NCBI GenBank assembly: GCA_900199505.1
Contig: FZQV01000005.1
Coordinates: forward strand, 1 to 64,000
Origin: Ruaniaceae bacterium KH17
GTDB taxonomy: Bacteria; Actinomycetota; Actinomycetes; Actinomycetales; Actinomycetaceae
DNA length: 64,000 bases
Reading direction: 5' to 3'
The stretch's first letter is position 1, and the number at the start of each line of letters is the position of its first letter. The notes under the pieces were generated by a model that saw only the letters and a program-made list of their open reading frames with translations, had not been told where the DNA came from and ran no database searches. A program made the translations under genes and the position numbers. Shown here piece after piece: positions 1 to 64,000 of this stretch.

Positions 1-249
1 TGCCCGACGCAACACCTCGTTCTCCATCTCCAACTCCCGGATCCGCTTCAGCGCAGCCATCATCTCGCGGCGCTCGTCAGGATCAGTCGTTGGCGTCAGC
101 CCCTGCGCACGGAATCGGTCATCCCTCACCCACGCCTGCAGCGCGGACTTCGAGATCCCCAGATCCCTACACACCTTCTTCTGGGACACGCCCTGCGCGA
201 CCATCGCAACAGCGTCTCGTTTGAACTGCTCGGTATAGATCTTCGGCAT
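1..249 (-). CDS. IS3-family transposase OrfA (partial, runs off left edge)
   Basis: Reading the minus strand from the ATG at 249 gives 83 codons without a stop up to the window edge. The protein begins MPKIYTEQFKRDAV and continues with a helix-turn-helix (about residues 18-42: GVSQKKVCRDLGISKSALQ) and then the start of a leucine-zipper-like helix (MAALKRIRELEMENEVLRRA). This is the usual layout of the short OrfA protein of IS3-family elements, which binds the element's ends and is normally joined by programmed frameshift to the DDE integrase OrfB. OrfB would lie left of base 1. The element points out of the window, so its orfA-proximal end lies between base 250 and about 330, next to the broken fic gene. 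Confidence 0.85.
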   Translation of the reverse strand, partial: MPKIYTEQFKRDAVAMVAQGVSQKKVCRDLGISKSALQAWVRDDRFRAQGLTPTTDPDERREMMAALKRIRELEMENEVLRRA

Positions 250-300
250 GATAGCCATCCTCTCAACACGACCCCCTCACGGGAATCATGCAGTCAAGGA

Positions 301-909
301 CTCAACCAAACCTTCAGCAGACCCAAACGCACGGATCTCGATCCGCTCGTACAGGCCTCCCTCGTCCATGCCCAGTTTGAGTCCATCCACCCGTTCACCG
401 ACGGTAACGGGAGAATCGGGCGAGTACTCATCAACGCCACCCTTCGATACCGCAATGTCACTCGCTGGTTCGTAGTACCTGTCGCTGCCGTTCTTGCAGC
501 GCGGCGCGAGCGATATTTCGCGTCGCTGGATGTCTATCGCGAAGGTGATCTTGGCCCGGCTTTGACCGAGCTTACTTACGCCCTTGCGGAAGCATCGCGG
601 CAGGCGATGGTCGCCGCAGACAATCTGCGCCGGCTCCCGGGGGAGTGGCGAGAGATCGTTCGTCCTCGGAGCGGATCTGCGGCGGATACGCTCATCGACA
701 CGCTCGTGCAGCATCCGATCATGGACATTGACCAAGCGGTGACGCAGGCGCAGGCGAGTGTGGCTGCAACCTACCGGGCACTCGAACAATTGGAGGAAGT
801 GGGCATCCTCAGGAGAGCATCAGAATCTGCGCGGAACCGGCTCTGGGTTGCGGGCGCCGTGCTCGACGAGGCGGACGCTCTCATCGACCGAGCCCATGCC
901 GCGAACTGA
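301..909 (+). pseudogene. Fic-family protein, 5'-truncated by the IS3 element
   Basis: An open frame carries the Fic signature HPFTDGNGRIGR (about 388-423), preceded by LVHAQFESI and followed by the helical region and a C-terminal winged-helix-like segment ending at the TGA at 907-909. Fic proteins transfer AMP or other nucleotidyl groups to target proteins, using the motif histidine. The frame remains open upstream, but homology-like sequence fades at about 300-330, exactly where the IS3 orfA leader begins, and no start codon with a ribosome binding site precedes the motif. The N-terminal half of a normal protein of about 350-400 residues is absent. I read this as a gene disrupted by the insertion; expression from an internal start would lack the N-terminal domain. 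Confidence 0.75.
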
Positions 910-933
910 CTCGCATCATATGTTGGGGGCGGT

Positions 934-963
934 TTGCTTGATTGACGATTGGGAACCTATACG
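934..963 (+). promoter_or_regulatory. Possible promoter of the secreted C39-like gene
   Basis: A -35-like TTGCTT at 934-939 and a -10-like TATACG at 958-963 are separated by 18 bases. The -10 region lies within a 10-base palindrome (TATACGTATA). The start codon at 1039 is 76 bases further on. Prediction by inspection only. Confidence 0.35.
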
Positions 964-1038
964 TATACGGTGAATCTGCTCTCGGGTCAACCGGATCGAT
1001 GAAGATCCCCCCCGAGGAGGTGCGTGGAGGCGCTTACT

Positions 1039-2181
1039 ATGTTCACCAGAAGATTTCGTAGTCGTGCAGCCGGTGTTATGGCGGTTAGTTTCGCAATCGT
1101 ATTGACGGGAGGTCCCGCGACGGCGAGTTCATCTGATGCGGATTCTCGGGTCGAAGAGGTGACTGCGGCGCTGGAAGATGCGATTGCGGCTCTGCCCGAG
1201 TTTGTCAACACAGGCTCTCCGGCAATATCTAGTCATTCCGCCAAAGAGTTCAGCTTGGACACTGCATTGACTTGTATCCCAGTCGAGGATCTCTTCTATT
1301 GCCCACTCGACGCATGGCGCGAACAGCCTCTTGTCCGCACCAACGATGAAGGGCGTTCTACGAGTGTCCACACGAGCGGTGATCTGACCTGGAATCAGTA
1401 CACTTCAGGGTTACGTGCACTGCCCGTCGAAGAGCAAGTGGAGCTATTACGCGAGGATCTCGAGGGAGCGATTTCGTCTGTCGGCAAAGTTCTAGCGGAC
1501 ACGGCAGTCCTTAGGGGTGAGGCATTGGATGCGGAACTGATTGAGGGACTGCCGGGGGCGGCCGACTATCTCGCCGACTTCTCCGACAGCGCAAGCGTTG
1601 TACCGATGATCGACCCGAACTTCACTCATCGGCTAATGACCAGCACAAGCGCCAAGAAGCAGGAAAAACCAAACTACTGTGGCCCCGCATCGCTGGCATT
1701 CATGTCCTATCATGACCCGAAGGTCAAGAATGACATTACTCACAAGCAATCTGACTGGGCCGGATTTGTGAAGACAGATGCGTCAGGTTCGAGCATTACA
1801 TACATGACCAAAGTGATTAATGATAAGCTCAAAGGATACAGTGCAAATGTAGGTGATTACGCGATTGCCGGTATCTCGAGTTGGAGCGAAGGCACATGGC
1901 AAGCCCGATTCTACACTACGACCTATGTGAAAAAGTCCCCGATCCTCTTGCACCCGGTTCTCACCAAGAAGAACTCGTCGTATATTCCTTCTGCTTCCTG
2001 GAACACTGGCGGTCACTTTAACGTTGGGGTCGGATTTAAGACTCAAAGCAGTGGTTCACACGCGTGGATCTTCGAGCCTTATGCCGCCGACGGCAGCATA
2101 AGTAAGTTTGTGTGGGAGTCGATGAAGAATGTACGTCAGCAGAACCTCGATAATACGGGTCATCGTAACATTGCGTACTGA
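1039..2181 (+). CDS. Secreted C39-like cysteine peptidase family protein
   Basis: The 380-residue protein starts with a Sec-type signal peptide: basic MFTRRFRSR, then a hydrophobic stretch ending near GGPATA-SS. The C-terminal half has the C39-like fold signature NYCGPASLAFM with the candidate catalytic Cys214, and a later GGHFNVGVGF segment with candidate His326, so a papain-like dyad is plausible. The middle part (about residues 40-205) is helical and resembles nothing I recognise; it holds two cysteines (CIPVEDLFYC) that may form a disulfide. I chose the ATG at 1039 because GGAGG sits eight bases before it; an in-frame GTG at 1024 would add five residues. Substrate is unknown. The next gene starts inside its 3' end, so the two are probably co-expressed. 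Confidence 0.6.
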   Translation: MFTRRFRSRAAGVMAVSFAIVLTGGPATASSSDADSRVEEVTAALEDAIAALPEFVNTGSPAISSHSAKEFSLDTALTCIPVEDLFYCPLDAWREQPLVRTNDEGRSTSVHTSGDLTWNQYTSGLRALPVEEQVELLREDLEGAISSVGKVLADTAVLRGEALDAELIEGLPGAADYLADFSDSASVVPMIDPNFTHRLMTSTSAKKQEKPNYCGPASLAFMSYHDPKVKNDITHKQSDWAGFVKTDASGSSITYMTKVINDKLKGYSANVGDYAIAGISSWSEGTWQARFYTTTYVKKSPILLHPVLTKKNSSYIPSASWNTGGHFNVGVGFKTQSSGSHAWIFEPYAADGSISKFVWESMKNVRQQNLDNTGHRNIAY

Positions 2182-3397
2182 CCGTTTCGGCTGGGCCTTT
2201 ATGGTTGTCCTCGGTTCGTGCTGGCTCCTCGTGGCATGTGTCGGGTCGACGAATGTGTTACCGGCAGAGCCCACGGGCGTTGGGCATTCTCCATCACAAC
2301 AGGCTACGAGTGAGGCGCCCACTGGGAACTCGGGTGCCCGCTGGCCCAGCTACGGCCGCGACGTCATCGAAGTGGAGGAGACGAGTGTTGAATGGACGAG
2401 TCGGCTCGTCTCAGGTATTTCGCAGTATGAAGCGAATGTGTTCGGGGAGATGGAGTTCGCAGTGTGGGATATCGACGATCCGCGCACGGTGCAGATCCAC
2501 AGCGTTCAGAACGGCTCCAGTGTCGACCCCGACTGGACGTATACCGTGACGTCGGAAGATCGATATGTCGCGTTGATTGCTTTTGTGGGTACCAATACTG
2601 CCTACCTGGCTGAAGCCCCGCCCGTTGAACTCATCGAGCTCGAGGGGCCCGGGAGCCGACTGGTGCATGTGGATCTAGCGACCCGGGATGTTCATGAGGT
2701 ATCGCCCCCAGACGGGACTCTGTGGAGCCCCTGGGGTGCGTTCATCGAGGCAGGTCCCACCGGGGTCTATGCCGTCGCGCGGTCCGCAGGGATAGGAGAC
2801 TGCGTGGTCAGGATCGACGGCGTAGATACAGAGATACTTACATGTTTTGAGGGCCAGCAGGTGAGCTTCTCGACCATCTCCGGAGATGGTCTCAGTGTGC
2901 TGACGTTTCCCTGGGGTGACAACATGAGTGGCTGTCGGCAGCGTTGGCAAATATCTGCCGACGACGGGAAGTCAACCAGTATCGGTCCGGACGGTGCGTG
3001 CAACCGCTTCGACGGGGTGATGCTGGACGGTTGGAATATATGGAGTGAGATCGATCCGGAGGAGCCTGCGCAGTTCTACCAGGCGGGCATGCTGGCGGAT
3101 GGACCCGACGGTCAACAGATCAGCTTCGGACTGATGCGAACGGGCTCAATGACGGTGTGTGGTAGCTACGTGTTCTGGCAGACTCAGGTGCCGACTGCAG
3201 GGTGGAGCGCATACGAAACTCTGCGGTGGCGTCCCGGAATGGATCACGTTGAGAGTCTTCGCGAAGACACGACTCCGGATGTCTACTCGGGACCGCCGCG
3301 TTGCGTGAGTGGTGGCACCGTGAACATCACAGAGGTCAGTTCCCTTGCGGAGCCACCCACTGAGGAGTTCCTTACTCTGCCAGCCAACGCACCGTAA
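2129..3397 (+). CDS. Putative lipoprotein of unknown function
   Basis: This 422-residue frame overlaps the end of the C39-like gene by 53 bases. A hydrophobic segment ends in a lipobox LLVAC (Cys37), so the product is probably lipid-anchored outside the membrane. The rest is rich in Gly, Asp, Trp and Thr, with spaced short motifs such as SRLVHVDLATRD and AYLAEAPP that suggest a beta-propeller, but no family is recognised. The start at 2129 has GGGAG ten bases upstream; ATG at 2201 would leave a very short signal peptide. Overlap and orientation suggest an operon with the secreted C39-like protein. Confidence 0.55.
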   Translation: MYVSRTSIIRVIVTLRTDRFGWAFMVVLGSCWLLVACVGSTNVLPAEPTGVGHSPSQQATSEAPTGNSGARWPSYGRDVIEVEETSVEWTSRLVSGISQYEANVFGEMEFAVWDIDDPRTVQIHSVQNGSSVDPDWTYTVTSEDRYVALIAFVGTNTAYLAEAPPVELIELEGPGSRLVHVDLATRDVHEVSPPDGTLWSPWGAFIEAGPTGVYAVARSAGIGDCVVRIDGVDTEILTCFEGQQVSFSTISGDGLSVLTFPWGDNMSGCRQRWQISADDGKSTSIGPDGACNRFDGVMLDGWNIWSEIDPEEPAQFYQAGMLADGPDGQQISFGLMRTGSMTVCGSYVFWQTQVPTAGWSAYETLRWRPGMDHVESLREDTTPDVYSGPPRCVSGGTVNITEVSSLAEPPTEEFLTLPANAP

Positions 3398-3409
3398 GGC
3401 CATCCAGGT

Positions 3410-4561
3410 TCAACGCCTTCGAAGTGCCTCGCCCATTCGTCCGACGGCGTCGCGGAGGGTGGCCTCGGCCATCGCGAAGTTGAAGCGCAGGAATCCGGAC
3501 GCACCGCAGGTAATGCCCTCGTTGCAGCGCACGTTAGCGTTCTTGAGGAAGAACTCGGCGGGGGACTCGAGCCCGGTCTCGCGGAAATCGAGCCAGCCAA
3601 GGTACGTCCCCTGCGGCACGTTGTAGCGCACTCCCGGCAAGTGCTCGGCCACGAGCTCGCCGAGCAAGATCGAGTTCGAGCGGAGCTGTGCGCGCACCTC
3701 GTCGATCCAGTCCCGCGAATCGCGGTAGGCCACGGCCGACGCGACGATCCCTGGCGTGGCGGCGGACGAGCCGTAGTACGCCTGAATCGGCCCGCGCAGC
3801 TCGGTGCGCGCCGCCTCCGAGGTGACAATCAACTGCGCACACTTGAGCCCGGGGATGTTCCAGCCCTTCGATGCGGCAGTGGCTGTAACAGTGTGCGCCG
3901 CGGCGGCCTCGGAGACCGTGGCATACGGGATGTGCGTCGCGCCCTCGGCGATCACGAGTGGCGCGTGGATCTCGTCCGAGAACACCTGCGCCCCGTGCCG
4001 CTCCACCACCTCGGACAGCGCCAGCAACTCCTCGTGGCGATAGACGCGCCCCACCGGGTTATGTGGGTTGGTCAGCACGACGGCGCGCGCCCCAGCGGCC
4101 AGAGCGGAATCGATCGCATCCAGATCAAGTTGGTACTCGCCGTCGGCATCGATGCCCGGAACCAGAACGGCGGGGTAGCCGAACGCGGTGGTTACCGAGA
4201 GGAACGGCATATAGGCGGGCGTGGGCACGACCACGGGCGTACCGGCGGGAAGGGTGTGGCGCAGTGTCAGCAAGAGCGCGCCGATCACGTCCGAGACGAT
4301 GAATAGCTCGTCCTCGGCCACCTGCCAGTCGTAGCGATCCGCGCAGAAGGAGAGCGTGGCCTCGCGCAGTGCGGCAGTCTGCCGCGGCGTGTTGTAGGCG
4401 AGCGACCCCGCGTCCACCATGCCGCGCAGCACCTCGGCGATTGCGGGGGCGACTCCGTAGTCCATTTCCGCGACCCACGCACCGATCCCGCCGGCGGGCA
4501 CCTGCCACTTCAGGCGCTCGGCACGCTGGAGGTATTCGGGGGTGAACGAGGCGAAGTCCAC
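3410..4561 (-). CDS. MalY/PatB-type PLP-dependent aminotransferase / cystathionine beta-lyase
   Basis: The protein (383 residues from the GTG at 4561) is a fold-type I PLP enzyme of the MalY/PatB family, which cleaves C-S bonds of cystathionine or cysteine conjugates. Visible features are the early WVAEMDYGVAP segment typical of MalY, the NPHNPVGRVY cofactor loop, SDEIHAPL with the PLP-N1 aspartate, and ASKGWNIPGLKCA with the Schiff-base lysine. The frame stays open to a TTG at 4597, but the GTG at 4561 has AAGGAA six bases upstream and begins VDFASFTPEYL, which fits the family. It is transcribed divergently from gltX with about 56 bases between starts. Whether its main role is methionine supply or sulfur-compound breakdown cannot be told. 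Confidence 0.82.
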   Translation of the reverse strand: MDFASFTPEYLQRAERLKWQVPAGGIGAWVAEMDYGVAPAIAEVLRGMVDAGSLAYNTPRQTAALREATLSFCADRYDWQVAEDELFIVSDVIGALLLTLRHTLPAGTPVVVPTPAYMPFLSVTTAFGYPAVLVPGIDADGEYQLDLDAIDSALAAGARAVVLTNPHNPVGRVYRHEELLALSEVVERHGAQVFSDEIHAPLVIAEGATHIPYATVSEAAAAHTVTATAASKGWNIPGLKCAQLIVTSEAARTELRGPIQAYYGSSAATPGIVASAVAYRDSRDWIDEVRAQLRSNSILLGELVAEHLPGVRYNVPQGTYLGWLDFRETGLESPAEFFLKNANVRCNEGITCGASGFLRFNFAMAEATLRDAVGRMGEALRRR

Positions 4562-4617
4562 GGGGGATTCCTTCCGAATCGGGGTTACTACCTCCAAGCT
4601 AATACGATGGAGCCACT

Positions 4618-6108
4618 ATGAGTGAAACTTCCGCTCCCGTTCGGGTTCGATTCTGCCCCTCGCCCACCGGCCACCCGCACGTGGGACTCGTGCGCACGGC
4701 CTTGTTCAACTGGGCGTACGCCCGCCACACCGGCGGCACCTTCGTGTTCCGCATCGAGGACACGGACCCGGCGCGCGACTCCGAGGAGTCCTACCTCCAA
4801 CTGCTCGACACGATGCGTTGGATGGGCCTCACCTGGGACGAGGGCGTGGAAGTCGGTGGGCCACACGAGCCGTACCGCCAGTCGCAGCGGATGGACCTCT
4901 ACCGCGACGTAGCCGCGAAGCTGCTCGAGGGCGGCTACGCCTACGAGTCCTTCTCCACGCCGGACGAGGTCGAGGCGCGGCACCGCGCCGCCGGGCGCGA
5001 CCCGAAGCTCGGTTACGACGGATTCGATCGCGATCTCACCGAGGAACAGAAGGCCGCGTACCGCGCCGAGGGCCGCGAGCCGGTGTTGCGCATGCGCATG
5101 CCGGATGAGCCGATCACCTTCACCGATCTGGTGCGTGGCGAAATCACCTTTTCCCCCGGAACGGTGCCGGATTACGTGATCACGCGCGCCGGCGGCCAGC
5201 CGCTCTACACGCTTGTGAACCCCGTGGACGATGCGCTGATGGAGATCACGCACGTGCTACGCGGTGAGGACCTGCTCTCGTCAACGCCCCGCCAGATCGT
5301 GCTCTACCGCGCCCTGCTTGAGCTCGGCATCGCCCAGTACGTGCCCGAGTTCGGCCATCTGCCGTACGTGATGGGCGAGGGCAACAAGAAGCTCTCCAAG
5401 CGTGACCCGGAGTCGAATATCCTCGCGCACCGTGCGGCCGGGTTCCTGCCCGAGGGCATGGCGAACTATCTCGCGCTGCTCGGATGGTCGATCGCCCCGG
5501 ACAACGACATCTTCTCGCTGGAGGAGATGATCGAGTCCTTCGATGTCGCGGACGTGAACCCCAACCCCGCCCGCTACGACCACAAGAAGGCGCTCGCCAT
5601 CAACTCCGCCCACGTGCGGCTACTCGAGCCGGCCGATTTTGCGGCCCGCCTGGTGCCCTATCTTCAGGCCGACGGCGTCGTTCAGGCTGGGAGCTACGCG
5701 GAGCTGTCCGACCGGGAGCGCGAGCTACTCGACGCCAGTGCGCCGCTCGTGCAGGAGCGCATGACGCTCCTGGGGGAGGCCCCCGGCATGCTCGGCTTCC
5801 TATTCCGCGAGGACGCCCCCGTGATCGAGGACGATGCTCGCGCCCAGCTGCGCGAGGACGCCGCCGAGATCCTCGCCGTCTCACGCGAGGTGCTCGTGGG
5901 GCTGGACGCGTTCGATCCCGAGACTACGCAGGCCGCGCTTCGCGCGAAGCTCGTGGAGGAGCTGGAGATCAAGCCACGCTTCGCATTCACTCCGCTACGC
6001 GTGGCGCTTACCGGGCGTCGCGTTTCGCCGCCGCTGTTCGAGTCCATGGAGTTGCTTGGCCGCGAGGCCGTTCTCGCGCGCATCGACGCGCTAGCGGCGT
6101 CGCTCTAG
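4618..6108 (+). CDS. gltX: Glutamyl-tRNA synthetase
   Basis: The 496-residue protein is a class Ic aminoacyl-tRNA synthetase charging tRNA-Glu. The HIGH-type motif appears as HPHVGLV (residues 19-25) after RFCPSPTG, and the KMSKS-type loop as KKLSKRD near residues 257-263. The length is normal. Genomes that make Gln-tRNA through GatCAB use a non-discriminating GltX; I cannot tell the type here. It lies immediately upstream of tRNA-Gln and tRNA-Glu genes, as in many actinobacteria. Confidence 0.96.
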
Positions 6109-6134
6109 CGTGCGATTCGTCACGGTCGCGGAAG

Positions 6135-6164
6135 TTGAGGGGCGCCCGGCGATTCGGCTAAACT
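6135..6164 (+). promoter_or_regulatory. Promoter for the tRNA-Gln/tRNA-Glu unit
   Basis: TTGAGG at 6135-6140 and TAAACT at 6159-6164 are 18 bases apart, a good housekeeping sigma match. The expected transcript start near 6171 lies about 34 bases before tRNA-Gln. Confidence 0.5.
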
Positions 6165-6204
6165 ATCTCCTTGGTGCCACACGCTCACAAGGCGTTGGAA
6201 CCAT

Positions 6205-6276
6205 TGGGGTATGGTGTAATTGGCAGCACGAGTGATTCTGGTTCACTTAGTCTAGGTTCGAGTCCTGGTACCCCAG
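6205..6276 (+). tRNA. tRNA-Gln (anticodon CTG)
   Basis: The 72-base sequence folds as a cloverleaf. The acceptor arms are TGGGGTA and TACCCCA, with G as discriminator. The anticodon stem AGTGA/TCACT encloses loop TTCTGGT with CTG, and the T arm carries GGTTCGAGTCC. CCA is not encoded. It shares a promoter with the following tRNA-Glu. Confidence 0.95.
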
Positions 6277-6330
6277 CGGAAACGCTCAGTTTGAGTCTGA
6301 AGGCTCCAGCAGATAGTGTTTTCCAGCGTT

Positions 6331-6403
6331 GGCCCCGTCGTCTAGCGGCCTAGGACACCGCCCTCTCAAGGCGGCGGCGCCGGTTCGAATCCGGTCGGGG
6401 CTA
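6331..6403 (+). tRNA. tRNA-Glu (anticodon CTC)
   Basis: The 73-base cloverleaf has acceptor arms GGCCCCG and CGGGGCT with discriminator A, an anticodon stem CCGCC/GGCGG around CTCTCAA (anticodon CTC), and a T arm with GGTTCGAATCC. CCA is not encoded. Confidence 0.95.
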
Positions 6404-6411
6404 CAACTGAA

Positions 6412-6446
6412 AGAGCCCGGTACGAAAGTACCGGGCTCTCTTGCTT
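6412..6446 (+). terminator. Rho-independent terminator after the tRNA genes
   Basis: A perfect 12-bp stem (AGAGCCCGGTAC and its complement) encloses a GAAA tetraloop and is followed by a T-rich stretch (CTTGCTT). It also lies at the end of the convergent IclR gene and may serve both strands. Confidence 0.85.
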
Positions 6447-6447
6447 C

Positions 6448-7188
6448 CTACGGCGTCTCGGCCGATTGGGAGAGTTCTTCGCGGCGCAATACTTCTTCGA
6501 GGCGTTTCGCGGCGGACATGACCGCATTGGCGTGCAGGCGGCCGGGCTGGCGGCCCATCCGCTCGATCGGACCCGAGACGGAGACTGCGGCAATCACGCG
6601 GCCCGACGGCCCACGCACTGGCGCCGAGACAGAGGCAACGCCCGGCTCGCGCTCGGCTACGGACTGCGCCCAACCGCGGCGGCGCACCGCCGAGAGCACG
6701 GTGGCCGTGAACGAGGCGCCGTGGAGCCCGCGGTGCAAGCGGTCCGGCTCCTCCCATGCGAGCAGGATCTGAGCGGCGGAACCCGCCTTCATCGAGAGTG
6801 TGGCGCCTACCGGGATCGAATCGCGCAGGCCCACGTGACGCTCGGCCGCGGCCACGCAGATGCGGTGCTCGCCCTGGCGGCGGTACAGCTGGGTGGACTC
6901 GCCGGTATGATCCCGCAGCACGTTCAGTACGGGACCCGCGGCCGCGAGCAGGCGATCCTCGCCGGCGGCGGAAGCCAACTCCGCGAAGCGCGGCCCGAGC
7001 ACGAAACGCCCCTGCATATCCCGCGCCACAAAGCGGTGATGCTCAAGAGCGACGGCGAGGCGATGTGCCGTGGGCCGGGCCAAATGGGTTGAGTTGACCA
7101 GTTGCGCAAGGGTGGCGGGTCCAGCTTCAAGTGCACTCAAAACGGCTGCGGCTTTGTCCAGGACGCCGACTCCACTACTGTTGTCCAT
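6448..7188 (-). CDS. IclR-family regulator (NdgR-like), divergent from leuCD
   Basis: From the ATG at 7188 the protein has 246 residues. The N-terminal winged helix (about residues 5-65, LDKAAAVLSALEAGPATLAQL...RPTAHRLAVAL) is followed by the IclR effector domain (GVRDSIPVGAT-like and SAPVRGPSGRVIAAVSVSGP). The divergent position next to leuC is that of NdgR in Streptomyces, which acts on leuCD and other amino acid genes; the same role is inferred. The operator-like palindrome at 7202-7220 lies between the two starts. The frame is open to 7326, but the ATG at 7188 gives the family's normal N-terminus. Confidence 0.85.
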   Translation of the reverse strand: MDNSSGVGVLDKAAAVLSALEAGPATLAQLVNSTHLARPTAHRLAVALEHHRFVARDMQGRFVLGPRFAELASAAGEDRLLAAAGPVLNVLRDHTGESTQLYRRQGEHRICVAAAERHVGLRDSIPVGATLSMKAGSAAQILLAWEEPDRLHRGLHGASFTATVLSAVRRRGWAQSVAEREPGVASVSAPVRGPSGRVIAAVSVSGPIERMGRQPGRLHANAVMSAAKRLEEVLRREELSQSAETP

Positions 7189-7201
7189 AGCTCGATATTG
7201 C

Positions 7202-7220
7202 CATCTCACCCTATGAGATG
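7202..7220. promoter_or_regulatory. Operator-like inverted repeat between iclR and leuC
   Basis: CATCTCA and TGAGATG form a perfect 7-bp inverted repeat with a 5-base spacer; a further GTGAGAT half-site lies at 7231-7237. The position between the divergent starts (7188 and 7250) suits binding by the IclR-type regulator and control of both genes. Binding is inferred. Confidence 0.5.
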
Positions 7221-7249
7221 CAACCACAATGTGAGATTTTGGAGTTTTC

Positions 7250-8665
7250 ATGGGCGCCACGTTGGCGGAAAAGGTCTGGCGAGACCACATCGTACGTAAG
7301 GGCGAGAACGGCGAACCCGACCTCATTTACATCGATCTACACCTCGTGCACGAGGTCACCAGCCCGCAAGCCTTCGAAGGCTTGCGCCTCGCCGGGCGCC
7401 AGGTGCGGCGCCCTGATCTGACGATCGCCACCGAAGATCACAACACCCCCACACTCGACATCGACCTGCCGATCGCGGATGCCACGTCCCGCAAGCAGAT
7501 CGACACGCTACGCGCGAACTGCACGGAATTCGGAGTCCGGCTGCACTCGTTGGGCGACGCGGACCAGGGGATTGTGCACGTCGTCGGGCCGCAACTCGGC
7601 CTTACGCAGCCCGGCCTGACGGTGGTGTGCGGTGACTCCCACACGTCCACCCACGGCGCGTTTGGCGCGTTGGCCTTCGGCATCGGCACTTCCGAGGTGG
7701 AGCACGTCCTGGCCACCCAGACGCTCTCGCTGAAGCCCTTCAAGACCATGGCGATCACCATCAACGGCAATCTTCCCGAGGGTTCCTCCGCCAAGGACAT
7801 CATCCTCGCGATTATCGCCAAGATCGGCACTGGTGGCGGCCAAGGCTACGTGCTCGAGTACCGCGGCGCCGCGATCGAGAAGCTCTCCATGGAGGGCCGC
7901 ATGACGATCTGCAACATGTCCATCGAGGCGGGCGCTCGCGCCGGCATGATCGCTCCGGATGAGACCACCTTCGAGTACATCAAGGGCCGCCCGCACGCCC
8001 CCGAGGGTGCGGACTGGGATGCGGCCGTCGAGTACTGGAAGTCGCTGAAGACGGACGAGGACGCCGAGTTCGACGCCGAGGTGATCCTTGAGGCGAAGGA
8101 CATCGAGCCCTTCGTCACATGGGGCACCAACCCGGGCCAGGGTCTGCCGCTCTCAGCCAACGTCCCGGACCCCGTGGACATCGCGGACGAGGACGAGCGC
8201 ATCGCCGCCGAGCGCGCGCTGGAGTACATGGGCCTCACTCCGGGCACACCGCTGCGCGAGATCCCCGTGGACACCGTGTTTATCGGCTCCTGCACCAACG
8301 GGCGGATCGAGGATCTGCGGGCAGTTGTGGAGATCATCAAGGGCCGGAAGAAGTCCGACGACGTTCGCGTCCTCGTGGTGCCCGGCTCTGCTCGCGTCCG
8401 TCTTCAGGCGGAAGCCGAAGGCCTCGACCAGGTCTTCAAGGACTTCGGCGCCGAATGGCGTAACGCCGGATGCTCGATGTGTCTCGGGATGAACCCGGAT
8501 CAGCTCGCCCCAGGGGAGCGCGCCGCGTCGACCTCGAACCGAAACTTTGAAGGGCGCCAGGGCAAGGGCGGGCGTACGCACTTGGTCTCGCCCACCACGG
8601 CGGCGGCCACCGCGATCCGCGGCACCCTGTCCTCTCCCGCCGATCTCGAACCGCTGAGCGCTTAA
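7250..8665 (+). CDS. leuC: 3-isopropylmalate dehydratase large subunit
   Basis: The 471-residue aconitase-family subunit isomerises 2-isopropylmalate to 3-isopropylmalate in leucine synthesis together with LeuD. The three cysteine ligands of the 4Fe-4S cluster are visible: Cys348 in IGSCTNGR, and Cys408 and Cys411 in [24 protein letters not shown] and ATEDHNTPT are family motifs. leuD follows after 11 bases. Confidence 0.97.
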
Positions 8666-8676
8666 GGAGCAGTCAC

Positions 8677-9315
8677 ATGGACAAGTTCACCACGCACACC
8701 GGTATCGGCGTCCCGCTGCGCCGCTCCAACGTCGACACCGACCAGATCATTCCGGCCGTCTACCTCAAGCGGATCACCCGCACCGGTTTCGAGGACGCGC
8801 TGTTCTCGGCCTGGCGCAATGACCCCGAGTTCGTTCTGAATCAGCCGGCGTACAAGGCCGGCACGGTCCTTGTTGCTGGACCGGACTTCGGTACCGGCTC
8901 TTCTCGCGAGCACGCCGTGTGGGCGCTGAAGGACTATGGTTTCAAGGTGGTGCTCTCGACCCGTTTCGCCGACATCTTCCGCGGCAACTCGGGTAAACAA
9001 GGCCTGGTCACCGGCATCATCACGCCGGAGGATGCCGAGCAGCTGTTCAAGATCCTGCAGTCCGAGCCGGGTATCGAGATCACCGTGGACTTGGTAAACC
9101 GTACGGTCGCGTGCGGCACGCTCCAGACCACCTTCGACATCGATGACTACACTCGCTGGCGCCTGATGGAGGGTCTCGACGACATCTCGCTCTCGCTACA
9201 GCATGCGGACGAGATCAGCGCCTTCGAGGAGAAGCGCGAGCACTGGCGCCCGAAGACGTTGCCGGCGAAGCACCTGCCGCCAGCGGAAGTTGTCCCGGCG
9301 CGCCCCGCTTCCTAG
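8677..9315 (+). CDS. leuD: 3-isopropylmalate dehydratase small subunit
   Basis: This 212-residue subunit forms the swivel domain of the LeuCD enzyme. The motifs [15 protein letters not shown] near the start and [17 protein letters not shown] around residues 68-84 are diagnostic. TAAGGAGCAGTCAC directly before the ATG is a strong ribosome binding site. It is co-transcribed with leuC. Confidence 0.97.
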
Positions 9316-9397
9316 ACCCGAGGGACTGACGGAGCGTAGCAACCGGGAGGTCTCAGGTCTTCACGGTAGAGTTGTGGGGAGCTGAAATGAGGTGCCC

Positions 9398-10732
9398 ATG
9401 GCAAAAGTGTTGCGCGTCGAGGGCGGCACGCCGCTGACCGGTGAGATCTACGTACGTGGGGCAAAGAACCTCGTCTCGAAGGCGATGGTCGCGGCGTTCC
9501 TCGGCGAAACGCCGTCGACCCTGCGGAACGTCCCGCTGATCCGTGACGTGGATGTCGTTGCCGATCTTCTGCGGCTGCATGGTGTGGAAGTCGATTACAA
9601 CGACGAAGCCGGCGAACTGAACTTCGACACCCGGCACGTCGAGGCGGCGCACGTCTCCGATGTGCACGCCTACGTGGGCACCTCGCGCATCCCGATTTTG
9701 CTGTGTGGTCCGATGCTGCACCGGCTCGGCGAGGCCTTCATCCCCGATCTCGGCGGCTGCAAGATTGGCGACCGCCCGGTGGACTTCCACCGCCGCATCT
9801 GGGAGCAGTTTGGTGCCACGGTGCATGCAGACAAGGTCTCCGAATCCACCTACATCAAGGCGCCGCCAGGTGGCCTTGTCGGCACCAAGATCGCGCTCGA
9901 GTACCCCTCCGTGGGGGCGACCGAGCAGACCCTCCTCTGCGCGGTGCGCGCGAACGGCAAGACCGAGTTGGTCAACGCCGCGATCGAGCCCGAAATCATG
10001 GACCTCATCGCCGTTCTGCAGAAGATGGGCGCGATCATCTCGGTGGACGCCGACCGGATCATCCGCATTGAGGGCGTGGACCACCTCGTGGGTTTCGACC
10101 ACTGGGCGCTTCCCGATCGCATCGAGGCAGCCTCCTGGGCATCCGCGGCGCTCGCCACACACGGCGACATTTATGTGGGCGGCGCGCGCCAGCCCGACAT
10201 GATGACCTTCCTCAACGCATTTCGTAAAGCTGGCGGCGCGTTCGATATCAAGGACGAGGGCATCCGCTTCTACCATCCGGGTGGCGAGCTCAGCTCGATT
10301 CACCTTGAGACGGACGTGCACCCCGGCTTCATGACGGACTGGCAGCAGCCGCTCGTTGTCGCCCTCACTCAAGCGAAGGGCCACTCGGTGATCCACGAGA
10401 CCGTGTACGAGAACCGGCTCGGCTTCACCGACGCGCTGAACCAGATGGGAGCGGATATCCAGCTCTACCGTGACTGCCTCGGTGGGTTGGATTGCCGCTT
10501 CGGGCAGCGCAACTACTATCACTCTGCGATCGTCTCCGGACCGACCCCGCTCAAGGGTACGGACTTCGAGGTCCCAGACCTGCGCGGTGGCTTCTCCTAC
10601 TTGATCGCGGCGCTCGCCGCCGAGGGTGTCTCGAACGTGCGCGGTATCGACATTATCAACCGTGGCTACGAGCACTTCATGGCGAAGCTCGATCGGCTTG
10701 GTGCTCGCGTGCAGAAGCAGGGCACGAGGTGA
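9398..10732 (+). CDS. murA: UDP-N-acetylglucosamine 1-carboxyvinyltransferase
   Basis: MurA adds enolpyruvate to UDP-GlcNAc, the first committed step of peptidoglycan synthesis in the cytoplasm. The 444-residue product shows the two-lobed EPSP-synthase-like repeat. The loop LGGCKIGDRPVDFH carries the catalytic cysteine (Cys121), so normal fosfomycin sensitivity is expected at this residue. A GTG at 9392 is an alternative start two codons upstream. The stop overlaps the next start (GTGA). Confidence 0.95.
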   Translation: MAKVLRVEGGTPLTGEIYVRGAKNLVSKAMVAAFLGETPSTLRNVPLIRDVDVVADLLRLHGVEVDYNDEAGELNFDTRHVEAAHVSDVHAYVGTSRIPILLCGPMLHRLGEAFIPDLGGCKIGDRPVDFHRRIWEQFGATVHADKVSESTYIKAPPGGLVGTKIALEYPSVGATEQTLLCAVRANGKTELVNAAIEPEIMDLIAVLQKMGAIISVDADRIIRIEGVDHLVGFDHWALPDRIEAASWASAALATHGDIYVGGARQPDMMTFLNAFRKAGGAFDIKDEGIRFYHPGGELSSIHLETDVHPGFMTDWQQPLVVALTQAKGHSVIHETVYENRLGFTDALNQMGADIQLYRDCLGGLDCRFGQRNYYHSAIVSGPTPLKGTDFEVPDLRGGFSYLIAALAAEGVSNVRGIDIINRGYEHFMAKLDRLGARVQKQGTR

Positions 10733-11511
10733 AGTACTACCCGGGGCGGGTGGTCACGTGGGCGTACCGGATGGTTGTGGGGATCCTGGTCCCGCCGGTC
10801 CGGTTCTTCACTGATCGGCACTGGTCCGGCATCGAGAACATTCCGGAAGAGGGCGGCTTCATCGCGGTCTCGAACCACGTGACCAATTTCGATCCGCTCA
10901 CGTTCGGCCACTTCCTCGTGGCGAACGGCATCCCGGTCAAATTCCTGGCGAAGTCAGGGCTCTTCGAGACCCCGATCGTGGGACCGATTCTCTCGGCGTG
11001 CCGCCAGATCCCCGTGTACCGGGGCACGACGCGCGCCGCCGAGTCTCTAGACGCCGCGGAGGAGGCGTTGCGGAGCGGCGAATGCGTGGGCATCTTCCCG
11101 GAGGGCACGCTCACGCACGATCCCGATGAATGGCCCATGAAGGGTTATCCGGGGGCGGCGAGGCTCGCGCTCAGCACGGGCGTACCGGTGATTCCCGTCG
11201 CCCAGTGGGGTGCGCAGCGTGTGATCCCCCGTTTTGAGAACTACCCCGCCTCGCTGCGGAAGCAGCGCGTCGACGTGATGGCGATGCCGCCAGTCGATCT
11301 GAGCCGATTCGAGGGTAAGCCGCTCACCCACGACGTGCTCCTCGAGGCCACCGAGGTGATCATGGCCGAGCTCACCCGTGGTGTGGCGGAACTGCGCGGC
11401 GAGGAGCCTCCCGAGCATGTGTGGGACCGGCGAGTCGACGGCGATAGACGCCTACCGCACAAGGTCGCCAAGGCCAGGCGGAAGGCCGAAGAGAAGGCCG
11501 CGAAGCAGTGA
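10729..11511 (+). CDS. plsC: 1-acyl-sn-glycerol-3-phosphate acyltransferase
   Basis: The GTG at 10729 overlaps the murA stop, giving 260 residues. The acyltransferase block I is NHVTNFD (His50, Asp55), and the phosphate-binding FPEGT lies at about 123-127. A hydrophobic N-terminus should hold it at the membrane, where it makes phosphatidic acid. The C-terminus is a Lys/Ala/Glu-rich tail. Its position between murA and gpsA links cell-wall and phospholipid genes, as in related actinobacteria. Confidence 0.88.
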   Translation: MKYYPGRVVTWAYRMVVGILVPPVRFFTDRHWSGIENIPEEGGFIAVSNHVTNFDPLTFGHFLVANGIPVKFLAKSGLFETPIVGPILSACRQIPVYRGTTRAAESLDAAEEALRSGECVGIFPEGTLTHDPDEWPMKGYPGAARLALSTGVPVIPVAQWGAQRVIPRFENYPASLRKQRVDVMAMPPVDLSRFEGKPLTHDVLLEATEVIMAELTRGVAELRGEEPPEHVWDRRVDGDRRLPHKVAKARRKAEEKAAKQ

Positions 11512-12503
11512 TCTCCGTTCTGGGCTCCGGCGCGTGGGGCACCACCTTCGCTGCGGTCTTGGCCGACGCCGGAAACGATGTGCTCATCTGGGGCCGCGAT
11601 CCGGCCGTGGTCGATGAGATCAACACGCACCACACGAACCGCGAATACATGCCCGCCCGAGCCCTTCCGGAGACGGTGCGTGCCACGCTGTCCCTGCCCG
11701 ACGCCGTCGGCTCGGCTCAGGAGATCGTGGTGGCGGTCCCGTCTCAGGCGGCCCGGAGTGTGCTGGCCGGAATGGGGGAGCACGTGGCGGCTGATGCCAG
11801 CGTGATCTCACTGATGAAAGGGATCGAGCTTGATACGGATCTGCGGATGACGCAGATGCTGCGGGAGGTGCTTGAGGTCGAGGCGAGCCAGCTCGTTGCG
11901 CTCTCGGGCCCGAACTTGGCCGGCGAAATCGCCGAACTCCAACCGACGGCGTCGGTGGTGGCCTGCACGGACATCGCGCGCGCCGAACGCATTGCGCAGA
12001 GTTGCGCCACCGCATACTTCCGGCCGTATGTGAATGACGACGTGGTAGGTGTGGAACTCGCCGGCGCCGTGAAGAACGTGATCGCTGTGGCTGTGGGCAT
12101 GGCCAAGGGGCGTGGCTACGGCGACAACACCACCGCCACGATCATCACCCGCGGCCTCGCCGAGATCACACGGCTGGCCGTGGCGCTCGGAGCGGATCCG
12201 GCCACGCTTGCCGGGCTTGCTGGCATGGGTGACCTCGTCGCCACCTGCTCATCTTCGCTTTCGCGCAACCACCGGCTCGGCCTCGCGCTGGGGCGTGGAC
12301 TCACGCTGGCCGAGGCAATCGAGACCACCGGCGGTACCGCCGAAGGCGCGAAGTCGTGCCGTTCCGTGGCCCACCTCGCCGCCTCCGTGGGCGTGGAGAT
12401 GCCGATCACGAATGCGGTGGTCGCCGTGCTCTACGAGGGACTGGGAGTGCGTGAGATGACCGCCGCGCTTCTCGCCCGCCCGCGCAAGGATGAGCGGCGA
12501 TAA
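11508..12503 (+). CDS. gpsA: Glycerol-3-phosphate dehydrogenase [NAD(P)+]
   Basis: The 331-residue enzyme reduces dihydroxyacetone phosphate to sn-glycerol-3-phosphate for phospholipid synthesis, supplying plsC upstream. The Rossmann motif LGSGAWGTTFA is at residues 4-14; GAVKNVIAVAVGMAKG and the TGLAGMGDL-like ATLAGLAGMGDLVATC are family motifs. It starts with GTG inside the plsC stop. Confidence 0.95.
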   Translation: MISVLGSGAWGTTFAAVLADAGNDVLIWGRDPAVVDEINTHHTNREYMPARALPETVRATLSLPDAVGSAQEIVVAVPSQAARSVLAGMGEHVAADASVISLMKGIELDTDLRMTQMLREVLEVEASQLVALSGPNLAGEIAELQPTASVVACTDIARAERIAQSCATAYFRPYVNDDVVGVELAGAVKNVIAVAVGMAKGRGYGDNTTATIITRGLAEITRLAVALGADPATLAGLAGMGDLVATCSSSLSRNHRLGLALGRGLTLAEAIETTGGTAEGAKSCRSVAHLAASVGVEMPITNAVVAVLYEGLGVREMTAALLARPRKDERR

Positions 12504-12513
12504 ACTGGGCGCG

Positions 12514-13623
12514 ATGAGTACTGCGAAGGCCCGCGTGGCCGTGATCTTCGGTGGTAAGAGCGGCGAGCATCCCGTCTCTTGTGCGACGGCGGCCGGCGTG
12601 CTCCGTGCGATCGACCGCGAGCGCTTCGAGGTGGTCCCGATTGGAATCACACGCGAGGGTGCATGGGTGCTGATGCCGGATGCGCCGGAACTCCTTGAGG
12701 GCGGCACGGCGGAGGTCTCCGAGGTGACGACGGCGCTGGGCAGCGTGGTCGTGGACAGCGCGAGGACCTCTGAACTGGTGGAGATCCATGGTGAGGCGGC
12801 CGTTGATCTCGGCCCTATCGAGGTCGTGCTTCCGCTACTGCACGGACCGTTCGGCGAGGATGGCACGATCCAAGGCTTCTTTGAGATGACTGACGTGCGG
12901 TACGTGGGTTCCGGTGTGCTCGCCTCGGCGCTCGCGATGGACAAGCACTTCACCAAGATTGCGTTGCGTGGGGCGGGGCTACCGGTGGCGCAGCACGTGC
13001 TCGTCTCGAACGCGCGTTGGCGGCACGAGCGACAAGCGGTGCTCGCGGAGAGTGAGCGCCTCGGATTGCCGCTTTTCGTGAAGCCGTCGCGCGCGGGCTC
13101 CTCTCTCGGGATCACTCGGGTGACCGATTTTGCCGAGCTACCCGCCGCGATTGAGGCGGCTCGGGAACACGATCCCAAAGTGATCGTTGAAGCCGCTCTA
13201 TCTGGGCGCGAGATCGAGTGCGGCGTGATCGGTGGCCGCGATGGTGGCACGCCGCGGGTGGCGCCGCTGGGCGAAGTCGTCATGCACTCGCAGACCTCGG
13301 ACTGGTACGACTACGAGACCAAGTATTTCGATTCGGACGGATTCTCGATGGTCTGTCCTGCGGATCTGCCCGAGGCCGTTGCCGAGCGAGTCCAGGAGAT
13401 GGCGGTCGCAGCGTTCCAGGCGCTCGACTGCGAGGGTCTCGCGCGGGTGGACTTCTTCGTGGACGACGACGGTACTCCCACCATCAACGAGATCAACACC
13501 ATGCCGGGCTTCACCCCGTACTCCATGTTCCCCGTGATGTGGCAGAAGGCCGGGCTCTCGTATCCGGAGCTGGTGACGGAGTTGATTGAGCTGGCGCTGC
13601 AACGACCCCTCGGCCTGCGCTAA
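12514..13623 (+). CDS. ddl: D-alanine--D-alanine ligase
   Basis: The ATP-grasp enzyme (369 residues from the ATG at 12514) makes D-Ala-D-Ala for peptidoglycan. IFGGKSGEHPVS near the start, LPLLHGPFGEDGTIQGFFE in the middle, and RVDFFVDDDGTPTINEINTMPGFTPYSM with the metal-binding residues at the end are characteristic. An ATG at 12490 would overlap gpsA by 14 bases; neither start has a strong ribosome binding site, and 12514 fits the family N-terminus better. Confidence 0.95.
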   Translation: MSTAKARVAVIFGGKSGEHPVSCATAAGVLRAIDRERFEVVPIGITREGAWVLMPDAPELLEGGTAEVSEVTTALGSVVVDSARTSELVEIHGEAAVDLGPIEVVLPLLHGPFGEDGTIQGFFEMTDVRYVGSGVLASALAMDKHFTKIALRGAGLPVAQHVLVSNARWRHERQAVLAESERLGLPLFVKPSRAGSSLGITRVTDFAELPAAIEAAREHDPKVIVEAALSGREIECGVIGGRDGGTPRVAPLGEVVMHSQTSDWYDYETKYFDSDGFSMVCPADLPEAVAERVQEMAVAAFQALDCEGLARVDFFVDDDGTPTINEINTMPGFTPYSMFPVMWQKAGLSYPELVTELIELALQRPLGLR

Positions 13624-13629
13624 CCGGTC

Positions 13630-14139
13630 TCAGTAGTCCGTGGCGCCCACACAGAAGCGCTCGGCCGGGGCGCGATCCACGGCGAGCGAGAGCGCGTTCA
13701 GGACGTCTGGTTGCGATTCCACGCCCGAATCGGCATTGATCACCAGTTCGATCGCGGGCACGCGGCCGTAGGTGATGAAGGTCCAGGAGCCGCTTTCGGT
13801 GTTGGCGTGCGAGGGGATGAGTTCGGATTCGGCCTCGGGGTTGATCCAGTCGATCGAGACGCCCACCGGGGATGTGACCGAGATACAGCGCTCATCGGTG
13901 GGCGGCGGCGGCTCGACCCCGCAGCGCAGCACAATCTCGCCCTCGCCCCACGCCACTGAGGACTGGGAAGTGGTGGGCGTTTGATCAAGGTTCGCGAGCT
14001 GCTCGGGGAGTGCGAGGATTACCTGGCCGCAGATCGGATCGGGCGCATACGGCGCTGCCTCGACTGCGACGGCCCGCGCGCAGCCGGCGAGGGTGAGGAT
14101 CGCCGCGGCGCTCGCGAGCACGATGCGGGTGGGGGCCAT
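13630..14139 (-). CDS. DUF3515 family lipoprotein
   Basis: The 169-residue protein has a signal peptide with lipobox TLAGC (Cys20) and a domain with paired cysteines (ICGQV, VLRCGVEPP, ERCISV, RFCVGA). This matches the actinobacterial DUF3515 family, whose genes usually stand between ddl and thiL. Function is unknown. It converges on ddl with six bases between stops and is divergent from thiL. Confidence 0.8.
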   Translation of the reverse strand: MAPTRIVLASAAAILTLAGCARAVAVEAAPYAPDPICGQVILALPEQLANLDQTPTTSQSSVAWGEGEIVLRCGVEPPPPTDERCISVTSPVGVSIDWINPEAESELIPSHANTESGSWTFITYGRVPAIELVINADSGVESQPDVLNALSLAVDRAPAERFCVGATDY

Positions 14140-14161
14140 GCCTCAACTGTACGGTGGTCCT

Positions 14162-15127
14162 GTGAGACTCGTGAGAGACATGCCAGAAGACGAGCTGATC
14201 GCCGCGATCGTGCAGGGGATGCCGCAGGGCGATGCGCTCGTGCCCACCGGGGATGACGCCGCCGTGCTACCGCTTACTGCGCCGCGCGTGGTGGTCTCCA
14301 CGGATGTACTCGTGGAAGGGCGGCATTTTCGCCGGGACTGGAGTTCCGGCGCGGATGTGGGCTGGCGCTCGATCACGCAGAATGCCGCGGACATCCTCGC
14401 GATGGGTGCCGTGCCAGTCTCCTTCGTGGGATCGATCGTGCTCCCAGGTGATGTGCCTGCGCACTGGGCGATCGCCGTCGGGCAAGGAATGGCCGAGGCG
14501 TGCACGTGGATCGCTTCTGCGACGGGTGTGCCCTGCGGAGTTGTTGGTGGCGATGTCTCCAGCGGTAATCAAGTCTCAGTCTCGGTGACCGCGCTTGGCG
14601 ATCTCGCGGGGGAGGCGGTGCTCCGCTCGGGCGCTCGGCCCGGGGACGTGGTGGTGCATGCCGGCACGCTGGGCCATTCGGCGGCGGGTCTGGCCCTGTT
14701 GAGTGCGGGCCTCTCGCCCGACGGCGATGGGGCGGCGGAGCGCTGTATCGGCACCTATCGCAGGCCCACGCCGCCCGTCGAGGTGCTTGATGCGACGCAG
14801 AGGTTACATGCCCTGATGGATGTCTCGGACGGACTCTTGCGCGATGCGGGCCGGATGGCTAAGCGCTCGGGTGTCGCCATCGATTTTGACGACCTGGCGG
14901 GGCTCGTGGATACGGAGGTGTACGTCGTCGGGCAGATGCTTGGTGTGGATCCCGTGCCGTGGGTGGCCGGTGGCGGTGAAGACCATGGCCTGCTGGGAAC
15001 GTGCGCGCCGGGAGAGGTTCCCGAAGGCTTCCGCGTGATCGGCCGCGTGCTGGAAGGGGAGCCGTCGGTCACCGTGCTGGGTCAGGCGCCGTCGGGAGTG
15101 ACGGGTTGGGACCACTTCTCGGGGTGA
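14162..15127 (+). CDS. thiL: Thiamine-monophosphate kinase
   Basis: ThiL phosphorylates thiamine monophosphate to the active diphosphate. In the 321-residue product (GTG at 14162) the metal- and ATP-binding motifs GDDAAVLPL, VLVEGRHFRRDW and ALMDVSDGLLRDAG are present, as in the PurM/ThiL fold. An ATG six codons downstream (14180) has GAGAG just before it and is an alternative. It is divergent from the DUF3515 gene. Confidence 0.92.
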   Translation: MRLVRDMPEDELIAAIVQGMPQGDALVPTGDDAAVLPLTAPRVVVSTDVLVEGRHFRRDWSSGADVGWRSITQNAADILAMGAVPVSFVGSIVLPGDVPAHWAIAVGQGMAEACTWIASATGVPCGVVGGDVSSGNQVSVSVTALGDLAGEAVLRSGARPGDVVVHAGTLGHSAAGLALLSAGLSPDGDGAAERCIGTYRRPTPPVEVLDATQRLHALMDVSDGLLRDAGRMAKRSGVAIDFDDLAGLVDTEVYVVGQMLGVDPVPWVAGGGEDHGLLGTCAPGEVPEGFRVIGRVLEGEPSVTVLGQAPSGVTGWDHFSG

Positions 15128-15181
15128 CGTAGGCTCGGGGGACCGGCGCGTAGGCGCCACGGACGAGCGAGAGGAACGCGC

Positions 15182-15433
15182 ATGAGTGACACGATCCGGA
15201 TGTACGGCGCCGAATGGTGCGGTGACTGCCGCCGCACGTCAAAGCAACTCAATGACCTCGGCGTGGCATACGACTACATCGATCTCGAGGCGCAACCCGA
15301 TCAGGTCGAGGTCGCGGCAGGGATCGCCGGGCGCAAGAACATCCCCGTGGTGGTCTACCCGGATGGGACGCACCACGTCGAGCCCAGCAACCGCGACGTC
15401 TCGGCCAAGCTGCAGGAACTCGGAATCATCTAG
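15182..15433 (+). CDS. Glutaredoxin-like / mycoredoxin-type protein
   Basis: The 83-residue thioredoxin-fold protein has the active site WCGDC (residues 12-16) and the cis-proline segment NIPVVVYPDG. This is the size and layout of actinobacterial mycoredoxins, which reduce mycothiol mixed disulfides; the partner thiol is inferred. AGAGGAA precedes the ATG. The stop overlaps the end of the convergent lipoprotein gene by four bases. Confidence 0.85.
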   Translation: MSDTIRMYGAEWCGDCRRTSKQLNDLGVAYDYIDLEAQPDQVEVAAGIAGRKNIPVVVYPDGTHHVEPSNRDVSAKLQELGII

Positions 15434-16053
15434 TCCGCACGGAACTCGATCGCGAGGCCGCCATCTGTGTCAACCACGCAGTACGCCTGCTCGGCCGGGC
15501 GGCTCGTGAAGACGGACATCTGGCCTTCGAAGGGGCCGTCGAACTGGACGTTGTCATTCGGGACGGCGAGTGACCAGTCTTCGCCCGGAAGCCCCATCCC
15601 TGCCATGAGCAACTCGAAGACGAACGGGTACTCCATCTCGACCGGATCGCCCTTACCCGAGGTGACCGGATCGTCGTTGTAGCCGGCCCTCCAACCCGGC
15701 ACATCGCCGTCGAACGTGAGCTCGATGCGATCGGGGGAGACCTGGGTGATCCCGGTCAGCAGAGTCTCGCCCGCAACGTCGAAGTTCCCGGACTCGGAAT
15801 CGTCGCCTCCCGGCGTGAACACGCAGTCGGCCGACGGCGTCTCCTCGGCATCCGTGGTTGGCTCGCCCGGGTCCTCTCCGGTCGAGGTGGTGGGCTCTGC
15901 AGGGGGAGTCGTCGCCTCGGCGGCGGTGGTCTCCGAGGAGTCATCGGTGGGCGGGACTCCGGTATCAGTGGGTCCGTCCGGAGTGGAGTCCGAGCACGCG
16001 GTGAGCGCGAGGGACATAGCGAGTGTGGCTACCGTGCCAAGAATGCGCTTCAT
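15430..16053 (-). CDS. Putative lipoprotein with Thr/Glu/Pro-rich linker
   Basis: From the ATG at 16053 the product has 207 residues: signal peptide with lipobox ALTAC (Cys20), a low-complexity linker of about 55 residues rich in T, E, P, D and S, then a domain of about 125 residues with two cysteines (ADCVFTPGG, AYCVVDTDG). Such linkers carry a domain through the cell wall. No family is recognised. The frame is open to 16095. Confidence 0.65.
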   Translation of the reverse strand: MKRILGTVATLAMSLALTACSDSTPDGPTDTGVPPTDDSSETTAAEATTPPAEPTTSTGEDPGEPTTDAEETPSADCVFTPGGDDSESGNFDVAGETLLTGITQVSPDRIELTFDGDVPGWRAGYNDDPVTSGKGDPVEMEYPFVFELLMAGMGLPGEDWSLAVPNDNVQFDGPFEGQMSVFTSRPAEQAYCVVDTDGGLAIEFRAD

Positions 16054-16152
16054 TCCCGAATTGTCCTCCTGCGTGAGAGGCACCACAAGGACCATTTTGG
16101 TAACGGTGCGTGCGCGGCGGCACTCGGCTACTGGCCGAGGGGCATGTTAGCG

Positions 16153-16208
16153 AAGTGGTTGCTCTGTTGGCGTGCCGGTGCTCTGAGACGCCAGAGCTAC
16201 AACCACTT
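16153..16208. other. Long structured hairpin upstream of the lipoprotein gene
   Basis: AAGTGGTTG (16153-16161) pairs with CAACCACTT (16200-16208); inside, CTCT pairs with AGAG and GGCGT with ACGCC around a 14-base loop. In all 18 base pairs form with two three-base bulges. It has no U-tract on either strand, so it is not a typical intrinsic terminator. The stretch from 16054 to 16275 otherwise holds no gene. Confidence 0.5.
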
Positions 16209-16275
16209 GTCCTGGGCGGAAGGCGCACCCGGGGTGATAGGTGTGAGTGGCGCGGGGCAGGATGTGCAGGCGCGC

Positions 16276-16306
16276 AAAAAAGGCCGCCCCGAGGGGGAGC
16301 GGCCTT
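16276..16306 (-). terminator. Rho-independent terminator of rpmB
   Basis: On the minus strand AAGGCCGC pairs with GCGGCCTT, with further G/C pairs inside, and six Us in all end the transcript. It begins about 15 bases after the rpmB stop. Confidence 0.85.
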
Positions 16307-16321
16307 CAGCGCGGGCGAACC

Positions 16322-16513
16322 CTAGACGTGACGCTGAACCTTGCCCGACTTGATGCAGGTGGTGCAGACGTTCAGACGCTTGGGGGAACCGTTCACAAGA
16401 GCGCGCACGCGCTGGATGTTCGGGTCCCACCGGCGGGAGGTGCGCACGTGCGAGTGCGAGACGCTCTTGCCAAACCACGGGCGCTTGCCGCAGACATCAC
16501 AGGTGGCAGCCAC
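16322..16513 (-). CDS. rpmB: 50S ribosomal protein L28, zinc-ribbon form
   Basis: The 63-residue protein begins at a GTG (16513) with AGGAG nine bases upstream and reads [29 protein letters not shown]. It is the C+ form: CDVC near the start and CTTC near residue 51 can bind zinc. Many actinobacteria hold a second, cysteine-free copy under Zur control elsewhere, which cannot be checked here. It is followed by its own terminator and is divergent from the DAK2 gene. Confidence 0.93.
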
Positions 16514-16673
16514 TTGAAACTCCTGAAGATCAGATCGATGGCGTGCGAAGCGCGCACGCGACAACCACACGAGAATACCTCCTCGGGCCCCCTAAGCTCA
16601 AACCCCCGGCGGAACCTGCGCCCGTGCGATGCGCCACACTGCGTCAGTCCGACGCGATACGCTTCTAAGAGTA

Positions 16674-18098
16674 ATGAACATTGACGCCGCTTTCGCACGC
16701 CGCTGGTTCGAGGACGCACTGGCGAGCATTGAGCGCGCGCAGGAGTCGATCAACTCGTTGAACGTTTTTCCTGTGCCCGACGGCGATACGGGCACCAACG
16801 TTCTCAGCACACTTCGAGCGGGGGCCAGGGCGGCAAAGGTGCTCCCGGAGGATGCGCCGATTGGCACATTCGCGCGGACCTTCGCCGACGGCGCGCTCTG
16901 GGGCGCGCGCGGCAACTCGGGAATCATCATTGCCCAGTCCTTCCAGGCTGTCGCCTCGGCGTTCGAGGGATCCGAAGAGGTGGGACCCGTGGTGCTCGTG
17001 CGGGCCTTCGACGCGATTGCGCTGGGAGCCCGGCGCGCGCTCGCGGAGCCGGTGGAAGGCACGATTGTCACGGTGGCGCAGGACGTGGCGGACGCTGTGC
17101 TCAAGCTCCCGCACACACTCACCGTTCGTACCGTGGTCGAGACCGCCGTCGCCGCGGCAACCGAATCCCTGGGCCGCACCACCGAGCTTCTGCCCGCGCT
17201 CCGCGGAACAGGTCAGGTGGATGCCGGCGCGCTCTGCTTCGTCCTGCTCATTACCGCTCTCGCGCGCGCGGCGGGCGTTCCCGCGGATGAGCCCCCGGCC
17301 TGGTTCGTGGCTGGGGCCCACGCCAGCATGAGCGATGAGGATTTCTCCGATTTCGAGGTGATGTATCTCGTGCGGGCCTCGCACCGCGAGGCCACCTTGC
17401 TCCGCACCCGGCTGAACGAGATCGGGAACTCGGTGGTCGTCGTCGGGGGAATGGACTCGCTCTGGCACGTGCATGTGCACCTGCGGCATCCCGCCGAGGC
17501 GCTGAGCGAACTTCCCATGAACCAGGTGTGCGTGCGCACTCTGGAACCGGGTAGGCGCTCGATCGTCGCTGCCACCAGTGCTCCGCACTTGCTCGAGTCG
17601 CTCGCCGCCGCGGGGGCCGTGGCGGTGCTGAATGCTCGCACGGACACCTTCCTGCGTGCGGTCCAGGACGCCGATTCTGCCGCGGTGACGATCCTGCCCT
17701 GCTCGGAGGAGTCCGCAGGCCACGCCCAGGCCGCGGCGGACCGGTCTCGGGAGGAAGGGATCGCCGTCCGGGTGGGCAACACCAGGGATGATCTCGCCGT
17801 CTACGAGGACACGGTGGCGTACGCCGTGGGTGCCGAACCCGACGCCGACCCGGCCCGTCAGGTCATCGAGATCGACGGCGCTGGCCCGGCCGAGGTGAAC
17901 ACTGCCGTAGCGCAGGCCGCGGCGAGCCTCGCGAACACCCGCCCCGGCGTGGTCACGGTGTTGGTGGGCTCGGCCTACCACGCCCACCGTGCCACACGGC
18001 ACCTCACGGCCCTCCTCCAGGCCGGATCCCCACAAACCGAGACTTACGTGATCCTTGGCGGTCAAGCCAGCCCCACCCTGCTCGTGAGCGCGCTATGA
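16674..18098 (+). CDS. DAK2 domain protein (FakA/YloV-like)
   Basis: The 474-residue protein begins with a DhaL/DAK2 kinase domain: NVFPVPDGDTGTNVLSTL (about residues 22-39) and GALWGARGNSGIIIAQSF carry the nucleotide- and Mg-binding aspartates and glycines. The C-terminal half (about 215-474) is the extension found in YloV/FakA proteins, which phosphorylate fatty acids bound to a FakB protein. No fakB is visible nearby. It overlaps recG by four bases (ATGA), the usual actinobacterial order. Confidence 0.85.
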   Translation: MNIDAAFARRWFEDALASIERAQESINSLNVFPVPDGDTGTNVLSTLRAGARAAKVLPEDAPIGTFARTFADGALWGARGNSGIIIAQSFQAVASAFEGSEEVGPVVLVRAFDAIALGARRALAEPVEGTIVTVAQDVADAVLKLPHTLTVRTVVETAVAAATESLGRTTELLPALRGTGQVDAGALCFVLLITALARAAGVPADEPPAWFVAGAHASMSDEDFSDFEVMYLVRASHREATLLRTRLNEIGNSVVVVGGMDSLWHVHVHLRHPAEALSELPMNQVCVRTLEPGRRSIVAATSAPHLLESLAAAGAVAVLNARTDTFLRAVQDADSAAVTILPCSEESAGHAQAAADRSREEGIAVRVGNTRDDLAVYEDTVAYAVGAEPDADPARQVIEIDGAGPAEVNTAVAQAAASLANTRPGVVTVLVGSAYHAHRATRHLTALLQAGSPQTETYVILGGQASPTLLVSAL

Positions 18099-20302
18099 GT
18101 GCCTTCTTCGACACGAAGTTGGACCGGGTGGTGGGCAGCAAGAAGCTCGCCAAGATCGGCATCGAGACCGTGCGGGACCTGATGTACACCGTGCCGTACC
18201 GGATCGTGCAGCCCGGCGAACTCACCCCGCTCGCCTCGCTCCGCACGGGCGACGAGGTGACCGTGCACGCCGCGATCGCGGACGTGCATTCGCGCCAGAA
18301 GGCGGCGGGCGGCGGCTTCGTGATGAACGTGGAGATCACCGACGGCGTCTCCACCATGGCCCTCGTCTTCTTCCCGCGCAGCCGCGGCCACCAGGCCGGG
18401 CTACTGAAGTCCTTCCGTGTGGGGGAGGAGGGGCTCTTCTCCGGGAAGGTGGGCGAGTACCGCGGAGAACGCCAGCTCGCGCACCCCACCTATCACATGC
18501 TCCGCGAGGGCGAGGATATGGAGGGGGCGCTCGCCGAGTATCGCCGCGCCACGCCCATCTACCCGCGCAAGGGCTCGGTCCAGACCTGGGACGTGCACCG
18601 CGCCGCCCGCACGGTGGTGCAGATGCTCCAGCCCGACGACGTCCCCGACCTCGTGCCCGAATCGGTCCGCTCCGCTGAGCACATTCCGGGCGCTGTCGAG
18701 GTGTTCCGGGGGCTGCACACGCCCGAGACCGAGGCCGATTGGCGCAGGGCCATCCAAGCGCTGCGCGTCGAAGAGGCCTTTGTGCTCCAGACCGAGCTGC
18801 TTCGCCGCCGCGCGGCAACCAGGGCCGTGCCCACCACGGCCCGCCCCGGGCGAGCGGGCGGAATCCTCGACGCCTTCGACGCCGCCATGCCGTACACGCT
18901 CACGAACGGCCAGCGCACTGTGGGCGAGCAGATCGCCGCGGACCTCGCCAGCGCCACACCGATGATGCGGCTGCTGCAAGGCGACGTGGGCACCGGCAAG
19001 ACCCTTGTGGCGCTACGCGCGATGCTCCAAGTGGTGGATTCCGGCGGCCAGGGCGCACTCCTCGCGCCCACCGAAGTCCTCGCGCAGCAGCACCACCGCA
19101 CGATCAACGCCCTCATGGGTCCGCTCGCCGAGGCGGGGATGATTGGCGGCGATCCTAACGGCACCCGCGTGGAGCTCCTGACCGCCGCGCTCTCGGCGCC
19201 CGCCCGGCGCCAGGCATTGGCGAATGTCGCCTCGGGGACGGCGGGGATCGTCGTCGGCACGCATTCGCTGCTCTCGGAGCAGGTGCAGTTCGCTGATCTC
19301 GGCGTGATCGTGGTGGACGAGCAGCACCGATTCGGCGTGGAGCAGCGGGACATCCTGCGCGCGCGCTCCGGCGGCTCCGTGCATTCGCTGGTCATGACGG
19401 CCACACCCATCCCGCGCACCGTGGCGATGACGGCCTTCGGCGACCTGGAGACCTCTACCCTCGCCGAGCGACCCGGCGGCGGTGCGGGCGTGGACACGCA
19501 CCTCGTGCCGATGGATCGCCCCGCGTACATGGCACGGGTGTGGCAGCTCGCGCGCGCTGCCGTGGATCGCGGGGAGCGGGTCTTCGTGGTGTGCCCACGG
19601 ATCGATGCCAGCGCGCCCACCGCCACCGATGAGGATGACGGCGCCTGGGACCTTCCTGACGAGCAGGACACCCCGCAACTTGCCTCCGTGGCCGAGATCT
19701 CCGAGCGGCTCCGCGCGCTCCCGCAGTTCGCGGGTGTCGAGATTGGGACCCTGCATTCGCGGATGTCCACCGAGGCGAAGGACCGCGCGATGGCGGCGTT
19801 TGCCGCGGGAGAGGTGCCGATTCTCGTGTCGACCACGGTCGTGGAGGTGGGTGTGGACGTCCCCACAGCCACGATCATGGTGATCATGGACGCCGATCGA
19901 TTCGGCCTCTCGCAGCTACACCAGCTACGCGGTCGGGTGGGTCGCGGGACGCTTCGCGGCACGTGTTTCGCGGTCTCCAGCCACTTGACCGCTGGCGCCG
20001 AGGATACGGTCACCGTGAAGCGGCTCCACGCGTTTGCGGGCACCACGGACGGCTTCAAACTGGCCGAGACGGACCTCGAGCTGCGCCGCGAAGGCGACGT
20101 GCTTGGCGCGGCACAATCGGGGCGCGCCTCATCCCTGGCCACGTTGCGCGTGCTCGCGGATCGCGAGCTGATCGAGCGGGCGCGCGGCGCCGCAGGAGAG
20201 CTACTCGCGGCCGATCCGGAGCTCTCCACCATGCCCGATCTCGCCGCCGAGCTACGGCGGCTCGAAGAGACTCGCCTCGCCGATTACCTGGAGATGTCAT
20301 GA
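18095..20302 (+). CDS. recG: ATP-dependent DNA helicase RecG
   Basis: RecG remodels stalled replication forks and branch-migrates Holliday junctions. The 735-residue protein has an N-terminal wedge/OB region (about 60-170), Walker A GDVGTGKT, Walker B as VVDEQHRFGVEQR, TATPIPRTVAM (motif III), and QLRGRVGRG (motif VI), then the TRG-type C-terminus. It is translationally coupled to both neighbours by ATGA overlaps. Confidence 0.96.
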   Translation: MSAFFDTKLDRVVGSKKLAKIGIETVRDLMYTVPYRIVQPGELTPLASLRTGDEVTVHAAIADVHSRQKAAGGGFVMNVEITDGVSTMALVFFPRSRGHQAGLLKSFRVGEEGLFSGKVGEYRGERQLAHPTYHMLREGEDMEGALAEYRRATPIYPRKGSVQTWDVHRAARTVVQMLQPDDVPDLVPESVRSAEHIPGAVEVFRGLHTPETEADWRRAIQALRVEEAFVLQTELLRRRAATRAVPTTARPGRAGGILDAFDAAMPYTLTNGQRTVGEQIAADLASATPMMRLLQGDVGTGKTLVALRAMLQVVDSGGQGALLAPTEVLAQQHHRTINALMGPLAEAGMIGGDPNGTRVELLTAALSAPARRQALANVASGTAGIVVGTHSLLSEQVQFADLGVIVVDEQHRFGVEQRDILRARSGGSVHSLVMTATPIPRTVAMTAFGDLETSTLAERPGGGAGVDTHLVPMDRPAYMARVWQLARAAVDRGERVFVVCPRIDASAPTATDEDDGAWDLPDEQDTPQLASVAEISERLRALPQFAGVEIGTLHSRMSTEAKDRAMAAFAAGEVPILVSTTVVEVGVDVPTATIMVIMDADRFGLSQLHQLRGRVGRGTLRGTCFAVSSHLTAGAEDTVTVKRLHAFAGTTDGFKLAETDLELRREGDVLGAAQSGRASSLATLRVLADRELIERARGAAGELLAADPELSTMPDLAAELRRLEETRLADYLEMS

Positions 20303-20829
20303 GAATCATCGCCGGCACGCACGCCGGACGGCGCCTCGCCGTTCCGCCGAAAGGAACCCGGCCCACCTCGGATCGCGTGCGCGAGTCGCTGTTCTCAGTC
20401 CTGAATGGCTGGGGCGTAATTGACGGCGCGCGCGTGCTCGATCTTTACGCCGGCTCGGGGGCGCTCGGGTTCGAGGCGCTCAGCCGTGGGGCCGAATCGC
20501 TCGTGGCGGTGGACGCCTCCCGTCAGGCCACGCGCGCGATCCGCGAGAATGCCGCTGTGCTGGGGGAGCGGGTCGAGGTGCAGCAGTCATCGGTGGTGCG
20601 TTTCCTGCGCATGCCCCCGCGCGAATTCGATCTGGTGTTCATTGATCCGCCGTACGAGGAGGACGTTGACCAGGCCCTCGAGCTCCTCGCGGAAGGGTGG
20701 CTCTCGGAGCAGGGGATCGTCGTCGTCGAACGAAGCAGTCGCACCGTACCGCCGCTCCTTCCCGAAGGCTGGGAGCCCTGGGAGGAGCGCCGCTACGGCG
20801 AAACGACTCTCTGGTTGTCGGGGCGGTGA
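20299..20829 (+). CDS. rsmD: 16S rRNA (guanine(966)-N2)-methyltransferase
   Basis: The 176-residue SAM-dependent methyltransferase has motif I LDLYAGSGALGFEA (about residues 49-62) and catalytic DPPY in LVFIDPPYEED, as in RsmD, which modifies G966 of 16S rRNA. MRIIAGTHAGRRL at the start is typical. It overlaps recG by four bases. Confidence 0.92.
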   Translation: MRIIAGTHAGRRLAVPPKGTRPTSDRVRESLFSVLNGWGVIDGARVLDLYAGSGALGFEALSRGAESLVAVDASRQATRAIRENAAVLGERVEVQQSSVVRFLRMPPREFDLVFIDPPYEEDVDQALELLAEGWLSEQGIVVVERSSRTVPPLLPEGWEPWEERRYGETTLWLSGR

Positions 20830-20833
20830 TTAT

Positions 20834-20943
20834 GTCATTCTGCGCGGAGCCGGAGGCGGAGTCGCAGAGTCTAGGCCTCGCATCCAACGTGCGTTCCGGG
20901 ATCCTGCGACTGCATTCGCTACGCTCATTTCGCGCAGGAGGAC
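20834..20943. repeat. Interspersed imperfect palindrome (REP/MITE-like)
   Basis: The left arm (GTCATTCTGCGCGGAGCC..., ending GTCGCAGAGTC) and the reverse complement of the right arm (GTCCTCCTGCGCGAAATG..., ending GTCGCAGGATC) match over most of 39-45 bases, around a central spacer of about 25 bases. The motif resembles the GTCATTCTGAGCG-type palindromic intergenic repeats scattered in many bacterial genomes. It fills the gap between rsmD and coaD. I saw no second copy in this window. Confidence 0.6.
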
Positions 20944-20989
20944 GAGAGTCGTGCTGTATCACAGCGGGTGACGCCGTAGTCTTGATTGT

Positions 20990-21475
20990 ATGACACATCT
21001 GGCGATCTGCCCGGGGAGCTTCGATCCCATCACTCTCGGCCACGTGGACGTGGTCCGGCGCGCGCGTTCCATCTTCGACGAAGTGATCATCGCCGTTGCT
21101 CACAACGCCAAGAAGAGCTATGTGTTCTCGCTCGATCAGCGGGTCGCGTTGGCCCGCCAGGCGGTGCACGGAATCGACGGCGTGCGAGTGGAGGTCGTGA
21201 GCGGCCTGCTTGCGGATTTCGCGAAGGAGCGCGAGGCCGCCGCAATCGTGAAAGGGCTGCGATCCTCGCGGGATTTCGATGACGAGTTGGCGATGAGCCT
21301 GATGAACCGCCACCTCTCCGGCGTGGAGACGGTGTTCGTGATGGGCGATCCGCAGTTCTCGCACGTCGCCTCATCCATGGTGAAGGACATCGCCCGGCAT
21401 GGCGGTGACGTCACCGGCCTCGTTCCGGATGCCGTGGCGACGGCGCTCACCCGCACGTTCCGGGATGGTCGATGA
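20990..21475 (+). CDS. coaD: Phosphopantetheine adenylyltransferase
   Basis: CoaD makes dephospho-CoA from 4'-phosphopantetheine and ATP. The 161-residue nucleotidyltransferase has PGSFDPITLGHVDVV (the TxGH motif) and the later GLRSSRDFDDELAMSLMNRHL, and near the end SSMVKDIARHGGDV in place of the ISSTxIR loop. Length and order after rsmD are normal. Confidence 0.97.
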   Translation: MTHLAICPGSFDPITLGHVDVVRRARSIFDEVIIAVAHNAKKSYVFSLDQRVALARQAVHGIDGVRVEVVSGLLADFAKEREAAAIVKGLRSSRDFDDELAMSLMNRHLSGVETVFVMGDPQFSHVASSMVKDIARHGGDVTGLVPDAVATALTRTFRDGR

Positions 21476-21954
21476 TGGCCGCATCGCAAGGCGAGAGCCT
21501 GCTCGCGATCCTCGACGAACTCGCCGCGTTGCTCAAGCAGTCGAAGCAGATGCCGATGAGCGCCTCGATCCTGGTCAACAAGGCGGAGGCCCTCGATCTG
21601 CTCAACTCGGCGCTCTCCGTGGTGCCCGAGCAGGTGGCAGAGGCCGATGACATCGTCGCGGGCGCCAAAGAGGTCGTGGCGAAGGCAGAGGCGGAAGCCG
21701 CCGAGATCCTTGCCGACGCCGAACGGCGCGCCGCTGCAGCCATGGAGCGCGAGCCGATCGTTGCGGCCGCCGAGCAGAAGGCCGCTCAGATCGTGGCGCA
21801 GGCAGAGGCAGAGGCCGCGAAGCTCATGACGGACGCCAACACGTACTCCGATCGACAGCTGGAGCAGCTGGAGCAGGAGTTGGAGCAGATTGGCCGGCAG
21901 ATCGCCGCTGGCCGCCGCGTGATCCAGTCCCGCCGTGAGGAGCCCGAGGCATGA
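21472..21954 (+). CDS. Coiled-coil protein between coaD and DUF177
   Basis: The 160-residue protein has a globular-looking first 60 residues (LLAILDELAALLKQSKQMPMS...) and then a long Ala/Glu helix (about 60-155: VAKAEAEAAEILADAERRAA) that should form a coiled coil. It resembles DivIVA-like or ATP-synthase-b-like proteins at this locus in other actinobacteria; function is unknown. Its ATG overlaps the coaD stop (ATGA), and a second ATG follows directly. Confidence 0.7.
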   Translation: MMAASQGESLLAILDELAALLKQSKQMPMSASILVNKAEALDLLNSALSVVPEQVAEADDIVAGAKEVVAKAEAEAAEILADAERRAAAAMEREPIVAAAEQKAAQIVAQAEAEAAKLMTDANTYSDRQLEQLEQELEQIGRQIAAGRRVIQSRREEPEA

Positions 21955-22493
21955 GTATCCTGATCCCCGTTCACACGCTCGGCCGCCGCGCGGGCGCCTC
22001 GATGCCGCTACAGAAGGTGATCCCCGCACCCGCAGATATGGGTAGCGACGTGCTCGCCGTGCCCGAAGGCTCGGACATGGACCTCGATCTGCGGATCGAT
22101 TCTGTGACTGAAGGGCTCTACCTCAGCGGCGATGTCACGGTGGATGTCAAGGGCGTGTGCGTGCGTTGCCTCGACCCGCTGGAGAGCGAGTGGACCGCCC
22201 GCGTTGAGGAATTGTTCCTGCTTCCCGAAGCCGTGCAACGTGCCATCGACGACGGCGATGAGGACGCCCAAGAGATGTTCACGACCGACGGCGAGACCCT
22301 CGACATCGAGGGCGCATTGCGGGATGCGATCGTGGCCGAGCTACCCTTCCAGCCGTTGTGTTCGGCGGACTGCCAGGGGCTGTGCCCCACCTGCGGGATC
22401 AAGCTCGCGGACGCCGAGCCGGGCCACGCCCACGAGGTGATCGACCCTCGGCTCGCCGTGCTCGCGCAACTCCTGGAGGAGGGCGAGGAGTGA
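21951..22493 (+). CDS. DUF177 / YceD-family protein
   Basis: The 180-residue YceD-family protein has CVRC (about residues 61-64) and a second cluster CSADCQGLCPTCG (about 137-149) likely to bind zinc. In plants and bacteria the family is tied to 23S rRNA accumulation and normally precedes rpmF. Here rnc follows with a four-base overlap and no rpmF. Confidence 0.88.
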   Translation: MSILIPVHTLGRRAGASMPLQKVIPAPADMGSDVLAVPEGSDMDLDLRIDSVTEGLYLSGDVTVDVKGVCVRCLDPLESEWTARVEELFLLPEAVQRAIDDGDEDAQEMFTTDGETLDIEGALRDAIVAELPFQPLCSADCQGLCPTCGIKLADAEPGHAHEVIDPRLAVLAQLLEEGEE

Positions 22494-23194
22494 GCCTCGA
22501 CGCCGCCGAGCGCCTCGACTACGACGCGCTCACGGATTCGCTCGGGCTCTCGATCGATCCGGAGCTACTGGAGCTAGCGCTGACGCACCGCTCCTGGGCC
22601 CACGAGAACGGTGGCATGCCCACGAACGAACGGCTCGAGTTCCTCGGAGACTCCGTGCTTGGAATCGTGGTCACCGAGGAACTGTACCGGGCGAATCCGG
22701 ACCTCGCCGAGGGGACGCTCGCCAAGATGCGCTCGGCGACCGTGTCCCAAAAGGCCCTTGCGAGCGTGGCCCGGGACCACGCCGTCGGCGAATTTGTGAA
22801 GCTCGGCCGCGGTGAACTTGTGACGGGCGGGCGCGAGAAGGATTCGATCCTCTCGGACACCGTCGAAGCGCTGATCGGCGCCGCGTATCTCACCCACGGC
22901 ATCGAGCCCACCCGGGCGATGGTGCTGCGGCTCACGCACGCGCTACTGGAGACGGCGGCCGGGGGCACGGCCGGGCTGGACTGGAAGACTTCCCTTCAGG
23001 AACTCGCCGGGCAGCACGGCATCGCCGCGCCGTTCTACGAGGTCGAGGGGACCGGGCCGGATCACGATCGGGTTTTCACCGCTACCGCGATCGTGGGCAC
23101 GTTCCGCGGTACCGGCACCGGCACCTCGAAGAAGGCCGCCGAACACGTGGCCGCCGAGGCCGCCTACAAAGCCATTGCCAAAGCCATTGGTTGA
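22490..23194 (+). CDS. rnc: Ribonuclease III
   Basis: The GTG at 22490 overlaps the DUF177 stop; the product has 234 residues. The RNase III signature NERLEFLGDSVLG (about 42-54) holds the catalytic acidic residues, with DSILSDTVEALIGA as the second metal-binding helix. A C-terminal double-stranded RNA-binding domain (about 160-232) ends in KKAAEHVAAEAAYKAI. It cuts rRNA precursors and structured mRNAs. mutM and smc, which often follow, are absent. Confidence 0.96.
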   Translation: MSLDAAERLDYDALTDSLGLSIDPELLELALTHRSWAHENGGMPTNERLEFLGDSVLGIVVTEELYRANPDLAEGTLAKMRSATVSQKALASVARDHAVGEFVKLGRGELVTGGREKDSILSDTVEALIGAAYLTHGIEPTRAMVLRLTHALLETAAGGTAGLDWKTSLQELAGQHGIAAPFYEVEGTGPDHDRVFTATAIVGTFRGTGTGTSKKAAEHVAAEAAYKAIAKAIG

Positions 23195-23251
23195 GTCCCA
23201 TCCGGCGGGCCGCGAAAGACCTAGGTCCCAGTCTCAGGTAGTCTTTACCGC

Positions 23252-23893
23252 GTGAGTAGTGATCGTGAGATTCGGGTCATGATCGTTGACGACCACGAAA
23301 TCGTTCGCCGCGGCATCGCTGAGATTGTCGATCGCGCGGATGGGCTCGTTGTCGTCGCGGAGGCCGGAACTGTTGCCGAGGCGATTCGGCGCGCCGAACT
23401 GGTGCGTCCCGAGGTCGTGCTCGTGGACCTGCAACTGCCGGATGGCACCGGAATTGACATCATTTCCCAGCTCAAAGAGGTGCTCCCGAGCGCGCACCCG
23501 ATCGTGCTCACATCCTTCGACGACGACGAAGCCCTCACCCAGGCGCTGCACGCGGGTGCGAAGGCGTACCTGCTGAAGACCGTCCGCGGCGCCGAGATCA
23601 CCGATGTGGTGAAGGCCGTTGCCTCCGGCCGCACGCTCCTCGATGAACGCACCGTGACCCGCCGCCGCGCGGATCACGGCGACCCCACCGCGAACCTCAC
23701 GCCTTCCGAGCGCAAGGTGCTCGAGCTGATCGGCGACGGCATGTCTAACCGTGAGATCGGCGAGAAGCTCGGCGTGGCCGAGAAGACGGTCAAGAACCAC
23801 ATCACGTCGCTGCTCGCCAAGATGGGCCTGCAGCGCCGCACCCAGGCCGCCGCATGGGTGGCCGGCCAGCGCGCCAGCTCCTGGCGGCAGTAG
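23252..23893 (+). CDS. NarL/LuxR response regulator, DevR/DosR-like
   Basis: The 213-residue regulator has a receiver domain with acidic pocket DDHE, phospho-acceptor Asp59 (VVLVDLQLPDG) and conserved Lys near 109, then a LuxR-type helix-turn-helix (about 148-205). The recognition helix VAEKTVKNHI and the following LLAKMGLQRRTQAA are very close to mycobacterial DevR/DosR, which binds palindromes of type GGGACTwwAGTCCC. It ends exactly where the convergent kinase gene ends, and such a box-like palindrome lies upstream of cydA. The inferred role is response to low oxygen or redox stress. Confidence 0.85.
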   Translation: MSSDREIRVMIVDDHEIVRRGIAEIVDRADGLVVVAEAGTVAEAIRRAELVRPEVVLVDLQLPDGTGIDIISQLKEVLPSAHPIVLTSFDDDEALTQALHAGAKAYLLKTVRGAEITDVVKAVASGRTLLDERTVTRRRADHGDPTANLTPSERKVLELIGDGMSNREIGEKLGVAEKTVKNHITSLLAKMGLQRRTQAAAWVAGQRASSWRQ

Positions 23894-25543
23894 CTACGTC
23901 AGCGGGGCGGTCCATTTCATCAGGGTGCCGCGGCCGTTGGTGCCCGGCGTGAGCGAGAAGTCGCCGCCGTGGCGGCGGGCGCGCGCGGTGAGATTGCTGA
24001 GGCCGGAACTCCGCGTCACCTCTGGATCCACGCCGCGGCCATCATCCTCGACCTCCACGCTCACGCTCCCGGAGATGCCACGCCCGTCGAGGAGCACGCG
24101 CACCTGCACCGAGTTGCCCTTCGCGTGCCGCGCCGCGTTGGAGAGACCTTCGCGCACGACGGCAACCAGGTCGTCTGCGATGTCCGCATCCACCCGGGAT
24201 TCGACTTCGTCCACGAGCGGGTTCTCGCTGTCGTCATCCAAGATCGTGCCATCCACGGAGATGATGAGGGACGGGGCGTAGCCGAGGGCCGTCCGGCCGA
24301 TCGAGGTCTCGCGGCGTAGCCGCTCCACGAGCACCACGTCCTCGTCGTCCGTGCGTAACGACTGCACGATCGCGCGGATCTGACGCACCGATTCATCCAC
24401 CGAGGAGAGCGAGTTCTCCATCGCCTGCGCGAGTTCGTCCTCGCCCTTCTCGGCGAGTTGGTTGCGGGCGCTGTGGATCTGCATTCCGGTAGCGAAGAGT
24501 TGCTGGATTGCCAGATCGTGCAGGTCCCGCGCGATCCGCTGCCGTTCCTCGAACAGGTTGGCGACGTCGTCAGCGTGGCGGGCGGCCGCCAACTCGAGAG
24601 CGAGGGCGGCCTGCTGCGCGAGGCCCTCGGCCATCATGAGTTCGGAATCCTCAAACTCGGGGCGGCCCACGTCACGCATCACGACGATTACACCCAGGCC
24701 GTCACCATGCGCAAGCATCGGCGCATACATCGCGGCACCGAAGTGCCGCAGAATCGGGATCCGCATAGGAATCGCGCGTTGCAGTGAATGGACAATCACA
24801 CCCACACGTTCGCGGAGCACCGAAAGTGCGCGACCATTCGGTGGGAACTGGATACCCAGGAGTTGATCCGCAAGCACACCATCCACAATCTCGCAGGCCC
24901 AGGTATCGCCCACGGAGGGCAGCACGATGAGGCAGCAGTCGGCGTCCGCCACCGTGCGAACCCGCTGCGCGATCATCGTGAGGACTTCCTCCTCGTCGGC
25001 GCCCTCAAGGAGGGACGTGGTGATCTCCTGGCTCACCTCCATCCAGCGGGCGCGCGCCCGGGACTGCGCGTAGGCGCGGGCATTTGCAATGGCGATCGCG
25101 GCAGCCTTAGCAAGCTGCTGGACTTGGGTGACGTCCTGGTCAGTGAAACCACCAGGTTTGTCCGAGAGGTAGAGCCGACCAAACACCTGGTGCTGAACCC
25201 GGACCGGCACGCCGAGGAAGGAGCCCATCTTTGGGTGGCGCTTGGGGAAACCGGTGAACGCGGGGTGCGCGCTGAGATCGTCGAGCCGCAAGTACCCCTC
25301 AACCGGAATCTCGGCAAAAAGACCATCCCCGTGCGGAGAGAAGCCAAGCGCCTGCCGCAGTTCTTCGCTGATCCCGTGATACACGAAGAGCGATGTGTCC
25401 CCCGTGTTGTCGAGCACGGCGAGGGCGCCATAGCGGGCGCCCGTCAGCTCGGCCGCCAGATCCACGAAGTCCTGCAGGACCTCCGGCAGATCGAGCTGCC
25501 CGGTCAGCGTGAGGGAGGCGCTGAGGAGCCGATCGTCCGTCAT
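23894..25543 (-). CDS. Two-GAF histidine kinase, DevS/DosT-like
   Basis: The 549-residue protein has GAF-A (about 17-160), GAF-B (about 178-322), a HisKA_3 box EERQRIARDLHDLAIQQLFA with His342 as phospho-acceptor, and an ATPase domain with the G box DDGRGVDPE near the end. No membrane segment is seen, so it should be cytosolic. In DevS and DosT of mycobacteria GAF-A binds heme through His149/147; allowing for the shorter N-terminus here, His103 in KRHPKMGSFLGVPV is at the matching place. Heme sensing of O2, NO or CO is therefore plausible but unproved. The gene overlaps the end of cydC by four bases and is the last gene of the cyd operon. Confidence 0.85.
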   Translation of the reverse strand: MTDDRLLSASLTLTGQLDLPEVLQDFVDLAAELTGARYGALAVLDNTGDTSLFVYHGISEELRQALGFSPHGDGLFAEIPVEGYLRLDDLSAHPAFTGFPKRHPKMGSFLGVPVRVQHQVFGRLYLSDKPGGFTDQDVTQVQQLAKAAAIAIANARAYAQSRARARWMEVSQEITTSLLEGADEEEVLTMIAQRVRTVADADCCLIVLPSVGDTWACEIVDGVLADQLLGIQFPPNGRALSVLRERVGVIVHSLQRAIPMRIPILRHFGAAMYAPMLAHGDGLGVIVVMRDVGRPEFEDSELMMAEGLAQQAALALELAAARHADDVANLFEERQRIARDLHDLAIQQLFATGMQIHSARNQLAEKGEDELAQAMENSLSSVDESVRQIRAIVQSLRTDDEDVVLVERLRRETSIGRTALGYAPSLIISVDGTILDDDSENPLVDEVESRVDADIADDLVAVVREGLSNAARHAKGNSVQVRVLLDGRGISGSVSVEVEDDGRGVDPEVTRSSGLSNLTARARRHGGDFSLTPGTNGRGTLMKWTAPLT

Positions 25544-27270
25544 ACCGCCCCCGCGTAGCTGGTGTGCCGTTCCATGAGTTCATTATGTGTGCCGCGATCG
25601 AGCACGCGCGCCGGCGGGCCATCGCCGAGCCAGATCACCTCGTCCGCTGCGCTCAGCGCTCCCAGGTGGTGTGTGGCGATCACGATGCCGCGACCGGACT
25701 TCGTGAGGCCGAGTAGATCACGCAGCAGCGCCTGAGCCGTGGCCTCGTCGAGGTGCTCCGCAGGCTCGTCGATGAGCAGGATCGGCGCGGGGGAGGCGAG
25801 CGCGCGGGCAACGAGCAGACGGCGGCGCTCGCCACCCGAGATGGTGGTGGCATCCGAGCCCAGCACAGTCCCGAGGCCGTTCGGCAGGCTCGCGAGCCAG
25901 CCACCCAATCCGGCCAGATCTAGTAGTCCATGCGCCTCCTCAGCGGTGACGTCCCCGCGCGCAACCCGCAGATTCTCTAGCACCGTGGTGTGGAAGACAT
26001 GCGCGTCTTCGGCGGTCATCGTCACGAGTCGCGAGACCGAGGCACGCGTGGCCCGCGCGAGCTCGATCCCCGCCACTTGTACGGAACCCTCCTGCGCTGG
26101 AAGGAGCCCCGCAAGGGTCATCAGCAGTGTGGTCTTCCCGATGCCGCTCGGCCCCACCAGCGCAACCGCGCGGCCCGGTTCGATCGAGAGGTCGATGCCT
26201 GTGGCAACGACGCCGTGCCCGGGCCAGCCCACGCTCAGGCGTGATGCGTTGATGGCCGCGTGGACGCCGTCGGGCAGCTCCTCGTGACGCTCGTCCGCTG
26301 GCGCGTTCAGGATCTCGGTGACGCGCACTGCCGCGCCCGCAGAGCGCACCAGCTGCACGGCGGCCGCTGGGAGCATCGCCGTGCCCTCGAAGGCGGCAAG
26401 AGGGGTCAGCACCACCACGGCCAGTTCCACGGGATTGAGGGCCCCGCTCGCAAGGGCAGGGAGGCCGACGGCGATGGCCCCCACCACCGCTAGACCCATC
26501 CCCAGGAGATCCATCCCTGCGGCAACGGCGGTGGGCCGTGCGGAGCGATCCTGGAGGGTGGCAAGGTTGTCTTCCTGTGCGCGCAACGTGTCCCGAAGGG
26601 CGCTGTAGCGGCCATTGACGGTAAGTTCGGCGCCGGAGTCCACAAGCGTCATCGCGGTGGCCGCCAGATCGGCACGGGCTTCAGTGGCTGCGACCTCCGC
26701 CGCCCGGGCACCACGTGCCGCGAGCAACGGCCCGAGTGTCCCGGCCAGGAGCAGACATGCCGCCAACACGAGTCCGGACAGCGGATTGAGCCAGGTCACC
26801 AGGACAATGGTGCCCAGGCCCACGACGCCGGCCACTGCTGCCGGTAGCAGGGCGCGCACCACGAGATCACCCACCGAGTCGATGTCCGCCCCCGTGCGCG
26901 CGAGCAGGTCCCCACGCCGGAGGGATGCGACACGTTCGGTGGGGGACTCAGAGAGGCGCTCGTACACCGCAGTCCGCAGCGTGCTCATGCCGGCCAGGGC
27001 TACGTCATGGGAGGCGAGGCGCTCCAGGTAGCGCAGAACAGAGCGGGCGATACCGAAGGTACGCACACCGACGGCCGCCACAGAAAGCTCGAGCACTGGT
27101 GGCATCTGCGAGGCGCGTGCGATCAGCCATGCGGCGGTCGACGTGAGCGCCACGGAGGCGCCGAGGCCAAGCGACCCGAACAGGACCGCGAGAGCGACGC
27201 GGCCACGCCGTAGCTCCAGGAGCGTCCATGCGCGCCGGACCGCCGCCCATTCCTTCGAGGTGAGGATCAC
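25540..27270 (-). CDS. cydC: ABC transporter subunit CydC
   Basis: The 576-residue half-transporter has six hydrophobic segments (to about residue 310) and an ATPase domain with Walker A GPSGIGKTT, signature ISGGERRRLL and Walker B ILLIDEPAEHLD. With CydD it exports thiols or handles heme at the inner membrane and is required to assemble cytochrome bd. It overlaps cydD and the kinase gene by four bases on each side. Confidence 0.92.
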   Translation of the reverse strand: MILTSKEWAAVRRAWTLLELRRGRVALAVLFGSLGLGASVALTSTAAWLIARASQMPPVLELSVAAVGVRTFGIARSVLRYLERLASHDVALAGMSTLRTAVYERLSESPTERVASLRRGDLLARTGADIDSVGDLVVRALLPAAVAGVVGLGTIVLVTWLNPLSGLVLAACLLLAGTLGPLLAARGARAAEVAATEARADLAATAMTLVDSGAELTVNGRYSALRDTLRAQEDNLATLQDRSARPTAVAAGMDLLGMGLAVVGAIAVGLPALASGALNPVELAVVVLTPLAAFEGTAMLPAAAVQLVRSAGAAVRVTEILNAPADERHEELPDGVHAAINASRLSVGWPGHGVVATGIDLSIEPGRAVALVGPSGIGKTTLLMTLAGLLPAQEGSVQVAGIELARATRASVSRLVTMTAEDAHVFHTTVLENLRVARGDVTAEEAHGLLDLAGLGGWLASLPNGLGTVLGSDATTISGGERRRLLVARALASPAPILLIDEPAEHLDEATAQALLRDLLGLTKSGRGIVIATHHLGALSAADEVIWLGDGPPARVLDRGTHNELMERHTSYAGAV

Positions 27271-28913
27271 GGGGCCGCCTCCAGTGAACGCGCGGCAATC
27301 TCAATCACATGATCGGCGGCGGCGATCATCGCGGGCCGGTGGGCGATTACCACCACGGTGCTGCCGTTATCGACGAGGGAGCGTGCCGCCGCCACGATTA
27401 CCGATTCGCTGGCCGAATCGAGATGCGCGGTGGGCTCGTCCAGCACCACAAGGGGAGAGGGGGAGAACAGGGCACGCGTGAGCGCCAGGCGCTGCCGCTG
27501 ACCCACGGAGAGGCCAACGCCGCCGTGGCCGAGTGTGGTCTGCCACCCACAGGGGAGGGATTCGACGACGCCGAGGAAGTCGGCAGCGCGGGCAGCTACC
27601 AATAGCTCCTCGGTCACCTCAGTGGCGCCTACGTTCTCAAGAACTGTCCCGGGCACGATGGCGGGGCGCTGTGGGACCCAGGTGGTGTGCGAGTGGAAAC
27701 TCGTTGGATCAATTTCTGTGAGGTCCACGCCGTCGATCGTGACCGTGCCCTCGTCGGGCTGGAGCAGACCCAGGAGGAGCAGTGCGGTGGTGGATTTGCC
27801 GGAACCGGTGGGCCCCACCAGCACAGAGAGTTCCCCGGGCGGAATCGATGCGCTGAGGTTGGAGGGAGCCTCTATTCCGCGGCCCTCTGGACGCACGGAG
27901 ACGCCGTCGAACACGATCATTGAGGAGACCAGTGATGGGGCTTCTTGTGTACCGGGCGCGGGGAGTGGACGCTCGAGAATCTCGAAGGCCGCGTTAGCCG
28001 CAGCGATGCCGTTGGTGGAGGCGTGGAAGTGCGTTCCCACCTGACGTAGCGGCATCAACACCTCGGGTGCGAGCATGATCGCGGCAAGTGCCGTTACCAG
28101 GTCCACGCCACCGAATACCAGCCGCATTCCCACCGTGACCGCCACGAGGGCGACAGAGAGTGAGGCGATGAACTCGAGGATCGCGCCGGAGAGGAATGCC
28201 ACACGCAGGGTCTGCATCGTGGTGGCGGCATAGGCATCTGAAAGCTCCTTCACACGCGCCCCGGGGCCCCTCTCGCGGCCCAATGCTTTCAGTGTGGCAA
28301 GTCCCGCGAGGAGATCAAGCAACTGCGCGCCAAGCCGGTCCATTTGGGCGAGTCTGGTCTCCGAGTAGCTGGCTGTGAGCGTACCCACAAGCCACATGAA
28401 CACGGGGATCATGGGTATCGCGGCCAGAATCAGGTAGCCCGAGGTGTGGTCCTGGAGCCAGAGAACGAGGAGAGTACACGGCGTGAGGACCGCCGCAAGC
28501 ACGAGTTGGGGGAGGTAGCGCACAAAGTACGGCGCGAGATCATCGAGGCCGCGGGTTGCGAGCGTCACTGCCTCGGCGGATTGCCCCGCCGTCACGCCAC
28601 GCGGACCCTCGGCCACCGTGTGATCGATGATCTGGCCGCGCAGATCGGCCACGGCCTTCGTAGCGGCGCGGTGTGCCAGCGCTTCCTGTACGACGACGAC
28701 CAGCACCCGCAGCGCGAGCACCCCCACCAGGGCGGGAATCAGCCAGGGTGGCCCCGCCGGTGTACCCGTGACCGCCGGGCCAACGATGTGGGCGATCAGC
28801 AACACCTGCGCCAAGATCAGCGCCGTGGTGAGTACGCCCGTGACCACGGTGGTGCCCATGTAGGCCGCCGCGCCACGCGCGTACTTCAGTAGGCGAGGAT
28901 CGAGCGGCTTCAC
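27267..28913 (-). CDS. cydD: ABC transporter subunit CydD
   Basis: The 548-residue half-transporter has a membrane domain (to about 300) and an ATPase domain with Walker A GPTGSGKST, signature LSVGQRQRLAL and Walker B LVVLDEPTAHLD. It partners CydC. The separate cydD and cydC genes follow cydB with 25 bases between; in some actinobacteria the two are fused. Confidence 0.92.
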   Translation of the reverse strand: MKPLDPRLLKYARGAAAYMGTTVVTGVLTTALILAQVLLIAHIVGPAVTGTPAGPPWLIPALVGVLALRVLVVVVQEALAHRAATKAVADLRGQIIDHTVAEGPRGVTAGQSAEAVTLATRGLDDLAPYFVRYLPQLVLAAVLTPCTLLVLWLQDHTSGYLILAAIPMIPVFMWLVGTLTASYSETRLAQMDRLGAQLLDLLAGLATLKALGRERGPGARVKELSDAYAATTMQTLRVAFLSGAILEFIASLSVALVAVTVGMRLVFGGVDLVTALAAIMLAPEVLMPLRQVGTHFHASTNGIAAANAAFEILERPLPAPGTQEAPSLVSSMIVFDGVSVRPEGRGIEAPSNLSASIPPGELSVLVGPTGSGKSTTALLLLGLLQPDEGTVTIDGVDLTEIDPTSFHSHTTWVPQRPAIVPGTVLENVGATEVTEELLVAARAADFLGVVESLPCGWQTTLGHGGVGLSVGQRQRLALTRALFSPSPLVVLDEPTAHLDSASESVIVAAARSLVDNGSTVVVIAHRPAMIAAADHVIEIAARSLEAAP

Positions 28914-28938
28914 AGAATCAATCTATCGTGAGCCGTCG

Positions 28939-30042
28939 CTAGTGCTTCGTCGACTCCGCCAGGGGGAGGCCTGCGGGCTCGTTCGAGATCTGCTTCGTTG
29001 AGATGCGCTTGCGGAACACCCAGTACGTCCATCCCTGGTAGATCAGAACCACGGGCACCAGACCCAGCGCCACAAAGCTCATCACCTTCAGCGTGTATGG
29101 CGTGGAACTCGCCTGTGCGATCGTGAGCGAATAGGCGTCGTCGATCGAAGACTTCATGACGCTCGGGAACATCGAGATGAAAATCCACGCCACGGCCGCC
29201 ACCATCGTGACCACATATGAGAGGAACGCCCAACCTTCGCGGCGCTTCGATGTCGCGACGACGGTCCCCACAAGTGCGAGGGCGGCAATCACCAGCGGGA
29301 TCCAGCCAACAGCATTCGCCGAGTAGGCGAGCTGGCCCCAGACAACGAAGATGGCGGCGAGGACGGTGGCGATCATCGAGAACTGTGCGGCGAGATCTCC
29401 GGCGCGTCTTTGGATGTCGCCTTCGGTCTTCAGCGCGAGGAAGATGGCACCACCCATCAGGCACAGCGATGCGGTGACAAGCCCACCGAGCAGCGTGTAG
29501 GGCGTGATCAGCGAGAAGAACCCGCCGGTCAGCTGGTGGGAGGAGGTCGCCAAGGAGGATGCAACGGCGTCGGGAGCCACCACGGCGCCCGTGGCGCGAT
29601 CGAGCACTTCGATCTTCATGCCCTGCACGAGGTTCGCGAAGGCGACACCCCACAGCACCGCGGGAGTCCAGGCGGAGATCGTGTGCGCCACATCCCAGCG
29701 GCGACGCCACTTCTCATCGCGGATCTTCGGCCGCCACTCGATCGCGCAGATGCGCACGATCAGGGCGAGCAGGATCACGAAGAGGGCGAGATAGGCCCCC
29801 GAGAACAGCGTGGCGTACCACTCCGGGAAGGCGGCGAACATGGCGCCACCCGCGGTGAGGAGCCACACCTCGTTGCCATCCCAGTGTGGGCCGATGCTGT
29901 TGAGCGTCACACGACGCTCCCGCTCATTCTTCGGCAGCCACTTTAGGAGCATCCCGACGCCGAAGTCGAAGCCTTCGAGGGTGAGGTAGCCGATCCAGAG
30001 GACGGCGATGAGCACGAACCAGAGAACTGATAGCCATTCCAT
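28939..30042 (-). CDS. cydB: Cytochrome bd ubiquinol/menaquinol oxidase subunit II
   Basis: The 367-residue membrane subunit starts MEWLSVLWFVLIAVLWIGYLTLEGFDFGVGML, typical of CydB, and has GPHWDGNEVWL after the first segment. It pairs with CydA to form the high-affinity terminal oxidase used at low oxygen. Nine bases separate it from cydA. Confidence 0.96.
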   Translation of the reverse strand: MEWLSVLWFVLIAVLWIGYLTLEGFDFGVGMLLKWLPKNERERRVTLNSIGPHWDGNEVWLLTAGGAMFAAFPEWYATLFSGAYLALFVILLALIVRICAIEWRPKIRDEKWRRRWDVAHTISAWTPAVLWGVAFANLVQGMKIEVLDRATGAVVAPDAVASSLATSSHQLTGGFFSLITPYTLLGGLVTASLCLMGGAIFLALKTEGDIQRRAGDLAAQFSMIATVLAAIFVVWGQLAYSANAVGWIPLVIAALALVGTVVATSKRREGWAFLSYVVTMVAAVAWIFISMFPSVMKSSIDDAYSLTIAQASSTPYTLKVMSFVALGLVPVVLIYQGWTYWVFRKRISTKQISNEPAGLPLAESTKH

Positions 30043-30051
30043 GAGGGGTTC

Positions 30052-31524
30052 CTAGTAGACGAAGGACATCGGGACGTCGGAGCCATCGGGCGCTTCGGGG
30101 ATCTTGTCGGCAATCGAGTCGACGCCTTCGCGCACGTAACGGCGCATCAGGAAGAACCAGACCACGCCGAGTGCTGCATAGAGCAACGTGAACACGATCA
30201 TCGAGAACAACACGGTGCCGCCTCCCACCACGGTGGAGACGCCGTCCTGTGTGAGCATGTAGATCATGTCCACCGGGTTGTCCGGGTTCGGGTGCACCAC
30301 CCACGGCTGGCGACCCATCTCGGTGAAGATCCAACCGAACGTGTTCGCGGCAAACGGCGCACCGATCGCCCAGATCGCTGCGGTGCCGAGCCATTTCTTG
30401 TCCGAAACATTGCCCTTGCGGAAATACCACAGGATGCCGACGGCGAGCAGCGCCGAGAAAGCGGCGAAGCCGATCATCAGGCGGAAGGACCAGTAAGTGA
30501 CGAACAGGTTTGGGACATAGTTGACGTCATCGCCGAACTGATCCGCATAGAGCACCTCGTGCTCCTCGCGAATCTCCGTGATGCCCTTCAGCGGGGCGTT
30601 GAAGTCTCCGCTCGCAAGGAAGGACGTGACGCCTGGGACCGAGAGAATCCTCGTCACGTTCTCACAATCATTGGAGAAGTCGCCGATCGAGAGAAGGGAA
30701 AAGGCCGCGCCGTCAGGCTCGGACTCGCACATTCCCTCGGCAGCCGCCATCTTCATGGGCTGCTGCTCGAACATGAGCTTCGCCTGGAAGTCGCCGGTGA
30801 CGGCCACGCCGAGCCCGGAGATGATGATCACGATGAGGCCGAACTGAGCGGCGGGGCGCCACACGTTCCGGGCCTCTTCGTCATTGCCGGCGCGCACGGC
30901 CCGCACTACCCACCACACGGCGATGCCGGCAATGAATGTGCCTGCCGTCAGGAATGCTGCCGTGATGACGTGCGCAAACGCATTAACTGCCGTGTTGTTG
31001 GTGATCAGCGCGGCAAAGTTGACGAGTTCGGCACGTCCGGTCTCGGGGTTGTATTCGGCGCCCACCGGGTGCTGCATGAAGGAGTTGGCAACGAGGATCC
31101 AGTAGGCCGAGAGGTTCACGCCAATCGCCACGCACCAGATCGAGGCGAGGTGGATGCCTTTCGGCAGGCGGTTCCAGCCGAAGATCCACAGGCCCAGGAA
31201 TGTGGACTCGAGGAAGAACGCGGCAAGCGCCTCGATCGCGAGTGGCGCGCCGAACACATCGCCCACGAAGCGGGAGTACTCAGACCAGTTCATCCCGAAC
31301 TGGAACTCCTGCACGATTCCGGTGGCCACACCCAATGCGAAGTTGATGATCAGCAGCTTGCCGAAGAACTTCGTGAGCTTGAGCCAATGCTCCTTGCCCG
31401 TCTTCAGCCAGATCGTCTGCATGATCGCGACCAGGGGAGTAAGCCCGATCGTGAGTGGAACCAATATGAAGTGGTAGACGGTCGTGATACCGAACTGCCA
31501 CCGTGCAAGGTCAAGAGCTTCCAC
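30052..31524 (-). CDS. cydA: Cytochrome bd oxidase subunit I
   Basis: The 490-residue subunit carries hemes b558, b595 and d. ARWQFGITTVYHFILVPLTIG holds the N-terminal heme ligand His18, followed by FQFGMNWSEYSRFVGDVFGAPLAIEALAAFFLES. I place the start at the GTG at 31524, which has GGAAGG upstream and gives the usual N-terminus VEALDLARWQFG; the frame is open to 31587. First gene of cydABDC-kinase. A DevR-box-like palindrome lies about 73 bases upstream. Confidence 0.95.
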   Translation of the reverse strand: MEALDLARWQFGITTVYHFILVPLTIGLTPLVAIMQTIWLKTGKEHWLKLTKFFGKLLIINFALGVATGIVQEFQFGMNWSEYSRFVGDVFGAPLAIEALAAFFLESTFLGLWIFGWNRLPKGIHLASIWCVAIGVNLSAYWILVANSFMQHPVGAEYNPETGRAELVNFAALITNNTAVNAFAHVITAAFLTAGTFIAGIAVWWVVRAVRAGNDEEARNVWRPAAQFGLIVIIISGLGVAVTGDFQAKLMFEQQPMKMAAAEGMCESEPDGAAFSLLSIGDFSNDCENVTRILSVPGVTSFLASGDFNAPLKGITEIREEHEVLYADQFGDDVNYVPNLFVTYWSFRLMIGFAAFSALLAVGILWYFRKGNVSDKKWLGTAAIWAIGAPFAANTFGWIFTEMGRQPWVVHPNPDNPVDMIYMLTQDGVSTVVGGGTVLFSMIVFTLLYAALGVVWFFLMRRYVREGVDSIADKIPEAPDGSDVPMSFVY

Positions 31525-31590
31525 GGCCTCGCCTTCCGAGTAGTCAGGGGACTGGTGCGGCCATCCTATGGCGCTCGTCACCTCCATCCC

Positions 31591-31604
31591 AGGACGTTAG
31601 TCCC
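31591..31604 (-). promoter_or_regulatory. DevR/DosR-box-like palindrome upstream of cydA
   Basis: On the coding (minus) strand the 14 bases read GGGACTAACGTCCT, matching the DevR core consensus GGGACTwwAGTCCC at 12 of 14 positions. It lies between the cydA start and the divergent rne leader. Binding is inferred from the DevR-like regulator at the far end of the operon. Confidence 0.55.
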
Positions 31605-31857
31605 ACGTTGGTGACAGAGTGTCAGGATCTTCGAGCGCGTCGGCGCTCACCCTCCGTGGCGCAATGTGCCATAATCAAGAGGAATACTTCCCGCGCGGCC
31701 ACCCCGTGTGGGGCCCTGGCCCGATGCGCCACCCGCTCACAGCGGAGTGCCGCTGCAGACGGCCCGGTAAAAGAGACTTTGATCCGCCGGGTAAACGGCG
31801 GAACCGGACGCGGTGAACGCTGAGGTGGGGCGCAAGCCGCGGGAACGGGAGTACCCC
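31605..31857 (+). other. rne leader region
   Basis: No gene is seen between cydA and rne. The stretch holds a short inverted repeat TGACA-gag-TGTCA near 31611-31623 and a hairpin CCGCC...GGCGG near 31785-31802, shortly before the rne start, so the rne mRNA may have a structured 5' leader of the kind that lets RNase E control its own message. That control is inference. The frame of rne is open back to a GTG at 31813. Confidence 0.35.
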
Positions 31858-34395
31858 GTGGAAAACAACTCGACAACGCCTCAGTTTTCGTCCGAAGACC
31901 AGGCCACTGCGACACCCGCGATGAAGCTTCCGGCTGCTGCACTCCTCTTTCAGGCGCCGGATCTGACCCCAGCACCGCGCCTTGAGCCGGAGGACCGGCC
32001 GGAGCGAGCGCCAAAGCCTCAGGGCGGTGGCCAGAAGAAGTCCTCGCAACAGAGCCAGAAGGGCGAGGGCCAGAAGTCCGGCGGCGGTAAGAAGAGCCAG
32101 CAGGGTTCGAAGAAGGGCGAGGACGCCGCAGAGCAGTCCGAACCCGCCCAGCCGAACGAGTCCGACGATCAGGGCACTGACGATCAGCAGGAAGACGGCG
32201 ACGGCTCGGGTGGCGCGAAGCGCCGCCGCCGGGGTGGCCGCGGCCGCCGTAAGGGCTCCGGCGGAGATGATTCCGCGGATGAGACACAGAACGACGAGCC
32301 GGACGATTCCGCAGAATCCGAGAACCGCGATGGGGAGACGCCCTCGGAGCAGGGCACCTCTGCGTCATCGCGTCGCCGCCGCACTCGGAGCCGCAGCAAT
32401 ACCCGCACCCGATCCGATTCGAACGAAGTCTCGGGTGTTGAGGGCTCCACTCGGCTCGAGGCGAAGCGTCAGCGCCGCCGTGAGGGCCGTGAGGCCGGCC
32501 GCCGCCGCCCGGTGATCACCGAGGCGGAGTTCCTGGCCCGCCGCGAGTCCGTGGACCGCAAGATGATCGTGCGCGAGAAGGACGGCCTGAATCAGATCGC
32601 CGTGCTCGAGGATGGCATCCTCGTGGAGCACTACGTGGCTCGCCACACGCAAACTTCCATGGTGGGGAATGTGTACCTGGGCCGCGTGCAGAACGTGCTT
32701 CCCTCAATGGAGGCCGCCTTCGTTGACCTCGGCAAGGGCCGCAACGCCGTGCTCTACGCCGGTGAAGTGAATTGGGATGCCGCCGGCCTTGAGGGCCAGC
32801 CGCGCCGGATTGAGGCCGCGCTGAAGAGTGGTGACACGGTCCTGGTACAGGTCACCAAGGACCCGATCGGGCAGAAGGGTGCGCGGCTCACCAGCCAGAT
32901 CACCCTGGCCGGCCGCCACCTGGTGCTGGTGCCCTCGGGCGCGATGACTGGAATCTCGCGCAAGCTCCCCGAATCGGAGCGGACACGGCTGAAGAAGCTT
33001 CTCAAGCAGATCGTCCCGGACACCGCCGGCGTGATCGTGCGCACCGCGGCGGAAGGCGCCACGGAGGAGCAGCTGCGGAACGATGTGGACCGGCTCCTTG
33101 GCACCTGGGACAGCATTCAGAAGAAGGCACAGAACGCCAAGAACGCTCCGCTGCTTCTGAAGGGTGAGCCCGAGCTCGCGGTGCGCGTGGTGCGCGATGT
33201 CTTCAACGAGGACTTCTCGGAGATGATCATCTCCGGCGCCGATGCCTGGAAGACCATTTCTGAGTACGTTACCGATCTCGCCCCCGAACTGGCCGATCGG
33301 ATGACCCACTGGGTGCAGCCGAAAGACCTGTTCAGCGAGTACCGCGTGGACGAGCAACTCTCGAAGGGGATGGACCGCAAGGTGTGGCTCCCTTCGGGCG
33401 GTTCGCTCGTGATCGACCGTACCGAGGCGATGACGGTGATCGATGTGAACACCGGCCGCTTCACGGGCGCTGGCGGTTCGCTCGAAGAGACGGTCACCAA
33501 GAACAACCTCGAGGCCGCCGAAGAGATCGTGCGCCAACTGCGCCTGCGGGACATCGGCGGGATCATCGTGATCGACTTCATCGATATGGTGCTCGAGTCC
33601 AACCGTGACCTCGTCATTCGCCGGCTCATCGAGTGCCTCGGACGCGATCGCACCCGTCACCAGGTGGCCGAGGTGACCTCACTCGGGCTCGTGCAGATGA
33701 CCCGCAAGCGCGTGGGCCAGGGTCTCGTTGAGGCGTTCTCGGAGCAGTGTGAGCACTGCGGTGGCCGCGGCATCATCGTGCACACCCACCCCGTCGAAAA
33801 GGGTGGCTCCGCCCAGGGCGACTCGAACAACTCTGGCGGTGGACGCCGTCGGCGTGGGGGAGCGGCCAAGCCCGCCGAGGAGCCGGATCGTGCCGAGGCA
33901 CGTGCGGCACTTCAGAGCATCGCCGCCGCGGCGGCGCACGCGCACGACAGCGCCGATGAAGCCACTGAGCCCGCGGAGGAAGCCCCCAAGGCGGCCCCGA
34001 AAAAGAGGGGCTCGCGGAAGGCCACATCGAAGCAGGCCGACGGCGAACCGACGGCCGAGCAGGCCCCGGCCGGTGAGCAGGAGGCAGAGGAGCCAGCCGC
34101 GAGTGATCAGGGTGAGAGTTTCGCGGCAGTTGCCGTGGATTCCGACTCAAGTGAGCCGCCCGCGCCGAAGAAGCGCCGCCGTGTGGTGGCCGCCGCGGCG
34201 CCCACGAGTGCCGGCGACTCCGCTTCGGCCATCATCGCTCTGCCCGCCGTCAAGGAGCATGCACCCGTTGCGCACACGCCGAGTCTCGACGCGTTGAGCG
34301 CGATCAAGTTGCCCGAGCGTGCGGAGGGCGAGTCTGCCCCGAAGCGCTCGCGCCGCGCCACCTCGAAGACCGTGACGCCGCCTCCCGCGGAGTAG
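31858..34395 (+). CDS. rne: Ribonuclease E/G
   Basis: The 845-residue protein has the actinobacterial layout: a disordered N-terminal extension (about 1-260) rich in Lys, Gln, Gly and Asp and including two Arg-rich stretches; the catalytic core with S1 domain (GNVYLGRVQNVLPSMEAAFVDLGKGRNAVLYAGEV), the DNase-I-like site with VIDVNTGRF and IIVIDFIDM acidic residues, and zinc-link CEHCGGRG; and an Ala/Glu/Pro-rich tail. It cuts single-stranded RNA in mRNA decay and rRNA processing. GTG 31858 has GGGAG seven bases upstream. Its stop abuts the end of the convergent MFS gene. Confidence 0.94.
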   Translation: MENNSTTPQFSSEDQATATPAMKLPAAALLFQAPDLTPAPRLEPEDRPERAPKPQGGGQKKSSQQSQKGEGQKSGGGKKSQQGSKKGEDAAEQSEPAQPNESDDQGTDDQQEDGDGSGGAKRRRRGGRGRRKGSGGDDSADETQNDEPDDSAESENRDGETPSEQGTSASSRRRRTRSRSNTRTRSDSNEVSGVEGSTRLEAKRQRRREGREAGRRRPVITEAEFLARRESVDRKMIVREKDGLNQIAVLEDGILVEHYVARHTQTSMVGNVYLGRVQNVLPSMEAAFVDLGKGRNAVLYAGEVNWDAAGLEGQPRRIEAALKSGDTVLVQVTKDPIGQKGARLTSQITLAGRHLVLVPSGAMTGISRKLPESERTRLKKLLKQIVPDTAGVIVRTAAEGATEEQLRNDVDRLLGTWDSIQKKAQNAKNAPLLLKGEPELAVRVVRDVFNEDFSEMIISGADAWKTISEYVTDLAPELADRMTHWVQPKDLFSEYRVDEQLSKGMDRKVWLPSGGSLVIDRTEAMTVIDVNTGRFTGAGGSLEETVTKNNLEAAEEIVRQLRLRDIGGIIVIDFIDMVLESNRDLVIRRLIECLGRDRTRHQVAEVTSLGLVQMTRKRVGQGLVEAFSEQCEHCGGRGIIVHTHPVEKGGSAQGDSNNSGGGRRRRGGAAKPAEEPDRAEARAALQSIAAAAAHAHDSADEATEPAEEAPKAAPKKRGSRKATSKQADGEPTAEQAPAGEQEAEEPAASDQGESFAAVAVDSDSSEPPAPKKRRRVVAAAAPTSAGDSASAIIALPAVKEHAPVAHTPSLDALSAIKLPERAEGESAPKRSRRATSKTVTPPPAE

Positions 34396-35661
34396 TTACG
34401 CTTCGGCGCTCGGCACGGCGAGTCCGGGCTCGCGCTCGCGGGCCGTGCGATCCAGCATCATCACGATGGCGATCGCTATCAGGCAGGCTCCCGTCACGAT
34501 CAGCAACAGTTCCACTGAGAACCGGTCCGCCAGCGGGCCGAACACAATCATGCCAAGTGGCAGGGCGCCGGTTCCGATCATGGTGACCACAGAGAAGACG
34601 CGTCCCATGAACTGCTCCGTCGTTGCCATCTGCAACATCGTGATTGCCGGCGTGTTGACCGCCGGGAGCAGCACACCGCATACGAACATCCACACGAGGT
34701 AGAGCACGAAGCTAATCGGGATACCGAGCAGGATGGAGATTGCGCCGGTGGCCGCGATCGCCGTTGCCGTGGTCACAATCCGGCTCCGGAACCCGCCCCA
34801 CGTACCGATCACGAGCCCACCGATGAACATGCCAATCGCGAAGGCCATCTCGGTAGCGGCAAGGTAGAGCGGATCATTCGCGAAGGTGCGCGTGACCTGA
34901 AGCGGCGTGAGCATTGCCAGCGGTGCAAAGAGGAGATTGACGAACGCAAAATAGGTGATGAGTCGCCGGATGAAGGAGTGTCCGATGACGTATCGCACGC
35001 CCTCGCGCAGATCCTGCAGCCCTGACGTTTCGGAACCCGCCAGCGCTGCGGCATGCGCGGGTACCTTGACGAGGAAGAGCAGGATGCTGATGCCGATCAC
35101 CGCCGTGACGACATCGATCATCAAGATCCATTCGATCTCCGCGAAGGCGTAAAGGCCGCCGGCCACCATAGGCGACACCAGGTTCACGGCCGACTGGATC
35201 GAGGCGTTGTAGCCGTTGACCCTTCCCAGGTGCTCAGTGGGTACGATCTGGGGGAGGAGCGCGCTCACCGCGGGCCCTTGGATTCCACCGCCGAGCGCGC
35301 GCAGTGCCATCGCCACGAACACGAGCGTGTAGCTTCCGTGGCCGGTAGCGAATGCGATCAGCAGGCCGAGTGTGGACAGAGCCACGAGTGCATCGGCGCT
35401 CGCAATCAGGTGCCTCCGGTTCATCCGATCCGCGAGCACGCCCCCAAACGGCGCGAGCAGCATCATCGGAATGAATCCCACAATGGTGGCAACTGTCATC
35501 ATCCGGCCAGACTGCGTCCCCATGGTCACGTACCAAAGGAGCGCGTACTGCACGAGTCCTGAGCCGAACAGGGAGATCGCCTGGCCGCCCAGGAACAGTG
35601 TGGTCAGCCGTACCCAGGAGCGATCCTGGTCGGGCGCCGTCGGGCTGGGGTTTTCGGTCAC
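34396..35661 (-). CDS. MFS exporter (MFS_3 type)
   Basis: The 421-residue protein shows twelve hydrophobic segments and the MFS loop motif GGVLADRMNRRHLI after segment 2. VSALLPQIVPTEHLGRVNGYNASIQSA and the overall layout match the MFS_3 group that includes EntS and macrolide efflux pumps. The substrate is unknown; an exporter is likely. The gene converges on rne with no gap. Confidence 0.82.
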   Translation of the reverse strand: MTENPSPTAPDQDRSWVRLTTLFLGGQAISLFGSGLVQYALLWYVTMGTQSGRMMTVATIVGFIPMMLLAPFGGVLADRMNRRHLIASADALVALSTLGLLIAFATGHGSYTLVFVAMALRALGGGIQGPAVSALLPQIVPTEHLGRVNGYNASIQSAVNLVSPMVAGGLYAFAEIEWILMIDVVTAVIGISILLFLVKVPAHAAALAGSETSGLQDLREGVRYVIGHSFIRRLITYFAFVNLLFAPLAMLTPLQVTRTFANDPLYLAATEMAFAIGMFIGGLVIGTWGGFRSRIVTTATAIAATGAISILLGIPISFVLYLVWMFVCGVLLPAVNTPAITMLQMATTEQFMGRVFSVVTMIGTGALPLGMIVFGPLADRFSVELLLIVTGACLIAIAIVMMLDRTAREREPGLAVPSAEA

Positions 35662-36026
35662 TGAGGAAGATTACGTGACGGGCGCGAGCCCAAGCCAGTG
35701 TTTTTGCCGCGGCCACAGTATGCGTGTACGTCCTTCTTGACCTCAGGAATGCCGGGATGAGGACGCGAGTTCGTGAGGTGGGACAGTTGTGTTGTGGTTT
35801 CCCCTCCGGCTGGTGCCACGATCGGTAAGCGGGATGATGCAGTGTGCGCAACGGCACACAGTCTCGAGGCCACTTGGCGGGCCTTGGGGTTTGCTCTGAA
35901 TAGGGGCGCTGGCGTAATCTTGAACGTCGGTGCGTTCCGCGCACCCCTCGAATTGTGCCCGTGCGCACTCCTCTCGGCTCCGCCGGGCGGGACTATGCGC
36001 TACAAGACGACAGGAATGAGCAAGAC
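35662..36026 (+). other. rplU promoter and leader region
   Basis: No gene is seen in these 365 bases. A promoter (TTGCTC at 35891-35896, TAATCT at 35915-35920, spacing 18) should start an mRNA near 35927, giving a leader of about 100 bases. The leader holds a hairpin GGTGCG/CGCACC (about 35930-35946). It may be an autoregulatory L21 leader; this is inference. Upstream of 35880 only unclassified sequence is seen. Confidence 0.45.
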
Positions 36027-36335
36027 GTGGTCTATGCCATCGTGAAGGCCGGTGGACGGCAGGAGAAGGTGTCCGTAGGGGACGTCATCTTCGTGAACAG
36101 GATCCAGGGTGAGGTTGGCTCGAGCATCGAGCTCGCCCCCGTCATGCTCGTCGACGGCGAGAAGGTGAAGACCGGCGCCAAGGAGCTCGACAAGGTCACG
36201 GTTTCGGCGGAGATTCTTGGCGACGCTAAGGGCCCGAAGATCCACATCCTTAAGTACAAGAACAAGACGGGTTACACGAAGCGTCAAGGCCACCGCCAGT
36301 CGCTCACCCGACTGAAGATCACCGGCATTAAGTAG
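36027..36335 (+). CDS. rplU: 50S ribosomal protein L21
   Basis: The 102-residue protein starts at a GTG (36027; reads [19 protein letters not shown]) with AGGAAT upstream. [23 protein letters not shown] near the end is the L21 signature. The frame is open to 35955, but that would add an unusual extension. It forms an operon with rpmA and obgE. Confidence 0.95.
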
Positions 36336-36350
36336 CCAAGGAGTAGAGAC

Positions 36351-36602
36351 ATGGCACATAAGAAGGGCGCATCCTCATCCCGTAACGGCCGCGACTCGAA
36401 CGCGCAGCGCCTCGGCGTCAAGCGCTTCGGTGGCGAGCAGGTGAAGGCCGGCGAGATCATCGTTCGCCAGCGCGGCACCAAGTTCCACCCGGGTAACAAC
36501 GTTGGCCGCGGCGGGGACGACACCCTGTTCGCACTCCAGGCTGGCGCGGTCCAGTTCGGCGTGCGCGGCGACCGCAAGGTCGTAGACATCGTCGCCGAAT
36601 AA
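36351..36602 (+). CDS. rpmA: 50S ribosomal protein L27
   Basis: The 83-residue protein begins [22 protein letters not shown], without the Firmicutes-type cleaved N-terminal extension. AAGGAGTAGAGAC precedes the ATG. L27 helps place tRNA at the peptidyl-transferase centre. It is co-transcribed with rplU. Confidence 0.97.
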
Positions 36603-36670
36603 CACACACGTCGCGAGTGGGCGGGTAGCGTTGAGCTGCCCGCCCATTTGCATTACTTCAGGAGGCTCGC

Positions 36671-38179
36671 ATGGCCGCATTTGTTGACCGTGTCGTGGTG
36701 CATGCCACCGCGGGCAAGGGCGGGAACGGCTGCGCCTCCATTCGCCGCGAGAAGTTCAAGCCTCTCGCAGGGCCCGACGGCGCCAACGGCGGCAAGGGCG
36801 GATCGATCATTATCGAGGCGGATACCCAGGCGACGACTCTGCTCGAGTTCCACCGCCGTCCCCACCTCTCCGCGGAGAACGGCACGGCCGGCGCGGGCGA
36901 CATGCGCCAGGGGAAGAACGGTGAGGACCTAATCGTCCCGGTGCCGCCTGGCACCGTGGTGCTGGCCGAAGACGGCGATGTCTTGGCCGATCTGATCGTT
37001 CCGGGCTCCCGCTTCGTGGCGGCGCAGGGCGGCATGGGTGGCCTCGGAAACGCCGCGCTCTCTTCGCCCAAGCGCAAGGCCCCGGGTTTTGCGCTCCTCG
37101 GGGAGCCCGGCGACGAGCTGAGCCTCGTGCTCGAGCTGAAGTCCGTGGCAGATGTGGCGCTCGTGGGTTTCCCTTCCGCCGGCAAGTCTTCGCTGATTGC
37201 TGCGATCTCCGCGGCCCGCCCGAAGATCGCGGATTACCCTTTCACGACCCTCGTGCCGAACCTTGGCGTGGTCGAGGCAGGTGACACGCGCTTCACCGTG
37301 GCCGATGTTCCCGGGCTCATCCCCGGCGCCTCCGAAGGCAAGGGCCTCGGGCTCGAGTTCCTGCGCCATATCGAGCGCTGCGCCGTCGTAGTGCACGTAC
37401 TCGACTGCGCCACTCTCGATCCCGGCCGGGATCCCGTGAGCGATCTCGAGGCGATCGAATCCGAGCTTGCGGCGTACTCCGAGGGCATCGGGGGAGTGCC
37501 GCTCACCGAGCGGCCCAGCATCGTGGCGCTTGCCAAGATTGACATCCCCGAAGGCCGCGAACTGGCCGAACTCGTCACGCCGATCCTGCAGGAGCGTGGG
37601 CACGAGGTGCTGGCGCTTTCCGCCGTCAGCCACGAGGGACTGCGCCCGTTCAGCTATCGGCTCGCCGAACTGGTGCGCGAGGTGCGCGCCACCGAGGTTG
37701 TGGACGAGACGCCGCGCGTGATCATCCGGCCCACCCCCGTGGACGATGCCGGCTTCACGATCACGCCGCGTAAGGGGCCGGACGGCGCGTTCTTCCAGGT
37801 CCGCGGCACCAAGCCTGAGCGTTGGGTTAACCAGACCGACTTCACCAACGAGGAAGCCATCGGGTATCTCGCAGACCGTCTGAATGCGATTGGCATCGAG
37901 GACGAGCTGTTCAAGCTCGGTGCCCACCCCGGAGACACCGTGGTGATCGGCCCCGAGGAAGGCGGCGTCGTCTTCGATTGGGAGCCCACCATGATGACCG
38001 GCGCCGAACTGCTCGGCCCGCGCGGCTCGGACGCCCGCTTCGAGGGCAACGAACGCCGGACCACGGGCGAGCGTCGCCGCGAGTATCGTGAGCGCATGGA
38101 CGCGAAGGCCGAGGCGCGCTCGGAGTTGTGGTCCGAACGCGAGTCCGGCCACTGGACCGATCCGGGGGAGGATGAGTGA
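36671..38179 (+). CDS. obgE: GTPase Obg/CgtA
   Basis: The 502-residue GTPase has a glycine-rich Obg fold (1-160; [14 protein letters not shown]), G1 GFPSAGKSS near 167-175, G3 DVPGLIPGA, and a C-terminal OCT domain (about 345-425) followed by an acidic and Arg-rich tail. It acts in 50S assembly and stringent and stress control. TTCAGGAGGCTCGC gives a good ribosome binding site. The stop overlaps the proB start. Confidence 0.96.
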
Positions 38180-39303
38180 CACCCATCCAGGACCGTTCCG
38201 CGATGCCCGAGGCGCATCGCTTAGTGGTCAAGATTGGTTCCTCATCCCTCACCCTTCCCGACGGCGGTCTCGACTTTGAGCAGATCGGCCTCCTTGTCGA
38301 TGCGGTCGCCCGGCGCGTCCTGAAGGGTCACCGCGTGGTGATCGTCAGCTCGGGTTCGATCGCTGCCGGTGTTCATCCACTCCACCTGGCCACCCGCCCG
38401 CGTGACCTGGCCACGCAACAGGCCGCGGCCGCCGTCGGCCAGGGGAAACTGATCGCCGCCTATGCGGACGCCTTTGCCGCCCACGGGCTCACCTCGGCGC
38501 AGGTGTTGTTGACCGCCGAGGACCTGATTCGGCCGCAGCATTACGCAAACGCGCACCGCGCGCTCACCAAGTTGCTGGATCTCGGGATCGTACCAATCGT
38601 CAACGAGAACGATGCGGTTGCGACCCACGAGATCCGGTTTGGCGATAACGATCGCCTCGCCGCGCTCACGGCGAACCTCGTGAGTGCCGATGCGCTCGTG
38701 CTGCTTTCTGACGTGGACGGGCTCTATACCGCACGGCCTTCGACGCCCGGCGCGCAGCGAGTGCCGCTCGTGACGGATCTCGAACAACTGAAGGGCTACG
38801 CGATCTCCGGTCGCGGCAGTGGCGTCGGCACCGGTGGCATGGTCACCAAGGTGGACGCGGCGATGATCGCCACCCACTCGGGGATTCCAACCCTGCTCAC
38901 CTCGGCGGAGAACGTCGAGGCCGCACTGAAAGGCCGCGAAGTTGGCACCTGGTTCACGGTGGCCGATTACCGGCGTTCCTCGCGGCGACTCTGGCTGGCA
39001 TGGGCCGCCGAGGCGCGTGGTCACGTGGTTCTCGACGACGGAGCGGTCCAGGCCGTGATCGCCGGGAAGAAATCGCTGCTGGCGGCAGGAATCACCGCTG
39101 TGGCGGGCGATTTCGAAGCGGGTGACCCAATCGATCTCGCCTCGACCGCCGGTCAGATCGTGGCGCGCGGACTTACTGGTTACGACGCTGAATCCGTGGC
39201 GCGCATGCGCGGGAGGTCCTCGGCGCAGCTGCGCGTGGAGCTTGGCGAGGACTTCACCCGCCCCGTTGTCCACAGAGACGACTTGGCCCCCGTTACTCAC
39301 TAG
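38176..39303 (+). CDS. proB: Glutamate 5-kinase
   Basis: ProB phosphorylates glutamate, the first step of proline synthesis. The 375-residue product has an amino-acid-kinase domain ([37 protein letters not shown]) and a C-terminal PUA domain (about 285-365). The GTG at 38176 overlaps obgE; ATG at 38203 is an alternative. proA follows after 21 bases. Confidence 0.95.
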
Positions 39304-39324
39304 CGCGCGGGTAGTGTGTACCGC

Positions 39325-40620
39325 ATGACTTCTTCCAGCCCCGTCCTGGCGATCGCTGCTGCCGCGAAGAGTGCCTCCTCGGCGCTTCGCACCACCACCA
39401 CGACCGAGCGAAACGAGCTCCTGTACGGGATCGCCGAGGCACTCGTTGCCAACGCCGAGTCGATCGTTGCCGCCAACGCGAACGATGTCACCGCCGGCGA
39501 AGCCAACGGCATGACGCCGGGCCTCCTGGACCGGCTGACGCTTACTCCGGATCGTTTGGAGGCGATCGCGGACGCCGTGCGCGAGGTGGCCGCGTTGCCC
39601 GATCCGCTCGGTCAGGTAGTACGCGGCTCAACACTCCCGAATGGCCTGCTTCTGCGCCAGGTGCGGGTGCCCATGGGAGTGGTCGGGATGATCTATGAGG
39701 CGCGCCCCAACGTGACCGTGGACGCCGCCGTACTCGCGCTGAAGTCTGGCAACGCCGTGGTTCTGCGCGGTGGCAGCGCCGCTGCTCACTCGAACACCGA
39801 GATCGTACGCGTGATTGGCGGCGCGCTCGCCGCCGCTGGCCTTCCCACCGAGCTCGTCCAGTCGATTGACGAGTATGGTCGGGAGGGCGCCGTCGAGCTG
39901 ATGCACGCCCGCGGCCTCGTGGACGTGCTCGTGCCGCGCGGTGGCGCGGACCTCATCCAGACGGTCGTGCGCGAGTCCTCCGTGCCCGTGATTGAGACGG
40001 GCGTGGGCAACTGCCACGTGTTCGTGGACGCCTCCGCCGATCCGCAGATGGCGCGGGACATCATCATGAACTCGAAGACCCACCGAGTGGGTGTGTGCAA
40101 TGCAACTGAGACGCTTCTCGTTCACGCCGACGCCGCCCACCTCCTTCCCGATCTGGCCGCGGCTCTCGCCGGGGCTGGGGTGACCCTGCACGCAAGCGAG
40201 GCCGCGCGTGAGGCGATCGGCGCCGCGGCACCCACCGTGCCTGCGACCGACGAGGATTGGGACACCGAGTTTCTCTCCCTCGACATCGCCGTCGGGATCG
40301 TGGACGATCTCGACGCAGCGATTGCGCACATCAACCAGCACGGTTCGGGGCACACCGACGCGATCGTCACCTCGGATGTGACCGCGGCGCAGCGCTTCCA
40401 GGCTCACGTTGACTCCGCGGCAGTGGTGGTGAATGCCTCGACGCGCTTCACCGACGGCGGCCTGTTCGGCCTCGGCGCCGAGATTGGGATTTCGACCCAG
40501 AAACTGCACGCGCGTGGCCCCATGGGGCTCGCGGACATCACCACAACCACCTGGCACGTGACCGGGACCGGGCAGGTGCGTGACGGCTACACTGGCCCCA
40601 GCTCGTGCGAAACCGTTTAG
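39325..40620 (+). CDS. proA: Gamma-glutamyl phosphate reductase
   Basis: The 431-residue aldehyde-dehydrogenase-family enzyme reduces glutamyl phosphate to the semialdehyde. The catalytic cysteine lies in TGVGNCHVFVDASAD, and VPMGVVGMIYEARPNVTVDAA is typical. A GTG three codons upstream (39316) is also open; ATG at 39325 is preferred. It follows proB as usual. Confidence 0.95.
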   Translation: MTSSSPVLAIAAAAKSASSALRTTTTTERNELLYGIAEALVANAESIVAANANDVTAGEANGMTPGLLDRLTLTPDRLEAIADAVREVAALPDPLGQVVRGSTLPNGLLLRQVRVPMGVVGMIYEARPNVTVDAAVLALKSGNAVVLRGGSAAAHSNTEIVRVIGGALAAAGLPTELVQSIDEYGREGAVELMHARGLVDVLVPRGGADLIQTVVRESSVPVIETGVGNCHVFVDASADPQMARDIIMNSKTHRVGVCNATETLLVHADAAHLLPDLAAALAGAGVTLHASEAAREAIGAAAPTVPATDEDWDTEFLSLDIAVGIVDDLDAAIAHINQHGSGHTDAIVTSDVTAAQRFQAHVDSAAVVVNASTRFTDGGLFGLGAEIGISTQKLHARGPMGLADITTTTWHVTGTGQVRDGYTGPSSCETV

Positions 40621-40650
40621 CCAGTAGACTGGGAGCCTAAAGGAGGACAC

Positions 40651-40800
40651 ATGAAGGTCATACTTCCCCTCGCGAGCAGTCACGAGGTTGTTAACCAGTT
40701 GCCGGTAGCGCCCATTTGGTACGGGATAATTACTTTCGCGGTGCTTGTGTTCCTGCTGTTGGCCACGTACGCATTCAGGTCGGTGGGCACAAGGCACTGA
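40651..40800 (+). CDS. Small single-pass membrane protein (49 residues)
   Basis: A perfect ribosome binding site (AAAGGAGGACAC) precedes an ATG that opens a 49-codon frame reading [17 protein letters not shown], then a hydrophobic stretch ([20 protein letters not shown]) and RSVGTRH. The protein should cross the membrane once. Short membrane proteins are found between proA and nadD in other actinobacteria; function is unknown. The stop overlaps the nadD start (TGATG). Confidence 0.75.
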
Positions 40801-41426
40801 TGGCCTCTCATCGCAGACGCGTCGGGGTAATGGGCGGAACCTTCGACCCCATCCACCACGGTCACCTCGTTGCGGCCAGTGAAGTGCAGCACGCATTCGA
40901 GCTCGACGAGGTTGTCTTCGTTCCGACTGGAACACAGCCGTTCAAGCTCGATCGGCACGTGACAGAGGCGGAGCATCGCTACTTGATGACGGTGATCGCC
41001 ACGGCCTCGAATCCGCGTTTTACGGTCTCTCGCGTGGAGATCGATCGCCCGGGGATGACCTACACGATCGACACTCTGCGCGAGCTTCGCGAGGACATGC
41101 CGGACGCGGACCTGTTCTTCATCACCGGTGCCGATGCGCTGGCGCAGATCATCGATTGGAAGGACTCGGATCAGTTGGCCACACTTGCGCACTTCGTGGG
41201 TGTGACGCGGCCGGGGCACGAGCTCGAGAGTTCCCCGCTACCGTGGGTCTCCCATGTGGAGGTCCCCGCGATGGCGATATCCTCCACCGATTGCCGACGG
41301 CGAGTGGTGGACCGCGAGCCGGTCTGGTATCTCGTGCCCGACGGCGTGGTGCAGTACATCGGCAAGCATCGCTTGTATCAGCCCGTCGTTGACGACGCAG
41401 ACACTCTTCAGGGGGTCTCAACGTGA
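40800..41426 (+). CDS. nadD: Nicotinate-nucleotide adenylyltransferase
   Basis: The 208-residue nucleotidyltransferase makes nicotinate adenine dinucleotide in NAD synthesis. [18 protein letters not shown] carries the GxHxGH site, and [11 protein letters not shown] is the ISSTxIR-type motif. The ATG overlaps the preceding small gene. Confidence 0.95.
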
Positions 41427-42391
41427 CAGTGAGCCGTCGCGAGTTGCGGCTGCGCGCGCAGGAGGAGGCGGCGCGACTCGCCGCCGAAGAGGCCGGGGCG
41501 GAAACCTCGGTGACACCCGTTCCCCCTGCCGAGCCGCCGCTTACCCGCCGCCAACTGCGCGAAATGAGGATGCTACAGGAGACGGGTGACGTCCCTGTCG
41601 TCACCGATTCCGGACTCCCTGGTGCCCAGCCCGCTACTGCGGAGCCAGTTGGTATGGAGCCCGCTACCGTCGAGGAACCCGCGCCGGAACCCGTCTCCGA
41701 ATCGATCACGCCTCCCGTCGTCGAGCCCATTGAGCGCCCGATCCGTCGGCGCCGGCCCGTGTTGCCCCCTCAGCAGACTGGAAACACGCCCGTGATCGAT
41801 CCCGAGACGGGCACGATTGGCGCGATCACGATCAACATTCCGGCCGTGCCCGAGCCGGAGCCCGCGCCCGAGCCGGTGCCAGAGCCGGTGCCCGAGCCTG
41901 AGCTTGAGCCCGAGGCCGAAGTGGCACCACCACCGCCACCCGCAGAACCTGACGTCATTGCACCGGACCCGGCACTCGTGGAGGAGCCTGCTCTGGACGT
42001 TGCCGAACCGGGTGATGTTGCCGAGCCGGCCGTTCCGGTGTCCGCCATCAACCTTCCTCAGGCGGAGCTCTCGAAGCGCTCCGACCTGACCTTTGACGAG
42101 ATCCTCTCCGATGAAGCGGTGCCGGAGGCTGCGCCCACGCGCACATCGATCTTCGGCAGGACGCTCGAGTCCGAGCCGGAGTCTGAGGAGGAGCCGGAAA
42201 GTTCGATGACGGTCGAGCAGGCTGCGATCCATACCAAGGAAAGCGCATTGGTGACGGCGTTGCGGTACCTCGTGCTCGTGATAGCGATGTTCGTGATTGG
42301 CGGCCTGATCTGGCTGATGGTCGATCAGGCGAGTGATTCGGCATCGGCACTCGTCGATGCGGTGACGGTACTGGGGAGGGCACGGACATGA
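41423..42391 (+). CDS. Pro/Glu-rich membrane protein
   Basis: The 322-residue protein has a charged helical N-terminus ([34 protein letters not shown]), a long Pro/Glu repeat region (about 150-215, with repeated PEPVPEP units), an acidic stretch, and one C-terminal membrane segment (about 280-302). The cytosolic part is likely disordered. Such proteins occur between nadD and rsfS in actinobacteria; function is unknown. It is coupled to nadD and rsfS by short overlaps. Confidence 0.65.
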
Positions 42392-42762
42392 CCACAACTG
42401 AGCGGGCAAAGGAACTCGCGGTGGTGGCAGCGACTGCCGCATCCGAGAAGAAGGCCGAGGGTCTCATCGCTCTCGATGTGTCCGAGCAGTTGGTCCTGAC
42501 CGACGTCTTCTTGGTGGCAACGGGCCAGAATGAACGCCACGTCTCGTCGATCGTGGACGCCGTCGAAGAAGCACTGCACGGTGAAGGCGTGAAGGCCGTG
42601 CGCCGTGAGGGGATGACCCAGGCGCGCTGGGTGCTCCTCGATTTCGGCGACATCGTGGTCCACGTGCAGCATGAAGAGGACCGCGAGTTTTACGCCCTCG
42701 AGCGGCTCTGGCGTGATTGCCCCGTCGTTGAACTCCCGGAGTTCGACGAGCCCGCTGAATGA
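42388..42762 (+). CDS. rsfS: Ribosomal silencing factor RsfS
   Basis: The 124-residue protein binds L14 and blocks subunit joining in stationary phase. DVSEQLVLTDVFLVATGQNERHV and RWVLLDFGDIVVHVQHEEDREFYALERLW are diagnostic. Position after nadD is normal. Confidence 0.95.
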   Translation: MTTTERAKELAVVAATAASEKKAEGLIALDVSEQLVLTDVFLVATGQNERHVSSIVDAVEEALHGEGVKAVRREGMTQARWVLLDFGDIVVHVQHEEDREFYALERLWRDCPVVELPEFDEPAE

Positions 42763-43418
42763 CCCGCGTGTGGTTCTGGCGGCACGGCCAGACAGACTAC
42801 AACGTGGGATTGCGAGTGCAGGGCCAGATCGACATTCCACTGAACGAGGTGGGAATCGAACAAGCACGGTCCGGTGCCGTGCAACTCAATGCCGCCATCG
42901 GAGCGGTCCCGTTGCAGATCGTGAGTTCACCCTTGGTTCGGGCAGCGGAAACGGCTCGGGCAGTCGCGCGATTGCGGAATGTGCAGCCGATCTTCGATCC
43001 TCGGTTCATGGAACGCGCCTTCGGTGAGTTTGAGGGTCTCACCCGTGAGGAGATCGTCGCGGGGTGGCCGGAAGAGTTCGCGGTGTGGGCCTCGGGTCGC
43101 GATCCCGAGGGCGTCGAGATGGAGCCGCGTCCGGAGGTCGCCGAGCGGATGGTTGCTGCAGTGGCGGACCATACGGCAGCCCTGCCGGTTGGCACGGATC
43201 TGCTCGTCGTGAGTCACGGCGCGGCCATCACGCAGGCCCTTACGAAGCTTCTGCGCTTTCCTCACGGCGAGATTGAGCCTGTCCGCGGCATCGACAATTG
43301 TCACTGGTCGTTGGTCGAGTGTTCGCCCGCGGGTACCGGCGCCACCGGAATCGGCCGCGGTCCGACTCACTGGCGCCTGCGCGCCCACAACGTGGGGATG
43401 TACAGAGCCGGGACCTAA
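42759..43418 (+). CDS. Histidine phosphatase family protein
   Basis: The 219-residue phosphoglycerate-mutase-like protein has the phospho-histidine motif FWRHGQTDYN at residues 5-14 and the second catalytic histidine in VVSHGAAITQAL. In mycobacteria the gene after rsfS encodes a glucosyl-3-phosphoglycerate phosphatase (GpgP); the same substrate is possible but not shown. It overlaps rsfS by four bases. Confidence 0.88.
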   Translation: MTRVWFWRHGQTDYNVGLRVQGQIDIPLNEVGIEQARSGAVQLNAAIGAVPLQIVSSPLVRAAETARAVARLRNVQPIFDPRFMERAFGEFEGLTREEIVAGWPEEFAVWASGRDPEGVEMEPRPEVAERMVAAVADHTAALPVGTDLLVVSHGAAITQALTKLLRFPHGEIEPVRGIDNCHWSLVECSPAGTGATGIGRGPTHWRLRAHNVGMYRAGT

Positions 43419-43437
43419 TACCCGACTTTATCGTTTA

Positions 43438-43467
43438 TTGGACTAGATCAAGCATTGTCGCTATTGT
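43438..43467 (+). promoter_or_regulatory. furA promoter, probably leaderless
   Basis: TTGGAC (43438-43443) and TATTGT (43462-43467) are 18 bases apart. The ATG at 43474 begins six bases after the -10 element, so the transcript likely starts at or next to the start codon; no ribosome binding site is seen. A leaderless furA message is known in mycobacteria. Confidence 0.6.
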
Positions 43468-43473
43468 GGTCAT

Positions 43474-43944
43474 ATGACCTCGGTGCAGTTTGATGAACGC
43501 CTCCGCGCTGCCGGACTGCGTGTTACTGCGCCGCGGCTGACGGCGCTCGCCGTGATCGGCGAGCAGCAGCATATCGATGTCGAGACGCTCGCCAGCGCCG
43601 TCCGTGAGCGGCTCGGCACCGTCTCCAAACAGGCCGTCTACGACGTCGTCCATGTGCTGACGGACGCGGGTTTGGTTCGGCGCGTCTCACCGGATGGCCG
43701 AGGTGCTCGCTATGAGCTTGAGCGGTGGGACAACCATCACCACCTGCTGTGCAGTCAGTGTGGCGAACTCATCGATGTCCCCTGCGCGGTGGACCACGTC
43801 CCCTGCCTCATGCCACCGGATAGTACGGGACTCACGATCGACACGGCCGAGGTTATCTACCACGGGTTGTGCCCCGATTGCACGCTGGCGGCGCGCGATC
43901 GGAACGAGATTTCAGATTCAGAATCAACCAAGGAGTTGCGATGA
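43474..43944 (+). CDS. furA: Fur-family regulator (FurA type)
   Basis: The 156-residue protein has a winged helix (about 8-80) and the Fur metal domain: [16 protein letters not shown] with the first CxxC and [10 protein letters not shown] with the second. The gene is coupled to katA by ATGA, the arrangement of FurA-KatG and PerR-KatA pairs, so peroxide-responsive repression of itself and katA is inferred. Metal specificity cannot be told. Confidence 0.88.
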
Positions 43945-45401
43945 CAACGCACGATTCCACTATTCCTTCCACCACCGAATCCGGGGCGCCGCGCGAGTCG
44001 GATGCCCACTCGCTGAGTGTTGGCCCGAACGGCCCGCTCCTGCTCCATGACGTTGCCTTGGTGCAGAAGCTTGCCCGGTTCGACCGCGAGCGCGTGCCGG
44101 AGCGTAGCCCCCACGCGAAGGGTTCCGGTGCCTTCGGTGAGTTCGTGGTGACGCATGACGTCTCGGCCTTCACGAAGGCCGACTTCCTGCAGCCCGGCAC
44201 GACCACCCGGTCGCTCCTGCGCTTCTCGACCGTTGCAGGCGAACTCGGTTCGCCGGACACCTGGCGCGACGTGCGTGGTTTCGCCGTTCGCTTCTACACG
44301 CAAGAGGGCAACTTCGACATGGTCGGCAACAACACGCCCGTGTTCTTCCTGCGCGACCCCATGAAGTTCCCGGACTTCATCCACTCCCAGAAGCGCCTGC
44401 CGGATTCGGGCCTGCGCTCGAACAACATGCAGTGGGACTTCTGGACGCTCTCCCCGGAGACCGCGCACCAGGTGACCTACCTGATGGGTGACCGTGGCCT
44501 GCCGAAGACGTGGCGCCACATGAACGGCTACTCCTCGCACACCTACATGTGGGTGAACGAGGCGGGGGAGCGGTTCTGGGTGAAGTACCACTTCCACACG
44601 AACCAGGGCGTCGAGAACATCACGAACGATGAGGCCGCCAAGCTCGCCGGCGAGGATGCGGACGCACACCGCCGCGATCTCTTCGACGCGATCGGCCGTG
44701 GGGACTTCCCGAGCTGGACACTCTCCGTGCAGCTCATGCCGTACGCCGAGGCGAAGGACTACCGCTTTAACCCCTTCGACCTCACCAAGACCTGGTCGAA
44801 GAAGGACTACCCCCTGCATGAGGTTGGCCAGCTGACGTTGAACGAGAACCCCACCAACCACTACGCCGAGATCGAGCAGGCCGCGTTTAGCCCCTCGAAC
44901 ACGGTTCCGGGCACGGGTGTCTCGCCGGACAAGATGCTGCTCGCCCGCGTGTTCTCCTACCCGGACGCGCAGCGCAACCGCGTAGGTACCAACTACAACC
45001 AGCTCCCCGTGAACGCGCCGGTGGTGCCGACCAACTCCTACGACAAGGAGGGCTCGATGGAGTTCCACCACAGCGGTGCGGCTCCCGTTTACGCCCCCAA
45101 CTCGTACGGTCGCGCCTACCAGGATGAGCAGGGCCCGGTTGATAACGGCTGGGAGTCCGACGGCGAAATGGTCCGTTCGGCCTACACCCTCCACTCCAAG
45201 GATGATGACTTCGGCCAGGCGCACACGCTGATTCGCGAGGTCTACTCGCAGGAGCAGCGCGACGCGCTCGTGGAGACCGTCGTTGGCTCGCTGCTCGGTG
45301 GCGTCGAGGAGCCTGTGCTCTCGCGCGTATTCCAGTACTGGACGAACATCGACGCCGAGGTGGGCGCCGCGATCGAGGCGGGGTACAACGCCGCGAAGTG
45401 A
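43941..45401 (+). CDS. katA: Monofunctional heme catalase
   Basis: The 486-residue clade-3-type catalase breaks down hydrogen peroxide. The distal histidine is in [14 protein letters not shown], the asparagine in [14 protein letters not shown], and the heme-ligand tyrosine in [23 protein letters not shown]. The ATG overlaps the furA stop. It ends at a strong bidirectional terminator. Confidence 0.96.
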
Positions 45402-45409
45402 GTAGTCTC

Positions 45410-45443
45410 AGTGAGGGAGGGCCCGGTACGGCCCTCCCTCACT
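45410..45443. terminator. Bidirectional terminator between katA and the siderophore operon
   Basis: A perfect 14-bp stem (AGTGAGGGAGGGCC and its complement) has a six-base loop CGGTAC and lies between the two convergent stops. Confidence 0.85.
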
Positions 45444-45448
45444 ACTGT

Positions 45449-46204
45449 CTAGTAGTACACCGCGATCGGGCCTGTGGGACCCGCAAACACGTTCACGGGG
45501 GTGCCGAATACTCGCGTGAGTTTCTCCGCCTCCATGATTTCCGCCGGCGTCCCAAACTCCACCACGGCCCCATCCTGGACGGCGCAAATGTAGTCCGAGT
45601 AGTGCGCGGCGAAGTTCAGATCGTGGAGCACCACGACGATTGTGCGGCCAAGTTCTTCGGCGGCCCGGCGGAGGTGCTTCATCATCTGCACGGAGTGCTT
45701 CATGTCGAGGTTGTTAAGCGGTTCATCGAGGAGCACGTATTCGGTGTCCTGCGCTAGCACCATCGCCACATACGCACGTTGGCGCTGCCCACCAGACAGC
45801 TGATCGAGGTAACGGCCCTCCAGTTCGCGCATGTCGAGGAAGTCGATTGCCTTGCTGATCGCCTCTTCGTCCTCGACGGTGAGGCGCCCGTGAGAGTGGG
45901 GGTACCGGCCAAAACCCACGAGCTGACGCACGGTGAGCCGGGTGATGAAGCTGTTCTCTTGGCGCAGGATCGAGAGGATCTTCGCGAGGTCCTTCGAGCT
46001 GGTCTTGACGACGTCGTACCCCGCCACCTCGATCACACCCTCGTCGATTCCGAGGAGTCGGCCGATCATCGTCAGGAGCGTGGACTTTCCCGCGCCGTTC
46101 GGGCCAACCAGAGTGGTCACGCCTCCGGCGGGTATCGTCAGGCTGACGGGTCCGATCTGGACGTCGCTACTGTAGACCTTGCTGACTTCGCTGAGGGTAA
46201 TCAC
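45449..46204 (-). CDS. Siderophore ABC transporter ATPase
   Basis: The 251-residue ATPase has Walker A GPNGAGKST, signature LSGGQRQRAYVAM and Walker B YVLLDEPLNNLD. It resembles YclP/CeuD of catecholate-siderophore importers. It is the last gene of a four-gene operon and overlaps the upstream permease by four bases. Confidence 0.9.
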   Translation of the reverse strand: MITLSEVSKVYSSDVQIGPVSLTIPAGGVTTLVGPNGAGKSTLLTMIGRLLGIDEGVIEVAGYDVVKTSSKDLAKILSILRQENSFITRLTVRQLVGFGRYPHSHGRLTVEDEEAISKAIDFLDMRELEGRYLDQLSGGQRQRAYVAMVLAQDTEYVLLDEPLNNLDMKHSVQMMKHLRRAAEELGRTIVVVLHDLNFAAHYSDYICAVQDGAVVEFGTPAEIMEAEKLTRVFGTPVNVFAGPTGPIAVYY

Positions 46205-47250
46205 AGCCTGCCCTTTCTGAGGATGACGATGAGGAAGACGCTGCCACCGATGAGTTCGATGATGATCGAGACCATGCCGTAGGCGTAGAAGACGTGCCTC
46301 ATGATGAAGTAGGCGGCCGTGAGAACGCAGAAGCCAATCAAGATCGCCATCGGGAAGATCAACTTGTGATCGTAGGTGTCCGCGAACTGATAGGCGAGCG
46401 TTGCAACGAGGAAGCCGAAGAACGTCATCGGTCCCACGAGGGCCGTCGAGATCGCCATCAGGATAGAGACGAAGAAGAGGACGCGGATCACCTCGCGCTT
46501 GTGGTCCACGCCGAGATTTGTGGCGGTCTCCCGCCCGAGCGAGAGCACGTTAAGGCGCTGCGTGTTGAGCATGAGTGCGAGAGCGGCAATGATCATCAGC
46601 GGGATCGCGACGGGCAGGTACTCGACCTTGGCATTGCCGAGGTTTCCCATCATTCGCGCCGCAAGCACATCGAACTCGCTGGGCGTGAGTAGCCGCTGCA
46701 TGAACGTGGAGATCGAACCAAGCCCGCCGCCGATTACGATGCCCACGAGCAGCATGATCTGGAGGTTGCCGTATTTGCCGGACAGGAGCCAGCTGTACAG
46801 CGCAACGGAGAAGCCCACCATCAGCGCCACTTGGATTAGGAACTCCCACGTTCCTTGCAGTGCGAGCAGCCCGGCGAGGCCGAAGAAGTAGACGGTCGAG
46901 GTCTGGATCGCCCGATAGAGCGATTCGAAGCCCATGATGGAGGGTGTGACGATGCGGTTGTTCGCCGCGGTCTGGAAGCTCACCGTGGCCGTCGCCTGCG
47001 CAATCGCTACAACGAGCATGGTCACTACAAGACTGATGCGGCCCTTCGCGATGATCCAGAACCCGTCCGTGCCGAAGTCCATCGGGTTACCCCATGCGAG
47101 GAGTCCAAACCCAAAGCCGCACGAGATCACGATCAGGAGGAGCAACACGATGATGTAGCGGCGACGGGATGCGCGTGACCCGAAAGAGCCAGAGTGCCGC
47201 GAGTCCCGCGGCGTGCTCTCTACTGCATTCTCGAGGATCATCTCACCCAC
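46201..47250 (-). CDS. Siderophore ABC transporter permease (FecCD family)
   Basis: The 349-residue permease has about nine to ten hydrophobic segments after a short basic N-terminus. LSLGRETATNLGVDHKREV is the EAA-type coupling loop. It likely pairs with the adjacent permease, as YclO with YclN. It overlaps both neighbours. Confidence 0.9.
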   Translation of the reverse strand: MGEMILENAVESTPRDSRHSGSFGSRASRRRYIIVLLLLIVISCGFGFGLLAWGNPMDFGTDGFWIIAKGRISLVVTMLVVAIAQATATVSFQTAANNRIVTPSIMGFESLYRAIQTSTVYFFGLAGLLALQGTWEFLIQVALMVGFSVALYSWLLSGKYGNLQIMLLVGIVIGGGLGSISTFMQRLLTPSEFDVLAARMMGNLGNAKVEYLPVAIPLMIIAALALMLNTQRLNVLSLGRETATNLGVDHKREVIRVLFFVSILMAISTALVGPMTFFGFLVATLAYQFADTYDHKLIFPMAILIGFCVLTAAYFIMRHVFYAYGMVSIIIELIGGSVFLIVILRKGRL

Positions 47251-48217
47251 GCTTCCGCTGCCGCAGGAGCAGGTAGATGAACACGATGGCGCCCACGATT
47301 CCGAGCACTACGGAGACCGGCACTTCGAACGGCATGATGATCGTGCGGCCAACGAGGTCGCAGAGCGTCACGATTGCGATGCCGAGCAGTGCCACCCAGG
47401 GAAGATTTGAGCGCAGATCGTCTCCACGGATCATCGAGACGATGTTCGGCACGATCAAGCCCAGGAAGGGGAGGGCGCCGACGACGACGGTCACGACTCC
47501 TGTTGCAACAGCCACCAGCGCCGTGCCGAGCAGGACAATCTGGTTGTAGTTCACGCCGACGTTGGTGGCAATGTCTTTGCCGAGTCCAGCGACGGTGAAG
47601 CAATCGGCCGCGATGAAGATCGCTACGGCCACGAGGGCGACGATCCAGAGGTACTCGTAGTTCCCCTTGATGATCGTGGTGAAGCTACCGGCGAACCAGG
47701 TGCCGAGGTTCTGCATCGCGTTGTTGGTGAGGGCGAGGAAGCTTGAGACCGAGCCAACCACGGCTCCGAGCATGATTCCGATGATCGGCACGATGAGAGA
47801 CGATCGGAGCGAGACGCGGCGCAGGAAGACGAAGAAGATCATGGTGCCAACGAAGGCGAGTGTGATAGCGAAGCCCATTCGTAGCGAGATGCTCGCACCG
47901 GGCACATAGATCATGGCGATCAGAAGACCGAGACCTGCCCACTCGGTTGTGCCGGTCGTCGTCGGCTCCACGAAACGGTTCTGCGTGAGCAGTTGCATGA
48001 CGAGGCCGGACATGGCCATGGCCGCGCCCGAAAGCATCAGCGCGACCGTTCGGGGGATGCGGGTCATCGTGAACATCCAGGTTCCGTCGTCCTGGCCGAG
48101 GATGTCGTAGACGCCCGTAAAGAGGGAAATAACGAGCAAGAGCGCCACCCCGAGAATGCCGAAGAGGAGGCTTCGGTCAAAGAGCTTCGGGCGGTGGCGC
48201 GATGGAGCTTGGGTCAT
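47243..48217 (-). CDS. Siderophore ABC transporter permease (FecCD family)
   Basis: The 324-residue permease has multiple hydrophobic segments, with VAGLGKDIATNVGVNYNQIV as the coupling loop and LPFLGLIVPNIVSMIRGDDLR near the end, both typical of BtuC-like permeases. A stem-loop separates it from the binding-protein gene upstream. Confidence 0.9.
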   Translation of the reverse strand: MTQAPSRHRPKLFDRSLLFGILGVALLLVISLFTGVYDILGQDDGTWMFTMTRIPRTVALMLSGAAMAMSGLVMQLLTQNRFVEPTTTGTTEWAGLGLLIAMIYVPGASISLRMGFAITLAFVGTMIFFVFLRRVSLRSSLIVPIIGIMLGAVVGSVSSFLALTNNAMQNLGTWFAGSFTTIIKGNYEYLWIVALVAVAIFIAADCFTVAGLGKDIATNVGVNYNQIVLLGTALVAVATGVVTVVVGALPFLGLIVPNIVSMIRGDDLRSNLPWVALLGIAIVTLCDLVGRTIIMPFEVPVSVVLGIVGAIVFIYLLLRQRKRG

Positions 48218-48238
48218 GTGGACTCGTTCATAGGGATT

Positions 48239-48276
48239 GGTGGTGAGGCCCCGAGTGCCTGAGGGGCCTCACCACC
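48239..48276 (-). other. Intra-operon stem-loop after the binding-protein gene
   Basis: A perfect 14-bp stem (GGTGGTGAGGCCCC and its complement) around a 10-base loop lies between the binding-protein stop and the first permease. No U-tract follows in the direction of transcription. Such structures commonly stabilise the upstream message so more binding protein than permease is made; this role is inferred. Confidence 0.6.
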
Positions 48277-48289
48277 AAGTTACGGGAAG

Positions 48290-49339
48290 CTAGTTCTTCG
48301 CCTCCAAGGCGTCCGCGAAAGCGTTCAGGAACTCCGTGAACGTCTGGATGCCCTCGTTGGTGTACGTGTCCGCCGGCATGTACACGATGTTGCCCTCGGA
48401 GACGGCAGTGGTGTTCTTCAACGGGCCTTCGGTGTCCTCAATCAGCTCGGCCGAGGGGACGTACTCGGGATCGTCTGCGGCCACGGCAGCATCACGGTCC
48501 ATCACGAGGATCCACGTGGGGTTCGAATCGGCGATCGCCTCAACGGAGATCTCGTCTCCCTGGTGGTCATCTGAGCCTTCCTGTGCGAGGGCTGGGGTGA
48601 GTCCGAGCGAATCGAAGGTCCAACCGAGCGTGCGGCCCGTCGTCGGCGCGATGTAGCCGATCGTGCCGCCGGATGTGATGACGCCCATGACCGTGTCCTC
48701 CGGGTTGTAGGCGGCGGCGACGCGAGCGATTGCGGCATCGAATTCGGCGTTCAGAGAGGATGCCTCATCCTGCTTGGCGAAGACGTCACCGAGCACGGTG
48801 ATCTGACGCTTCAGCTCCGCAGTGAAGTCCTCGCCGTCGCGCGGGTCGAGCTCGAGCACGAGCGCATTCGGTGCGTAGGTCTGTAGCTCATCGTGGAACT
48901 GCGTGAAGCGTTGGCCGTTCACGATCAGGTCTGGATCGAGCGGAACGAGTGCCTCGAGATCCGGATCGCCGTGGGTGCCGAGGTCGATGATCGCCTCGTC
49001 GTTCACGTAGCCGACCGTGCTGGGCATCAAGCTCACGGCACCTGCGGCGATCTCAACGCCCCAGTCGTAGAGGGTCTCGAAGGTGCGGTTGTCCGTGGCG
49101 ACCACGGTGGTGGGGGGAACGGCGAGTTCGTGCGTGCCGTTGTTGTCCTCGATCGCCACTGTGCCGGAGGCCGCGTCGTTCGCGTCCTCGGTGGGCTCCT
49201 CAGTCTCTGCGGGGGCGTCGGTCTCTTCGGCGGTCGTAGCCGCCGGTGCGTCGGTGGGGGTCTCATCGGTGCCACCGCAGGCGCTCAGAACGAGCGCGGA
49301 TGCGAGTGCGAGCGAGAGCGCGGCCATCGGCTTGCGCAT
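48290..49339 (-). CDS. Siderophore-binding lipoprotein (YclQ/CeuE-like)
   Basis: The 349-residue lipoprotein has lipobox LSAC (Cys21), an acidic Thr/Glu/Ala linker (about 24-60) and a Fe-B12-type periplasmic binding fold. It delivers iron-siderophore to the permeases; the catecholate-type ligand is inferred from similarity of the set to YclNOPQ. AGGAGAAACCC precedes the ATG. An IdeR-like box lies 44 bases upstream. Confidence 0.9.
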   Translation of the reverse strand: MRKPMAALSLALASALVLSACGGTDETPTDAPAATTAEETDAPAETEEPTEDANDAASGTVAIEDNNGTHELAVPPTTVVATDNRTFETLYDWGVEIAAGAVSLMPSTVGYVNDEAIIDLGTHGDPDLEALVPLDPDLIVNGQRFTQFHDELQTYAPNALVLELDPRDGEDFTAELKRQITVLGDVFAKQDEASSLNAEFDAAIARVAAAYNPEDTVMGVITSGGTIGYIAPTTGRTLGWTFDSLGLTPALAQEGSDDHQGDEISVEAIADSNPTWILVMDRDAAVAADDPEYVPSAELIEDTEGPLKNTTAVSEGNIVYMPADTYTNEGIQTFTEFLNAFADALEAKN

Positions 49340-49382
49340 GGGTTTCTCCTGGTTTCGTATTGTCGCTGCGTGGTGTGAGCAG

Positions 49383-49401
49383 TAAGGAAAGGCTTACCTG
49401 A
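49383..49401 (-). promoter_or_regulatory. IdeR/DtxR-type iron box
   Basis: On the minus strand the 19 bases read TCAGGTAAGCCTTTCCTTA, matching the consensus TWAGGTWAGSCTWACCTWA at 17 of 19 positions. The site lies just upstream of the siderophore-binding-protein gene and should repress the operon when iron is plentiful. Confidence 0.75.
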
Positions 49402-49504
49402 CCCAATAGGAAACAGTAAGCGATCGTAATTCAGATGTCCAATAACGTGACAAGAGTGGCACGTTAATCGCGTTGTGCGCTGAGATGCACGTAGCCTGAG
49501 GGGT

Positions 49505-49864
49505 ATGAGACAGGCGACCGTCATCGTGATTGGTGCGGGACAGGCCGGGCTTTCGGCCGGCTACCACCTAGCTCGGCGTGGCTTTGTGAGCGCGCTCGAG
49601 GATCCCGAATCGGAGCGTTCGTTTGTGATGCTCGACGGCGATCGTGGACCTGGTGGCGCATGGCAGCATCGCTGGGAGTCGCTCCGGATGGAGACGGTGA
49701 ATGGCATCTTCGATCTCCCGGGGTTCCCGAAGCCGACCATCGACTCGGCCGCGCCCAGTCGTGTGAGGGCGCGGCCGAAGGCTAGGCGCGCAGGATCTTC
49801 TCCATCTTTCGGCCCTTGGCGAGCTCGTCGACGACCTTGTCCATGTACCGAATCTGCTGCATGA
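49505..49864 (+). pseudogene. Truncated FAD-dependent oxidoreductase
   Basis: The frame opens with a dinucleotide-binding motif (VIVIGAGQAGLSAGYHLARRG) and continues with flavoprotein monooxygenase-like sequence (GGAWQHRWESLRMETVNGIFDLPGFPKP) to about residue 80. There similarity-like sequence stops at the terminator hairpin (49745-49778), and the rest reads through the end of the DUF2200 gene in a wrong frame. Whole proteins of this type are about 350-400 residues. The gene is a 5' remnant after a deletion. Confidence 0.7.
49745..49778 (-). terminator. Terminator hairpin after the DUF2200 gene
   Basis: A perfect 12-bp GC-rich stem (TCGGCCGCGCCC and its complement) with a 10-base loop starts a few bases beyond the DUF2200 stop. 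It lacks a long U-tract. It marks the point where the truncated flavoprotein gene loses its reading. Confidence 0.65.
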
Positions 49865-50126
49865 GCGGATCCTCGATCTCCTCCACGCGCACCCCACAGA
49901 TCATCCCCGTGATGAGGGAAGCGTTTGGGTTGAGATCGGCGTCGGCAAAGAACTCCTGCAGTGTGGTGCCATCTTTGGTGCGCTGGCCCAGGGCGGCGTC
50001 ATCATAGCCGGTGAGCCAGGAGAGGACCTCGACCAGCTCGCGTTCCGTCCGGCCCTTGTTCACCACTTTTGTGACATAGTGCGGATAGATCGAGCCGAAG
50101 GACATTGCAAAGACGCGCGCGTTCAT
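49782..50126 (-). CDS. DUF2200 family protein
   Basis: The 114-residue protein begins MNARVFAMSFGSIYPHYVTKV and includes GRTERELVEVLSWLTGYD, matching the DUF2200 family of small cytosolic proteins of unknown function. The ATG at 50126 gives the usual family start although the frame is open further. Confidence 0.8.
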   Translation of the reverse strand: MNARVFAMSFGSIYPHYVTKVVNKGRTERELVEVLSWLTGYDDAALGQRTKDGTTLQEFFADADLNPNASLITGMICGVRVEEIEDPLMQQIRYMDKVVDELAKGRKMEKILRA

Positions 50127-50208
50127 TCCGCGAGCATACGCGCCAGGAGGTAGGCGCGCATACGGGACTTCGCTCCTAAATCGCGCGCTCGGTGCTCGGT
50201 AGCATGGG

Positions 50209-50652
50209 GTGGTGGAGAGATTGTCGGTAGCTGGCCGTGCCCGCATGGCGCGGTGTTTGCCGAGCCTGCTCGCGCTGATCGCGATCGTGGCGCTCTTCGC
50301 GATGAGTGGGCTCAGCACGCATAGCTCGACGGCTGGACACTCCACGATCACGTGGGCGCACGTCGAGAGTTTTGTCGCGGACGTTCCGGTTGGTCGTTGT
50401 TGTGCGGACGTAGCGGAGGCGCCGAACCAAGGCACCACGCAGGTGGCCGCCTCTCATTCCGGCGGCGATCATGGACTCTTGGCAGCGTTGTGTGCCTTCG
50501 CGGTGTTCTTCGTTCTACTGGTGGTGGGTGCAACGCACCTTGATCCAGCGGTTCGTTGGATCAGACGAGATGTGGCTCGGATTATTCCGTATACGGTTTC
50601 CGCCGCGCTACCCACTGCGTCGCTCAGCGTTCTTTGCGTTAGTCGTACGTGA
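50209..50652 (+). CDS. Small membrane protein upstream of cueP (DUF6153-like)
   Basis: The 147-residue protein has an N-terminal membrane segment (LLALIAIVALFAMSGL), an external part with His and Cys (HSTITWAHVESF, GRCCADV, SHSGGDHG), and a second membrane segment (LLAALCAFAVFFVLLVVG). It precedes cueP by 62 bases. The layout recalls the actinobacterial DUF6153 family; assignment is tentative, and a metal-related role is inferred from the neighbour and the Cys/His pairs. Confidence 0.55.
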   Translation: MVERLSVAGRARMARCLPSLLALIAIVALFAMSGLSTHSSTAGHSTITWAHVESFVADVPVGRCCADVAEAPNQGTTQVAASHSGGDHGLLAALCAFAVFFVLLVVGATHLDPAVRWIRRDVARIIPYTVSAALPTASLSVLCVSRT

Positions 50653-50714
50653 GCGGCCCGCCGCCGCCGCGGCACCGCATCACACCCTTAACGACTAAGA
50701 GAAAGAACCAACCC

Positions 50715-51311
50715 ATGCGAAAGACCTATGTCATCCCTGTCATCGCCCTCTCCACGGTGCTCGCACTGAGTGGCTGTGCGGCGCAGGAGTCCACTGCTCC
50801 CTCAGAGGCGCCCACCACTGCCGGAGGCGAGATCCTACTCGAGCACGGCTTCGCCGATTCGGACGTGGTCTCAGTGATCGCCGCGCTGGATCAGCTTCCC
50901 CGCGATGACCGCCCTTCGAACGTGGTGGCCTCGATCCGGCCGAACGAACTCCTGCTGGCCGACGACACCGGCCGAGAGGAGTCCATGCCGATGCCCGACG
51001 ACGCCTTCTATGTCTCGTTCGCGCCATACGTGTCGCAGACCCACCCCTGCCACTTCCACAGCCTCACCACCTGCACGGGCGAACTCGCAAACACCGAGAT
51101 CGAGCTGACGGTCACGAATGACACCGATGGCTCGGTACTCGTTGACGAGCTTGTGACCACCTACGACAACGGCTTCTACGGGCTCTGGTTGCCGCGCGGT
51201 ATCGACGCCACGATCGAGGTCTCGATGGACGGCATGACCGCTGCAACGCCGGTCAGTACCTCCGGTGACGAGGATGCGACCTGCATCACCGAGCCGCTGC
51301 AGTTGCGGTAG
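50715..51311 (+). CDS. CueP-like copper-binding lipoprotein
   Basis: The 198-residue protein has lipobox ALSGC (Cys21) and the CueP domain: FYVSFAPYVSQTHPCHFHSLTTCTGELANTEIE, TTYDNGFYGLWLPRGIDATIEV, and a final DEDATCITEPLQL. Three conserved cysteines and the nearby histidines match the copper site of Salmonella CueP, which binds periplasmic copper and supplies SodCII. Here the lipid anchor should hold it outside the membrane. The ATG at 50715 is chosen for the signal peptide. Confidence 0.85.
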   Translation: MRKTYVIPVIALSTVLALSGCAAQESTAPSEAPTTAGGEILLEHGFADSDVVSVIAALDQLPRDDRPSNVVASIRPNELLLADDTGREESMPMPDDAFYVSFAPYVSQTHPCHFHSLTTCTGELANTEIELTVTNDTDGSVLVDELVTTYDNGFYGLWLPRGIDATIEVSMDGMTAATPVSTSGDEDATCITEPLQLR

Positions 51312-51362
51312 GAGTTGGAAGCGAGATAGCTTCGCGGTCATCCCTTCTCATAGTGTGTTCAC

Positions 51363-52217
51363 ATGAGAACCCTTCGAAACAAGATGACCGCGGGAGCCGC
51401 AGCGCTCCTCCTCGCGACCCTCGGACTGGCCGCGTGCAGCTCCGACGATACTGAGTCAGGCACACCGGAGACCGGAGCCCCTGCTGCGACAGAGACGGGT
51501 TCTGCTGACGAGACCGAAGGCGTGGAGGCGGAGGAGCCCGACGCGCCCGCGGGAGGTGAGGCACTCACCTTGGAGGACTTCGGGGCGCGTATCGCGGCGG
51601 CGCAGCTCGCCGCAGAGACGGTGCACGTGGTGCAGTCGAGCACCGCGACTGAGGGCGGAACCATGGAGGGCGACATGCGCCTGAGCGGTGACGGCGATGT
51701 TGCACTGCTGACCACCTCGACTCTGCCCGATGGCACCGAGCAGAAGATGCTGCTCGTCGATGGCGTCATCTACATGTTTGGTGGCGAGGCTGCTGGCAAC
51801 AAGTGGGTGAGTTTCGGCAGCAGCGATGGTGACGACGACAGTGAGCTCACCGATTCCTTTGCACCAGAGGATCCGCAGGAGCAGATTGAGGCGATGCAGG
51901 ATGCCATCATCGAGTTCACCACCGAGGAGAATGCCGAAACGATCGATGGCGTCAGCACCACCAAGCTGACGATGGTCCTTGACACGCTGACTCTCATGGG
52001 CGAATCGGGACAGGAGATGATCGACGGCGGCTACATGGACGAGACCATCACGACCGAGATGTGGGTGGGGCCGGATGACCTGCCGCGCCGCCAAGTGCAG
52101 ACCGTTGCCGGGGTGACCTCCACGACGGAGTACAGCCGTTGGGGAGAGCCGGTAGACATTGCGGCGCCGAACCCGGATGACGTGATCGAACTCAGCGATC
52201 TCATGCAACGGCAATAG
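51363..52217 (+). CDS. LppX/LprG-like lipoprotein
   Basis: The 284-residue protein has lipobox LAAC (Cys25), an acidic linker (about 28-70), and a domain resembling LppX_LprAFG: AETVHVVQSSTATEGGTMEGDMRLSGDG, LLVDGVIYMFGG and TTEMWVGPDDLPRRQVQTV. In mycobacteria these bind and carry lipids across the envelope. It ends at a strong bidirectional terminator. Confidence 0.75.
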   Translation: MRTLRNKMTAGAAALLLATLGLAACSSDDTESGTPETGAPAATETGSADETEGVEAEEPDAPAGGEALTLEDFGARIAAAQLAAETVHVVQSSTATEGGTMEGDMRLSGDGDVALLTTSTLPDGTEQKMLLVDGVIYMFGGEAAGNKWVSFGSSDGDDDSELTDSFAPEDPQEQIEAMQDAIIEFTTEENAETIDGVSTTKLTMVLDTLTLMGESGQEMIDGGYMDETITTEMWVGPDDLPRRQVQTVAGVTSTTEYSRWGEPVDIAAPNPDDVIELSDLMQRQ

Positions 52218-52230
52218 CGAAGACAGGAGA

Positions 52231-52263
52231 GTGTGGGGCCCGGCCAAAGGCCGGGCCCCACAC
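52231..52263. terminator. Bidirectional terminator
   Basis: A perfect 15-bp stem (GTGTGGGGCCCGGCC and its complement) with an AAA loop separates the lipoprotein gene from the convergent gabD operon. Confidence 0.85.
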
Positions 52264-52269
52264 TGCCGT

Positions 52270-53724
52270 CTAGGTGGCGATTCCGACGTACTTGATCTCC
52301 AGGTACTCGTCGAGTCCTTCGTGTGAACCCTCGCGACCGAGCCCGGACATCTTGACCCCGCCGAATGGTGCGGCTGGGTTCGAGACGAGACCCGTATTGA
52401 GTCCCACCATGCCCGACTCGAGTTGTTCGACGGCCGTGATTCCCCGCGCGCTATCCCGCGAGTACACGTACGCCATCAGCCCGAACTCGGTCTGGTTGGC
52501 CAGCGCGATCGCCTCTTCGTCGCTGTCGACGCGAATCAGAGGTGCGACCGGGCCGAAAATCTCCTCGTTCAGGACTCGCGCCTCCGGCGTCACGTCGGCG
52601 ATCACGGTGGGCGCGAAGAAGTACCCCGCACCCTCCACCGCAGCGCCACCGGTGTACACCTTCCCCCCTGTGGCGACGGCGTCGTCCACGAGGCTCGATA
52701 CCTTCGCCACCGCGTCCGCATCGATCAGCGGGCCAAGCGTGGTGCCCTCGTTCAGCCCCGGCCCGACAACGATCGCCTCGGTGGCGGCCACGAGCTTGTC
52801 CCGGAACTCGTCGTAGACGTCCGTATGTACGAAGAACCGATTGGCCGCCGTACAGGCCTCGCCATTGTTGCGATACTTCGCCACCATTGCGCCCGCCACT
52901 GCGGCATCGATGTCCGCATCCGCGAGCACCACGAAGGGTGCATTGCCACCGAGCTCCATCGAGGTACGAAGGACGGACTTCGCCGCGCTCTCGAGGAGCC
53001 GAACGCCCACCTCGGTGGAACCTGTGAAGGTCAGCTTGCGCAGCCTCGGATCGGCGAAAATGGGAGCCGAGACGGCACCTGAACTTGATGTCACGATGCA
53101 GTTGACGACGCCGTTGGGCAGGCCCGCGTCCTTGAACGTTTGCATCAGATAGAGCATTGTGAGCGGCGTGAGCGCGGCAGGCTTGATCACCACGGTGCAA
53201 CCTGCGGCGAGGGCAGGGGCGATCTTTCGCGTGCCCATCGCGAGCGGGAAGTTCCACGGCGTGATGGCGTAGACGGGCCCAACGGGCTGCTTCATGGTGA
53301 GGAGTCGGTTGCCACCAGCCGGTGCCACGGACCAGCGCCCCTCGATCCGGCACGCCTCCTCCGAGAACCAGCGGATGAACTCCGCGCCGTACGCCACCTC
53401 ACCATAGGCCTCCGTAAGCGGCTTGCCCATTTCGAGCGTCATCAGAGCAGCAAAAGCGTCCTTGCGTTCGATGACGAGCTCGAAGGTACGGCGGAGGAGC
53501 TCCGCCCGCTCGCGTGCAGGGGTCGCCGCCCACGCGGGTCCCGCGGCGCAGGCGGCGTCGAGTGCCGCCTGCCCGTGTTCGGGTGATGCGTCCGAGACCG
53601 TTGCGATGACCTCGCCGGTGGCCGGATTCTCGACGTCAAGTGTGGCGCCCGTCTCCACGAATGCGCCGCCGATGAACTGGCCGGTCGGAACGCTCGCAAG
53701 AACGTCTGCGATATTGATACTCAT
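52270..53724 (-). CDS. gabD: Succinate-semialdehyde dehydrogenase
   Basis: The 484-residue aldehyde dehydrogenase oxidises succinic semialdehyde to succinate. MELGGNAPFVVL carries the catalytic glutamate and NNGEACTAANRFFV the catalytic cysteine; AITPWNFPLAMGTRKIAPALAAG is the cofactor loop. GabD-type rather than betaine-type by overall motifs. Last gene of the lactonase operon, overlapping the ADH stop by four bases; the operon context supports GHB-derived succinic semialdehyde as substrate. Confidence 0.9.
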   Translation of the reverse strand: MSINIADVLASVPTGQFIGGAFVETGATLDVENPATGEVIATVSDASPEHGQAALDAACAAGPAWAATPARERAELLRRTFELVIERKDAFAALMTLEMGKPLTEAYGEVAYGAEFIRWFSEEACRIEGRWSVAPAGGNRLLTMKQPVGPVYAITPWNFPLAMGTRKIAPALAAGCTVVIKPAALTPLTMLYLMQTFKDAGLPNGVVNCIVTSSSGAVSAPIFADPRLRKLTFTGSTEVGVRLLESAAKSVLRTSMELGGNAPFVVLADADIDAAVAGAMVAKYRNNGEACTAANRFFVHTDVYDEFRDKLVAATEAIVVGPGLNEGTTLGPLIDADAVAKVSSLVDDAVATGGKVYTGGAAVEGAGYFFAPTVIADVTPEARVLNEEIFGPVAPLIRVDSDEEAIALANQTEFGLMAYVYSRDSARGITAVEQLESGMVGLNTGLVSNPAAPFGGVKMSGLGREGSHEGLDEYLEIKYVGIAT

Positions 53725-54854
53725 TGAACTGCCTCCTTATCGAACACGATGACCTGGCGAATCGCCTGGCCAGCCGCGAGCTGATCCATTGCGCCGTTGA
53801 TCTCGTCAAGCGTGATCCGCGAGGAGATCAGCTTCTCGACCGGTAGCGTGCCATCGCGCCACATTTGGGCGTATTTCGGGATGTCCCGGGCGGGAACTGC
53901 GGAGCCCAAGTAGGAGCCGATGATCGTGCGCGCCTCTGCGGTAATCGTGAGGGGGCTGATCTCGGAGAGGGCCGTGGGGGCAGGCAGACCAACGGTGACG
54001 GTGCGGCCGCCCACTGCGGTTGCCTTGAATGCGGTTTCGAAGGCACGCGGGTGGCCCGCACACTCGACCACATGAGTCGCCTTGATGCCCTGCTCGGCCA
54101 CTTCCTGTGGCGTGTAAGCGTCGGTGGCGCCCCATTCGCGGGCGAGCTCGAGCTTCGAATCCAAGGCATCAACGGCGATCACATCGCCCTTGCCGAGACT
54201 GATCGCCGTGAGTAGCGCGGCCATCCCGACGCCGCCCAGGCCCACAATCATGACCGAGTCACCATCCCTGGGGGCTGCCGCGTTGAGAACGGCGCCTCCT
54301 CCCGTCAGCACCGCACACCCAAGCACGGCGGCGATGTCCGCCGGGACATCGTTTCCGACCGGCACGGCCGAGGCGCGGTTGACGACGGCGTAGGTCGCAA
54401 AGCCGGAGACGCCCAGGTGGTGGTAGATCTCCTCACTCCCGTCCTCCGTCTGCCTGTGCAGGAGCTTTCGATCGCCGAGCAATACCCCTGCATTGTTGGC
54501 GGCGGATCCTGGTGTGCAGGGGAGCCGGCCATCTTCCGCGCAGTTTGCGCATTCCTCACACCTGGGAAGGAAGCACATAACGACGCGGTCGCCCACGTTG
54601 ACGTCATCGACGCCCTCTCCGAGTTGCTCGACGATGCCGGCGGACTCGTGGCCGAGCAACATTGGGACGGGCCGGACACGGTTGCCATCGACGACGGACA
54701 AGTCCGAGTGGCAGAGCCCTGCCGCCTCGATCCGCACGAGGATCTCACCAGGGCCCGGCGGATCGAGCTCTATCTCGCTGATCGTGATCGGCGCCGAATC
54801 CGCGTACGGCTTCGCGCGCCCGATCTCTTCGAGTACTGCGCCACGGATCTTCAT
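53721..54854 (-). CDS. Zinc-dependent alcohol dehydrogenase
   Basis: The 377-residue medium-chain dehydrogenase has catalytic zinc ligands in AGLCHSDLSV and LLGHESAGIVE, a structural zinc loop (CEECANCAEDGRLPC, four cysteines), and the NAD-binding GLGGVGMAAL. The class is close to class III/long-type ADHs. In this operon it most likely oxidises gamma-hydroxybutyrate to succinic semialdehyde. It overlaps both neighbours by four bases. Confidence 0.88.
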   Translation of the reverse strand: MKIRGAVLEEIGRAKPYADSAPITISEIELDPPGPGEILVRIEAAGLCHSDLSVVDGNRVRPVPMLLGHESAGIVEQLGEGVDDVNVGDRVVMCFLPRCEECANCAEDGRLPCTPGSAANNAGVLLGDRKLLHRQTEDGSEEIYHHLGVSGFATYAVVNRASAVPVGNDVPADIAAVLGCAVLTGGGAVLNAAAPRDGDSVMIVGLGGVGMAALLTAISLGKGDVIAVDALDSKLELAREWGATDAYTPQEVAEQGIKATHVVECAGHPRAFETAFKATAVGGRTVTVGLPAPTALSEISPLTITAEARTIIGSYLGSAVPARDIPKYAQMWRDGTLPVEKLISSRITLDEINGAMDQLAAGQAIRQVIVFDKEAVQ

Positions 54855-55261
54855 GCTGTGGCCTCCTTTTTTGGGGTGGGGGAGGAGAAGGTGGCGGCCG
54901 AGACGGCCGCAGAGAGTTCATCGCCTGCCTTCAGTGGGGCGCCAGCGAAGGCTCCCTCATGGGCGAGGACGGGCCGGCGATCGCCGGCCAGCTCGGGGTA
55001 CTTCTCTTCCAAGCGTTCCCGGTTCACCATGGTGCGATGCCAGTGGCGGACCGTCTCCGGATCACCGCCACGGATTCCGCGCCAGCTGTTGGGCATGTCA
55101 TCGCGAGATGATCCGGCGCTCGCGCGGCCTCCGATGTTCAGGCGGCTGGGCGTGCGGCGCGTCGCCGCGCCGCAGGTGCACGCCGGATTCTCAGCATTCA
55201 TGGACCGAAGAGCCGCTTCGAAGCGGTGGCCTTCGGTGCAGGCAAAGTCGTAGAGGATCAT
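54851..55261 (-). CDS. FmdB-type zinc-ribbon protein
   Basis: The 136-residue protein begins [16 protein letters not shown] and has NPACTCGAATRR, the FmdB/DUF1178-like pattern of a small zinc ribbon. The rest is hydrophilic and contains HWHRTMVNRERLEEKYPELAG. A FmdB-type gene within a formamidase operon gave the family its name; the role, regulatory or in metal supply, is unknown. Its start overlaps the lactonase stop and its end overlaps the ADH start. Confidence 0.7.
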   Translation of the reverse strand: MILYDFACTEGHRFEAALRSMNAENPACTCGAATRRTPSRLNIGGRASAGSSRDDMPNSWRGIRGGDPETVRHWHRTMVNRERLEEKYPELAGDRRPVLAHEGAFAGAPLKAGDELSAAVSAATFSSPTPKKEATA

Positions 55262-56073
55262 CAGGCGTAGAACCCGTTCGGGGCGAGGGTGAGGCCCTTG
55301 CGCTGCTCGGAGTCGTGACCGAAGATCATTTCCGCGCCGGTCGCCTGCTGAATCGCACGAAGCTTCTCAACGGACTCGAGCCAGCCAACGGAGTCCCACA
55401 CGATGCCGGCCCCGATCGCGGGCGGACCGTAGCTGGCACTGAGGTAGACGGCGTCGGAGGTGAAGATCTTGGTCCCGGACTCGGGGAGATCGACTCGCAG
55501 ACTCATGGTGCCCCAGGTGTGGCCCGGAGTGGAGATCACGGACACGCCCGGCACGATCTCCTGATCGCCGTGGACCGCTTCGATATTGAGGCCGGCGAAG
55601 TCCGAGACGATGTGGGCGCCCTTTGAGTAGCCCTCGATCGTCTTCACGCCCTCGATTTCATCGGACTGGGCGAGGATCCGGGTGCGGCCGTTGTCGAACA
55701 TCTTGGCGTTGGCGGCGTGATCGAAGTGGAGGTGGCTGAGCACGAGGATGTCGATGTCATCCGTGGTGAGCTCAAGATCGGCGAGGGCCGTGTCCAGGTA
55801 TCCGGGGCCCGCCGGGTCCTCTTGGACGGGGAAGAAGTCGTGGAAGCCGGTGGGGGCCCAGCGCTGCTCCCAATCGCGTGGAACGCCGGTATCCCACAAG
55901 ATCTTTGCGTCAGGTGTCTCGACGAGCACCGCATGGGTGGGGCACTCGCCCCAGGCGGCCGGCTTGTCCTTGTGGTGCCGATCGGTGATGGTGTTTCCGG
56001 CTTGGAGAAGCAACCAGGTGTGGTCACACTCCATAACGCCGGTGGACAGGATGTGGAGCTTCATGTCTGACAT
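55261..56073 (-). CDS. MBL-fold lactonase (AttM/AiiA-like)
   Basis: The 270-residue metallo-beta-lactamase-fold enzyme has [13 protein letters not shown] (HxHxDH, about 111-116), [12 protein letters not shown] and [12 protein letters not shown] with the third metal ligand, and a distal GHDSEQ histidine. The layout matches N-acyl homoserine lactonases such as AttM/BlcC. With the downstream ADH and SSADH, gamma-butyrolactone-type lactones are the most likely substrate; AHL cleavage may be secondary. ATG 56073 has AAAGGG upstream. First gene of the operon. Confidence 0.85.
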
Positions 56074-56207
56074 GACGGGCCCTTTCTTCGTCGGAAGGCT
56101 GTCCTCCCAACTTAGGATCGGGACCAATGTCCTATCAATATCAATGCGCGCCATAGGCTGGGCTACTGGGTGGCATATAGTTACATATCGCGATGGAGGT
56201 GGTACGT

Positions 56208-57944
56208 GTGACTGTGGCAAGCATTGACGACATCCAAGCCCAGTTGGCGGCGGAGAAGGCGGAACGTGCGCGACTCCAGGGTCTGTTGCGAGCCCTCTAT
56301 GACACGGCCTCCGACGTCGCGGAGATCAGGGACCCGGAAGCAGTGCTGGCGGCGATTGTGCAACGCACGCGCGCGATGACTGGCGCGGATATGGCGTACT
56401 TGAGTCTGAATGATCACACGGTCGGCGAAACCTTCATTCGCAAGTCTGATGGCGTTCGCACCGAGGCGTATCGGACGATTCGTATGCCGCTTGGAACTGG
56501 TGTGCTGGGGAAGGCTGCAACGGGACGCGCGATGGTGACGACCACTGACTATGTAGACGATCCCACTCTGGTGCACTTGGAGGACATCGATCAGACGGTG
56601 CGTGGCGAAGGAGTCCGGTCGATCCTCGGAGTGCCCATGATCGTGCACGGACGAGTGCAGGGTGCGTTGCTGATAGCCGATCGGCGCCCTGTCGAGTACT
56701 CGCCCGAGACCGTCGAGATCGTCGATACGATCGCACGCCAGGCCGCCGTCGCCATCGACTATGCCGCGCGGCTCGAGCAGGTGACGACAGCTCTGCGCGA
56801 TCTCGGCGAACAGCAGGACGCCGATGTGAAACGGGTCCACGCGCTCGAGGGTTTGCTCGATCTGGACAGGCGCATGTCGGACGTTGTGGTGCGGCGCGAG
56901 GGGATCGATCCGATCCTCGGCCTCGTGTCATCGGTGTATGACGCTCCGGTCGAGTTGATCCTGCCGAGCGACCTCGTCCAGGGGACTTCGGCGCTCTCCG
57001 CGGCGCTCCATTCGGTGGCGGCCGGAGGCCTGCCTGCGCCGGTCGTACTGCCCGAGGGGCATGCGATTGTCGCGCCCGTGGCCGTGGGTGGTCGGCACTT
57101 TGCGTGGTTGATGGTGCGCGGTGCGATTCCTCAGGACCGCCGCGACATTCTGGAGAGGGCGGCTCTGAATCTGGCTATGTCGCTCCTGATCGATGAGATC
57201 GAGGCGGCCTCCGAGACTCGCTCACAGTACGAGTTGTTTGACGATCTCATTTCGGGCCGAGCCGCCGTGGACGGCTCCACGCGAGCCCGGCTGAGCGAGC
57301 TGGGGATCGACGCACGCCGGCCACTCTGGCTGATCGCCGTCGGGGCAACTGAGCTACCTGAGGACCATGTGACGGAGGTTCGCCGAGTTGTCGGCGGGCC
57401 GACACTGCTGACCGTTCATGCGGGGCACCTCTGTGTTCTGCATCAGGAGCGCGAGGCTCGCGCACACGCTCTCCATTCGGCACTGCGCCGTGAGTCCGCG
57501 CAGGTGGCGAGTGCGCGGGTTGGTGCGATCGCCGAGCTCAATCGTTCTCACCGTAACATCGAGATCGCGCTCGCCACGCTACGGCTTCTGGGTGGCGCGG
57601 TTATCGATGCGGATTCGCTGGGGGCCGTGGGCGCACTGCTTGAGGCGGAGGAGCAGGGGCACCTGCCGCAGCGGGTGACCGCTCCGGCGGGGGCGCTCGT
57701 CGAGTACGACGACGCTTCGGGCACAGATCTCGTCCGTACGGCCTGGACTTGGCTGGAGTTTGGACCGCACATCACGCGAGTTGCCGAGCGGCTCATCATC
57801 CACCCAAACACTCTGCGGCAGCGGCTCGCGCGAATCGCTGTGCTCCTCGGTGAGGGGTGGGATGGTGGTGCTGGACGTCTGGATCTGCATCTTGCCCTGC
57901 GTGCGGCCATGATCCAGCGCGAGTCGCGTGCCTCGGAACGGTGA
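56208..57944 (+). CDS. GAF domain, PucR/CdaR-type transcriptional regulator
   Basis: The 578-residue protein starts with a coiled coil (about 5-25), then a GAF domain (about 28-190), a middle region, and the C-terminal CdaR/PucR helix-turn-helix (about 515-570: [25 protein letters not shown]). GTG 56208 has GGAGG eight bases upstream; ATG 56193 is an alternative five codons before. It is divergent from the lactonase operon and should sense a lactone, GHB or a related acid through GAF and control that operon. The ligand is unknown. Confidence 0.82.
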
Positions 57945-57955
57945 GCGTCACTAGC

Positions 57956-59437
57956 TCACAGGGGCCGGGCGCGCTGAGGAGGCACGCGCTTCCAGAAGAT
58001 CACCGCGAGCGCGAGCGCACAGGAGAGGAATACGGCGATGGTACCGAGTCCGATACTCGCGCCCCTGAGCCAGCCCTCGGGCGTGGTGCCCCCGCCGTAA
58101 GTAGAGAACAGTACGCCGGTGATGAGCGCGTTTCCGACTGCGGTGGTGATGCGTTGGGTCATCTGCTGCAGGCCGCCCGCCGTACCGCCGTGTGCGGTGG
58201 GGACGTCCATCATGGATTGGGTCTGGTTCGCAGCGCCCAACGATCCGGCACCAAGTCCCATGGGAATGATTGGCAGAATCAGCCAGTAGATCGACCACTC
58301 CAATCGGATCACGCACCAGAATCCGGCAATGATCAGCAGCACCGAAGCGAGCATCATTGCGAGGGCGCCCGCCTGGATCGCTTTGCCCCGCTCCATCGAG
58401 TGACGCCCGGACCAGACTGCCGCAAACCCGGACATGATCGCGTTTGGTAGGCCGATCAGGCCCACCATGAGCGCGGAAACCCCGAGCCCGTTCTGTAAGA
58501 ACAGCGCGATCACCACGAAGATCGTGCTGCTCCCAAGGAACTGAATGGCAGTGATCGCCGTGCAGTAGCTGAATGAACGTAGTCGAAACAGTTCCATGTT
58601 CACCATCGGCGCGTTGCCGCGCTTGGCATACCAGAGTTCCCACGCGATCCAGCCACCGAGCAGTGCGAATCCTGCGAGCAAGAGGATCCAGCGCCATGCG
58701 ACGCCATGAAGCATGAACGGGAGCATGATGCCGAGTACGGCGAACGCCAGTAACGCCATCCCCACGGGATCGAGATCGATTCGTTCCCGAGGGCGTGCGG
58801 GAACGTGGTGCTGGACGGATTGGCGCTCCTTGGTGAACGGCAGGAACTTCCACGCCGCGACCAGCCCCAGCGCACCAATTGGGACGTTGAGGAAGAACGA
58901 GTACCGCCACCCAGGATCACTCCCGAGAAGTGCCACGAGAGCCCCTGAGATGACCGGCCCGGCCGCCACTGAGGCGGAGATGACGAGGCCCATGTAGCCG
59001 AAGGCTCGGGCGCGCGCCTTGCCTTGGAAATACTGGAGAATGAGCCCCGTGACCTGTGGCGAGAACAGACCGCCACCGATGCCTTGCAGGACGCGCATCA
59101 GATTGAGCTGGGTGATCGATCCCGCAAGTCCGCAGCCGAGGCAACCGATCGTGAAGACCGCGAGGCCGATCACCCAGAGGCTGGAGCGGCCGAAGAGATC
59201 ACCGAGCCGGCCCGCCGGAACGAGCGTGATTCCCACGGCCAATGCGAAGCCGGAGAGGATCAACTGGATGCCGGACTCCGATGACACCATCGCGTTCCCA
59301 ATGGCGGGGAGGAGGTTGTTGACGGAGCTGACCTGGAGCAGCGTCAGCGCGAGGGAGATAAGGAGGGCAACGAGCATCCAGTTGCGGTCGTATGTCCTGT
59401 CACTTCCCGGCACGGTGAAATAGCGTGAGTTGTTCAA
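57956..59437 (-). CDS. MFS transporter, DHA2 (14-TM) type
   Basis: The 493-residue protein has about fourteen hydrophobic segments with the MFS motif AGRLGDLFGRSSLWV after segment 2 and GIGGGLFSPQVTGLILQYF (antiporter motif C region). This is the DHA2 drug:H+ antiporter layout. Substrate unknown; proximity to the lactone cluster is not enough to link it. It converges on the PucR regulator. Confidence 0.82.
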   Translation of the reverse strand: MNNSRYFTVPGSDRTYDRNWMLVALLISLALTLLQVSSVNNLLPAIGNAMVSSESGIQLILSGFALAVGITLVPAGRLGDLFGRSSLWVIGLAVFTIGCLGCGLAGSITQLNLMRVLQGIGGGLFSPQVTGLILQYFQGKARARAFGYMGLVISASVAAGPVISGALVALLGSDPGWRYSFFLNVPIGALGLVAAWKFLPFTKERQSVQHHVPARPRERIDLDPVGMALLAFAVLGIMLPFMLHGVAWRWILLLAGFALLGGWIAWELWYAKRGNAPMVNMELFRLRSFSYCTAITAIQFLGSSTIFVVIALFLQNGLGVSALMVGLIGLPNAIMSGFAAVWSGRHSMERGKAIQAGALAMMLASVLLIIAGFWCVIRLEWSIYWLILPIIPMGLGAGSLGAANQTQSMMDVPTAHGGTAGGLQQMTQRITTAVGNALITGVLFSTYGGGTTPEGWLRGASIGLGTIAVFLSCALALAVIFWKRVPPQRARPL

Positions 59438-59476
59438 GAGGACCTTTCGACTCGTTCATCCTAATAGGATCGGCTC

Positions 59477-60331
59477 ATGATCAAGAGACTCGCCTGGGTG
59501 ACAACGGAGCCCGCCCGCGGAACCGATGAGGACGAGGCCCCGGCGTTGGCCGCGCTCGCACGCCTCGGGGTGAGCGTGGATGTTCTCAACTGGGATGATC
59601 CACGCGTCGAGTGGTCGAGCTACGATCGCGCGGTCCTGCGCTCGCCGTGGGACTACCAGCATCGGCTGCCCGAGTTCCTCGGATGGCTGGAGAGTGCCAG
59701 TGAGTTGACGGAGCTCGTGAATCCCCTTGAGATGATTCGCTGGAACCTCGATAAGCGCTACCTCGGCGAGCTGCACGCGGCCGGTATCGCAATCACGCCG
59801 ACGGCGTTTGCGCAGCCGGGAGAGGATCCCACCTTCCCCGAGGGCGACTTCGTCGTGAAACCGGCGATTGGTGCCGGCTCACGGGATGCCGCGTCCTATG
59901 GGCCCGGGCAGCACGTGCTCGCTCACGCGCATGTGGCCCGCCTGCACGCCGCGGGTCTCACAGTTTTGGTTCAGCCACAGCTGGCTTCGGTCGCCGAACT
60001 GGGGGAGTGGCCCCTCGTGTTCTTCGGTGGGCGCTTTAGCCATTCCGCGAGCAAGCGGGTGAACCTGCCGCGCGGCTCGTCGATCACCGAGTTCTTCGCG
60101 CCCGAGGAGAATGCTCCCTATGTGGCCACCTCGGAACAGATCGAACTCGCCCAGGGTGTGGTGGACGCCGTCGGGCAGAGATTCGGCACTCCCACCTATG
60201 CGCGGGTGGATCTCGTCCAGGCCGACGACGGCTCGCCCCTGGTGCTCGAGCTTGAGCTGATCGAGCCCTCCTTGTTCATCCCATGGGCCGACGGCGCCGC
60301 CAACCGTCTCGCTGAGGCCCTCGCCCACTGA
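59477..60331 (+). CDS. ATP-grasp domain protein
   Basis: The 284-residue protein has an ATP-grasp core resembling RimK/glutathione-synthetase-like ligases: FVVKPAIGAGSRDAASY (about 117-133), LVQPQLASVAELGEWPLVFFGGRF and VLELELIEPSLFIPW with the metal-binding acidic residues. It should join an acid to an amine or thiol with ATP, but the substrates are unknown. No ribosome binding site is seen; a -10-like TAGGAT six bases before the ATG suggests a leaderless mRNA. It is the last gene before the phage-like region. Confidence 0.75.
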   Translation: MIKRLAWVTTEPARGTDEDEAPALAALARLGVSVDVLNWDDPRVEWSSYDRAVLRSPWDYQHRLPEFLGWLESASELTELVNPLEMIRWNLDKRYLGELHAAGIAITPTAFAQPGEDPTFPEGDFVVKPAIGAGSRDAASYGPGQHVLAHAHVARLHAAGLTVLVQPQLASVAELGEWPLVFFGGRFSHSASKRVNLPRGSSITEFFAPEENAPYVATSEQIELAQGVVDAVGQRFGTPTYARVDLVQADDGSPLVLELELIEPSLFIPWADGAANRLAEALAH

Positions 60332-60773
60332 GGCCTACCGGAGGCTCTCCACGTGCTGTCAGGTGCGGGGACTGCCGGAGTGGCCCTCGGCGTAGGTCGC
60401 GACGAGCTTCTGGAAGGCATCGGAATCCCAGCCGGCATGGCTCCAGCCACTCGTCCGGCGGTTGTTGACATGGGTCGAGTACACGCACCTGCGCACATAT
60501 GCGCGCCCACATCTGCGGATCAGGGCTAGAGGCCGCAAGAGCAAGATCCCAGTCGAATCTTCGACTGGGATCTCTCACACGAGCTAAGGTCTCAACCATT
60601 TCTCGAGTGGAGCATAGGGGATTCTCTAGCAACGACGCTGTAGCAACGATAAGTCGGTCCCGTTCCCTCGTGAGCCTAGTCAGAGCCTAAGCCAATCTCA
60701 GAGTGAGAGAAGCCCCAGCGGGACGCTCGAATTTCCCCTGGGGCGTGGCGATACCTCTCTGGAAAGGGATCGC
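60332..60773. other. Transition region between core chromosome and phage-like DNA
   Basis: No whole gene is seen. On the minus strand 60359-60544 is open and encodes a C-terminal-looking piece (RTSGWSHAGWDSDAFQKLVATYAEG), which may be a remnant. A strong hairpin follows at 60544-60573. The rest (60574-60773) looks like a leader ending with the AAAGGGATCGC ribosome binding site of the next gene. Confidence 0.45.
60544..60573. terminator. Hairpin, probable terminator
   Basis: A 13-bp perfect stem (AGATCCCAGTCGA and its complement) with an ATCT loop; TCTC follows on the plus strand. It lies at the probable junction of core and phage-like DNA. Confidence 0.55.
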
Positions 60774-60992
60774 ATGAACAAGCGTACCGTAGCCGCGTAT
60801 CTCGCGGCAGTCCTGACACTCGCAACCATCATTCTCGCGGCGTTGTCGCCGCTCTCAGCGCCTCTCAGCGGCCACACGCTTCTAGTGGGCCTCACGGCTC
60901 TCTCAGCGGCTCTCGCGGCCCGCTACGCGATCGAGGCGGCGGCAGAGAGCCGCGCAGGACTCACCACCACCACGAAAGAGGTTCAGTCATGA
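60774..60992 (+). CDS. Small membrane protein of unknown function
   Basis: The 72-residue protein starts MNKRTVAAYLAAVLTLATII, with two hydrophobic stretches (about 6-27 and 36-52) and a polar tail rich in Thr. The ribosome binding site AAAGGGATCGC is good. The next gene starts inside its stop (ATGA). Low-complexity coding (repeated CTCTCAGCG) differs from core genes. Probably part of the phage-like island. Confidence 0.6.
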   Translation: MNKRTVAAYLAAVLTLATIILAALSPLSAPLSGHTLLVGLTALSAALAARYAIEAAAESRAGLTTTTKEVQS

Positions 60993-61339
60993 ACATCCCC
61001 ACCCCTCCCTCGCTCCGGCCCATCACGGCCACGGACACGGACCTGCCCGAGTGGGCGGAAGAGGTCACGGACTGGTATCTGGACAACTCACCGCGCACGG
61101 ACCGCTCTACTGACAACTGGGTGCGGCAGGTAGCCGTCCGGCGCGGCCCCGACCTTATCCTCAGCATCTCGGCCTTCCAGGATCGCAAGGGCACCGACGG
61201 CCCGGTCGTCACGGCCCCGCTCGATGTCGAGATTGCCGAGTACGTGGAGATGACGCGCTCGGACCTCTCCGAGATCGCGCAGGGATGCCGTGACCTCATG
61301 GTGATCCTCACGCGCATCGAGGCGGCGCCTATGGACTGA
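60989..61339 (+). CDS. Hypothetical protein in the phage-like island
   Basis: The 116-residue protein (MNIPTPPSLRPITATDTDLPEWAEEVTDWYLD...) is acidic, with a helical C-terminus (EYVEMTRSDLSEIAQGCRDLMVIL). No family is recognised. It is coupled to the preceding membrane protein by ATGA. Confidence 0.6.
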   Translation: MNIPTPPSLRPITATDTDLPEWAEEVTDWYLDNSPRTDRSTDNWVRQVAVRRGPDLILSISAFQDRKGTDGPVVTAPLDVEIAEYVEMTRSDLSEIAQGCRDLMVILTRIEAAPMD

Positions 61340-61762
61340 CCTCTAGAGCATCATCCGACGGGCGTCTCCGTGCCCTCTCTCCCATGCACGGCGGCGCACC
61401 GTGGGGCAGGTGCTCCAACGGCGTCCTTCACGGTCCTAGCCGCTCTCAGTGACCGCCCGGTGTCCTAGTCCGTACTGCCGGGGTACGGCCACCTGACGAC
61501 GTGCTCGAGAACGTTTGAGGGTGCCCATAGTGTCAGCGCACGGTCTCAGGCCGGGGCGCTTTCAGTCGTGGGGAAATGCGGCTCTTTCGGCGGACCGTGG
61601 GATTTTTGGGCATGGGGCAGAGAGACCGGGCGATAGCTCCGTGTGGGGATCTTGCTGTGGTGCTCTCGATGGTGAGAGCGGGCGGGAAGTAAAGCAAGCA
61701 CCTCCCGCCCGCGGTCTCAAGGGTAGCGGGCTAGGCTCAGGCACAACGAAAGGCGGGTGGCC
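61340..61762. other. Non-coding region in the phage-like island
   Basis: No supported gene is seen in these 423 bases. A hairpin with 10-bp arms (GCGGGCGGGA at 61678-61687 and TCCCGCCCGC at 61703-61712) lies near the right end, about 50 bases before the next start. The rest holds scattered CTCTC-rich pieces only. Confidence 0.4.
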
Positions 61763-62023
61763 GTGATTACTTACGCTCAGGCGGTCGAGATCGCGCGGGC
61801 AGGAAGTGACTTCCTCGGCTCTGAGGGCGTCGTCATCGGTGACGGCTTCGAGGATTCGGAGGACTACTTGATCGGCTGGGAATACGTGAAAGGCTTCCCG
61901 CTCGATCGCATGGTCAATGGTGGCGGCAACATCTTCGTGAACAAGGAGACTGGCGCAGTGTGGGCCGCAGACGCGCCGTTTGTGTGGGCAAAGGTCGCGG
62001 CGATGAGCGCGGCGATCTTGTGA
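61763..62023 (+). CDS. Small protein, possibly YrhB/immunity-like
   Basis: The 86-residue protein (VITYAQAVEIARAGSDFLG...) has GDGFEDSEDYLIGWEYV and MVNGGGNIFVNKETGAVWAADAP, a pattern of short domains that begin with a helix and end in a beta sheet, as in YrhB or Imm35-like proteins often carried on mobile DNA. The match is tentative. GTG 61763 has AAGG nine bases upstream; GTG 61757 is an alternative. Confidence 0.55.
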   Translation: MITYAQAVEIARAGSDFLGSEGVVIGDGFEDSEDYLIGWEYVKGFPLDRMVNGGGNIFVNKETGAVWAADAPFVWAKVAAMSAAIL

Positions 62024-62314
62024 GGGGTGGGGCGGGGGACCTCCCCCTGCTTCCCTGCTCGCACCCACCGGCATAGCGATTTTCACACACGGAACTGACA
62101 GAATCCGGCCCCCTGCTGGGATCGTTGCAATACCAACGATTAGGCCATTATCGAGATGACGCCGCGCAATGCCGCGCTCGGCGCTTCCCAAGTTGCCGCG
62201 TTACGAAACTCCGCGCCCACATCGCCGGGGGAGTTTTTTAGTTCATGGGGAGGGATTGCGCTATGCCGGTGGGTGCGAGCTGAGGGCGAGACCCGGTTCC
62301 CCCCGCCACCCCTC
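62022..62314. repeat. Inverted-repeat element with perfect 22-bp inner arms
   Basis: GCTCGCACCCACCGGCATAG-CG at 62057-62078 and its exact reverse complement at 62259-62280 flank about 180 bases. Outside them GAGGGGTGGGGCGGGGG (from 62022) and its near-complement (to 62314) extend the symmetry. The centre holds a 7-bp stem (62121-62140, ATCGTTG/CAACGAT) and a terminator-like stem AAACTCC/GGAGTTT followed by Ts (62206-62239). No protein gene is supported inside. Confidence 0.7.
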
Positions 62315-62327
62315 TGTGGGACGTGGA

Positions 62328-62403
62328 ACGGCCCCAGCGAGGGGAATCAGGTCTCGCCGGGGCCGTGGTGACGCGAGGTCAAGAACAATAAAACCCTCGC
62401 GTC
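62328..62403. terminator. Tandem hairpins at the end of the phage gene block
   Basis: ACGGCCCC-a-GCGAG pairs with CTCGC-c-GGGGCCGT (62328-62366, 13 bp and one mismatch); GACGCGAGG pairs with CCTCGCGTC (62370-62403), overlapping the last codon of the next gene on the minus strand. They may end the capsid operon transcript. Confidence 0.5.
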
Positions 62404-62713
62404 AGTCTGTGATGTTCGCGTTCACGAGTTCGATGATCTCATCCCGCTTGAGTCCGTCCACGTTGAGGCCGAGCGATTCGGCGTAGTGTGCCCAGTCGCC
62501 GCGTGAGTGCTGACGCTTGGGCCGCTCGATCGCCTCGGCCTCGGTCTCGTCGCCGTCGGTCACTTCGCCTCCCACTTCTCCCACATTCTCAGCGGGCACG
62601 ATGTGGGATTCGTCGGCGTCGCCTTCGGGCGTCCATCCGGCGCGGGTGAGATCCGCAACAGCGAGATCGGGCGCGTCGATCGTGATTCCCCACGGGGCTG
62701 TCATGCGGGCCAT
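62402..62713 (-). CDS. Small phage protein downstream of the capsid gene
   Basis: The 103-residue acidic protein has a C-terminal HeH/LEM-like segment (HYAESLGLNVDGLKRDEIIELV) often seen in phage head-tail region proteins. Its start overlaps the capsid stop (TAATG). Function not established; a minor head or tail-connector role is a guess from position. Confidence 0.6.
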   Translation of the reverse strand: MARMTAPWGITIDAPDLAVADLTRAGWTPEGDADESHIVPAENVGEVGGEVTDGDETEAEAIERPKRQHSRGDWAHYAESLGLNVDGLKRDEIIELVNANITD

Positions 62714-63555
62714 TAGTCCATCTCCACGTTGACGACGCCGAGACGGGCGGGGCGCTGGACGGCCCAGCCGATACGCCAGGTCACGCGCAGCCCGATCGCG
62801 TCCTGCTCGAAGTAGCGGTCGGTGGACTGTGCGACCTGCACGGGTCCGACGGCGGCGGCGATCGCGGACGGGTCCACAACCAAGAGCCTGCCGGCGGGGA
62901 TGGCGGGCGAGGTCTCCACGGGGATACCAAGGAGCATCTTGGCCGCGTCGGTGGTGCCTGCACCGAGCAGGGACGTGTTCTCATCGCCGGCGGTCTTGAG
63001 CTTCCGCAGCGCTCCCCACGAAAGCGGGTTCGCCAGGATCAGCGCGGGCTTACCTCCCACAGACTCAATGGTGGCGATGGCATCGGCGAGCGGGTCCAGG
63101 TTCGTGGTGATCGCGTCAGCGAACGTCGGGGCCTGCGTGAGGACGCCCTCGGGCGGGTTGATCGCGGGGGCGGTCGGTGCGGGCTGTGCGATGAAGGCCG
63201 CGTTGCCCTTCACGGTGACCGCGCGCCCGGCAGACGTGGACAGTAGCTGGGCGGTCGAGTTCTGCGCGAACTGTTCACGGCTCACCTTCAGGAGCTTTGC
63301 CACCTTGAACGTGGACACGATGACCTCGTTCAGAGTCGGGTCGCCTTCGGGGATAGTGCCGCCCTCGGCAACGATGTCCGCTTCGTCATCGGTCACCCAC
63401 GGGATGCGGGCGACCGGGGCGTCGCCTTCGAGCTCACGGGTAACGACGGTGGCAGCGCGCAGAATCAACGCGTCGGGCACAACATCGTCGGGCAGGAATG
63501 CCTGGAGGTCGGGAGACCATGCGGCGGGAGTGGATGGGGTCTTGATCGTAGCCAT
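62713..63555 (-). CDS. HK97-type phage major capsid protein
   Basis: The 280-residue protein has the HK97 capsid pattern: RIPWVTDDEADIVAEGGTIPEGDPTLNEVIVSTFKVAKLLKVSREQF (E-loop and spine-helix region), LILANPLSWGALRKLK, and AIGLRVTWRIGWAVQRPARLGVVNVE at the end. It self-assembles into the phage head. ATG 63555 has AAAGG upstream. No separate protease or large delta domain is seen, so a small-headed phage with a separate scaffold is likely. Confidence 0.85.
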   Translation of the reverse strand: MATIKTPSTPAAWSPDLQAFLPDDVVPDALILRAATVVTRELEGDAPVARIPWVTDDEADIVAEGGTIPEGDPTLNEVIVSTFKVAKLLKVSREQFAQNSTAQLLSTSAGRAVTVKGNAAFIAQPAPTAPAINPPEGVLTQAPTFADAITTNLDPLADAIATIESVGGKPALILANPLSWGALRKLKTAGDENTSLLGAGTTDAAKMLLGIPVETSPAIPAGRLLVVDPSAIAAAVGPVQVAQSTDRYFEQDAIGLRVTWRIGWAVQRPARLGVVNVEMD

Positions 63556-63670
63556 GTGGGCCACCTTTCCGGCGCGCATCGAGGCGCCATTGAACTGTTG
63601 GTGAGTTCGTCGGCGGCTCTCGGCCTTCCGGCGTCGCCCCTCGGGGGCTAACGGTGCGTCAATGTCGAGC

Positions 63671-63716
63671 GCCCGGCCCGGTCACATTGAGCTAACCCAA
63701 TGATACCAAGCCGGGC
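63671..63716. other. Hairpin between scaffold and capsid genes
   Basis: Outer arms GCCCGGC and GCCGGGC and inner arms CATTG and CAATG nest around an 8-base loop, with asymmetric internal loops between. Weaker than a standard terminator; it may slow or partly stop transcription before the capsid gene. Confidence 0.35.
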
Positions 63717-63724
63717 GTCCTCGG

Positions 63725-64000
63725 TTAGCGCCTCTCCTTGGGCTTGAAACCGTCCTCCCAAGCGTTGCCGCCCGGCTTGTCCGGCGCTTGACTTGAAAGC
63801 CCTCGGGCGACCCGCCCGTCGAGCTCTTTCTCCTCGGGCGAGCGGTCCTCGAACAAGTACGGGCTCGACGCCTTGAGCCGTGCGAGTTCCGTGGTTAGCT
63901 TCGCCATATCGACCGTGCCGTTGGCCGCAATGAGGTCCGCGGGAGTGTTCCCGGTGAGCTTCCAGAATGCGTCCGTGTCGATGAGTCGGTACGGGTAGGT
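63725..64000 (-). CDS. Phage scaffold-like protein (partial, runs off right edge)
   Basis: The frame is open from the window edge for 91 codons and then stops. It reads TYPYRLIDTDAFWKLTGNTPADLI... and ends with a charged tail (KPGGNAWEDGFKPKERR). Position directly upstream of the capsid gene and the helical, charged character suggest a scaffold or head-assembly protein. The N-terminus lies beyond base 64000; an internal ATG at 63907 is unlikely to be the true start. Confidence 0.6.
   Translation of the reverse strand, partial: TYPYRLIDTDAFWKLTGNTPADLIAANGTVDMAKLTTELARLKASSPYLFEDRSPEEKELDGRVARGLSSQAPDKPGGNAWEDGFKPKERR

Follow-up and report, generated by a model that had tools for sequence, protein, structure and literature searches.

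A DevSR-type two-component system in Ruaniaceae bacterium KH17 probably serves as an Arc-like reciprocal oxidase switch, whereby low oxygen would activate the cytochrome bd oxidase and repress the aa3 oxidase. The window analysed, a stretch of 64,000 nucleotides from contig FZQV01000005.1, contains the bd operon together with the putative sensor and regulator. The parts of the system, their homology, the conserved boxes and the positions of these boxes relative to -10-like hexamers can be read directly from the DNA; oxygen as the signal, the pairing of kinase and regulator, binding of the boxes and the direction of control are inferred.

The cyd genes lie on the minus strand in the order cydA (30052-31524; Pfam), cydB (28939-30042; Pfam and NCBIfam), cydD (27267-28913; TIGR02857, 541.8 bits, above cut-off) and cydC (25540-27270; TIGR02868, 566 bits, above cut-off), and the last gene of the operon encodes a DevS/DosT-type histidine kinase of 549 residues (23894-25543, minus strand). 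There are 4-base overlaps between the kinase gene and cydC and between cydC and cydD, and the block is flanked by rnc and rne (Pfam, NCBIfam). The original prediction described cydA-B-D-C and a two-GAF kinase as one minus-strand unit; this holds at every coordinate, and Pfam and NCBIfam confirm the families. The convergent arrangement with a DevR/NarL-type response regulator of 213 residues (23252-23893, plus strand) holds as well, the last base of the regulator gene, 23893, directly adjoining the end of the kinase gene at 23894. The ATG at 31587, the cydA start in the open reading frame list, is probably too early and not the true start, because in most relatives homology sets in at about the 20th to 22nd codon, which is GTG 31524 in the window, and because a -10-like TAGGAT (31568-31563, minus strand) lies between both starts. 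With the proposed start at GTG 31524, the DevR-like box upstream of cydA lies about 67-80 bases from the likely start and not 4.

The kinase has two GAF domains followed by HisKA_3 and HATPase (Pfam). No receiver domain was found in it with Pfam, unlike the hybrid kinase of the Arc system. GAF-A is homologous to the corresponding heme-binding domains of DevS and DosT, whose structures are solved (best E 1e-33, to 2y79 of DevS), and this sequence homology settles the fold. His103 had been put forward as the heme ligand, and on alignment with DevS and DosT it does fall on the heme-ligand position, DevS His149. Tyr125 aligns with DevS Tyr171, and Ala42 with DevS Glu87 and DosT Gly85. In the available part of PMC4082495, His149 of DevS is the proximal and Tyr171 the distal residue, DosT has Gly85, and the E87A and E87G forms of DevS are reported as stable oxy complexes, a point disputed in part. 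At position 42, each of the 25 heme-keeping kinases in the sample has a small residue: Gly in 10, Ala in seven, Ser in seven and Thr in one. The kinase is thus a predicted heme sensor, presumably of oxygen. The ferrous, oxygen-free forms of DevS and DosT are the active ones (PMC5069765 and PMC4082495, partial texts), and because homology to these proteins gives the direction, low oxygen would correspond to the active kinase. An identity as MadRS was rejected; the NCBIfam scores are below the curated cut-offs (158.5 of 300 bits for the regulator, 57.2 of 500 for the kinase).

The regulator is composed of a receiver, with Asp59 placed by motif alignment, and a LuxR/NarL-type helix-turn-helix, and it matches DevR (3c3w) at E 2e-50. 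From residue 176 it carries AEKTVKN, the recognition helix of DevR, which 34 of the 36 family regulators share; one of the remaining two has SEKTVKN, and the other went unread, as the search pattern matched elsewhere. The KH17 genome holds nine further response-regulator matches. AEKTVKN is absent from all six of these with an aligned DNA-binding region, the other three being unaligned there. The convergent regulator would be the partner of the kinase and would bind the boxes upstream of the oxidase genes.

The consensus site of DevR is GGGAC...GTCCC. The site upstream of cydA, GGGACTAACGTCCT (31604-31591, minus strand), agrees with the DevR core at 12 of 14 positions, as first claimed. Is this more than a chance resemblance? 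The 300 bp upstream of cydA were examined at 38 loci of the family, one of them that of the window, whose own site has one mismatch. A perfect GGGAC-N4-GTCCC is present at 12 of these loci, against 0.04 expected from dinucleotide shuffles, and 18 have a site with no more than one mismatch, against 0.79 expected; the cydA box exceeds chance. Of 34 cydA loci from aa3 genera, all except that of G012 have a strict box, defined as RGGAC-N4-GTCCY, before the gene (33 of 34). These loci represent 32 genomes with ctaC and the kinase, the kinase-less G012, and G112, a 57% complete genome from a genus with aa3 in which ctaC was not found; G125 was left out. The sequence TANNNT is found 22-24 bp downstream of the strict box in 32 of the 33, where 0.24 would be expected for a window of three positions, and in KH17 the TAGGAT lies 22 bases downstream of the box. 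With transcription starts placed from TANNNT only, this spacing puts the box centre near -41.5 to -43.5 (about -41.5 in the window), an activator position overlapping the -35 region. The middle four bases of the box vary, as do the spacers; position and half-sites are kept. Outside the family, the strict box is present in seven of 60 cydA upstream regions (0.14 expected), and at five of these seven loci the fetched stretch contains neither a kinase nor a regulator match. The box therefore predates the operon arrangement or extends beyond it.

In KH17 a box is also situated before ctaC-ctaD of the aa3 oxidase. The ctaC gene itself is confined to 34 of the 151 family genomes and 11 of 36 genera. 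The promoters examined number 33, of which 30 came from the family ctaC search and three were added; G098, with a partial ctaC, was left out. All but two, those of G034 and the kinase-less G012, have a strict box (31/33), and in all 31 a TANNNT ends 6-12 nt upstream of it. Shuffles were applied to 29 of the 30 promoters, L245 being without an anchor: GGGACN4GTCCC with at most one mismatch is present in 22 of the 29 (1.30 expected) and in perfect form in seven (0.09 expected). Since TANNNT is just 5' of the ctaC box, the box would sit over the presumed transcription start, a repressor place. The two positions thus predict opposite signs of control at cydA and ctaC, activation at the one and repression at the other. 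G012, which has aa3 and no kinase, lacks the strict box at both oxidases, a single case. G034, where kinase, regulator and cydA box are present and the ctaC box is absent, counts against the switch.

How far does the box extend beyond the oxidases? There are nine perfect GGGACN4GTCCC sites in the KH17 genome, seven of them intergenic by the open reading frame call, and the intergenic ones include positions before ctaC-ctaD, nrdD and a BadF-type ATPase gene. The module was originally thought to be self-contained, but the same box precedes ctaC and nrdD, and in relatives also arcA, hsp20-like and narK-like genes; with boxes at ctaC, nrdD and other promoters, the set looks like a regulon. Genome-wide counts alone were dropped as evidence for the box: RGGACN4GTCCY occurs 12 times in KH17 versus 11 for reversed controls, GGGACN4GTCCC nine times versus two, and the form with at most one mismatch 99 times versus 66. 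As the strict pattern is not above control there, the case in this genome rests on place and conservation. Ten of the 12 strict sites are intergenic, compared with five of 11 reversed-pattern controls, a weak difference between few sites. Five heme-keeping relatives together have 52 perfect boxes versus 17 reversed controls. Of the relatives' sites, with one from G040 added, 41 of 53 are intergenic, a proportion that has no control set (57 rows held four repeats, L170 and L191). The genes nrdD, arcA, ctaC, narK-like and hsp20-like lie beside some of these sites; the hsp20-like gene, from one relative, and the narK-like gene, from another, both score below curated cut-offs, and lpd was assigned by eye. 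In 12 genomes from heme-loss genera, boxes are about as frequent as controls, 43 versus 33, or 22 versus 30 without G037.

The DevR regulon is one of dormancy genes, such as hspX, usp and nitrate genes (in part PMC5069765, partial text). No dormancy-type gene of these kinds was recognised beside the 12 strict sites of KH17. The window holds a second strict box, GGGACCAATGTCCT (56120-56133, plus strand), between the divergent genes of an MBL-fold protein (55261-56064, minus strand) and a GAF-domain protein (from 56193, plus strand), and this site is a candidate member of the regulon. In four nrdD promoters (L139, L195, L167 and L171), two NrdR-box-like repeats were seen by eye between the box and nrdD, which suggests joint control of nrdD by NrdR and the DevR-like regulator. 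A NarK-like transporter gene in G034 (L209, contig C49) is preceded by two perfect boxes that are 23 bases apart, start to start.

The linkage of the kinase to cyd is widespread. A kinase match is present in 148 of the 151 family genomes (E up to 1e-40) and a cydA match in 150 (E up to 1e-20). Kinase matches served to select forty loci, which represent 33 genera in addition to that of the window, and in 39 of these the neighbouring matched gene is cydC on the same strand. L037 is counted as adjacent although its cydC is matched in the first part only; at L038, the one exception, cyd is elsewhere on the chromosome. In 33 of the 40 a convergent regulator lies no more than 1 kb from the kinase, and in the other seven none is present within this distance. 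In family f7, which we take to be Streptomycetaceae, 19 genomes have a cydA match, and by coordinates a kinase match follows shortly downstream in at least nine of them, a lower bound as few candidates were scored; three of these loci were read (L106, L107 and L109), and cyd-linked kinases with the histidine occur in f7. DevS-like kinases or regulators are found near cyd in a few further families (L079, L081, L089, L090, L098). The survey of cyd-devS adjacency therefore shows a linkage that is not unique to this genome but family-wide, and that is shared with other actinobacterial families.

At L070 (G006, contig C76), cydC is followed by two tandem DevS-like kinase matches. At L081, in family f70, a DevS-like kinase and a regulator adjoin cydA, which has an upstream strict box with a TANNNT at 23 bp, i.e. 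the same activator spacing in a distant family. The cydA on the main contig of G007 (L037, contig C1) looks broken, its match holding two TGA codons, and another copy with the same upstream box is found on a small contig (L294, contig C4); this is possibly a matter of assembly.

Absence of the aa3 oxidase goes together with changes in both box and sensor. In aa3 genera with the kinase, all 33 loci have a strict box no more than 150 bp from cydA; of 30 loci from aa3-less genomes none does, and eight of these 30 have one at a greater distance, up to 300 bp. Not counted among the 30 are the duplicates L163, L188, L200, L212 and L294 as well as L291 (G012), L293 (G029) and L295 (G063); the last two have no strict cydA box either. 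Among 41 sampled family kinases, His103 is kept in 25, lost in 14 and ambiguous in two (L068 and L069), where L066 is scored as lost despite an H in a gapped stretch and 29 further kinases (L002-L030, all with His103) are uncounted, their genera being already among the 41. By genus, the histidine is kept in 10 of 10 aa3 genera with a sampled kinase versus 11 of 23 aa3-less genera (Fisher p 0.005); the test counts two mixed genera as lost, omits the ambiguous g17 and ignores kinship, for which the tree is the better guide. In a quick CydABD tree, which excludes loci without a cydA start, a minimum of three changes is needed for the presence of aa3 and of seven for the heme-ligand state.

Three genomes, G012, G029 and G063, have no kinase match, and the strict cydA box is absent in all three. 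Only G012 is telling, because G029 and G063 are without aa3 and a near box is not expected in them. In G029 the kinase and regulator genes are both missing from an rnc-cyd-rne block that is otherwise retained. Since 14 of the 41 kinases no longer have the histidine, heme is ruled out as a universal input. The original idea of an operon that senses its own supply of oxygen fails as a general rule, as many bd-only relatives keep the operon and kinase with the heme histidine lost; because the kinase is kept in such relatives, often without this histidine, the system must have some other use there. The evidence could tip either way on a broader proposal, namely that the DevS/DosT-type sensor is the family's dedicated oxidase chooser, with its own gene in the operon that it activates and with opposite signs set by a box at -42 for bd and at +1 for aa3, and that after loss of aa3 the near box is lost and the heme site decays, repeatedly.

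The proposed switch would work as follows. Oxygen on the heme of GAF-A would hold the kinase off. When oxygen falls, the kinase would phosphorylate the regulator, which would then bind RGGAC-N4-GTCCY boxes. At cydA, where the box near -42 overlaps the -35 region, polymerase would be recruited and cydABDC raised together with the kinase, a positive feedback; at ctaC, where the box covers the transcription start, the regulator would block the aa3 oxidase. The same signal would reach nrdD and other anaerobic genes.

Might the same wiring serve another signal, e.g. NO, CO or heme redox, such that the switch protects respiration because aa3 is harmed more than bd? DosS and DosT sense NO and CO (PMC9062744, partial text), a case has been made for DosS as a redox sensor (PMC4082495, in the part available), and the cytochrome bd of Mycobacterium smegmatis is both induced by CO and resistant to it (PMC8125079, partial text). 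The small residue 42 of every heme-keeping kinase, however, parallels the Gly of DosT and the oxy complexes of DevS E87A and E87G, and nrdD and arcA as box neighbours point to a lack of oxygen, and another signal appears unlikely. That the box has a different reader, either a NarL-type protein or an unlinked DevR, and that the cyd-linked pair has a different job, is quite improbable: the DevR helix is found only on the linked regulator among those read, the box is DevR-like, and the kinase-less aa3 genome G012 is without strict boxes at both oxidases. The nine further response-regulator matches of KH17 speak for such a reader, as do the outside-family cydA regions with a strict box, seven of 60, five of them at loci where the fetched stretch has neither a kinase nor a regulator match. 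A loop closed within the operon, sensing nothing but the operon's own oxygen supply, would account for a kinase inside the operon and a box at cydA; since boxes are also conserved before ctaC, nrdD and further genes, it has very little probability.

If the reciprocal switch by a DevSR-type system is correct, it would represent an actinobacterial Arc-like switch in which a direct heme gas sensor replaces the quinone sensor, and the DevSR family, so far associated with dormancy, would have a very different role. The many relatives that have the operon and have lost the heme histidine, aa3 or the kinase are natural experiments, by which the logic can be tested by comparison.

Among the titles and abstract openings listed, at most 20 per search and with most subscription journals outside this scope, there was no description of a DevS-type kinase as the last gene of cydABDC and, within the same scope, none of a DevR-type switch with opposite signs at two oxidases. 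ArcBA acts with opposite signs on bd and heme-copper oxidases, ArcB being a hybrid kinase and ArcA an OmpR-type regulator. The likeness to the present system is one of logic only, with one anaerobic regulator and both oxidases, and homology is not claimed. The ArcBA regulon of Escherichia coli covers cydAB and cyoA-E, and ArcB senses the quinone pool (PMC4601167, partial text). With DevSR/DosSTR of Mycobacterium tuberculosis and M. smegmatis, the system shares a two-GAF heme kinase with a proximal histidine, the same recognition helix and a similar box; it is unlike them in that the kinase gene is in the cyd operon and boxes precede both cydA and ctaC. DevR is reported to be dispensable for cydA induction in M. 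smegmatis, where cydAB is outside the DevR regulon (PMC7739888, partial text), and this counts against the proposed switch. HrrSA of Corynebacterium glutamicum binds upstream of ctaC and cydABDC; it is heme-responsive, activates both branches and favours aa3 via repression of sigC (PMC7337898, partial text). In contrast to HrrSA, the box positions found here predict opposite signs at the two oxidases.

Streptomyces coelicolor OsdKR and SCO3948 resemble the present system in offering a DevSR-type system and a palindromic box, and cyd-linked kinases with the heme histidine occur in f7. SCO3948 presumably adjoins cydAB-CD. It is listed as an orphan kinase (PMC9739842, partial text), and OsdKR is described as DevSR-type with a palindromic box (PMC5069765, in the part available). 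The three f7 loci read differ from the window's family, as they have a Rex-like site and neither an adjacent regulator nor a strict cydA box. Rex controls cyd in Streptomyces avermitilis (PMC5355995, partial text). The Rex-like sequence, TGTGA-N6-TCACA, replaces the DevR-like box upstream of cydA in f7 (L106-L110, L112 and L113) and occurs there with or without a linked kinase; at L088, in family f4, a Rex-like site is found together with a strict box upstream of cydA.
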